Positions 1 through 32,518 of a stretch of 32,518 nt of DNA are shown here, in pieces (position 1 is the stretch's first letter; each line of letters starts with the position of its first letter). A program made the position numbers and the translations under genes. The DNA is from a virus, in IMG/VR virus record IMGVR_UViG_3300032242_000673, positions 1 to 32,518 of that record, one strand, 5' to 3'. Under the pieces are notes generated by a model, which was not told the origin of the DNA, ran no database searches, and saw nothing but the letters and a program-made list of their open reading frames with translations.

Positions 1-2
1 TA

Positions 3-173
3 ACTGCTGAGGAAATTGCTCAACGCGAAGTGGATGCTCAAGCCGCCGCAGATCGCAAGGCTCAAGAGGATGCAGATGCCGCTATTCTTGCAGGGCTAAA
101 GGCGAGCGCAAAGGCTAAGTTGATGGCAGGACAACCTTTAACTGAGGCTGAGGCAAACACTCTTATTATCTAA
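3..173 (+). CDS. C-terminal fragment of an unidentified gene (cut by window edge)
   Basis: The reading frame is open from the window edge to TAA at 171-173 and gives 56 residues rich in Ala, Glu, Gln and Lys. They are probably helical and end in the pattern GQPLTEAEAN. The start lies outside the window. The stop overlaps the stop of the convergent methyltransferase gene by 8 nt, so the two genes meet tail to tail with no terminator between them. I do not recognise the family. Similar short acidic-helical C-termini occur in small phage structural or assembly proteins, but that is only a resemblance. Confidence 0.6.
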   Translation, partial: TAEEIAQREVDAQAAADRKAQEDADAAILAGLKASAKAKLMAGQPLTEAEANTLII

Positions 174-828
174 CCCAACACATCCCGACATCGGGAGTTG
201 GGCGTAATCCTGATCTTTGCCAATCGCCATTAGACCAAATCGGCGCATTAGCAACCCACCAATCGTAAAAAGTTATTTCTCCAAACTTGTACCAACGATT
301 AGGCTCTTGTAAATGATGCTCTATGAACTGAGGCGCAAACTCTTTGTAGCCTAAATGCACTAAATAATCTAACTGTTCGTGATGGTCATCCATAGTTGCT
401 TGCGACCATTCAAAGGTTAATGGGTAGGGATTAGACATACCCTTAAATACAGACCATTCAGCCCCTTCGACATCTACTTTGATTAGATCGGGTTTGCCAT
501 ACAACTTAACCAAAGTATCAACGGTTATGGTCGTGGCTTTAACTGTTCTAAATGGTTTGCCGTTGTAAGGCATTGATTCATCAGTTAGCCAATCTTTATT
601 GATTGTAGATAGCCCATCTTCATCGGCTTCATAGAACTCAATGCGTTTAGCATCTTGATCTGATACCGCTAACTTTAACGGTTTAACTCTTGGCTCATAG
701 ATAAAGTTCTTAACAAGTTCGGCATAGATTCTTGGGGCAGGCTCTAGCGCAATTACTTTTGTAAATCCTTTATTGAGTCCGGCAATAGTGGCATCACCAC
801 GATTAGCCCCGATGTCGAATAGGATCAT
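166..828 (-). CDS. FkbM-family SAM-dependent methyltransferase
   Basis: The 220-residue protein begins almost directly with the SAM-binding glycine motif DIGANRGD (residues 5-12). An acidic residue follows the second strand (ALEP), and the family signature VDVEGAE lies near residues 118-124. Known FkbM enzymes O-methylate sugars or small molecules. The last ~60 residues are aromatic-rich and extend past the core. It is the third gene of a minus-strand trio, and its ATG overlaps the stop of the upstream gene (ATGA), which implies translational coupling. By context it probably methylates a glycan handled by the GH130-like partner, on the virion or on the host surface. The substrate cannot be read from sequence. 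Confidence 0.85.
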   Translation of the reverse strand: MILFDIGANRGDATIAGLNKGFTKVIALEPAPRIYAELVKNFIYEPRVKPLKLAVSDQDAKRIEFYEADEDGLSTINKDWLTDESMPYNGKPFRTVKATTITVDTLVKLYGKPDLIKVDVEGAEWSVFKGMSNPYPLTFEWSQATMDDHHEQLDYLVHLGYKEFAPQFIEHHLQEPNRWYKFGEITFYDWWVANAPIWSNGDWQRSGLRPTPDVGMCWVR

Positions 829-1379
829 TGACCAATTCTCTCAAGGTTGGATTTGACGGCGTTTTCGTATTCAGGTGCTATACTTTCGTAAGATAATTCC
901 CTAAACAGTTTTAGGCTTTCATCGTTACGGCCGATCCAATAGGCACTAACCGCTACTTCAAAGCGCAGGCAGTATTCGCCGTAGTATTCAACAAATGTTG
1001 GCAAGGCTGGCAGTTCATATTGCCGAAGCCCTATTTGCGCAAATGTGTAGCACTCCTGCCAATTACCTGATCTTTCGTGAAAGCGCGACATCAAGAAATA
1101 ACCTTCGCGCCTATGTGGTAAGTATGCGATTGCTTGAAGCAAACAATTACTAACCGTATGCTGGCGATCGTTTTGATCCTCAAAGCATTTAGCAAGTTTT
1201 AATAGCGAGGCATAAACATAATCGCTCGCAGTATCTTTACCGTATTCTGCACAACGCAGATAGAATGATACGGCAGAAGCAGTTTGATTTAGTCGTTCAT
1301 ATTCCACCGCTACATCAAAGTTTAACCTTGGGTTGAATGGATCGTTAGATAGATCAACTATCAGATTCTCAATTATCAT
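825..1379 (-). CDS. TPR-like helical repeat protein of the glycan cassette
   Basis: This 184-residue protein is predicted all-helical. Repeat-like segments have small residues at TPR positions: NFDVAVEYERLN near residues 20-31, ASVSF-type and KLAKCFED segments, then LMSRFHERSGNWQECYTFAQIGL near 96-118. The pattern matches tetratricopeptide-like domains found C-terminal to, or beside, glycosyltransferases in viral contigs. No catalytic glycosyltransferase motif (DXD) is evident, so it is more likely a scaffold or partner than an enzyme. It overlaps both neighbours (11 nt upstream, 4 nt downstream) and so belongs to one coupled operon with them. The exact function is unknown. Confidence 0.6.
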   Translation of the reverse strand: MIIENLIVDLSNDPFNPRLNFDVAVEYERLNQTASAVSFYLRCAEYGKDTASDYVYASLLKLAKCFEDQNDRQHTVSNCLLQAIAYLPHRREGYFLMSRFHERSGNWQECYTFAQIGLRQYELPALPTFVEYYGEYCLRFEVAVSAYWIGRNDESLKLFRELSYESIAPEYENAVKSNLERIGQ

Positions 1380-2352
1380 TTAACGCCTCCAAGATTAAAT
1401 CTTCAACAACAAGTTTAGGTACGCGCAATACAAATGCCGCGTTATCCTGAAACCCAAAACTAAGCAGTAGATCATCACCTAATTTAGCCGCACCTACGCA
1501 AAACTCAATGCGAGCATCTAGGAATGAAAAGGCTTGCGATAGACCAACTACATTTAATTCACTATCCCATAGCACTAAACGATGGCGGTAAATGCCGTCT
1601 TTTTGATCTAGGTAATTCTTAAACAGATTAACTTCGTGGCTAATAGAAATATACATATTGCCCCAAGGGATCAAATGCGATGATCCGCGTTGGTCGGCAG
1701 GCGGTTGAATAGACTCACGCACGAACACCTGCGCACACGCGCCTGTATCTACATCGGCTTTAACTAACTCAGTTGGTAAAGTCCATTTGATGAAATGATA
1801 CGGCTTATCTACGACTGGATACCAATTCTTTTCGCAATACGATGGCTTGTTAAATGGCGTTGCAATTCGAGTACGCGCAACTTCGCTAACTTGCCAAGCA
1901 TCTTTATCCAAAGCAATACGGCTATATTCCATACGACCCTCACCATTGGTAGTTGTATCGCGCCGAACGCCTACTAAATATAGATCGCCATCCCATCGCA
2001 CAAGGCGAGCATCTTCTAAGCCTACGAACTCCCAAATAGGTTCGTGCAGATTTAGCATCTCAACTTTTGCTGAGTTAATAACTTCTAAGTTTTCGTTTAG
2101 TCGGCATAGATAATTCTCTGTTACTAAGCGTTGATCTTTCTCAGGGTGAAGGTATGAAAGCGGCCCCCACCTCGAAGGAAATCGTTGTTGATTCTCTGAG
2201 TGGTAGAGTGTGTAATTAACTACTCGAACATTAACTAAAATATCGCCATCATCATCTACGAACACCGATGGATTCATTCCACCAACCGTAGATTGAATAA
2301 CAATAGGTGCTAACTTGCCACCTTTTGAAACTGCCTTCTCAACTAAATTCAT
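1369..2352 (-). CDS. GH130-like five-bladed beta-propeller glycan enzyme
   Basis: The 327-residue protein has the layout of five-bladed propeller glycosidases and phosphorylases. NPSVFVDDDGDILVNVR lies near residues 27-43, the signature GLEDARLVRWDGDLYLVG near 111-128 (E113 and D114), a KNWYPV strand near 175, a repeated blade edge, and a C-terminal FGFQDNAAFVLRVP like the GH130 closing strand. GH130 enzymes phosphorolyse or hydrolyse beta-1,2 or beta-1,4 mannosides, and many distant members are uncharacterised. It is the first gene of the minus-strand cassette and starts 29 nt from the divergent portal gene. Function is inferred from fold and from its methyltransferase partner. A glycan-binding or glycosyltransferase-associated role is the main alternative. 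Confidence 0.6.
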   Translation of the reverse strand: MNLVEKAVSKGGKLAPIVIQSTVGGMNPSVFVDDDGDILVNVRVVNYTLYHSENQQRFPSRWGPLSYLHPEKDQRLVTENYLCRLNENLEVINSAKVEMLNLHEPIWEFVGLEDARLVRWDGDLYLVGVRRDTTTNGEGRMEYSRIALDKDAWQVSEVARTRIATPFNKPSYCEKNWYPVVDKPYHFIKWTLPTELVKADVDTGACAQVFVRESIQPPADQRGSSHLIPWGNMYISISHEVNLFKNYLDQKDGIYRHRLVLWDSELNVVGLSQAFSFLDARIEFCVGAAKLGDDLLLSFGFQDNAAFVLRVPKLVVEDLILEALNDN

Positions 2353-2381
2353 ACGGATACTTTACCCAATAAGGAGAAACA
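2353..2381. promoter_or_regulatory. Short divergent spacer between glycan cassette and head operon
   Basis: Only 29 nt separate the two divergent start codons. On the + strand, AAGGAG at 2371-2376 is a clear ribosome binding site for the portal gene. On the minus strand, TAAAGT ends six bases before the cassette ATG and there is no Shine-Dalgarno, which would fit a -10 box serving a leaderless transcript. No convincing -35 element was found, so the promoter part is tentative. Confidence 0.3.
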
Positions 2382-4223
2382 ATGGGCTTGATTGACCGCA
2401 TAGCAAAAGCCGTTGCAACCCAATTAGAAAAAGCCCCAAATCTCCCTAGTGGCACAGGCGTTATGACTGAACAACAAATGCGACAAGCAGGCGGTATTGC
2501 ACAAACGCAATATGGATTCGGTACAAGCACACCTCTACCTCGCAATCCTTTATTAGCAAGCGTTCCTTTTGCACCGGGCTTACCTTTAATTCCGGGCGCA
2601 CTTAATCCATTAAATCCTGAAACTGGCAGACCTGCACCACGCCGTTACGAGTATTTAGTTGCGCAGAACATCAATGTAAGCGAAAACCGCCTAGTGCCTT
2701 TCAAGACACTACGAGCCGCCGCAGATCAAATAGACATCTTGCGCCGTTGCATTGAAGTTCGGAAGGCCAAAATTTCAGGTCTTGATTGGGATATTGTTTT
2801 AAGTGATGCCGCATCAGAAAAGATTATTGCTGAATCAGGTGGCAATCACCTACGCGCTATGGCAGATGCGCGCGAAAAATTTACTCCTGAGATTGCTCGC
2901 CTTCGCAAGTTTTGGGAAACCCCTGATCCTGCAAATGGTTTAGGTTGGGTCGATTGGCTCAATATGGCACTAGAAGAAATCGATGTTCTAGATGCTTGGG
3001 CTATTTGGCCTCAATTAACTGTTGGTGGCGAGATTCGCGGATTACAAATCCTAGACGGATCAACCATCAAGCCACTTCTAGATGATCGCGGTATGCGCCC
3101 TGATCCTTCTATTGGCCCTGCGTTCCAACAAATTCTGTATGGCTTCCCTCGTTCAGAATTCAGCGCAACAGTTGATGATGAAGCCGCAGATGGGGAATTC
3201 AGTTCTGATGAACTTGCTTACTTTGTACGCAATCGCCGCGCTAATTCTGTTTATGGATATTCACCTGTTGAGCGCGCATTGCCAATGGCTGATATTTACT
3301 TGCGCCGTCAGCAATGGATTCGTGCAGAATTTACCGATGGTGTAATGCCTAAGACTTTCCTAGAATTGCCTGAATCTGCAAATCTAACACCTGAACAAAT
3401 CCGCGCTTACGAAAACATCTTCAACGATGATCTAGCAGGACAAACAGAACAACGCAATCGTATGCGTTTCTTAATTCCGGGTGCAAAGATGTCGTTTGAG
3501 CCGGGATATAGCGAGAAGTTTTCAGATCGCCTAGATGATTATCTAATCACTTCTATTACAGGACACTTTGGCGTTCTACCAACTGAAATTGGATTTAGTG
3601 CTAAGGGCGGCCTTGGTGGTTCAGGTCATCAAGCAGGCGAAGCCGAAGCCGCAGAACAAATTGGCATCATCCCAACCGCTCGTTGGGTAAGCCAAATGAT
3701 CTCAAACCTTTCTTATCGCTGGTTAGGTATGCCACGCGAACTTGAATTTCGTCTTGCATCTAGCGATCGCACAAACAATGAAGAAATTGCAAAGCGCGAT
3801 GACCTACGCACACGCAACGGATCACAAACCATTAACGAAAACCGCGCTGATCTAGGACTTCCATTATTGGATTCTCCTGAGGCAGATATGCCAATCTTTG
3901 TTGCTGGTCAATCAGTATTCCTAATGAGTCCTGACGGTATGGTTCAAGCAGGCACACCACTTGATGAAAATGGCAATCAAGAACAAGCAACAACAGAACA
4001 ACCTGTTGCTGAAACACCTATTAAGCCCGCAGAAAAGCCTGCTGATAAGTCTGCTCAAGATGAAATCAAGACTTTTATTCGTTGGGTTCGCAAGGGTAAT
4101 TCATCTCGCTCATTTAACTTTGAATATGTCGAAGATACTTACGCCGAAGTTCTAAACAAGTTTGTCGAGGCCAAAGACCTAGACGGTGCGCGCTGGTACG
4201 CTGAACGCTATTTGGGGTTGTAA
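2382..4223 (+). CDS. Portal protein
   Basis: The 613-residue protein forms the dodecameric ring through which DNA enters and leaves the capsid. It shows the HK97/SPP1-type portal pattern. A disordered N-terminus is followed by an RRCIEVRKAKISGLDWDI segment near residues 112-130, a middle domain containing YGYSPVERA, a QWIRAEFTDG clip region, and a C-terminal crown with GLPLL. The last ~100 residues include Gln/Glu/Pro-rich, low-complexity sequence (about 520-560) before a short folded end. It is preceded by AAGGAG, and its stop overlaps the MuF-like start (TAATG), as expected for adjacent head genes. Confidence 0.9.
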   Translation: MGLIDRIAKAVATQLEKAPNLPSGTGVMTEQQMRQAGGIAQTQYGFGTSTPLPRNPLLASVPFAPGLPLIPGALNPLNPETGRPAPRRYEYLVAQNINVSENRLVPFKTLRAAADQIDILRRCIEVRKAKISGLDWDIVLSDAASEKIIAESGGNHLRAMADAREKFTPEIARLRKFWETPDPANGLGWVDWLNMALEEIDVLDAWAIWPQLTVGGEIRGLQILDGSTIKPLLDDRGMRPDPSIGPAFQQILYGFPRSEFSATVDDEAADGEFSSDELAYFVRNRRANSVYGYSPVERALPMADIYLRRQQWIRAEFTDGVMPKTFLELPESANLTPEQIRAYENIFNDDLAGQTEQRNRMRFLIPGAKMSFEPGYSEKFSDRLDDYLITSITGHFGVLPTEIGFSAKGGLGGSGHQAGEAEAAEQIGIIPTARWVSQMISNLSYRWLGMPRELEFRLASSDRTNNEEIAKRDDLRTRNGSQTINENRADLGLPLLDSPEADMPIFVAGQSVFLMSPDGMVQAGTPLDENGNQEQATTEQPVAETPIKPAEKPADKSAQDEIKTFIRWVRKGNSSRSFNFEYVEDTYAEVLNKFVEAKDLDGARWYAERYLGL

Positions 4224-5452
4224 TGAAATCCCCCGCGAAAGGCGCGATAGTTCGTATAGCGGCCTCACACGCCGACAAAATACGCAAAGCATTTAGCCAA
4301 GCGATTGATTCACAAGCAGTTGCAGAATCTTTTGCACAAACACATCCTGCGGGTGGGCAAGTAACACCTGCTATGGCGCGTGATTGGGCTAAGGTTCATA
4401 TCAACATTGATAAGCGACCTTTAGTAGATGCGCTTAAAAGAACTTATGCCGATGGTTGGGTAACAGGTAATTTAGCCGGGCGTTATGTTCTTGCACACTT
4501 ACTTCGCAACAAGGCCGTAACTGCACCTAAAGTTGGTGTGGTTAATTGGGAAACTTGGACACCCGGCAATCAAGGCGCGGCGGCTTTACTAAGCCCTAAG
4601 GGTGGATTGCAAAGCCTATTAGACCAAGCATCAATAACCATTGATGGCATATCTAACACAAAGTTAGATCGTATTGGCACAATTTTATCTCAGGCTCTTG
4701 CGCAAGGCGTAACACCTTCTCAAGTTTCTATTATGGTGGATGAAGTAGTTAATGATCCACAACAAGCACTTGTTATCGCTCAAACAGAAATGAGCCGCGC
4801 AGTAGTTCAATCTGAACTTGCTCAATACCGCGACTCAGGCGTTGAAATGGTTGAGTGGCTAGTAGCCGATCCTTGCGAGGATTGCGCAGTAAATGAGGAT
4901 GCTTCACCAATATCTATTGATGAAGATTGGCCTAACGGCGATGCGCCTGTTCATCCTAACTGTATGTGTGATATTGCCCCTTATATGAGCGATAGCACCG
5001 ACATAACAGACGATAATGCAGATGTTCAATTAGCGGTAATGCCTGATCTTGCTAAGTTCGTACCTTCTAAATTAGAAGTAGAACGCGCACTATCTCGCCT
5101 AAAGATTTTGCCTAATCCACCACAAGTTCCCGAAGATATTGATGTGGAAAAGGTAGTTGAATCGCCTTGGAAAGTAACACCTGTAATTACAGTTGATCCG
5201 AGCATTTGGGATAACGCAGAACTAGCCCTAGTACGCTTTGAGGATTTAACTGCTACGGATGAATATATGCGCCGTAAAAAGATTAAAAAGCATATTGAGG
5301 CTATGGGTGCAGGACTTACCCCATATCGTAACTTTGCTCTCGTCATAGAGCGTAGTGGTGAGCAAATCATCATTGACGGACACCATCGCTTAATGGCTAT
5401 GTGGCTATTAGGTATGACGGAAGCCCCTGTTTGGCTAGCAAAAGAAAACTAA
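4223..5452 (+). CDS. MuF-like head morphogenesis protein with C-terminal ParB-like domain
   Basis: The 409-residue protein has two parts. Residues ~145-255 match the Mu gpF/SPP1 gp7 minor head family: a helix with ARTE-type AQTEMSRAV, then a zinc-type set of C218, C221, H244, C247 and C249 around VHPNCMC. Proteins of this family sit inside the capsid near the portal and may be ejected with DNA. Residues ~305-409 form a separate module ending in IIIDGHHRLMAMWLLG (DGHHR at 385-389), the signature of ParB/sulfiredoxin-like folds, some of which have nuclease or nucleotide-hydrolase activity. Some MuF proteins carry toxin or enzymatic C-terminal domains, so this may be an injected effector, but activity is not shown by sequence. 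Confidence 0.8.
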   Translation: MKSPAKGAIVRIAASHADKIRKAFSQAIDSQAVAESFAQTHPAGGQVTPAMARDWAKVHINIDKRPLVDALKRTYADGWVTGNLAGRYVLAHLLRNKAVTAPKVGVVNWETWTPGNQGAAALLSPKGGLQSLLDQASITIDGISNTKLDRIGTILSQALAQGVTPSQVSIMVDEVVNDPQQALVIAQTEMSRAVVQSELAQYRDSGVEMVEWLVADPCEDCAVNEDASPISIDEDWPNGDAPVHPNCMCDIAPYMSDSTDITDDNADVQLAVMPDLAKFVPSKLEVERALSRLKILPNPPQVPEDIDVEKVVESPWKVTPVITVDPSIWDNAELALVRFEDLTATDEYMRRKKIKKHIEAMGAGLTPYRNFALVIERSGEQIIIDGHHRLMAMWLLGMTEAPVWLAKEN

Positions 5453-5461
5453 GGAGAAACA

Positions 5462-7036
5462 ATGGCAACTGATTTTACTTATGCGTATGCAGAGTTAATC
5501 AAGGCAGATAAGCACTCAGACGGCACACTTACTGTTTATGGTAAGGCAACCGATGATTCTATTGATATGGATCAGCAAATCTGCGATCCTGCTTGGCTAG
5601 ATACCGCTATGCCACAATGGTTTAAGTCAGGCGGCAACATCCGCGAACAACATTCAAACATTGCGGCGGGAGTTGCAAAAGAATATGAAGCGAAAAGCGA
5701 TGGTCATTACATTTCTGCTCTTGTCGTTGATCCTGTTAGCGTTAAAAAGGTCGAGGCAGGCGTTCTTAAGGGATTCTCAATAGGCATTAAATCTCCACGC
5801 GTTGTACGCGATACCAAGGCAGTTAATGGTCGCATCATTGATGGGCAGATCATCGAAGTTAGCCTTGTAGATCGCCCTGCCAACCCAAACGCGAAGTTAA
5901 TTATGGCAAAAAGTGTTGAAGGAGAATCATCTCTAGTTCAAGTTGAGGAACTTCACGAATACAAAGCACCGCTACCTAGCGATGTTATTAAGACCACTAA
6001 GAAAGGGTCAAAGATGGATAAAATAAAGCAAATCACGGAATTGGCTAAGTCTTTGACTCCTGATACCGTGAAGTTTGACCAAGCACTATTCGACATTGCA
6101 GTTAAGGCTATTGCAGACTTAATCATTGTTGAAGCGGGAGAAATCTCAGCCGACAATAGCGAGCGCGATTCAATCGAAAGCCTAATGGATGCTCTAAAGC
6201 ACCTACGCAACTGGTACGAAGGCGAAGTTGCAGAAGGCGAAGTAGCCGCACCTGATCTAAATACTATTGAACTATCTGCTGATGCAGAAGTTGTTAAGGG
6301 CGATTGCGATCACGAAGATTCTTGCGCTGATTGCGGATGCGATGGATGCAAGGCCTGTAAAGGTTGCGATACCAAGATGTGCAAGGGATGTTCATATATG
6401 GCCGCAAAATCTGTTCAAGCAGATACCGCAAAGTGCTTAGAGTGTGGATGCCACAATGTCGGTGCTACACATGGACTAGACAAGGTTCTACCACCAAGCG
6501 GATCAAATCCTAATCCAATGGTTGCACCTGCAAATGTAACAACTGCTCAAATCATTACACCTGAACAGGGTGCTGGATCAGTTAAATCTGCCGAAGCAGA
6601 CGAAGTTGCTACCGAAGCAGAAGCACCTGTTGAAGCAGAAACTCCTGCCGAAGTTGCAGAAGTTACCGAAGTTTCTGAGGTTGAAACCTCAGATGATAAG
6701 GGCATTGAAGCCATTATCGAAGAAGCCGTTAAGAGTGCTATGAAATTGGTTGAAGCCGAGATTGCTTCACTAAAGGCAGAAAAAGAGTCTGCTCTAGAGA
6801 AGTCAGTAAAACTTGAAACCGAACTAGCAACGGCATTGTCTAAGAGTGTTGCAGGTGGCCCAAAGCGCACCGCAGTAATCTCAGGCGCACAATCAAATGA
6901 ATATCTAGTCAAGGCCGCAACATATAAGGCCAAGGCTGATGCAACAACCGATCCTGTTCTACGCAAGGGATACCAATCACTTTATGCGGAATTTTCCACA
7001 AAGGGTGGCTTGCCAATCTCTGACGAGAACGAATAA
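5462..7036 (+). CDS. Capsid maturation protease fused to scaffold, with Cys-rich insert
   Basis: The 524-residue protein starts with an HK97-type (S78) prohead protease domain (1-150). Catalytic candidates are H64 in EQHSN, S106 in GFSIG, and the acidic strand ending VSLVDRPANPNA. The C-terminal part is a scaffold: an acidic, Ala/Glu/Val-rich linker (~375-410), a coiled coil (~412-460) and a basic tail. Between them lies an unusual block (281-330) with eleven cysteines, mostly CxC and CxxC pairs, that could bind zinc or another metal. ATG 6014 (M185), preceded by AAAGGG, could start a separate scaffold as in lambda C/Nu3. The protein precedes the major capsid gene and is expected to be cleaved and lost from mature heads. 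Confidence 0.85.
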   Translation: MATDFTYAYAELIKADKHSDGTLTVYGKATDDSIDMDQQICDPAWLDTAMPQWFKSGGNIREQHSNIAAGVAKEYEAKSDGHYISALVVDPVSVKKVEAGVLKGFSIGIKSPRVVRDTKAVNGRIIDGQIIEVSLVDRPANPNAKLIMAKSVEGESSLVQVEELHEYKAPLPSDVIKTTKKGSKMDKIKQITELAKSLTPDTVKFDQALFDIAVKAIADLIIVEAGEISADNSERDSIESLMDALKHLRNWYEGEVAEGEVAAPDLNTIELSADAEVVKGDCDHEDSCADCGCDGCKACKGCDTKMCKGCSYMAAKSVQADTAKCLECGCHNVGATHGLDKVLPPSGSNPNPMVAPANVTTAQIITPEQGAGSVKSAEADEVATEAEAPVEAETPAEVAEVTEVSEVETSDDKGIEAIIEEAVKSAMKLVEAEIASLKAEKESALEKSVKLETELATALSKSVAGGPKRTAVISGAQSNEYLVKAATYKAKADATTDPVLRKGYQSLYAEFSTKGGLPISDENE

Positions 7037-7062
7037 CACACTTAACGAAAAGGAAAATACTT

Positions 7063-8721
7063 ATGGCACAAATGCCTAAAGCAACAGACCTATTCGGTGA
7101 TGTGAAGCCAAAGAAAGCCGCAGAACTTCAAGAACAATATCTTGGAGAACTTAACAAGTCTTTCTCAAACCCTTCAACAACACCGGGTCAAGCACCATCA
7201 GTTGATCCTGCCTCAGCAATCGAAGCACTTGTAGCAAACAAGTCGCTATCACCTGATGCAGTTGGTTCACTAAACGCGGCTCTAGCCGCACAACGCACCG
7301 CAAGTGCAGACATTGTTAAGGACATCTCCCTAACATCTCCACTTAGCACATCTTTTGCCGCTTTCGACTTGGAAGCACCTGCAAAACTTCTAACACCTCG
7401 CCCAACACCTCTACGCAACAAGATTGTTCGTAAAAAGGGTGTCGGTACTTCACACCGTGTAAAGCGTATTACTGGTTACACAGGTACAGGTACTGGTGGA
7501 CAAGGACAAATCTGGCCGGGAATCACAGAAACCACAACAACTGCATTTGGTTCAATTAACTTTGAACGCGGCCCAAAGATTTCTTACTCAGCCGATGATC
7601 TAGTTTTGCCATACAACTCATACTCACTATCTGATGCAGTTTCATTTGATGCAAACTTCTCAGGTTTGGGTTATCAAGACCTCCGGCAGTTATCATCAAC
7701 TTCTACCCTTTACGCAACAATGCTAATGGAAGAAAGAATGATGCTAATGAGCCGTGGTACTGCTTCAGGTTACGCAGGCGCACTTTCAGCACCAACAGTA
7801 ACCCTATCTGCCGTATCAGCACCAACAGGAACAACCGCAATCGCTAACAACACATACTATGTATATGTAACTGCCGATGCTGGTATCTCATCATCAGGTT
7901 TTGGTGAGTCTATTGTTTCAACAGTTCAATCTGCTACACCTTCATCACAAGTTCTAAAGATTGTTGTGGGAGATGTTGTTGGCGCACTTGGCTACAATGT
8001 GTATGTTGGTACATCAACAGGTACTGCAAACGCTAAGTATGTTGGAACATTTAAGTCAAATACTGCTTATGTTGTAGGTTCATCTACTGTAAGCGGTGGC
8101 GATATTATCGTTTACTCATCATCAAGCACAATCACAGCCGCTCGCGCTAACGCAGATACTTCTGCTTACGCAACAGGATACGATGGAATTCTTGCCACCG
8201 TTCTTGGGCCAAACTCAGGTTTTGTTAATGATATTAACACCACCTTCTCAACTTCTAATCCGGGCGTAGAATTCCAAAAGGTATTCTCAGGTCTATACGA
8301 TTCAGTTAAGGGTGATCCTGATGAAATCTTGCTAAACGGTGCAGATCGTAAGCAACTTTCTGACTCAATCAAGAATGGTTCAACTGCTAACTACCGTTTG
8401 AATCTTTCACAAACAGATACAGGCGATTATGTAGGTGGCGCAGTAATTGGCGCACTACACAACGAAATCACAGGCAAACTTGTTGATCTTGTTGTTCATC
8501 CTTGGCTTCCACAAGGTGTTGCACCTGTTCTTTCCTACACATTGCCAATTCCTGATACAGAGGTATCAGATGTCTGGGCAAATGTTATGGTTCAAGACTA
8601 TATGGGTATTCAATGGCCTGTTACACAGTTTGCCTACGAATTCTCAACCTATTTCCGTGGAACATTCTTCTGCTACGCACCTGCTTGGAATGGTGTCGTT
8701 TCAGGAATCGTAAACGCATAA
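7063..8721 (+). CDS. Major capsid protein with Ig/FN3-like insertion
   Basis: At 552 residues this is long for an HK97-fold capsid protein. It follows protease/scaffold and precedes connectors, the normal slot for this gene. Residues 1-100 look like a delta-type N-terminal arm. The E-loop/P-domain region follows (basic RNKIVRKK near 118-125), with spine helix LMEERMMLMSRG near 221-232. Residues ~242-352 are a beta-rich, Thr/Ser/Val repeat segment (NNTYYVYVTA, GYNVYVGTSTGT) that reads as an inserted Ig or fibronectin-III-like domain. The capsid sequence resumes at TGYDGILATV. The insert probably decorates the capsid surface and may bind glycans or cells. A GC-rich hairpin follows the stop. Confidence 0.85.
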   Translation: MAQMPKATDLFGDVKPKKAAELQEQYLGELNKSFSNPSTTPGQAPSVDPASAIEALVANKSLSPDAVGSLNAALAAQRTASADIVKDISLTSPLSTSFAAFDLEAPAKLLTPRPTPLRNKIVRKKGVGTSHRVKRITGYTGTGTGGQGQIWPGITETTTTAFGSINFERGPKISYSADDLVLPYNSYSLSDAVSFDANFSGLGYQDLRQLSSTSTLYATMLMEERMMLMSRGTASGYAGALSAPTVTLSAVSAPTGTTAIANNTYYVYVTADAGISSSGFGESIVSTVQSATPSSQVLKIVVGDVVGALGYNVYVGTSTGTANAKYVGTFKSNTAYVVGSSTVSGGDIIVYSSSSTITAARANADTSAYATGYDGILATVLGPNSGFVNDINTTFSTSNPGVEFQKVFSGLYDSVKGDPDEILLNGADRKQLSDSIKNGSTANYRLNLSQTDTGDYVGGAVIGALHNEITGKLVDLVVHPWLPQGVAPVLSYTLPIPDTEVSDVWANVMVQDYMGIQWPVTQFAYEFSTYFRGTFFCYAPAWNGVVSGIVNA

Positions 8722-8735
8722 ATTGGTTAATTGCG

Positions 8736-8763
8736 AGAGGGGTGGGGAAACCTGCCCCTCTTT
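8736..8763 (+). terminator. Hairpin after the capsid gene (partial terminator)
   Basis: AGAGGGG at 8736-8742 pairs perfectly with CCCCTCT at 8755-8761 across a 12-nt loop, with only TTT after it. It lies 14 nt past the capsid stop and just before the next ribosome binding site. It probably acts as a leaky terminator or 3' stabiliser that keeps capsid mRNA above the level of the connector genes. Confidence 0.55.
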
Positions 8764-8784
8764 GCACTAGAAGGAGGGATTGCA

Positions 8785-9048
8785 ATGCCAAAGATGATTG
8801 GCCCAAAAGGTATGCGCGAACTTGGCGTAAATACTTCAAAGGGCGAAAGAGTATTAAAGGCTGGCAAAGATGGATTGTTTAATGTTAGCGATCCAAAGTT
8901 AGTTAGAAAATTAAAACAAGAGGGCTTAGGAATTGCGAGCGCATCAGGCGTATTAGCAAATCCTTCACAAGTCGGATATACCTGCAAAAAATGTGGGTTT
9001 GGATCATTTTTTAAGAAATGCGGAAAGTGTGGGGAAATAAATGAGTAA
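8785..9048 (+). CDS. Small zinc-ribbon head protein (unknown role)
   Basis: The 87-residue basic protein starts at the ATG preceded by AAGGAGGG (8771-8778). An in-frame TTG at 8731 lacks such a site and lies in the terminator hairpin region, so I reject it. The N-terminal half is Lys/Gly-rich and the C-terminus carries CxxC...CxxC (CKKC and CGKC), a one-knuckle zinc ribbon. It sits between capsid and connector genes and overlaps the next start by 8 nt. The position suggests a minor head or assembly protein, but I do not recognise the family. Confidence 0.75.
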   Translation: MPKMIGPKGMRELGVNTSKGERVLKAGKDGLFNVSDPKLVRKLKQEGLGIASASGVLANPSQVGYTCKKCGFGSFFKKCGKCGEINE

Positions 9049-9934
9049 CGCATACACAGGCACAACGCATCAGTTCTCAACCCCATATCTGACCCTAGAT
9101 GAGTTTAAGAACGCGCCTACCGCGATTGATATAGATAACCTAGTTTTTAATTCACAAGACCCTGATGTTCAGGATGCCGAATTATCCAATGTAATTGCTC
9201 GCGCTTCATCTTGGATTGATACCTATTGCAACCAAGTTCTAGCCGCTACAACCGAACAAGAACAACAACGCACACGCATTAACGCTGACGGCACTATTCG
9301 CCTTCACCCACGCTACAACCCTATTATTGCGCTTACATCTTTTTATTACGGCAACCCATCAACCCAACTTCAAACCCTAAGTGATTGCTCGGTTGCTTGG
9401 ATTGAAGATTCAGAAATCATCGTGCCTTACGCAACTTTATCTACAACCTATTCATCTCAAGGCGCACTTCAATTTGGTTTTCCAACATCACCACGCATTG
9501 AAACCTACATCAAATACACCTATGTAGCAGGCTACGCAAACACTACTATTGTTAGCGCAACCGCAGGGCAAACAAGCCTAACCGTTGTTGATGGCACAGG
9601 AATCACCGCAGGATTAACGCTAAAGATTTATGACGGCTACTCAAGTGAGTTTGTAACCGTGGCCTCAACTTACACATTTGGATCAACTACAATTCCACTC
9701 ACATCTGCGTTAGTTAATAATCACGCAACAGGTATTTCTATCTCAGCCCTACCTCCTGCAATCAAAGAGGCCGCAATCCTTGTTACAACCGCTTTTCTAA
9801 AAGTGCGTGGTGATAACTCAATGGTTATGTCTATCGGTACAAGTGCAGGCCCGGTTATTCCGGGTAAGGAAAAGTTAGGCGAGGATATAGCGTTAGCACA
9901 ACAGTTGTTGATGCCTTATAGAAGGGTTAGATAA
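9041..9934 (+). CDS. Head-tail connector (gp6/adaptor-like) with beta-rich insert
   Basis: The 297-residue protein has an N-terminal helical part typical of the phage head-tail adaptor (SNVIARASSWIDTYCNQVL near residues 48-66) and a C-terminal helix (PPAIKEAAILVTTAFLKVRG) with LLMPYRRVR at the end. Such connectors stack under the portal ring to close the head. Residues ~165-235 form an extra Thr/Val/Gly-rich beta region (ATAGQTSLTVVDGTGITAG), similar in style to a small Ig-like or tail-knob domain. It overlaps the zinc-ribbon gene upstream, and its stop overlaps the next start. Confidence 0.75.
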   Translation: MSNAYTGTTHQFSTPYLTLDEFKNAPTAIDIDNLVFNSQDPDVQDAELSNVIARASSWIDTYCNQVLAATTEQEQQRTRINADGTIRLHPRYNPIIALTSFYYGNPSTQLQTLSDCSVAWIEDSEIIVPYATLSTTYSSQGALQFGFPTSPRIETYIKYTYVAGYANTTIVSATAGQTSLTVVDGTGITAGLTLKIYDGYSSEFVTVASTYTFGSTTIPLTSALVNNHATGISISALPPAIKEAAILVTTAFLKVRGDNSMVMSIGTSAGPVIPGKEKLGEDIALAQQLLMPYRRVR

Positions 9935-10425
9935 TGGCAGTTGGTCGCAAACAAGCGCGTTCTACCATTGCAGACTTTTTACAACCGCCAAAGGTAGATG
10001 GCATCAACCAAGTATTTACATCTTTTCCAAAGCGTATTAACTTTCAAATCAATGCCCTACCATCAGATAAAAATCGTTGCGCCGCAGTTATTTTTATTGA
10101 ATCTGAGCGCGAAGAAAGAATTGCCGTAGGTGGCGCACATAGTGGTTGGAAGCGTGTTGATTATCAGATAGCAATTCAACTATTTCATCACTCAATGGAG
10201 TCTAACGCCGAAGATGCTATGGACAATTTTGACTATGTAATTGATAATCTAAAGGATCGTATTCGTTCAGATCACCGTTTTGGTGATGCTTCAGGAACGC
10301 TAGTTTGGCAAGGCGCAGAACCTCGTATTGATACATCTTATGGTGAGCCATCTTTAAGTGATGGTACTGCCACCGAAACTTGGGCAATAGTTCGTTTTGA
10401 TGTTACCCAAATGATTCAAGCCTAA
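9934..10425 (+). CDS. Tail terminator / head-tail joining protein
   Basis: The 163-residue protein lies directly before the tail tube gene, the usual slot for the gpU-like terminator that caps the tail tube. The sequence has the alpha/beta flow of that family: a helix (TIADFLQP) and strands AAVIFIESEREERIAVGG and RVDYQIAIQLFHHS. A helix with EDAMDNFDYVIDNLKDRIRSDHRFG and a final strand TATETWAIVRFDVTQ complete it. The assignment rests on position and secondary-structure pattern rather than a catalytic motif. A neck protein of the same general fold is the alternative. Confidence 0.6.
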   Translation: MAVGRKQARSTIADFLQPPKVDGINQVFTSFPKRINFQINALPSDKNRCAAVIFIESEREERIAVGGAHSGWKRVDYQIAIQLFHHSMESNAEDAMDNFDYVIDNLKDRIRSDHRFGDASGTLVWQGAEPRIDTSYGEPSLSDGTATETWAIVRFDVTQMIQA

Positions 10426-10433
10426 GGAGAAAA

Positions 10434-10595
10434 ATGGCTAAATACACATACAACGGAAGCGATGAACGCGTATTCCCAACCATCGCCGTAACCGTTGAAC
10501 CCGGAGATAGTTTTGATGCGCCTGATAATTTCAGCGCACCTGATGTTTCAGCAACCGCCAAAGTAACACCTACACCAAAGCAGGAGAGTGAATAA
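10434..10595 (+). CDS. Small acidic protein before the tail tube gene
   Basis: A 53-residue ORF starts at an ATG preceded by AAGGAG (10424-10429). The stop overlaps the tail tube start (TAATG). The product is acidic and rich in Pro, Ala, Thr and Asp, with a possible short beta N-terminus (KYTYNG) and a disordered C-terminal half. The strong ribosome site and perfect packing argue that it is real. The function is unknown. Small proteins at this position in other phages can be connector or tail accessory factors. Confidence 0.65.
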   Translation: MAKYTYNGSDERVFPTIAVTVEPGDSFDAPDNFSAPDVSATAKVTPTPKQESE

Positions 10596-11581
10596 TGTCC
10601 GTACAAAATACCCACCGCTCGTACCTCGGCATCGCTAAGGAAGCGACAAAGGGAACTGCCGTTACACCAACGGATTTCATCCCTGTTACTGCATCAAAGT
10701 TCAAACCGCAAGATTTGGTTGGCGAACTTTATGATGAGGGCGTACGCGGTAGCCTTGTAAAGAACTACGCTTACATCCAAGGCCGTACTTACTCAACATT
10801 TGATTTTGGTGGCCCTGTATTTGCAGATACTTTTGGATACTCACTTGCAGGATTGCTTGGCGATGTAACTACAACAGGATCAACCGCACCTTACACACAT
10901 TCAATCGCTCTTAAGAACGCAACAGGAACAGGATCAGATGCTCAACCTGTTGCCTATACCCTTACCGATTTTTATGCCGCAAGTGTTCGCGCTTACGCAG
11001 GTATTCAAATTCACGAAGTATCTCTAAAATTTACATCAGACGGATTACTTGATTATGATGCGAGAGGAACAGGTTACGCTTCTGCAACCGCCTCAACCCC
11101 AACCCCATCATTCTCAACCGTATTGCCTACCCCAACTTGGATTGCAACCGTAACAATCGGTGGCACACAAATTACAAACTCAGTTGAAGGCAATATAGAT
11201 ATGACTCGCCCTGTTACACCTATTTTTGGTATTTCTAACACCAAGAATCCTTACTCAGTATTTGTAGGTGCTTTAGAAGTTAAGGGCAAGATTCGTTTTG
11301 TAATGGAAGCCGATACTGAATTAACTCGATTCCTTACAAATACCCAACCTGCAATCACAATTAACTGGTCGCAAGGTACAGGTGCAACTGCAACACAAAT
11401 TCAAGCAACCGTATCAAAGGGTGCTTATGTTGCGGCAATGATTGATCGCTCAAAGGACTTTGTAGAAATTGATATTGATCTAAACGCACAAGGTAACACC
11501 ACAGATGTTGGTGCAACCGCAGGTTACTCACCTATCAAATGGACTCTACAAAACGCAAAGGCTTCGGGTACATACGCATAA
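10595..11581 (+). CDS. Major tail tube protein
   Basis: The 328-residue beta-rich protein polymerises as stacked rings to form the non-contractile tail tube. It starts with the typical SYLGIAKEATKGTAVTPTDFIPV, an early segment shared by many siphovirus tube proteins. It continues with strands alternating with Gly/Thr loops, and ends with an Ig-like-sized region. It sits between the terminator-like gene and the G/GT chaperones, the expected gene order. A very stable hairpin follows its stop and probably sets relative mRNA levels. Confidence 0.85.
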   Translation: MSVQNTHRSYLGIAKEATKGTAVTPTDFIPVTASKFKPQDLVGELYDEGVRGSLVKNYAYIQGRTYSTFDFGGPVFADTFGYSLAGLLGDVTTTGSTAPYTHSIALKNATGTGSDAQPVAYTLTDFYAASVRAYAGIQIHEVSLKFTSDGLLDYDARGTGYASATASTPTPSFSTVLPTPTWIATVTIGGTQITNSVEGNIDMTRPVTPIFGISNTKNPYSVFVGALEVKGKIRFVMEADTELTRFLTNTQPAITINWSQGTGATATQIQATVSKGAYVAAMIDRSKDFVEIDIDLNAQGNTTDVGATAGYSPIKWTLQNAKASGTYA

Positions 11582-11592
11582 CCCGATAAGAT

Positions 11593-11629
11593 GTCGATAG
11601 GGAGTGCCGCCTTCCCACTCCCTATCGAC
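11593..11629 (+). terminator. Perfect 14-bp hairpin after the tail tube gene
   Basis: Arms at 11593-11606 and 11616-11629 are exact complements with a 9-nt loop. The hairpin lies 11 nt after the tail tube stop and 34 nt before the next start. No U tract follows, so it is not a classical intrinsic terminator. It may be a leaky terminator, an mRNA-stabilising structure or an operator-like palindrome. Confidence 0.5.
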
Positions 11630-11663
11630 CCTACACAGAGAAGGCGCGGATGGAAGGAAAGCA

Positions 11664-12023
11664 ATGCCTGATTCAAAAATGATCCTGCCTAAATCTAAGG
11701 CAGAAGTAACGCTACGCGATGCAACAGAGATGCGCCACAAAGACCGTAAGGCAATATGGGCATCACTCTCAGAACAAGATAACGCTCTAATTCAGAGTCT
11801 AGATATGACCGAAGGCTTAATTGCTTTCTTGGTTAAGGATTGGACTCTTGATCTAATTTTGCCATCAATTCGCATTTCATCTATTGGCGAACTTGAGATT
11901 GCTGATTATGATGCGCTCGCTATTGAGGCTAATAAAGCACAAGAAATCTTGTTTCCTAATTTTGCAAAAACACCTGAAAACGAATCGAACCCTGATAGCC
12001 CTTTAGACAAGTCCAACGACTAA
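11664..12023 (+). CDS. Tail assembly chaperone G (unshifted product)
   Basis: The 119-residue protein starts at an ATG preceded by GGAAGGAAAG (11652-11661). A longer in-frame start at 11604 would lie within the hairpin and has no ribosome site. The body resembles small siphovirus G-type chaperones: a charged N-terminus (LRDATEMRHKDRKAIWASL), hydrophobic middle helices and a Pro/Asn/Ser-rich end. It lies upstream of the tape measure, separated by one gene. Near its end sits a slippery heptamer with a downstream hairpin, so a minority of ribosomes should produce the longer GT form. Confidence 0.75.
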   Translation: MPDSKMILPKSKAEVTLRDATEMRHKDRKAIWASLSEQDNALIQSLDMTEGLIAFLVKDWTLDLILPSIRISSIGELEIADYDALAIEANKAQEILFPNFAKTPENESNPDSPLDKSND

Positions 12024-12036
12024 AGGAGTCGTTGGA
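11999..12036 (+). promoter_or_regulatory. -1 programmed ribosomal frameshift signal
   Basis: The heptamer CCCTTTA (11999-12005) is in the X_XXY_YYZ phase relative to the G frame (codons CCT and TTA). A 6-nt spacer follows, then a perfect 10-bp stem, TCCAACGACT at 12012-12021 with AGTCGTTGGA at 12027-12036, closing a 5-nt loop. The G stop codon (12021-12023) straddles the end of the stem and the loop. A -1 slip here reads straight into an open frame of 68 further codons. Confidence 0.85.
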
Positions 12037-12211
12037 AGGGCACGAACGGCATCCCGATTTAACTTACCCTGATGACCAATTTGTTTATTATTTTTGCGCA
12101 AAAGAATTTGGTTGGACTATTGAAGAAACTGATAACCAACCCGCACCTATGATTGATTGGTTAGTAGCAATCCATAACGCAGTAGGACAGGTTAAAATTG
12201 ATAAACAGTAA
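12005..12211 (+). CDS. Tail assembly chaperone T domain (frameshift extension of G)
   Basis: After a -1 slip on CCCTTTA, translation continues from position 12005 to TAA at 12209-12211, adding 68 residues to the first 114 of G, for a product of about 182 residues. The extension (LKESLEGHERH, YPDDQFVYYFCAKEFGW, then a helix ending VKIDKQ) is well folded in appearance and resembles the T domains of siphovirus chaperones. In lambda the T domain recruits tail tube subunits while the G domain coats the tape measure. The frame has a stop at 11996-11998 and no convincing start of its own, which supports expression only by frameshift. Confidence 0.8.
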   Translation, partial: RQVQRLKESLEGHERHPDLTYPDDQFVYYFCAKEFGWTIEETDNQPAPMIDWLVAIHNAVGQVKIDKQ

Positions 12212-12620
12212 TATCTTTCAAGTAATGAACGCAGTTACAAAAGCCACCGATAAACTTGATATTGGTGCTCGTATGGCGCGTGATGAAATGATGAATACTC
12301 TTACTCGATATGCCAAAGAAGAAATTAAAGGCAGAAGAACGCCGGGAGAACGAGCCACGCCGGGCGAACCTCCTATGAACCGCACAGGTAATTTGCGCCG
12401 ATCTATTAAAGGCGAAAGATTTAAAACAGGTTTTGCTAGTTATTCAGCCGTAGTAGGCCCAACGATTGTTTATGGTCGCTCAGTTGAAATGGGTGGAAAG
12501 TATGCACCTAATAGTTGGCGCGATGGGCAGAAATTCCCATATATGAAACCTGCATTTGAAAAGTTCCAAAGAGTTGCAATGTCTATTATGCGTAAGCATC
12601 TAAGTCTAAGGAGGTACTAA
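12198..12620 (+). CDS. HK97 gp10-like minor structural protein (TTG start)
   Basis: The 140-residue basic protein resembles the HK97 gp10-like tail/neck family: N-terminal amphipathic helix, a basic loop with TPGEPPMNRTGNLRRSI (residues ~59-75), the strand region YSAVVGPTIVYGRSVEMGG, and a C-terminal helix after PYMKPAFEK. TTG at 12198 is favoured because AGGACAGG precedes it at normal spacing and it overlaps the T-domain stop. ATG 12225 lacks a ribosome site. Family members usually lie upstream of the tail tube gene. Here the gene is between the chaperones and the tape measure, an uncommon order. Confidence 0.7.
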   Translation: MINSNIFQVMNAVTKATDKLDIGARMARDEMMNTLTRYAKEEIKGRRTPGERATPGEPPMNRTGNLRRSIKGERFKTGFASYSAVVGPTIVYGRSVEMGGKYAPNSWRDGQKFPYMKPAFEKFQRVAMSIMRKHLSLRRY

Positions 12621-13894
12621 TGGCTGAGTTCTTCCCTCCTGTTATATTTGAAGTAAAAGCCAAGGCAACCGAGGCTATTGCTGAATTTGGCAAAGTTAAT
12701 AAAGAACTTGCCGCTATGGAAAAAAATGGCATCCTTGCAGGTGGCGCATTGGGTAAAATGGAAAAGGCTGGCAAACTTGCGGGTACTACTTTTCTTGGAT
12801 TAGCAGGCACGATTGGTGTATTAGGTGGCGCAAGTCTTGAGGCATTGGATTCATTTGAAAAATCCCAAGTAAGATTAGAAAACGCCGTAAAAAATACAGG
12901 CGTAAATTTTGCTGCCGCCGAACCCATAATTAAATCACACGCAGACGCAATGAAAAATCTTGGTTTTACTTATGGTGAAACTTATGATGCTTTAACTAAA
13001 ATGACCGCCGCATCGGGTAGTCCAAAATTAGCATTAGATTCTTTAAGCGTAGCCGCCGATCTTGCGCGTTACAAACAAATTTCTCTTGCTGAAGCAGGAA
13101 CACTTATTGCTCGCGCATCTGTTGGGCAGGCTAAGGGTCTTGGTGATTTAGGTATTGCTATTAAAAAAACCATACCTGCGGGTGCTAGTTTTGAACAAAT
13201 TTTGAAGGCAATTGAAGATAGAACAGGACATTTAGCAAAAGATTTTAGTGAAACCTTGCCGGGTAAATTGCAAATTGCAAAAGCCAATTTTAACGCTTTA
13301 GCAATTACTATTGGTACTGAATTAGTGCCTTACGCGCAACAATTTACCGATTGGTTAATTACAACAGGCATACCAAAATTAAAAGAAATGGGTGAATGGT
13401 TTTCGGGCCATTTAACTTTAATTAAAGATTTTGGTATTGCTTTGGGTGCTATTTGGGCTACATCTAAAATTATTGCTTTTATCGGTGTTCTTAAAGATGT
13501 TATTAGCACTATGCGAGCGTTAGCAGTTGCGGCTGGTATTGCTGGCGTTGCCGAAGCATTTGCAACAGGTGGTTTAAGTGCAGTTGCCGCTACTGCGGCT
13601 CTTGCTGGTACTGCCATTCCTTTGATTGCTACTGGCGCGGCGGTTTATGGCGCAGTTAAAGCAGATCAACTTCTTACTTCAGGTAAAAATAAATCAATTC
13701 CTTATGATCCAATGTCGGGCAATACTCCCGATTTACCAAAACTTGGAGGATCGGGTGTTAAAACATATAGTAGTGCAAAACCAAAAGCACCTGCTCAAGT
13801 ATTCATCAATGTTAATGGGGCGCAAAATCCAAATGTTACTGCAAATGTAATAGCCCATACGCTAAAATTCAATAGTCCATTAACAGGAGGGTAA
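12620..13894 (+). CDS. Tape measure protein (short)
   Basis: The 424-residue, mostly helical protein sets tail length. The N-terminus (VIFEVKAKATEAIAEFGKVNKELAAME) and the segment SFEKSQVRLENAVKNTG near residues 78-94 are typical of actinophage and other siphovirus tape measures. The conserved core follows (LDSLSVAADLARYKQISLAEAGTLIARA). Hydrophobic stretches occur at ~270-290 and ~305-350. Pro/Ser/Lys-rich linker precedes a short C-terminal domain. By the usual ~1.5 angstrom per residue rule the tail would be about 60-65 nm, which is short for a siphovirus. It starts at TAATG with the upstream gene. Confidence 0.85.
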   Translation: MAEFFPPVIFEVKAKATEAIAEFGKVNKELAAMEKNGILAGGALGKMEKAGKLAGTTFLGLAGTIGVLGGASLEALDSFEKSQVRLENAVKNTGVNFAAAEPIIKSHADAMKNLGFTYGETYDALTKMTAASGSPKLALDSLSVAADLARYKQISLAEAGTLIARASVGQAKGLGDLGIAIKKTIPAGASFEQILKAIEDRTGHLAKDFSETLPGKLQIAKANFNALAITIGTELVPYAQQFTDWLITTGIPKLKEMGEWFSGHLTLIKDFGIALGAIWATSKIIAFIGVLKDVISTMRALAVAAGIAGVAEAFATGGLSAVAATAALAGTAIPLIATGAAVYGAVKADQLLTSGKNKSIPYDPMSGNTPDLPKLGGSGVKTYSSAKPKAPAQVFINVNGAQNPNVTANVIAHTLKFNSPLTGG

Positions 13895-13896
13895 TA

Positions 13897-14673
13897 ATGG
13901 TTTCTAGTCTTAATCCATATCAATTTGCCTTTAATGATTTTTTGTTTGGTGCAGGAACGCCTTATTCCGTTATAGATGTTAATGGCCTTGCAAGTTTGCC
14001 ACCATTGCGCGTTCAAGATGATAATCGCGGTTATGTAGATGGATCATATTCAGGTAGAGATTTTTATGATGGTCGCAGTATTACATTTACTATTGTAACT
14101 TTAGGCGATAATTCTCATACCGCTCAATACTATTATCGTGCGCTAAAAACGGCTTTAGTTCCTCAGCAAATTGGAACTCCGGGCAATTTAAGCACATTTC
14201 AATTTAGGCTAGATTCAGGCGATACGCTAAAGACTATGCAAGGTCGTGTTCGCACTAACGATACTATTATTGATGCCGATTACACTTATGGCTATATTCA
14301 ATCTACTTTAACTCTTTATTTTCCTGATCCACGCTATTACGACAATACCGTTCAAACAGGTACAGGTAATAGTGTTTCTGTTGTTAATTCAGGATGGGCT
14401 ACTACTTGCCCAACTATTACAATTCCTACCCCTCCTTCTGCAACTTTTAGCATTACTGGCGCAGGAACTACTATGAGTTTTGCCAATGTTAATACAAGCA
14501 AAAATATAGTTATTGATTTGCTTTATAGAACAATTACGCAAGATTCAATAGCGGCTCGCAATATCCTTGTTGGTTCATCTACTTGGATTTCCGTTCCTGC
14601 AAATACAACGGCTTCATTTATTTTAAGTGGTTCGGGTTCAATGACCGTTACTTGGCAGAACGCTTACATTTAA
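13897..14673 (+). CDS. Distal tail (Dit-like) protein
   Basis: The 258-residue, beta-rich protein follows the tape measure after GGAGGG. The N-terminal half matches the Dit ring domain pattern: NPYQFAFNDFLFG, a loop with YVDGSYSGRDFYDGRSITFTI, a helix (YYYRALKTAL), and LYFPDPRYYDNT near residue 145. The C-terminal half (~155-258) is a Thr/Ser-rich beta-sandwich (galectin-like or Ig-like in Dit proteins) that may bind carbohydrate. It forms the ring connecting tube to hub. Its stop overlaps the hub gene start. Confidence 0.7.
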   Translation: MVSSLNPYQFAFNDFLFGAGTPYSVIDVNGLASLPPLRVQDDNRGYVDGSYSGRDFYDGRSITFTIVTLGDNSHTAQYYYRALKTALVPQQIGTPGNLSTFQFRLDSGDTLKTMQGRVRTNDTIIDADYTYGYIQSTLTLYFPDPRYYDNTVQTGTGNSVSVVNSGWATTCPTITIPTPPSATFSITGAGTTMSFANVNTSKNIVIDLLYRTITQDSIAARNILVGSSTWISVPANTTASFILSGSGSMTVTWQNAYI

Positions 14674-15812
14674 TGGCAAGCGACTTTCGTTATTTAATAA
14701 CTAACCTTTGGAAGCATAGTTCGGGTTATGAAGATGTTATAGCCGAATTGCCATTTACGGGTGTTGATTTTACAACTCAACTAAACAGTATTGGTACATT
14801 TACAGGCCACATATTATTATCAGGTGTAAATTCATCTGATCTAAATGTTCTTAATGCAACCACTCCGGGCAAAAACGCGCTTTACATAGATTACAATGGC
14901 ACAATTATTTGGGGTGGAATAATTTGGCAACGCAATTACAATTCTGATACTCAAACATTAGATATTACTGCTCAAGAATTTGAATCATATTTTCAACGCC
15001 GCAGAATTTCAGATACTAAAACTTATACCACTCAAGACCCACTTTATGTAGTTCGCAATCTTATTACTTATGCTCAAGGCAAATCTCACGGCGATATAGG
15101 TGTTATTGTCGGTAGCGAATCATCATCGCTTAGAGTAACTAAAATCTATAATGCTTATGAAGTTAAATCTGTATATCAAGCCATTAAAGATTTAGCCCAA
15201 GGGTCGTTATTTGATTTTCTTATAGTTCCTGCTTGGGGTTCAGGTACTAACGCTAACAAACTTATTAAAACTCTTAAATTAGGTTCGCCCACTCTTGGAT
15301 ATACTTACGATCCTACAAGCAATGACCATTCTTGGGTCTTTAGTTTGCCCGGCAATATAGTAAGTTATAGTTATGCCGAAGATGGAATTACTGCGGCCAA
15401 TCAATTATTTGGTATTGGTTATGGCGCAAATGCCACGCGTTTAATTACAACCGCTTATGATCCTACCTATATTGGAACTTATGGTACTTGGCCTTTGTTG
15501 GAAGATGCTACCAATTACATAGATGTAGGTGATGCAAACCTTTTGCAAAACCTTACAATCGGTAAATTAAATGCTCTTTCTTATCCACCATCAATTATTA
15601 AAATTGTTATTCCTAGTTATGTTGATCCGTATCTTGGAAGTTATAGCGTAGGCGATGAAGCGCGTATATCTATTAACGATGATCTTTTTACAATGGGCGG
15701 GCTAGATGCCGCTTATAGAATTACGGCAATAAATGTATCGCCGGGTGAAAACGGCCCTGATCGTGTAACTGTTACACTTATGCTTCCACTTAGTACGACA
15801 GGAACAGTATGA
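14673..15812 (+). CDS. Tail hub / baseplate protein (Tal, gp27-like)
   Basis: The 379-residue protein starts at the TAATG overlap. An upstream in-frame ATG (14583) lies inside the Dit gene and is rejected. The order after Dit and the beta-rich domains with DYNGTIIWGGIIWQRNYNS (~73-92), LDITAQEFESYFQRR and a late LGSYSVGDEARI strand resemble actinophage minor tail proteins that form the trimeric hub of the tail tip (gp27-like fold). No peptidoglycan hydrolase domain is visible. The next gene begins 4 nt before its end. Confidence 0.7.
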   Translation: MASDFRYLITNLWKHSSGYEDVIAELPFTGVDFTTQLNSIGTFTGHILLSGVNSSDLNVLNATTPGKNALYIDYNGTIIWGGIIWQRNYNSDTQTLDITAQEFESYFQRRRISDTKTYTTQDPLYVVRNLITYAQGKSHGDIGVIVGSESSSLRVTKIYNAYEVKSVYQAIKDLAQGSLFDFLIVPAWGSGTNANKLIKTLKLGSPTLGYTYDPTSNDHSWVFSLPGNIVSYSYAEDGITAANQLFGIGYGANATRLITTAYDPTYIGTYGTWPLLEDATNYIDVGDANLLQNLTIGKLNALSYPPSIIKIVIPSYVDPYLGSYSVGDEARISINDDLFTMGGLDAAYRITAINVSPGENGPDRVTVTLMLPLSTTGTV

Positions 15813-16954
15813 GTTATGTAAATCTGCCCGACAACCTTCGGGATATTTTTTACAATCTTTCAGATCGAGTTACTAAACTTGAAACTGGCCCTAACGCGGC
15901 TATGTATAAAGCAGAATCGGTGCAAACTGTTGCTAATGATGCTTATGCTCAATCAATTATTGCTGGCAATCAAGCAACCCAAGCCGCGCTTCAAGCGGGC
16001 GTAGCACAAGCAACCGCAGATGGCAAAAATACAGTTCATTATTCAACAAGTACGCCGGGTTCAACCCCTAATAAAGTTGGCGATATTTGGTATCAATATG
16101 GAACTGGAACTTATTCTAATCAAGTAATTGCTCAATGGTCAGGCGCGGGCGGTACATCTTGGACATCGGTGCAAGTTTCAGGGTTAGTTATTGCCAATAT
16201 AGATGCGGGTACTATCAAAACAGGAACTCTCACATCTATTGCTATTTATGCTGGATCAACAGGTCAATTTCAAGTTTCTGCCGCAGGTGCTTTATCGGCT
16301 ACGGCGGCAAGTATCCAAGGCGCAATTACCGCAGACACGCTTTCAACCAACGCGGGAACGATTGCTGGATTTAGCATCAATTCTAATTATTTATATTATT
16401 CAGGAACTTATCTTTACTCAGGTGGTTCTACTACTTATGCGCTTTATTCAAGCAGAGATGTTTATGCTAATAATTTAAGTGCAAATGGTTTTGTAACTGC
16501 GGCATCCGCAGGTAGCACATTTCAAGCATCTACATTTAACGGAACTTTAACCGCTAGTGGTGCTATTGCTAATACTGGCTATGTTACTTATACAGGCGCG
16601 GCTAATATGCGTATCTCGACTTCTAGCGGAATTATTGGATACACATCATCATCCCAACGCTACAAGGTTGCTATTGAAGAACAAACAATTCCTGTTGAAT
16701 CTATTTTGGCACTTAACCCTAAATCTTATGTAGATAAAAACGAAGCAGAAGAAAAAGGTACAACCGAAGGCTTACAACGCTGGCTTGGACTTATTGCGGA
16801 AGATATTGCGCAAATACCTGTTCTTAAAGATTTACTGGCCGAATACAATACAGAAGGCGAGCCACAATCGGTTTATTACGATCGTATTGCCGTAGCCTTA
16901 ATTCCGCTATTAAAAGATCACGAAGCACGACTAAACAAGTTAGAGGGCAAATAA
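15809..16954 (+). CDS. Tail fibre with C-terminal S74 self-cleaving chaperone
   Basis: The 381-residue protein has an N-terminal coiled coil (~8-75) for attachment to the hub. A Gly/Ser/Thr/Ala-rich beta-helical shaft follows (~100-270). The end is an intramolecular chaperone of the peptidase S74 family. The catalytic set is S281 and K286 in SSQRYK, with ILALNPKSYVDK, LGLIAEDIAQ, VYYDRIAVALIPLLK and a terminal coiled coil. In known members the chaperone drives trimerisation and then cuts itself off before the Ser-Lys site. It is the only fibre seen in the window and is the likely receptor-binding protein. Confidence 0.9.
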   Translation: MSYVNLPDNLRDIFYNLSDRVTKLETGPNAAMYKAESVQTVANDAYAQSIIAGNQATQAALQAGVAQATADGKNTVHYSTSTPGSTPNKVGDIWYQYGTGTYSNQVIAQWSGAGGTSWTSVQVSGLVIANIDAGTIKTGTLTSIAIYAGSTGQFQVSAAGALSATAASIQGAITADTLSTNAGTIAGFSINSNYLYYSGTYLYSGGSTTYALYSSRDVYANNLSANGFVTAASAGSTFQASTFNGTLTASGAIANTGYVTYTGAANMRISTSSGIIGYTSSSQRYKVAIEEQTIPVESILALNPKSYVDKNEAEEKGTTEGLQRWLGLIAEDIAQIPVLKDLLAEYNTEGEPQSVYYDRIAVALIPLLKDHEARLNKLEGK

Positions 16955-17133
16955 TGGAAGCACAAGTAAAAATCGAAGATATATTAAAAGAGATGCGCGA
17001 AACTATCGGGCAACAGGCTCAAGAAATTGCAATTCTCAAAGCAACTATTGAGGCGCAAAATGCCCCAAAAGAATTTAATGTTTCTTACGATAAACCTGTA
17101 GTTACAGGAATACAGAAAACCGCTAATACATAA
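16954..17133 (+). CDS. Small coiled-coil protein after the tail fibre
   Basis: A 59-residue ORF begins at the TAATG overlap with the fibre stop. Residues 2-38 have a strong heptad pattern (KIEDILKEMRETIGQQAQEIAILK) followed by a disordered tail. It could be a virion accessory protein or part of the lysis cluster next door. I do not recognise a family. The tight overlap and the coding character support it. Confidence 0.65.
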   Translation: MEAQVKIEDILKEMRETIGQQAQEIAILKATIEAQNAPKEFNVSYDKPVVTGIQKTANT

Positions 17134-17149
17134 CCGAAAGGTGCAATGA

Positions 17150-17434
17150 ATGACCCTTAGTGATGCTTCAAGTTGGGCAGGAATTTTATGGTTTGCAGGA
17201 GTATCCGTAGGCACTATTTATGCAGGCTTTAAGTTCTGGTTCAAATTTACCGCCAAATTAGATAACCTTGAAAGATACACATATAAAGAAAATGGCGGTT
17301 CGTCATTAAAGGATGCGCTTAATCGTTTAGAAAAAGGTTTGACCGAAAACACCAAACTTACAAACAAGGCTTTTAGCGCAATCGCTAAACTAGAAGGCAA
17401 GTTAGAAAATCATATTGAGGAAAACGGCAAATGA
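17150..17434 (+). CDS. Single-pass membrane protein with coiled coil, holin candidate
   Basis: The 94-residue protein has one hydrophobic segment (~9-31, SWAGILWFAGVSVGTIYAGFKF in two halves) followed by a charged helical tail with coiled-coil character (~36-92). It begins after GAAAGG and overlaps the endolysin start by 4 nt. One-TM proteins with such tails next to an endolysin are common in actinophage lysis cassettes as holins, antiholins or spanin-like helpers. Sequence alone cannot decide which. The overlapping ATG at 17146 leads to a stop after four codons and is ignored. Confidence 0.65.
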   Translation: MTLSDASSWAGILWFAGVSVGTIYAGFKFWFKFTAKLDNLERYTYKENGGSSLKDALNRLEKGLTENTKLTNKAFSAIAKLEGKLENHIEENGK

Positions 17435-17913
17435 GCGCAAGCGCAGATAAAGTTGTTGCAATCGCATTAAAAGAGGTTGGCTATAAAGAGAAGCCTGTAA
17501 ATATCACCAAGTATGGTGCTTGGTACGGTATGGATGGGCAAAGTTGGTGCGCAATGTTCGTGTCTTGGTGTTTTAACCAAGCAGGACTTACTTCGTTAAT
17601 TGCCGCAGGCCCAAAGGGTTATGCTGGATGCCAAACTTTTGAAGCGTGGGCAAAGGCTCACAAGTTAATTGTTCCAACCACAACTGTTCAGGCTGGCGAT
17701 ATTCTTTTGTTTGACTTTTACAAATCAGGTGTTGCAGAACATACAGGAATCGCTACTGGCGGTTTTGATCCGCACACCCACTTAGTACCAACTGTTGAGG
17801 GCAATACGGCGGCTGAAAATGCTGGATCACAAGCAAATGGCGATGGCACATACATCAAGCATCGCGCAATTTCAACTATCCGCGCCGTAGTACGCCCTAA
17901 ATATCCAAACTAA
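17431..17913 (+). CDS. CHAP-domain endolysin
   Basis: The 160-residue single-domain CHAP enzyme has catalytic C40 in SWCAMFVSWCF, H104 in AEHTGIA and an acidic or Asn third residue in VEGNT (E123/N125). CHAP hydrolases cut peptide bonds in peptidoglycan as amidases or endopeptidases. No cell-wall-binding domain is present, so the protein is minimal compared with most actinophage lysins. There is no signal peptide, so it depends on a holin for release. It lies between two membrane-protein genes, as in a lysis cassette. Confidence 0.88.
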   Translation: MSASADKVVAIALKEVGYKEKPVNITKYGAWYGMDGQSWCAMFVSWCFNQAGLTSLIAAGPKGYAGCQTFEAWAKAHKLIVPTTTVQAGDILLFDFYKSGVAEHTGIATGGFDPHTHLVPTVEGNTAAENAGSQANGDGTYIKHRAISTIRAVVRPKYPN

Positions 17914-17922
17914 GGAGAAACT

Positions 17923-18171
17923 ATGAAACTATCACCACAAGCAAAAGCAATCATTAAGTCATATCTACGCGGTGTTGTTGTAGCAGTTACCCCGCTACTT
18001 GCAACCGCTAACAAGGATGCTTGGGCGTATGTAGCCGCAGTATTCGCAGGCGTTATCGCACCTGCTATTCGCGCTTACGATAAGAACGATCCGGCGTTTG
18101 GCGCAGTAGCAGAAATCGCTATTGACGATGCAACAAAGGCAATCGCATCAAAGGAAACACCTGCCGCTTAA
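17923..18171 (+). CDS. Small membrane protein, holin candidate
   Basis: The 82-residue protein follows AAGGAG. A basic N-terminus (KLSPQAKAIIKSYLRG) leads into hydrophobic segments at about residues 17-28 and 33-50 (AWAYVAAVFAGVIAPAI), and an Ala/Asp-rich tail. This topology is close to short actinophage holins with one or two helices. It is the last gene before a strong terminator. Together with the upstream membrane protein, one may be holin and the other a regulator. Confidence 0.6.
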   Translation: MKLSPQAKAIIKSYLRGVVVAVTPLLATANKDAWAYVAAVFAGVIAPAIRAYDKNDPAFGAVAEIAIDDATKAIASKETPAA

Positions 18172-18189
18172 TTAGACACGATTCAACTT

Positions 18190-18222
18190 AACCCCTCAGC
18201 CTCATGGTTGGGGGGTTATTTT
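18190..18222 (+). terminator. Intrinsic terminator at the end of the late operon
   Basis: AACCCCTC at 18190-18197 pairs with GGGGGGTT at 18210-18217 (8 bp with one G-T wobble) around a 12-nt loop, and is followed by ATTTT. It closes the structural and lysis operon. Confidence 0.75.
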
Positions 18223-18228
18223 GCGTTA

Positions 18229-18237
18229 TGCTAGGAT
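18229..18237 (+). promoter_or_regulatory. Candidate extended -10 promoter
   Basis: TGCTAGGAT (TGn followed by TAGGAT) lies between the terminator and the next gene, which has AAAGGGGG before its ATG at 18255. No clear -35 was found, as is common for extended -10 promoters. This would restart transcription after the late-operon terminator. Confidence 0.4.
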
Positions 18238-18254
18238 TTAACAAAGGGGGCAAT

Positions 18255-18497
18255 ATGGATTTGATCGCTGATCTAAAACTATTGGCTGAATCTAGCATTG
18301 GGCAAGGATTACCTTGTAGTGCTGGCGAAGTCATTAAAAAGTTACAACCTAAAGAACGCGAAGCATTAGAATCTGCATTTAACAATAGAACGATCCCTGT
18401 ACCGCATTTATTAAAAGCATTAGAAAAGAACGGCTTTCAGGTATCAGAGCGCGCCTTATACAAACACCGCCGAAAAGAATGTAGGTGCTTCAAATGA
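18255..18497 (+). CDS. Small basic HTH-like protein upstream of the phosphoesterase
   Basis: The 80-residue protein starts at the ATG after AAAGGGGG. An in-frame upstream start (18204) lies within the terminator. It is helical throughout. The C-terminal part (TIPVPHLLKALEKNGFQVSERALYKHRRKECRC) looks like a helix-turn-helix followed by a basic, Cys-containing tail. The stop overlaps the phosphoesterase start (ATGA), so the two are translated together. A DNA-binding partner of the phosphoesterase is plausible. I do not recognise a named family. Confidence 0.65.
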   Translation: MDLIADLKLLAESSIGQGLPCSAGEVIKKLQPKEREALESAFNNRTIPVPHLLKALEKNGFQVSERALYKHRRKECRCFK

Positions 18498-19522
18498 GCC
18501 TAGCCGATGATCTAGCCAAGATTGAAAAAGAGTCTGATCCTGAAATTGTTGAATTACGCAAAGCACTTAATAACGCTCAAAAACAATTAGCCAAGGCAAA
18601 GATTCGTAACGATGAATTGGTAGTGGCTACGCTTCGCGGTGCTTATGAAGCAATGCTGGCATTAGGCAAGGTTGATCCTGTTGCCGCACCTAAAAAAGAT
18701 GTTCGTAAGACAAGTGCCGAAGTTGCGTTAATTCATACAACGGATTGGCAAGGGGCAAAGGTAACAACCTCTTACAACTCAGAGATTATGCGCAAACGCG
18801 TTTTGCAATTTGCCGACAAAGTAATTCACCTTACAGACTTACAACGCGAACATCATCCTGTTCGTGAGTGCGTAGTTATGTTTGGTGGGGATATGGTTGA
18901 AGGCTTATTCAATTACCCTGCACAACTTTGGCAGATAGATGCTTCACTCTTTGGACAATTCACAACCGTATCTCGCTTATGTGTGGATTTTGTTCGTGTA
19001 ATGCTTGCTAACTTCGATAAGGTTACTGTTGTTGCTGAATGGGGTAATCACGGTCGTATTGGTGGTAAGCGCGCCGAAGTTCCAAAGAACGATAATGTGG
19101 ATCGAATGGTTTATGAAATGTCGCGCCAAATTCTTGCAGGAGAAAAGCGTTTGACTTGGGAGGATTGCCCTGAGGACATTCAGGAAATTTTGGTGGGCAA
19201 TTACCGGGCCTTGTTAATGCACGGCGATGAGTTGGGTAGATCAGGATTCGCTTCACCTGCCGCTTGGATTGCAGGGGCTAATCGTTGGAAAGCAGGGGCG
19301 CACGATTACGACTTCCACGACATCTATTTAGGGCATTACCATCGCCACGCTCAAGAGCCAATCCAAAAGAACTTCAATCTTTACTGGACTGGTAGCACCG
19401 AATCCGATAACCGCTATGCGCGTGATTCTATGGCCGCCTCAGGGATGCCTAGCCAACGCCTGCACTTTGTCGATCCCGCCAAGGGGCGCGTAACGGCGCA
19501 GTATCAGGTTTGGCTTGATTAA
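18494..19522 (+). CDS. Calcineurin-like metallophosphoesterase (Mre11/SbcD-type fold)
   Basis: The 342-residue protein starts at the ATGA overlap. An N-terminal coiled coil (~5-60) precedes the catalytic domain with the di-metal motifs in order: HTTDWQ near residue 83, GGDMVEG, GNHGR, LLMHGDELG and GHYHRHAQ. These bind two metals, usually Mn, in SbcD/Mre11 nucleases and other phosphoesterases. The second motif block has a large insert (VDFVRVMLANFDKVTVVAEWGNHG). In a phage it probably acts on DNA ends or on nucleotide substrates. No SbcC/Rad50 partner gene is seen. The gene ends at a bidirectional terminator. Confidence 0.85.
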   Translation: MSLADDLAKIEKESDPEIVELRKALNNAQKQLAKAKIRNDELVVATLRGAYEAMLALGKVDPVAAPKKDVRKTSAEVALIHTTDWQGAKVTTSYNSEIMRKRVLQFADKVIHLTDLQREHHPVRECVVMFGGDMVEGLFNYPAQLWQIDASLFGQFTTVSRLCVDFVRVMLANFDKVTVVAEWGNHGRIGGKRAEVPKNDNVDRMVYEMSRQILAGEKRLTWEDCPEDIQEILVGNYRALLMHGDELGRSGFASPAAWIAGANRWKAGAHDYDFHDIYLGHYHRHAQEPIQKNFNLYWTGSTESDNRYARDSMAASGMPSQRLHFVDPAKGRVTAQYQVWLD

Positions 19523-19567
19523 CACCCAAAGGGTGGTATTTCAAAAAAAATTTTTAATTTTCTAGTA

Positions 19568-19597
19568 AAAAGCCCCGATGAAGATGTCGGGGCTTTT
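19568..19597. terminator. Bidirectional intrinsic terminator
   Basis: The 11-bp perfect stem AAAAGCCCCGA / TCGGGGCTTTT (19568-19578 with 19587-19597) has an 8-nt loop and is flanked by A runs on the left and T on the right, so it can work in both directions. It serves the + strand phosphoesterase gene and the minus-strand gene ending at 19620. A weaker CACCC/GGGTG hairpin and an A8T5 run lie just upstream at 19523-19556. Confidence 0.85.
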
Positions 19598-19619
19598 CGC
19601 TTTCGTCAGGGGAGAAGAA

Positions 19620-19811
19620 TTATATCTCGGTTTCCTCATCGGGCAATTCATCAGCCCCTACAAGCGGAATCTGAGCGCGTTGCATAGTTTGTACCGATTC
19701 CTTAAAGACTTCGGCCGCTCGATTGGCTATATCCTGCAAATGATCGGGATATTGGGCATCGGATTGAATTTCCACAATTAACTCATACGCGCCAATTCGG
19801 ACTATCAACAT
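19620..19811 (-). CDS. Small acidic protein, only minus-strand gene of the early side
   Basis: The 63-residue product starts at the ATG at 19811, preceded on the minus strand by AGGATGGGGG. A longer in-frame start at 19916 has no ribosome site and would run into the + strand gene. Residues 1-14 look like beta strands (LIVRIGAYELIVEI), followed by a helix (LQDIANRAAEVFKESVQTM) and a Glu/Asp-rich end (DEETEI). It points towards the bidirectional terminator. An isolated small gene divergent from the recombination operon could be a regulator, but no DNA-binding motif is obvious. Confidence 0.65.
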   Translation of the reverse strand: MLIVRIGAYELIVEIQSDAQYPDHLQDIANRAAEVFKESVQTMQRAQIPLVGADELPDEETEI

Positions 19812-19871
19812 ACCCCCATCCTGCCACAAAAAAATAGTTTGCGTAAATGGTCGAATTTGTAAGGTTTCGAT

Positions 19872-19879
19872 TGTAAGAT
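19872..19879 (+). promoter_or_regulatory. Candidate -10 element of the recombination operon
   Basis: TGTAAGAT lies in the 110-nt divergent spacer between the minus-strand small gene and the gene at 19922. The same string, extended by one A, precedes the proteasome-like gene at 27418-27426. No strong -35 box was found at 16-18 nt. The downstream ribosome site AAAGGAGG (19908-19915) fixes the gene start at 19922. Confidence 0.4.
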
Positions 19880-19921
19880 ATGCCCAATGCCAAATGGGGC
19901 AGATTAAAGGAGGCAAAAGGA

Positions 19922-20500
19922 ATGGCGTTTAATTTAGATAATTACGAGCCTGTTGCAGATCGGTTGGCTCGCGCTTTGGAAGATAATCCAAATATGCGAG
20001 TTATTACTGATCTTGTTGCAGTTGAAAGAACACCCGAAGGTAAGCCACTTCAATACATAGTCAGAGCGCAAATATGGCTTGGCGATATTTTGAAGGCGCA
20101 AGACTATGCAGAAGAAATGGTTGGTTCATCGCCTGTAAATAGAACATCGGCATTAGAGAACTGCACCACTTCAGCAATCGGTCGCGCATTAGCCGATATG
20201 GGCTACCAAGGAAATCTAAACGGCAAAGCATCTCGCCCAAGTCGTGAAGAAATGGAAAAGGTTGCTCGCGCTGAAAACAATATGCTTACTGAAAAGATTG
20301 AGAAGGTTGTTTATTCAGATGACCAAATCAACCTTGCTAAAGAGGCATTAGATCAGATTCCTGCAATCGAATCTGTAAATGAACTTAAGTTGTTTTACAC
20401 AGGCGCACAAGAGGCAGGCATCTTACATATTCCTGTTAATGGACTAACCGTTCAAAAATCTATCGGCGCACGAAAGAAAGTATTGGAGGCAGTTAAGTGA
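19922..20500 (+). CDS. Candidate single-strand annealing protein (ERF/Rad52-like)
   Basis: The 192-residue protein starts at the ATG after AAAGGAGG. An upstream in-frame ATG at 19880 abuts the candidate -10 box and is rejected. The N-terminal half is alpha/beta (NMRVITDLVAVERTPEGKPLQYIVRAQIW) and contains NRTSALENCTTSAIGRALADMGY near residues 76-98, a motif seen in many actinophage recombination-associated proteins and similar to the helix of ERF-type annealing proteins. The C-terminal part is helical and may bind partners. It sits three genes upstream of a RecB-like nuclease, the common annealase-exonuclease pairing. The family call is tentative. Confidence 0.5.
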   Translation: MAFNLDNYEPVADRLARALEDNPNMRVITDLVAVERTPEGKPLQYIVRAQIWLGDILKAQDYAEEMVGSSPVNRTSALENCTTSAIGRALADMGYQGNLNGKASRPSREEMEKVARAENNMLTEKIEKVVYSDDQINLAKEALDQIPAIESVNELKLFYTGAQEAGILHIPVNGLTVQKSIGARKKVLEAVK

Positions 20501-20631
20501 GTATGCACTATCCAATCGCAACGGCTAAACGCTCACGCGGTTTCTTGATGTTTCGCTCGATATTTCGTTGTGTGTTTTGGACATCGCTTACATTAGGCGC
20601 ATTATATTTATATATGAGGTATTACTACTAA
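20497..20631 (+). CDS. Small basic membrane peptide
   Basis: A 44-residue ORF starts at GTG 20497, seven bases after GGAGG (20485-20489), and overlaps the upstream stop (GTGA) and the downstream start (TAATG). The first 23 residues are basic, then a hydrophobic segment (CVFWTSLTLGALYLYM) suggests a single membrane pass, and the end is Tyr-rich. ATG 20503 is an alternative start with less ideal spacing. The function is unknown. Confidence 0.55.
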   Translation: MSMHYPIATAKRSRGFLMFRSIFRCVFWTSLTLGALYLYMRYYY

Positions 20632-20978
20632 TGATAATTACACCCGCACAAATTGAAAAGCGTTTGATTGATCTCTCAACGGAAATCGACCAAGCCCACA
20701 ATGATCTTGAGGAAGCCGAAAACGAATTCCACATTGCAACTGCGCAATACGAATTGGCAATGGCAAAATCCCGCATTAAGAACTCTCATACAGATATGAA
20801 GATGACTGCAACAATGCGCGAGGATCAAGCCCTAATTGAGAACGAAAAGTTACACACACGCGTTGCGCTTGCTGAGGCTCAAGTCAAGGCAAGCCGCGCA
20901 AATGTTAATCGCCTTCGTACTCAGGTAGATATAACCCGATCTGTAAGTTCATCCGTTAAAGCAAGTTTGGAGTTGTAA
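20631..20978 (+). CDS. Coiled-coil protein of unknown function
   Basis: The 115-residue protein starts at the TAATG overlap. A longer in-frame start at 20568 lies inside the membrane-peptide gene and is rejected. Nearly the whole length is heptad-patterned and charged (IEKRLIDLSTEIDQAHNDLEEAENEF, then KLHTRVALAEAQVKASRANV), predicting a long helical hairpin or dimeric coiled coil. Comparable helical proteins occur in actinophage early regions beside recombination genes. No catalytic motif is present. Confidence 0.75.
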   Translation: MIITPAQIEKRLIDLSTEIDQAHNDLEEAENEFHIATAQYELAMAKSRIKNSHTDMKMTATMREDQALIENEKLHTRVALAEAQVKASRANVNRLRTQVDITRSVSSSVKASLEL

Positions 20979-21289
20979 TGGATTACACAACACAAAGATT
21001 TCGTGCTATTGCTTTTGATCGAGTAGGTAAAGATTTAATCAATACAGGCAATGGCTTAAAAGAATATGAAGTAAAAGATAGGCTTTTCAAAAAAAGAAAA
21101 GTAACAATTACCGATAATCTTACCTCACAAGCAATTATTCATTTAATTGATGAAATGCAATTTGTTACTTCTGTTTGGTTAAAATCTTTTAATACAGGTG
21201 AAGAAGAATTTGCCGAATTTGAAAAAGTTATTCAAAAAATGGGAGAAATTTTATTTGAAGATTTGATTGAGCAAAATGGACATAGTTAA
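20978..21289 (+). CDS. Hypothetical early protein
   Basis: The 103-residue protein begins at TAATG with the upstream stop and overlaps the nuclease start by 14 nt. The N-terminal third is basic and possibly beta (VKDRLFKKRKVTITDNL), the rest helical with an acidic end (GEEEFAEFEKVIQKMGEILFEDLIEQ). I do not recognise a family. Placement between a coiled-coil protein and the nuclease suggests a role in the same recombination or replication step. Confidence 0.7.
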   Translation: MDYTTQRFRAIAFDRVGKDLINTGNGLKEYEVKDRLFKKRKVTITDNLTSQAIIHLIDEMQFVTSVWLKSFNTGEEEFAEFEKVIQKMGEILFEDLIEQNGHS

Positions 21290-21929
21290 AACTTTAACTA
21301 CCGCGTTGAGAGAAGCCGATAGCGTTAAAGATCGCTCGGTGCAGGTAGAGATTGGTGCAAGTTCGATCGGTGGATGTCGCAGGCAGGCTTGGCACATCAT
21401 CAATCAAACACCTAAAACAAATCACGATACGGAGAATCTAAGTGCGATACTCGGTACTGCTATCCATCACACGATCCAAGAAGCGTTATCGGCACTCGAT
21501 TTGTTTGGTGAGGACTTTCTCATTGAACAAGAGTTCTCAGTACCGGAACTTAAGGGGCATTGTGATTTCTATTCTAGGTCGGCTAAGTTGGTGGCTGATT
21601 GGAAAACAACCACGCTTAAAGGGTTGGCAAAGTTTCCAAGCGCACAACAAAAAATGCAAGTGCAACTTTACGGTCATCTACTTATTCAAAATGGCTATGA
21701 AGTCGAGCAGGTAGCCTTAGTTGCTATTCCTAGAGATGGCAAGATGTCGGATATTAAAGTTTGGCAAGCACCATACGATCAAGTAGAAGCCGATAAAGGT
21801 TTGGCTTGGTTGCAAGAAATAAAGAAGATGCAATTTCCACCACCCCCTGAGAAATCGGCAGTTTTCTTTTGCCAAAACTATTGCAGTTACTACGATCGAA
21901 CAGGGGAAATCGGATGCCAAGGAAAATAA
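21276..21929 (+). CDS. PD-(D/E)XK nuclease with probable Fe-S cluster (Cas4/AddB-like)
   Basis: The 217-residue protein starts at ATG 21276. TTG 21267 would add three residues and is possible. The RecB-family motifs appear in order: H64 in GTAIHHTIQEAL, D97 in GHCDFYS, D108 and K110 in VADWKTTT, and QVQLYGHLL near 128-136. Cysteines C34 (IGGCRRQAW), C199, C203 and C214 are placed as in Cas4 and AddB, where four cysteines hold a 4Fe-4S cluster and stabilise the nuclease. It probably resects DNA ends for the annealing protein encoded upstream. Confidence 0.85.
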   Translation: MDIVKTLTTALREADSVKDRSVQVEIGASSIGGCRRQAWHIINQTPKTNHDTENLSAILGTAIHHTIQEALSALDLFGEDFLIEQEFSVPELKGHCDFYSRSAKLVADWKTTTLKGLAKFPSAQQKMQVQLYGHLLIQNGYEVEQVALVAIPRDGKMSDIKVWQAPYDQVEADKGLAWLQEIKKMQFPPPPEKSAVFFCQNYCSYYDRTGEIGCQGK

Positions 21930-22420
21930 CAGTTGAAGATGCGATGGTGCGTTACGGCGTTACAGAAAAGACTATTCGCCGTTGGGTAAAGCGCAAAGGG
22001 TTACAAGAATTTGAATACGATACATATAGCCAAGATGATCTAGACCAATTACTGAGCAAGATAGTGAAGCCCGCCAAGCCTAAAAAAGAAATTCAATGGG
22101 AGCGCGCCAACTGTAAGGGAATCAATACCGATTTATTTTATCTTGAAGATGATCTATTGCGGCAAAAGCACATTCAGATTCGATATGTGCGCCAAATCTG
22201 TTTCTCTTGCCCAATACGCCGCGATTGCTATCAATACGGTTATGAGAAAGAGCGTTGGGGTATGTTCGGTGGCGTTACATCTTGGGAACGCGCCGAGATA
22301 GCCAAGAAAGCCTACGACTCGCGCTTTTTACAGGCACTACGCAGGGATTTAGAAGTCTTTGGAGTACCGTTAGAAGATATATTAAATGATTCAAATATGG
22401 AAAGGGATTTACATTCGTGA
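21914..22420 (+). CDS. HTH-WhiB fusion transcriptional regulator
   Basis: The 168-residue protein starts at ATG 21914 after AGGGGAAA. Residues 4-48 form a MerR/excisionase-like HTH (EDAMVRYGVTEKTIRRWVKRKGL). Residues 60-128 are a WhiB domain with C67, C96, C99 and C105, spaced C-x28-C-x2-C-x5-C for a 4Fe-4S cluster, followed by WGMFGGVTSWERAE where WhiB proteins have a GVWGG-type turn. WhiB proteins bind the main sigma factor, and phage members such as TM4 WhiB can repress host whiB2. The added HTH is unusual and could give its own DNA specificity. It is the main evidence for an actinobacterial host. Confidence 0.88.
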   Translation: MPRKITVEDAMVRYGVTEKTIRRWVKRKGLQEFEYDTYSQDDLDQLLSKIVKPAKPKKEIQWERANCKGINTDLFYLEDDLLRQKHIQIRYVRQICFSCPIRRDCYQYGYEKERWGMFGGVTSWERAEIAKKAYDSRFLQALRRDLEVFGVPLEDILNDSNMERDLHS

Positions 22421-22707
22421 AAACTATAATTGAAGAAGCGATAGATGCCTTTCAGTTTAAGCACGATTTTACAAATTGCGATGGTAAGAATAAAGCAAAA
22501 AACCCTTGCAATCATTATGAATTAATAGAACGCGCAAGGAATTACGAAAGTCGAATTCAAAGAAGTTTAGCCATAGATTTAATTAATAAATTAAAAATAA
22601 TTAAAGATGGTTGGCTGGATAAACCAAATATTAAAGAAGGTTCGTATGCGGCATTTATTGAACTAATTTTTAATGTAGCCATTAAATTCTTAGAGGAGAC
22701 AAAATGA
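22417..22707 (+). CDS. Hypothetical helical protein
   Basis: The 96-residue product starts at GTG 22417, overlapping the WhiB stop (GTGA), with AAAGGGA slightly far upstream. Two cysteines (CDGKNKAKNPC) near residues 21-31 are followed by long amphipathic helices (ARNYESRIQRSLAIDLINKLK and AAFIELIFNVAIKFLEE). It is A+T-rich like its right-hand neighbour. I do not recognise a family. Confidence 0.65.
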   Translation: MKTIIEEAIDAFQFKHDFTNCDGKNKAKNPCNHYELIERARNYESRIQRSLAIDLINKLKIIKDGWLDKPNIKEGSYAAFIELIFNVAIKFLEETK

Positions 22708-22892
22708 GCATTGAAAAAGCCGTTAATCAAAAATTAACTGACGATCAAGTTCGAGAAATACGCGCAAAATATGTATCGGCAATTGGGCGTAACGGTTTTG
22801 CAAATGTTATTGAGTTGGCCAATTCATATGGGGTGGCTCAAGAAACCATTCGTAAAGTAGCAAAAAGAAAAACTTACAAATGGGTAAGTTAA
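22704..22892 (+). CDS. Small HTH DNA-binding protein
   Basis: The 62-residue protein starts after GAGGAG and overlaps the preceding stop (ATGA). LTDDQVREIRAKYVSA followed by VIELANSYGVAQETIRKVAKRKTYKWV is a resolvase-like helix-turn-helix: the LTDDQVREIR stretch is the scaffold helix and GVAQETIRKVAKRK the recognition helix. Such mini-HTH proteins occur widely in phages, both alone and as the DNA-binding end of homing endonucleases. No nuclease domain is attached here. Confidence 0.75.
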   Translation: MSIEKAVNQKLTDDQVREIRAKYVSAIGRNGFANVIELANSYGVAQETIRKVAKRKTYKWVS

Positions 22893-22993
22893 TACGCTTT
22901 AACCACGAACGCGGGGTTGTAACCAAAATGCATCGTTGGTCTTTAATCATAGGTCGTTGGCATCTAATAGTTACTAGGAGGCAGGGCAATTGA
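22880..22993 (+). CDS. Possible 37-residue basic protein
   Basis: The ORF starts at ATG 22880 inside the end of the HTH gene and ends at TGA 22991-22993, overlapping the TTG start of the initiator gene by 4 nt. The product is basic and rich in Arg, Trp and His (VTKMHRWSLIIGRWHLIVTRR). It fills an otherwise empty 97-nt gap and the overlaps are typical of this genome. However, there is no clear ribosome site, so it is tentative. Confidence 0.4.
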   Translation: MGKLIRFNHERGVVTKMHRWSLIIGRWHLIVTRRQGN

Positions 22994-23733
22994 GTTCTTT
23001 ACCGTATATGCAACTTTATGTATCTGATTATTTAGCAGATACCGCGCATTTGACCGCACAACAACACGGAGCGTATTTATTGCTTTTAATGAATTATTGG
23101 CAAAAGGGCCGGGCTTTGGATAACACCAATGACCGACTTCAATATGTAGCCCGCCTCAGCCCCGACGAATGGGAGGCCGATAAAGATATATTGGCCGAGT
23201 TCTTTGTTTTAGAGGGCGATATTTGGTGGCATTCCCGGATCGAAACCGATCTTGAAAAGGTGCGCGAAAAGTCAATTAAAGCCTCAGCGAATGGCAAGCG
23301 TTCGGTCAGCGTTCGGTCAGCAAACGCTGAGCAAACGCTCAACTATAAAGATAAAGATATAGATAAAGATAATAAATCATTGTTTGAGGCGTTTTGGAAT
23401 ATTTACCCAAGAAAGGTCGGCAAGCAGGATGCGTTCAAATCCTATCAGCGCGCTTTGCAGATCGTTTCTGCCGAGGAAATATTTGCCGGGGCTGAAAGAT
23501 TTGCCGCCGATCCGAACCGAATTCCTACTTTTACGCCACATCCGGCTACTTGGCTAAATCAAGGCAGGTGGGGAGATGACCCTATACCCCCTAGAAACGG
23601 CACAGAAGGCGGTTTTAAGCCAGTTTTAGCCCCTACCCCAACCCCACCTAGGTTTTCTGCTGATGAAGTACCCAAAGGCGCGCCTATGCCCGATTCGGTG
23701 CGAGATATCTTTAGACGCACTTCTGATTTGTAA
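22990..23733 (+). CDS. DUF1376-type replication initiator protein
   Basis: The 247-residue protein starts at TTG 22990, placed eight bases after AGGAGG (22976-22981); no better start exists. Residues 1-95 match DUF1376 (YdaU-like): YMQLYVSDYLADTAHLT, QQHGAYLLLLMNYW and an acidic WEADKDILAEFF segment. A low-complexity KDKDIDKD linker (~118-127) follows. Next is FWNIYPRKVGKQDAFKSYQRAL, characteristic of the C-terminal DNA-binding part of phage replication initiators, then a Pro-rich disordered tail. Its linker region DNA holds iteron-like repeats and an AT-rich block, so the protein likely binds an origin within its own gene. Confidence 0.8.
   Translation: MSSLPYMQLYVSDYLADTAHLTAQQHGAYLLLLMNYWQKGRALDNTNDRLQYVARLSPDEWEADKDILAEFFVLEGDIWWHSRIETDLEKVREKSIKASANGKRSVSVRSANAEQTLNYKDKDIDKDNKSLFEAFWNIYPRKVGKQDAFKSYQRALQIVSAEEIFAGAERFAADPNRIPTFTPHPATWLNQGRWGDDPIPPRNGTEGGFKPVLAPTPTPPRFSADEVPKGAPMPDSVRDIFRRTSDL
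23298..23383. other. Candidate replication origin inside the initiator gene
   Basis: Two exact 11-bp copies of GCGTTCGGTCA (23298-23308, 23309-23319) are followed by GCAAACGCTGA and GCAAACGCTCA (23320-23330, 23331-23341, one mismatch). The second pair carries the same TCAGCGTT core in reverse orientation, giving a dyad (23306-23313 with 23323-23330). About 42 bp of almost pure A/T with repeated ATAAAGAT follow. Iterons next to an AT-rich unwinding tract within the initiator gene is the arrangement of lambda ori in gene O. Confidence 0.6.
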
Positions 23734-23778
23734 GTAAGTAAGTAATATGCCACACTTGATATCCGAAAGGGGGTTCTG

Positions 23779-23961
23779 ATGACTTTGATTTTGTCGGCAG
23801 AACAATTACAAGTTGGGGATACGGTTGTTCACAATGACTGCCGTTATCAAGTTTCTTACATCGAGAGCGAACAACTTGGTAAAGCGTTATATCTGAAAAG
23901 CAATCAAGGCGATAAGGCTTTGTTTGTTTCAGATGATGATTTAATTACAGTAGAACTTTGA
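23779..23961 (+). CDS. Small SH3/KOW-like hypothetical protein
   Basis: The 60-residue protein follows GAAAGGGGG. The sequence is beta-rich (LQVGDTVVHNDCRYQVSYIES), then a run of charged turns and DDDLITVEL, compatible with a small SH3-like barrel. It overlaps the RusA gene start by 4 nt. Before it, 23731-23745 is a TAAG run that puts stops in all three frames. No family was recognised. Confidence 0.65.
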   Translation: MTLILSAEQLQVGDTVVHNDCRYQVSYIESEQLGKALYLKSNQGDKALFVSDDDLITVEL

Positions 23962-24344
23962 TTTACTTCGGTGTGGAAGGCACACCGATTCCTCAAGGGT
24001 CAATGAAACATATTGGCGGTGGTCGAATGATCCATAGCCGCGCAACTGAACTTGCAACTTGGCGCGCTTTAATTTCAAATGCCGCAAAACAAGCGGGATG
24101 TAAACCAATTGATAGTCCTATAATTATTTCTATGCATTTTCGGTTAAAACGCCCTAAAACTGTAAAGCGCAATCACCCAACAGTTCCACCGGATTTAGAC
24201 AAATTGGTTCGTGGTGTAAATGACGGCTTAACAGGCGTGGCGTACATAGATGACTCACAGGTAATACAGATAAATGCCACAAAATCTTACGCGGAGAATG
24301 TGGGCGTAGACATTGAGATTAGCGATGGTTTTGACTGTTTATAG
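23958..24344 (+). CDS. rusA: RusA-family Holliday junction resolvase
   Basis: The 128-residue protein starts at TTG 23958, overlapping the preceding stop (TTGA). There is no earlier ATG giving the N-terminal strand (YFGVEGTPIPQGS). The family acidic set is present: D79 and D81 in PPDLDKL, D89 in GVNDGL and D98/D99 in IDDSQVI, which bind Mg at the junction. RusA cuts four-way junctions as a dimer, here probably resolving branches before packaging. It is the last gene of the replication block, and an intergenic region follows. Confidence 0.88.
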   Translation: MIYFGVEGTPIPQGSMKHIGGGRMIHSRATELATWRALISNAAKQAGCKPIDSPIIISMHFRLKRPKTVKRNHPTVPPDLDKLVRGVNDGLTGVAYIDDSQVIQINATKSYAENVGVDIEISDGFDCL

Positions 24345-24474
24345 AACAGGTGTTTGATTATAAACTTTTGGTAACAAAATAAAATATTTGCTCAAATGCA
24401 ACACTTTTGGCTTGATTCACGCTAATGTTGGGTCATCGGAACAAACGAGCCGATAGAAATAAATGGAGGCAGTA
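24345..24474. promoter_or_regulatory. 130-nt A+T-rich intergenic region before the small-gene cluster
   Basis: This is one of the longest gene-free stretches. It contains A/T-rich TAAAAT (24380-24385) with TTGATT 20 nt further upstream, and a small hairpin with arms ATCGG/CCGAT near 24436-24455. GGAGG at 24465-24469 serves the next gene. A promoter for the small-gene cluster is likely somewhere here, but no box pair has good spacing, so I do not fix its place. Confidence 0.35.
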
Positions 24475-24654
24475 ATGAACAAGTTAGACATCAAAATTAA
24501 TTCATTAACAAATGAAATTGTTGTAATGAAAAATCTACCACCACGCGAAGCATTTGCTTCGGTTCAAAATTTACTTAATACAGATATGAGCAAGGCTTCT
24601 GTAATTTCATTTCTAAAATATGCAATTCAATTACATTCAGGCAAGGCAAAATAA
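24475..24654 (+). CDS. Small hypothetical protein
   Basis: The 59-residue product starts at the ATG after GGAGG. It is helical and amphipathic (MNKLDIKINSLTNEIVVMKN, then REAFASVQNLLNTDMSKASVISFLKYAIQLH). It overlaps the next start (TAATG). An in-frame upstream ATG at 24463 lies inside the ribosome site region. There is no recognisable family. It opens a run of small genes that share tight overlaps and GGAGGC-type ribosome sites. Confidence 0.65.
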   Translation: MNKLDIKINSLTNEIVVMKNLPPREAFASVQNLLNTDMSKASVISFLKYAIQLHSGKAK

Positions 24655-24785
24655 TGACTAATCACAATCGTTGGGCAAAATGCTCACAATGCAGTTACAC
24701 AACAATTTACGCTTATCGCGTTAATTACGAATTTATCCAATCTTGTGAAATTTGTGGATCATCTTTGAATCAGGAGGCAAAGTAA
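24654..24785 (+). CDS. Small zinc-ribbon protein
   Basis: The 43-residue product has KCSQCSYT and SCEICGSS, two CxxC knuckles about 22 residues apart, which makes a minimal zinc ribbon. It starts at TAATG overlap and ends overlapping the next start. Two-knuckle ribbons bind nucleic acid or host proteins in many phages. Its partner is unknown. Confidence 0.65.
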   Translation: MTNHNRWAKCSQCSYTTIYAYRVNYEFIQSCEICGSSLNQEAK

Positions 24786-24982
24786 TGCCTAAGTTTCAAG
24801 TTGGTGAAAAAGTGGTTTATCAAAATCAACTTGCAATTATTACCGAAGTTCATCAATATCTGCCAACCAAAACAGGTCGTAAAAAATTGCTTTGGTATTC
24901 GGTGCAATTTATTGGATTTAGAGCGCAGTATGCCGTTGCTCAAAAAACTAATTCATTGAAAAAATTTAAGGAGGCAAAATAA
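24785..24982 (+). CDS. Small SH3/KOW-like hypothetical protein
   Basis: The 65-residue product starts after AGGAGG, with FQVGEKVVYQNQLAIITEVHQY resembling the strand pattern of small SH3/KOW barrels. The C-terminal part is basic (SLKKFKEAK). An in-frame ATG at 24752 lies inside the upstream gene and is rejected. It resembles in layout the protein encoded at 23779, so the two may be distant relatives. The role is unknown. Confidence 0.65.
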   Translation: MPKFQVGEKVVYQNQLAIITEVHQYLPTKTGRKKLLWYSVQFIGFRAQYAVAQKTNSLKKFKEAK

Positions 24983-25260
24983 TGAGCGCACAAATTACAG
25001 TAACAATTACCGAATACGATTTTGCTTACCTGCATACAACCTCAATGCGATGGGGTAAAGATTGGTTCAAGCAAAAGGGTCGCTTTGAAGATGCGCCGCT
25101 ATTTACTTGGAAGATGGCTTATTGGTGTGAAAGATATTTAGATGCACTATTTTGTCAACACTTTTTATCAAGTAACGGGTACGAATCACAAACCGTATTT
25201 GATACTGCAACTTCTCAATGGACAATTCTTACCAACTACCTAAGCGAGGACTGGCGATGA
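24982..25260 (+). CDS. Hypothetical protein rich in aromatics
   Basis: The 92-residue product follows GGAGGC. A beta N-terminus (ITVTITEYDF) is followed by helices with many Trp, Tyr and Phe (RWGKDWFKQKGRF, FTWKMAYWCERYLDALFCQHFL). Two cysteines lie in the helical part. It overlaps the next start (ATGA). No family was recognised. Confidence 0.65.
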   Translation: MSAQITVTITEYDFAYLHTTSMRWGKDWFKQKGRFEDAPLFTWKMAYWCERYLDALFCQHFLSSNGYESQTVFDTATSQWTILTNYLSEDWR

Positions 25261-25406
25261 ATGGTTATGACTCATACACAGTCTTGGTAATTACCGATTG
25301 CCCGGCTTGTGAAGTTGAAATAGAAAAAGAATTTGATGCCGAAGGTGGCGCGTGTGAAGTCAAATGCCAAGCCTGCGGATACCGTTGGACAAAGGAGGTC
25401 GAATAA
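25257..25406 (+). CDS. Small zinc-ribbon protein
   Basis: The 49-residue product starts at the ATGA overlap; the longer in-frame start at 25218 is inside the previous gene. It contains CPAC and CQAC, spaced about 23 residues apart, with the second followed by GYRWTKEVE, giving a complete zinc ribbon. It ends overlapping a tiny membrane-protein gene. Confidence 0.65.
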   Translation: MNGYDSYTVLVITDCPACEVEIEKEFDAEGGACEVKCQACGYRWTKEVE

Positions 25407-25504
25407 TGTGGTTCTTTTTGTTAGTCGTAGTTCCTGTTGTTACAACAACCTTATTGATAGTTCTAATGGAATGGGAGGCAAGTGATGGCGAAAATACTTT
25501 GTAA
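25406..25504 (+). CDS. Tiny membrane peptide
   Basis: The 32-residue ORF starts at TAATG after AAAGGAGG. Residues 2-21 are strongly hydrophobic (WFFLLVVVPVVTTTLLIVLM), then a short acidic tail. One membrane pass is predicted. It overlaps the next gene by 20 nt in another frame. The ribosome site and overlap support it being translated. The function is unknown. Confidence 0.55.
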   Translation: MWFFLLVVVPVVTTTLLIVLMEWEASDGENTL

Positions 25505-25742
25505 GGGTCAGCATTGGGAAATTAAAGATGGGCAACTAATCCTTGATACTCCTGAAGGCAACGAGATTGCTAAACAAGTTATCACAACTTTAGAGGCGCA
25601 ACTGCGACTAAAGATTTACGATCAGATATGCGCATTGCCACTAACTCAAGATCGCAAGAAAATGGTTAAGTTAGGAATTGAGAATGTAGCCCTGATGGTT
25701 CAAGATGCCTGCGCGCAGATTGCGTTAGGAGATAACAAATGA
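25485..25742 (+). CDS. Hypothetical early protein
   Basis: The 85-residue product starts at ATG 25485 after GGGAGG (in-frame GTG 25482 is less likely). A short N-terminal beta part (KILCKGQHWEIKDGQLIL) precedes helices (NEIAKQVITTLEAQLRLKIYDQICAL) and (RKKMVKLGIENVALMVQDACAQIAL). It overlaps the winged-helix gene by 4 nt. I do not recognise the family. Confidence 0.7.
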   Translation: MAKILCKGQHWEIKDGQLILDTPEGNEIAKQVITTLEAQLRLKIYDQICALPLTQDRKKMVKLGIENVALMVQDACAQIALGDNK

Positions 25743-26020
25743 GAGCCACATCAGTAGCCGCAATGGTAAAGGCTGAGCCAAAGCGCGGATCAAATCGTGC
25801 AAAGGTTTATCAATTTATTCTTGATCGTTTAGAGCGCGGTGCAACAGATCAAGAAATGCAAGCAAGTCTAAATATGTCGGGAGATACTTTGCGCCCCACG
25901 CGCCTTAGCCTTGCCAAAGACGGGATGATTTACGATTCAGGCAAGACACGCCAAAACACGAATGGCAATGAATGTATCGTTTGGGTTGCATCAACTGTTG
26001 AGCAGATTGGAATGTTTTAA
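25739..26020 (+). CDS. Winged helix-turn-helix protein
   Basis: The 93-residue product has the layout of a small wHTH: helix RAKVYQFILDRLERG, helix ATDQEMQASL, recognition helix GDTLRPTRLSLAKDGM and a wing IYDSGKTRQNTNGNECIVWV. It begins at the ATGA overlap and ends at TAATG. It probably binds DNA as a regulator of the early genes or of host promoters. The target is unknown. Confidence 0.75.
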   Translation: MRATSVAAMVKAEPKRGSNRAKVYQFILDRLERGATDQEMQASLNMSGDTLRPTRLSLAKDGMIYDSGKTRQNTNGNECIVWVASTVEQIGMF

Positions 26021-26190
26021 TGCCAACATACGAATTTAGATGCGCAACCGATAAATCTATGGTCGAGATTCAACAAGGGTTTTATGACAACACAATTCCT
26101 AACTGCCCATTATGCGGGAAGGAAATGCAAAAAGTATTTCAAGCAACACCCACCGTATTTCGCGGTGGAGGATGGGGAGGCTCTAAATGA
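26020..26190 (+). CDS. FmdB-like zinc-ribbon protein, first knuckle incomplete
   Basis: The 56-residue product opens with MPTYEFRC, the hallmark of FmdB-family regulators. However, the first knuckle has only C8 (CATD instead of CxxC), while the second is complete (CPLC). The tail FRGGGWGGSK matches the family end. FmdB-like proteins are small single-ribbon proteins of unclear function and occur often in phages. It overlaps both neighbours. The lost cysteine suggests altered metal binding. Confidence 0.7.
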   Translation: MPTYEFRCATDKSMVEIQQGFYDNTIPNCPLCGKEMQKVFQATPTVFRGGGWGGSK

Positions 26191-26327
26191 TTGAGATTAG
26201 ATTGCCTTTGCGCAATAAAACTTATTTACACTTTGGCAAATTACACGGATTTGGCATTGGTTTGAGAATTGATAAATGGGGTTTTGATCTTGATCTGATT
26301 AAGTTCTATGTTGGAATCGAGTGGTAA
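26187..26327 (+). CDS. Small beta-rich hypothetical protein
   Basis: The 46-residue product begins at the ATGA overlap and ends at TAATG. It is beta-patterned with regular aromatics (TYLHFGKLHGFGIGLRIDKWG, in alternating turns) and ends DLDLIKFYVGIEW. It looks like a small beta-sheet protein and resembles other tiny phage proteins with the ending FYVGIEW type. The function is unknown. Confidence 0.55.
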   Translation: MIEIRLPLRNKTYLHFGKLHGFGIGLRIDKWGFDLDLIKFYVGIEW

Positions 26328-26425
26328 TGATTAAAGCCATAGTAATTTATTTAGCCATAGTTGAGGTTATTGGTTATCTTTATTCGTTGTATGGTTACGG
26401 ATCATCTAAAGGATGGTGGAAATGA
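26327..26425 (+). CDS. Tiny membrane peptide
   Basis: The 32-residue ORF starts at TAATG. Residues 3-24 are hydrophobic (KAIVIYLAIVEVIGYLYSLY) followed by a Gly/Ser/Lys/Trp tail. It overlaps the next ATG by 4 nt. One membrane pass is predicted. The function is unknown. Confidence 0.5.
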   Translation: MIKAIVIYLAIVEVIGYLYSLYGYGSSKGWWK

Positions 26426-26673
26426 GTCCAAGTAGAAGAATCAATCAAATCTTAGAAGAACGCCAAGATCAATATGGCGATGCGAAAGAGAACTTTCGCA
26501 AGATAGGCGTGATGTGGGGTTTGATTCTTGATCTTCCATATTCGTTATCTGAATATCAAGTAGCCCAAATGATGATTGCGCTTAAACTGCAACGCATATC
26601 AGTTAATCCCGATCATCAAGATTCATGGTTAGATATTCAAGGTTACGCTGAACACGGATTAGATTCGCTATGA
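26422..26673 (+). CDS. DUF6378-like protein
   Basis: The 83-residue product starts at the ATGA overlap (in-frame GTG 26413 is less likely). INQILEERQDQYGDAKENFRKIG, then YQVAQMMIALKLQRISVNP and SWLDIQGYAEHG follow the pattern of DUF6378, an all-helical phage family reminiscent of MazG-type nucleotide pyrophosphohydrolases. The acidic residues needed for Mg binding are only partly present. It may process nucleotides during replication. Confidence in the family is moderate, in the activity low. Confidence 0.6.
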   Translation: MSPSRRINQILEERQDQYGDAKENFRKIGVMWGLILDLPYSLSEYQVAQMMIALKLQRISVNPDHQDSWLDIQGYAEHGLDSL

Positions 26674-26813
26674 ATGATGCATACATAGCGCGGTGTATTT
26701 CGTGCGGGGCTTGGGGTCAAATTGACTCGCAATGTTCGACCTGCACTACAATTATCCCACCAACGAAAGGAGAGTTAGAAATGACTCACACAATCAATGG
26801 AGGCTCACGATGA
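26670..26813 (+). CDS. Small zinc-ribbon protein
   Basis: The 47-residue product carries CISC and CSTC, ten residues apart, so a compact zinc knuckle pair. It starts at the ATGA overlap and its 3' end overlaps the exported protein gene by 17 nt in another frame. A strong AAAGGAGAG lies inside its 3' half, before an in-frame ATG (26781) that would give a ten-residue peptide. The function is unknown. Confidence 0.55.
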   Translation: MNDAYIARCISCGAWGQIDSQCSTCTTIIPPTKGELEMTHTINGGSR

Positions 26814-27270
26814 CGGCTCTAGGATCGGCGGCGATTGGTTCGCGCTGAAGTTCAAGGCTCGTATCCTTGTAGTAGTCGCTTTGGCGATTGGATACTTGCT
26901 CGCAACCCCGGCACTAGCAATAGCACCAAAAGAATTCATAGTTGCTAGAACGCCTACGGCGGCAAAGTTTTACGCACAAACACAACTTCATAAATATAAA
27001 TGGAACTCAAAGGCTCAATGGGCTTGTTTAGTTCAACTTTGGACTAACGAGTCAAATTGGCGGCCGGAAGCCAAAAACCATCAAGCAGTAAAAATGCTGA
27101 TAAACGGAAAATGGATTAAGTTTTACGCGGGTGGAATTCCACAACGCTTAGGGCTAAATCCAAGCGCGAGCGTTCAAGAGCAGGTTCGGGTAGGATTGAA
27201 CTATGTTCGAGATCGTTATAGAACGCCTTGCGAGGCTCTTTCGTTTTGGCAAAGGCATTATTACTACTGA
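26797..27270 (+). CDS. Exported lytic-transglycosylase-like (SLT) protein
   Basis: The 157-residue product has a basic N-terminus, a hydrophobic segment (~22-40, ARILVVVALAIGYLLATPALA) and an ALA-like cleavage site near 41, so it is probably secreted or anchored. The rest matches small actinobacterial SLT domains: catalytic Glu E85 in LVQLWTNESNW, then GGIPQRLGLNP and VGLNYVRDRYRTPCEALSFWQ. Such enzymes cleave glycan strands of peptidoglycan. Unlike the CHAP endolysin it has its own export signal and sits in the early region, so it may open the wall gradually or block superinfection. ATG 26797 is the only good start, though its ribosome site is weak. Confidence 0.75.
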   Translation: MEAHDDGSRIGGDWFALKFKARILVVVALAIGYLLATPALAIAPKEFIVARTPTAAKFYAQTQLHKYKWNSKAQWACLVQLWTNESNWRPEAKNHQAVKMLINGKWIKFYAGGIPQRLGLNPSASVQEQVRVGLNYVRDRYRTPCEALSFWQRHYYY

Positions 27271-27322
27271 GTTCTATGATGATAATCCGAAAGGCGCAAC
27301 CGATCGGGAATCATCAACAAAT

Positions 27323-27346
27323 TTCGATAGGCCGTTCCCTATCGAA
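27323..27346 (+). other. Stem-loop 1 of a structured non-coding region
   Basis: TTCGATAGG at 27323-27331 pairs perfectly with CCTATCGAA at 27338-27346 around a 6-nt loop. It lies 50 nt after the exported SLT gene and has no T tract. The core CGATAGG also forms part of the hairpin after the tail tube gene. Confidence 0.55.
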
Positions 27347-27348
27347 TA

Positions 27349-27401
27349 GAGAGTGCTTGAGCGCGTAGCGCGCCTCCACGCATTACTGCGCTCGCACTCT
27401 C
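27349..27401 (+). other. Stem-loop 2, long imperfect stem with alternative fold
   Basis: GAGAGTGC (27349-27356) and GAGCGC (27359-27364) pair with GCGCTC (27388-27393) and GCACTCTC (27394-27401), 14 bp with a two-base bulge. The inner GCGCG/CGCGC (27361-27365 with 27369-27373) can form a competing short hairpin. No U tract follows. It may be a processed leader, a small RNA or a switch-like structure. Confidence 0.55.
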
Positions 27402-27417
27402 AACCAAATTACAATGG

Positions 27418-27425
27418 TGTAAGAT
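27418..27425 (+). promoter_or_regulatory. Candidate -10 element for a leaderless transcript
   Basis: TGTAAGAT repeats the string at 19872-19879. TAAGAT ends six bases before the ATG at 27432 and no Shine-Dalgarno is present. Transcription starting about seven bases downstream would begin at the start codon, a leaderless arrangement common in actinobacteria. Confidence 0.45.
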
Positions 27426-27431
27426 AATTTT

Positions 27432-27971
27432 ATGACCACAATTATTGCAAGGCAGTTTCCTGATCGCGTGGTCATAGGTGCAGATAGCCTTGTAACCGCA
27501 ACTCGCAAATACACGCATCCCAAAATGGCAAAGATAACTGAACGCGGTTTATATTTGATCGCTGGCGCAGGAGAATCTGCCGCTTGCGACATTGCGCAAC
27601 ATCTTTGGAATCCACCAAAACCAACTGCCGATGATAAAAAAGATTTATATCATTTTGTAATTTCTAAAGTAGTGCCATCGCTAAAGCAATGCTTCAAAAA
27701 TAATGAATACAAGTGGGATGATAAAGATGACGAAGAAACCAAATTTGCTTTTCTTATTGCAATCGGCGGTGAAGTATTTGATCTCAGCGATGATTTTGCA
27801 GTTTGCCTCGATGCTGATGGTTGTTATGGCATTGGTAGCGGTAGTTCTTTGGCTTTGGGTGCTATTAAAGCAGGTGCTTCTATGGAAACCGCGCTCAAGA
27901 TAGCATCAGAGAAAGACCCATACACCGCACCACCGTTTCAATTTATGGAACAGGAAAAATGGATAAAGTAA
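27432..27971 (+). CDS. Proteasome beta/HslV-like Ntn hydrolase
   Basis: The 179-residue protein begins MTT. After removal of Met, the catalytic residues fall at exactly the proteasome/HslV positions: T1, D17 in GADS and K33 in MAKI. The next segment LYLIAGAGESAACDIAQHL parallels the HslV strand and helix, and AIGSGSSLALGAIKAG (here YGIGSGSSLALGAI) is the family's second Gly-Ser turn. ASEKDPYT gives a late Asp. Proteases of this class assemble as rings with Thr active sites facing inside and need an ATPase or activator. No HslU, ARC or alpha-subunit gene is in the window. It could use host partners, or act alone. It overlaps the HNH gene by 13 nt. Confidence 0.8.
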   Translation: MTTIIARQFPDRVVIGADSLVTATRKYTHPKMAKITERGLYLIAGAGESAACDIAQHLWNPPKPTADDKKDLYHFVISKVVPSLKQCFKNNEYKWDDKDDEETKFAFLIAIGGEVFDLSDDFAVCLDADGCYGIGSGSSLALGAIKAGASMETALKIASEKDPYTAPPFQFMEQEKWIK

Positions 27972-28282
27972 TTGCTGAAACCGTATTGGCTCGCGCTCAG
28001 GGCTATTGCGAAGTATGTGGATTGCCGGGCGATGATTTTGCCCTGCATCATAGAAAATTAAAATCTCGCGGTGGTAAAGATGAAGTGGCTAACCTGCTCG
28101 TATGCCATCATAAATGCCATAATCTAGGAACAGACTCGATTCACTTGAATCCGCAGAAGGCAACGCTTAAAGGCTATATGATTCCATCTTACGGTAAGCC
28201 CGATGAATATCCCTTACACCTACCTGATGGAACTATTGTAAGATTAGATAACGAAGGCAACTACAACAAGATAGAGGGCTGA
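27959..28282 (+). CDS. HNH endonuclease
   Basis: The 107-residue protein carries two zinc-type CxxC pairs (CEVCG and CHHKCHN) around the HNH core: LHHRKLKSRGGKDEVANLLVCHHKCHNLG near residues 31-59. It has Asn in the second strand-turn and His in the final helix, as required for ββα-Me nucleases. A C-terminal beta part follows. HNH nucleases in phages help packaging near terminase genes, but here it is in a separate block with SSB and the proteasome-like gene. It may be a restriction-type or homing nuclease. Confidence 0.85.
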   Translation: MDKVIAETVLARAQGYCEVCGLPGDDFALHHRKLKSRGGKDEVANLLVCHHKCHNLGTDSIHLNPQKATLKGYMIPSYGKPDEYPLHLPDGTIVRLDNEGNYNKIEG

Positions 28283-28283
28283 T

Positions 28284-28673
28284 ATGGCAACAATAAATGT
28301 AACTGGCAATGTTGGAACTGATCCTGAGATCAAATTTTTTGACGGTAAGAACGGATCATTTGGCGTTACTTCGTTTTCTCTTGGTTATACACCAAGCGAG
28401 AAAAAAGGTGCTGAGTGGGTACAGGGTGAAACTATTTGGTTTCGCGTATCTGTTCTAGGCAAGCAAGCCGAAGTTATTGCTGATGCTATTAAAAAAGGCG
28501 ATAAAGTTTTAGTAAATGGCGCATTTAAGCAATCGTCATACCAAGCCAAAGATGGCACACAAAAAACAGGATTAGAGATTAAAGCCGATTCTGTAACTAT
28601 TGTTCCTAAGGCTGGCGCATCAAGACCTAAGGTAATCAAAGATGAGCCTGTTTGGGGTGGCGGATGGAACTAA
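28284..28673 (+). CDS. ssb: Single-stranded DNA-binding protein (OB fold)
   Basis: The 129-residue protein has the OB-fold sequence of SSB: ATINVTGNVGTDPEIKFF, FSLGYTPSEKK, WFRVSVLGKQAEVIADAIKKGDKVLVNGAF, and a last strand with GLEIKADSVTIVP. The tail (~112-129) is short and ends EPVWGGGWN instead of the acidic DDDIPF-like tip through which SSB recruits host repair proteins, so it may not interact with those partners. It supports phage replication and recombination along with the annealing and nuclease proteins. Confidence 0.88.
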   Translation: MATINVTGNVGTDPEIKFFDGKNGSFGVTSFSLGYTPSEKKGAEWVQGETIWFRVSVLGKQAEVIADAIKKGDKVLVNGAFKQSSYQAKDGTQKTGLEIKADSVTIVPKAGASRPKVIKDEPVWGGGWN

Positions 28674-28831
28674 TGAGTAGCAAAGAGGTTTGCGAATACT
28701 TAAACATCAAGCCTAACTATCTGCATCAATTACAGTTTCGTAAGAAATTAAATTGGTCTGAGAAAAAGGGTCGCAATGTTTATTACTCACGCGAGGTTGT
28801 AGAGTCTTTGGGGCAATCACTTAAGAAATGA
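28673..28831 (+). CDS. Small HTH protein (MerR/excisionase-like)
   Basis: The 52-residue product starts at TAATG with the SSB stop. SSKEVCEYLNIKPNYLHQLQFRKKLNW matches the helix-turn-helix start of MerR/Xis-type proteins, followed by the wing VYYSREVVESLG. It overlaps the PP-loop gene by 4 nt. Such single-domain HTH proteins act as excision or transcription factors in phages. No integrase is present, so a recombination-directionality role is unlikely. Confidence 0.65.
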   Translation: MSSKEVCEYLNIKPNYLHQLQFRKKLNWSEKKGRNVYYSREVVESLGQSLKK

Positions 28832-29640
28832 AACATATTGTTATGTTTTCGGGGGGTATTGGCTCTTGGGCTACGGCAAAAATAGTTGCTGAACGCTTTG
28901 GTACTGATGATCTTTACTTGGTATTTGCCGATGTAAAAGGCAATTCCGATTCACCGCATATAGGCGAAGATGAAGATACCTACCGTTTTATAGACGATGC
29001 AATTAAAAACATTGGTGGCGGTCATTATATTTACTTAAATGAAGGTAGAGATATTTGGACATTATTTCAAGATCAAAACTTTTTGGGCAATTCTCGTATT
29101 GCTAATTGTTCTAAATTATTAAAACAACGGCCTGCGCGTAAATGGTTAAAAGAAAACGCTGATCCCGAAGATAGCGTAATTTATGTGGGAATCGATTGGT
29201 CAGAAACCCATCGGCTACCTGCAATCGTCAAAAACTATTTGCCTTACAAAGCAGAAGCACCTTTATCTGAACCACCTTATTACGACAAACAACAACTTAT
29301 TGAATGGGCGCAACGAGAAGGCTTAAAAACTCCACGCTTATACGATATGGGATTTCCACACAATAATTGCGGTGGGGGTTGCGTAAGAGCCGGGCAAGGA
29401 CAATTCAAAAAACTATTGGAAACAATGCCTGAGCGTTTTGCAACTTGGGAAATTAAAGAACAAGAATTGCGTGAGCATATAGGGCAAGATGTGGCTATAT
29501 TGAGCGAGGTTGTTAAAGGCGTTAAGCGACCATTGCCTTTAATTGAGTTACGCCGTAGGCACGAAGATCAGCCATCAATGATTGATGATTTTGATATTGG
29601 TGGATGTAATTGTTTTGTGGAGTTTGAAGATGAAGTGTAG
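28828..29640 (+). CDS. PP-loop ATPase, PAPS reductase/DndC-like, with cysteine cluster
   Basis: The 270-residue protein has a PP-loop motif SGGIGSW (residues 8-14), the mark of the adenine nucleotide alpha-hydrolase fold (PAPS reductases, tRNA sulfur transferases, DndC, QueC). C94, C181 and C185 (NNCGGGC), C260 and C262 (GGCNC) could hold a Fe-S cluster or zinc. HNNCGGGCVRAGQ also resembles conserved motifs of phage members annotated as PAPS reductase-like. In DNA modification systems such enzymes activate or insert sulfur. Neighbours include SSB, HNH and a ParB-methyltransferase, so a base- or backbone-modification role is possible, but unproven. Confidence 0.7.
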   Translation: MKHIVMFSGGIGSWATAKIVAERFGTDDLYLVFADVKGNSDSPHIGEDEDTYRFIDDAIKNIGGGHYIYLNEGRDIWTLFQDQNFLGNSRIANCSKLLKQRPARKWLKENADPEDSVIYVGIDWSETHRLPAIVKNYLPYKAEAPLSEPPYYDKQQLIEWAQREGLKTPRLYDMGFPHNNCGGGCVRAGQGQFKKLLETMPERFATWEIKEQELREHIGQDVAILSEVVKGVKRPLPLIELRRRHEDQPSMIDDFDIGGCNCFVEFEDEV

Positions 29641-30253
29641 TAACTGCCACAGAGCAAATGATTATATGGTTTGCGCAGGTTGTTGGGATTATGCTTTAAG
29701 CCAACTAGACAAATTTCCTACGCGTTATTACGAACTAGAAACTGAACTGATCCCTAGCGTTAGCGTTAGCAAAGGTGAGCGTATTCAAAGTTCAAGAGAT
29801 GGCTCTCCTATCCCGGTGCGCCTTGAAACTTTACATCTACGATCAGGCGGGATCAGCAGACCACTTATGAAGCACGAAACCCAAATGCGCATCACGCGTA
29901 AAGAAACTCGTATTACCTTTCGCGGTGAAGAAATCAACAAGATCACCAAGACCACCACATATATCAAGACTCACGCTAATTGGGCGTTCTCTGAGTATTC
30001 CGAGATTGACGAATTAACCAAAGACATCATCACCATTGCCCACAAGATTCAATATGTGCTTGGGCATAAGTCCGATGAAATCACGATTGGCAAATGCCCT
30101 ACTGATATTGATGGTGAGAAGTGCAACTCAAGCCTAAAAATTGACCCATCAAAGTTAGACCGCACATCTGAGATCACTTGCCGTAAGTGTGGAACTTCGT
30201 GGGATTCAACCAAGTGGCGTTTGCTTGGCAGGATGTTAGATGAAGTCAATTAG
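29630..30253 (+). CDS. Zinc-finger protein with two separate Cys clusters
   Basis: The 207-residue protein starts at ATG 29630 overlapping the PP-loop stop. In-frame ATG 29582 lies inside the previous gene. The N-terminus has CSNC and CAGC (C3, C6, C15, C18), an intact zinc ribbon. The C-terminus has a second set: C166 (GKCP), C174, C193 and C196 (CRKCG) followed by basic RLLGRML. A helical middle (~90-150, ITRKETRITFRGEEINKI) links them. It looks like a DNA-binding protein. The overlap with the following HTH gene suggests they act together. Confidence 0.7.
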   Translation: MKCSNCHRANDYMVCAGCWDYALSQLDKFPTRYYELETELIPSVSVSKGERIQSSRDGSPIPVRLETLHLRSGGISRPLMKHETQMRITRKETRITFRGEEINKITKTTTYIKTHANWAFSEYSEIDELTKDIITIAHKIQYVLGHKSDEITIGKCPTDIDGEKCNSSLKIDPSKLDRTSEITCRKCGTSWDSTKWRLLGRMLDEVN

Positions 30254-30416
30254 CGTTACTCAGGCTTCCCTGTTGTTTAAGGTTACAACCCGAACTATCT
30301 ACAACTGGATTGAGGCAGATCGCTTACAAAGCAAAAATGATCTATACTCGATAGATGATCTGCAAGATGCCTACGACAAACGGCACAAGCCAAAGCCAAG
30401 GCTTCGCTATCGCTAA
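30240..30416 (+). CDS. Small HTH protein (MerR/excisionase-like)
   Basis: The 58-residue product begins with SVTQASLLFKVTTRTIYNWIEADRLQ, a MerR-type HTH close in form to the N-terminus of the WhiB fusion protein, then a wing with SIDDLQDAYDK and a basic tail (KPKPRLRYR). It overlaps the preceding gene by 14 nt and is followed by a small intergenic stretch. Probably a transcription factor. The target is unknown. Confidence 0.7.
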   Translation: MKSISVTQASLLFKVTTRTIYNWIEADRLQSKNDLYSIDDLQDAYDKRHKPKPRLRYR

Positions 30417-30423
30417 TTTGCAT

Positions 30424-30455
30424 TTGACGGCATTTTCCTGTATCTTCTCTACAAT
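30424..30455 (+). promoter_or_regulatory. Candidate promoter before the methyltransferase operon
   Basis: TTGACG at 30424-30429 and TACAAT at 30450-30455 are near-consensus boxes separated by 20 nt, longer than the usual 17. It lies in the 63-nt gap before the gene at 30480 and would drive the methyltransferase and terminase genes. The spacing keeps confidence moderate. Confidence 0.4.
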
Positions 30456-30479
30456 TGGGTGGCGTGTAACGAGAAAGTT

Positions 30480-30686
30480 ATGATCATTACCATCGAGGAA
30501 GTTACGCTTGCCGACATTGACGAAGCCCTGAGAAACTATCGGGACAAATTAGAAGATCGTTACGGCAATCGCCTGACTTATCAAAAACGCCAAGAATATC
30601 TTGGTAAAGTAGATGATTTATTAGACGCAAGGCTTAAATTAACGGGGGGCAACCGTGAAAGTTCAAATAACAAAACTAACTCTTGA
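30480..30686 (+). CDS. Small acidic-basic helical protein
   Basis: The 68-residue product starts at ATG 30480 (in-frame GTG 30459 is alternative). It is helical and charged throughout (ADIDEALRNYRDKLEDRYGNRLTYQKRQEYLGKVDDLLDARLKL). It overlaps the methyltransferase gene by 32 nt in another frame, and its 3' end carries that gene's GGGGGG-type ribosome site. It resembles small accessory proteins that precede phage terminase or methyltransferase genes, but no family was recognised. Confidence 0.65.
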   Translation: MIITIEEVTLADIDEALRNYRDKLEDRYGNRLTYQKRQEYLGKVDDLLDARLKLTGGNRESSNNKTNS

Positions 30687-31815
30687 TCCAAAGAATGCGC
30701 GTAAACACTCTCAGCGCAACCTTGACGCAATAGCCGCTTCTCTAGTAAGATTTGGTCAGCGCAAGCCTCTAGTGGTTCACCGTGGCGTTGTCTTAGCGGG
30801 CAACGGAACTCTAGAGGCGGCCCGCTCTCTTGGTTGGACAGAGATTGAAGTAGCCGAAGTTCCTGATGATTGGGATATGGATACTGCCAAGGCTTACGCG
30901 CTTGCAGATAATAAAACTGCTGAACTTGCCGAGTGGGATGAAAGTGAACTTGCCAAGCAACTTTTAGAACTTGATGATAAAGGTTGGGATATTCACGAAT
31001 TAGGTTTTGAAATGCCACAGGTTATCGAGGCCGAACCTATTGATGAAAATGATGTGCCGGAAGTACCTGCTGAACCTACAACTAAAGTAGGAGATGTATG
31101 GCAATTAGGCAAGCATCGCCTTGTATGCGGTGATTCAACGGATGTAACCGTAATGGAAAAACTGCTCGGTGATGAAAAAGTAGATTTAGTATGGACAGAC
31201 CCACCTTACGGCGTTTCTTATGTAGGAAAAACTAAAGATGCTCTTACTATTGAAAACGACAGTTTAAATCACGCCGAACTAACAGATTTCTTGCGCGAAG
31301 CATTTAACTCAATCTTTACGGCAACACGCCCCGGTGCTTGTTGGTATGTAGCCGCACCTTCCGGCGATCTTTTTCAATGTTTCTCTATACCCCTTACTGA
31401 ACTGGGCGTATGGAAGCACACTCTTGTATGGGTAAAAGATACCTTTGTTATGGGTCGTGCTGATTATCACTATCGTCACGAATCTATATTTTATGGTTGG
31501 ACACCCGGCGCGGCGCATCAAACACCGCCCGATCGCAAGCAAGATACTATTTGGGAAATCAAACGCCCTAAGGCCAACAAAGAGCATCCAACGATGAAGC
31601 CTGTTGAATTGATAGAACGCGCTATTCAAAACTCAAGCCTTGCCAATCAAATAGTTTTAGACGCTTTTGGTGGCTCAGGCTCAACCCTTATCGCTTGTGA
31701 ACAAACTAAGCGTTTGGCTCGTTTAATAGAATTAGACCCTAAATACTGTGATGTTATTGTGAAGCGTTGGGAAAACCTTACGGGGCAAAAAGCAGAACTT
31801 GTGACCAGTAAGTAA
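30655..31815 (+). CDS. ParB-domain / DNA adenine- or cytosine-N4 methyltransferase fusion
   Basis: The 386-residue protein starts at GTG 30655 after AACGGGGGGC. Residues 1-110 are a ParB-like domain (NARKHSQRNLDAIAASLVRFGQRKPLVV, GVVLAGNGTLEAARSLGW). Residues ~140-386 are a beta-class methyltransferase: TDPPYGV (motif IV), and DAFGGSGSTLIACEQTKR (motif I) with HPTMKPVELIERAI before it and ELDPKYCDVIVKRWE after. The motif order fits N6-adenine or N4-cytosine enzymes. ParB-methyltransferase fusions occur in many phages and protect DNA from restriction or regulate it. No cognate restriction gene is adjacent, so it is probably an orphan enzyme. It ends 7 nt before the terminase small gene. Confidence 0.9.
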   Translation: MKVQITKLTLDPKNARKHSQRNLDAIAASLVRFGQRKPLVVHRGVVLAGNGTLEAARSLGWTEIEVAEVPDDWDMDTAKAYALADNKTAELAEWDESELAKQLLELDDKGWDIHELGFEMPQVIEAEPIDENDVPEVPAEPTTKVGDVWQLGKHRLVCGDSTDVTVMEKLLGDEKVDLVWTDPPYGVSYVGKTKDALTIENDSLNHAELTDFLREAFNSIFTATRPGACWYVAAPSGDLFQCFSIPLTELGVWKHTLVWVKDTFVMGRADYHYRHESIFYGWTPGAAHQTPPDRKQDTIWEIKRPKANKEHPTMKPVELIERAIQNSSLANQIVLDAFGGSGSTLIACEQTKRLARLIELDPKYCDVIVKRWENLTGQKAELVTSK

Positions 31816-31822
31816 TCTATCT

Positions 31823-32440
31823 ATGCCAAATCACAATGCCGCAGTTCCCGCGCCTGAACTCGTTGATAAAGAGGTAAAGGTTCTTGAACTACGCCGGGCG
31901 GGTTTGACTTGGCAACGAATAGCCGAGGAAGTTGGATACGCCGACCACACAGGGGCTTACGCGGCCTACAAACGGGCGATCAAGCGCACGATGCAACAAC
32001 CCGCAGATGAACTACGGGAAGCAGAATTAGATCGTATAGATCGCCTACAACTTGCTTTATGGCCTAAGGCTATGAAAGGCGATAACGCTTCTATCAACAC
32101 CATCGTACGCTTAATGGAAAGGCGCGCTAGACTTCTTGGATTAGATACTCCTATCAAGATTCAACAAGATGTAGTGAACTGGGATGGCAATGAAAGTATT
32201 GATCGAGCAGTCCGAGAACTTGCCGCGCTTCTCACCGCTAACGATGCAATTAGCGCAGGCGAGAGTGCAATGGCAATCGAAGCAAGCGAGATCGAACCAA
32301 CTGCCGCCGGAAACGAATTGGAAGACTTGGCTGATCCTATCGGGGAGAGGTTGGGGCAAGACCCGAACGGGGTCGGAGTGGATAGTGTGGCAAGCCCTGA
32401 ACAACCCGAAGACACGATGGGCAGTAGTAGCGGCAACTAG
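31823..32440 (+). CDS. terS: Terminase small subunit
   Basis: The 205-residue protein opens with a helix-turn-helix (VLELRRAGLTWQRIAEEVGYADHTGAYAAYKRAI, ~17-50) typical of small terminases that recognise packaging sites. A helical middle follows (LDRIDRLQLALWPKAMKGDNASINTIVRLMERRARLLGL), then an acidic, disordered tail. The last 65-85 codons lie in a different frame over the start of the large subunit gene, so the tail composition may be shaped by overprinting. Its position just before the large subunit fits. Confidence 0.85.
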   Translation: MPNHNAAVPAPELVDKEVKVLELRRAGLTWQRIAEEVGYADHTGAYAAYKRAIKRTMQQPADELREAELDRIDRLQLALWPKAMKGDNASINTIVRLMERRARLLGLDTPIKIQQDVVNWDGNESIDRAVRELAALLTANDAISAGESAMAIEASEIEPTAAGNELEDLADPIGERLGQDPNGVGVDSVASPEQPEDTMGSSSGN

Positions 32441-32518
32441 CGCGGATGTTACCGACACTTGCTTTGAAGGCGAATCGGGCATCATTTCAGTTTTAACTCG
32501 TTATGGTCTATACAACGA
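32190..32518 (+). CDS. terL: Terminase large subunit, N-terminal part (cut by window edge)
   Basis: A frame open to the window edge shows the packaging-ATPase N-terminus: QARSNQLPPETNW, then WLILSGRGWGKTRTGSEWI (Walker A GRGWGKT at 32343-32363), and WAVVAATSADVTDTCFEGESG, the adenine-binding/Walker-B approach of P22/lambda-type terminases. Candidate starts are ATG 32190, with GGGATGG just upstream, and ATG 32244 without a clear ribosome site. The frame is +1 to the small subunit frame. About 110 codons of a normally 450-550-codon gene are present. The enzyme pumps DNA into the head through the portal. Confidence 0.85.
   Translation, partial: MKVLIEQSENLPRFSPLTMQLAQARVQWQSKQARSNQLPPETNWKTWLILSGRGWGKTRTGSEWIVWQALNNPKTRWAVVAATSADVTDTCFEGESGIISVLTRYGLYN

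Follow-up and report, generated by a model that had tools for sequence, protein, structure and literature searches.

A proteasome-like N-terminal-threonine peptidase gene conserved in a lineage of freshwater tailed phages

The window analysed here, a 32.5 kb freshwater virus record with portal, head, tail, endolysin, WhiB, RusA-like and SSB genes, encodes a proteasome-like (group I, BPH/HslV-like) N-terminal-threonine peptidase of 179 aa at positions 27432-27971 (+). Phage genes of the proteasome type are already known in many phages and the window gene is a further member. It belongs to a large, uncharacterised lineage in which the active site is complete, the inner loop is acidic and a partner unfolding motor is lacking.

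Results

The open reading frame starts with ATG and its product has an MTT N-terminus (MTTIIARQFPDRVVIGADSLVTATRKYTHPKMAKITERG...), while the reverse strand across 27432-27971 is not open. Counting Met as residue 0, so that the mature protein would begin at T1, places D17 and K33 in the proteasome/HslV register, exactly as an earlier note on this DNA had proposed, and the two family turns that it had recognised, IAGAGES and IGSGSSLALGA, are both found. Alignment with 20S beta5, BPH and HslV adds the oxyanion-hole residue G46, S135 within a GSG motif and D161-P-Y-T164 (D-x-x-T) to the catalytic set. Judging from the visible motifs and the 20S sequence, S135 presumably corresponds to proteasome S129, and D161/T164 to D166/S169.

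Relatives of the window protease are encoded in at least 170 IMG/VR stretches. Across 58 distinct IMG/VR relatives, no substitution occurs at T1, T2, D17, K33, G46, S135 or T164, and 57 of them retain D161; homologues lacking T1, D17 or K33, which the earlier note had named as evidence against its assignment, were not encountered. The start codon always lies immediately 5' of the TT codons and is ATG or GTG at 102 loci and ATC or ATA at five. Loci L001 and L112 have ATC and L004 has ATA at this position, each followed by TT, and the ATC/ATA starts reflect sequence errors or else non-canonical initiation. Comparison of the window gene with five relatives gave dN/dS values of 0.07-0.18, and the protease is thus a real gene under strong purifying selection. 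In the tree, the window protein falls into one clade with IMG/VR relatives (support 96/96), and the deeper joins, which rest on long branches, were left unused. Two profile searches of genome contigs, one with the family profile and the other with the protein of phage DSL-LC01, yielded no bacterial relatives.

The earlier note had proposed to check its family call by HMM searches. PHROG_1040 ('peptidase HslV family'), a broad cluster named by similarity and not after a tested function, matched the protein over essentially its full length (residues 1-176, E=3.5e-28), whereas Pfam Proteasome PF00227 remained at E=0.0018 and 18.4 bits, below the cut-off of 22.4 bits that the same gene exceeds in six of nine phage records, and the NCBIfam HslV models gave 14.4 bits against a cut-off of 137 and 13.3 against 157.75, short of the HslV equivalog threshold. 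The best sequence match in the PDB was BPH, the Betaproteobacteria proteasome homologue (E=2.4e-5). An AlphaFold2 model built from 18 family sequences (pLDDT 81.6, pTM 0.80, weak at 22-25) shows the Ntn sandwich, the fold whose absence would have spoken against the earlier assignment, as well as two consecutive helices at 49-58 and 72-90. Foldseek likewise returned BPH as top match (E=2.6e-9), and the fold alignment to BPH covered 160 residues with Z 15.8 and rmsd 3.3; HslV (Z 15.6) and Anbu (Z 14.9) are tied with it within about 1 Z, and all 1000 aligned chains had Z of at least 8, with BPH, HslV, Anbu and 20S in the top rows. As judged from sequence matches and the predicted model, the nearest solved relative is BPH and not HslV or a 20S beta subunit, with the fold Z scores nearly tied. 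Sequence, conservation and fold thus all back the assignment to the proteasome/HslV-like threonine proteases with a full catalytic set.

Between helix 2 and the next strand lies an acidic loop (27702-27740 (+); mature residues 90-102, NEYKWDDKDDEET), the counterpart of the BPH pore loop, its boundaries being set by the BPH definition (PMC5777263) together with the predicted secondary structure. In every one of the 58 distinct relatives, the N90-T102 stretch comprises 10-12 residues, 5-7 of them acidic (median net charge -5). BPH is distinguished from HslV by a long acidic pore loop that follows helix 2 (PMC5777263), and in our alignment E. coli HslV has only a short linker at this position.

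Upstream of the protease is a lytic-transglycosylase-like gene (26797-27270 (+); phrog_15428, with a weaker match to the transglycosylase phrog_12661), a cluster that holds the same position in 61 of 88 contigs. Downstream, an HNH endonuclease gene (27959-28282 (+)) shares 13 bases with the end of the protease gene, the same cluster following the protease in 52 of 85 contigs, and next to it is a gene for a single-strand DNA-binding protein (28284-28673 (+), phrog_44). In relatives, the large terminase gene lies about 3.5 kb 3' of the protease. The protease has the replication/recombination block on one side and the packaging genes on the other, and its placement in an early region, as the earlier note had it, was not confirmed. 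The window also contains a phosphoadenosine-phosphosulfate-reductase-like gene at 28828-29640 (phrog_424, 1e-56), of which the cluster occurs in nine related loci, and, at 30655-31815, a gene for a ParB-like domain fused to a DNA methyltransferase (phrog_498, 1.3e-134), which is common 3' of the protease in relatives. At its other end, three genes precede the portal gene (166-2352 (-)), the first resembling an FkbM-type methyltransferase.

Most of the window was compared with phages by megablast, without a match. A WhiB-like regulator (21869-22420 (+)) points to an actinobacterial host, the matches of the HNH endonuclease are all actinophages, and a more distant relative of the protease is found in DSL-LC01, a lake phage with a predicted Actinomycetia host (PMC10611076), where a gene annotated 'ATP-dependent protease subunit HslV' adjoins WhiB. 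On these three grounds, the freshwater tailed phages of this lineage appear to have actinobacterial hosts.

The earlier note had seen neither an unfoldase nor an alpha-subunit gene nearby, and this holds across nine phage records, some of them fragments: none had an AAA_2 or AAA match, although both families were matched in all 14 control genomes, and each record contained one proteasome-like frame and no second. Virus records may be incomplete, and an unfoldase gene could lie beyond their ends.

Two further genes accompany the protease in particular sub-lineages, and the window itself has neither. A GroES gene (PF00166, 1.2e-27) lies directly 3' of the protease in 14 contigs (12 from the neighbour survey and two more), its start lying within the final codons of the protease (L060:5140-5427 and 13 other contigs), and all 12 matches of the GroES search came directly after a protease gene. 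In L013 and L070, a different GroES is present 1.8 kb upstream of the protease. In another sub-lineage, a histone-deacetylase-like gene (PF00850, 3.2e-50) is located directly 5' of the protease in seven contigs (L077:87-1046; also L082, L083, L088, L111, L035 and L036). This gene has no PHROG match, and motifs known for zinc binding in HDACs (HH, DxHHGDGT and GADGL) can be seen in its alignment with HDAC6. Distant copies occur in other phages, for example Microbacterium phage Magritte and Rhodococcus phage E3. Many of the paired contigs are near-identical, and the pairings thus represent few evolutionary events.

Discussion

This lineage combines a fully conserved active site and strong purifying selection with at least 170 viral relatives, and no unfoldase is encoded in the nine records examined. 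With it, phages that apparently infect Actinobacteria are seen to carry a group I proteasome homologue, whereas a 2021 survey found no Actinobacteria-specific phage with AAH (PMC8665760). Genes of this kind are not rare in phages, contrary to what the earlier note had supposed; phage members are widespread, are represented in PHROGs and were described in 2021 as PPH and AAH (PMC8665760). In our hands, tblastn with a distant relative from a Psychrobacter phage matched 178 phage records, among them T5-like Salmonella and E. coli phages with the annotations 'proteasome subunit-like' or 'peptidase HslV family', and 'protease' genes of the same kind occur in the actinophages Hum25, Pitbull and Pumpernickel. 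Our literature search found no paper that tests the function of any phage proteasome homologue.

We lean towards a model in which the phage protein is a BPH/HslV-like, self-compartmentalising group I threonine peptidase that degrades proteins without a dedicated unfoldase. Host methionine aminopeptidase would remove the initiator Met and expose Thr1, which K33 and D17 would activate. The subunits would probably assemble, like BPH, into a closed homo-oligomeric double ring with the acidic loops lining its pore, and unfolded or intrinsically disordered proteins might enter without an AAA+ motor or be brought by housekeeping chaperones, so that host or phage proteins would be removed or tuned during infection. 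The GroES genes directly downstream in 14 contigs fit a role in protein quality control. Since the neighbour genes vary between sub-lineages, no neighbour points firmly to a function. The GroES and deacetylase pairings provide concrete starting hypotheses for the function of phage proteasome homologues. Here we entertain, as a long shot, that the viral unfoldase-free compartment forms, together with GroES or the histone-deacetylase-like deacylase depending on the sub-lineage, a phage-run turnover module removing chosen host proteins.

Alternatively, the protein could provide a catalytic chamber for a AAA+ ring of the host (Mpa/ARC, ClpX or ClpC), on which it would dock and so turn the host's ATP-dependent degradation to targets chosen by the phage. 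Such docking would agree with the lack of an encoded unfoldase in the phage records and with the use of ATPases by the related 20S and HslV proteases, but we identified no docking determinant, the 2021 survey saw no co-occurring AAA+ partners for the new proteasome homologues (PMC8665760) and BPH has no known AAA+ partner (PMC5777263), and we thus regard it as unlikely. General protease activity need not follow from an intact active site, as purified BPH was inert on standard peptides and casein even though epoxomicin bound its Thr1 (PMC5777263). This inertness also suits a peptidase or transpeptidase of high specificity that has a single host or phage protein as its substrate and is similar in function to connectase, a proteasome-family member that is a ligase (PMC8665760) and has active-site chemistry in common with the phage protein; the deacetylase-like pairing in some relatives could, moreover, signify a specific modified substrate. 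The connectase signature, a two-helix insertion between strands 3 and 4, was however not seen in the phage protein, which is compact like BPH and HslV, and we find such a narrow activity rather improbable.

Many Actinobacteria have 20S proteasomes. With Actinobacteria as likely hosts, the protein might be imagined as a poison subunit that inserts itself into the 20S beta ring of the host and so disturbs its proteasome, but a decoy would not need a catalytic set fully conserved under strong purifying selection, the resemblance to 20S beta is weak and largely confined to the N-terminal part, and distant members are also found in phages whose hosts, such as E. coli and Salmonella, lack a 20S proteasome, which makes such interference very improbable. 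Maturation of the phage head or tail, in keeping with the large terminase gene that follows some 3.5 kb further on in relatives, is hardly credible, since a separate head-maturation protease (5462-7036 (+); phrog_80 and others) adjoins the portal and head genes, and the processing of phage proteins raised in the earlier note is thus unlikely where head proteins are concerned.

The preferred reading, a BPH/HslV-like peptidase working without a dedicated unfoldase, can be set against several named systems. The members in Actinomycetia phage DSL-LC01, Arthrobacter phage Hum25 and Microbacterium phage Pumpernickel, annotated 'protease' or 'ATP-dependent protease subunit', have the same catalytic positions as the window protein, but are distant in sequence and fall outside its well-supported clade; that of DSL-LC01 is 27% identical by tblastn and, at 229 aa, larger. 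A 20S beta subunit is argued against by the start codon directly before Thr1 in all relatives, which leaves no propeptide, and by the single proteasome-like frame in each of the nine records. HslV (ClpQ) resembles the phage protein in fold, Met-Thr start and catalytic set, and differs in having a short linker in place of the acidic loop; HslV proper was rejected on the score of 14.4 bits against the 137-bit NCBIfam cut-off and the lack of an HslU-type AAA+ gene in the nine records, some of them fragments. The groups described by Fuchs, Alva and Lupas in 2021, namely PPH (about 140 aa), found in both phages and hosts, and AAH, which many phages carry as well (PMC8665760), are like the window protein phage-encoded, group I proteasome-like and without a known unfoldase. 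PPH lacks helix H2, and identity with PPH is excluded by the length of the window protein (179 aa; relatives 176-186) and its predicted second helix. BPH (PDB 5ovs, 5ovt and 5ovu) remains the best match in both sequence and fold, at about 25% identity. The phage protein is virus-encoded, whereas the 2021 survey gives no phages for BPH, and its catalytic Lys occupies position 33 like that of the proteasome, not 37. Both proteins have in common the Thr1/Asp17/Lys set, the GSG serine, a Met-Thr start without propeptide, a long acidic loop after helix 2 and the lack of an encoded or known unfoldase partner.
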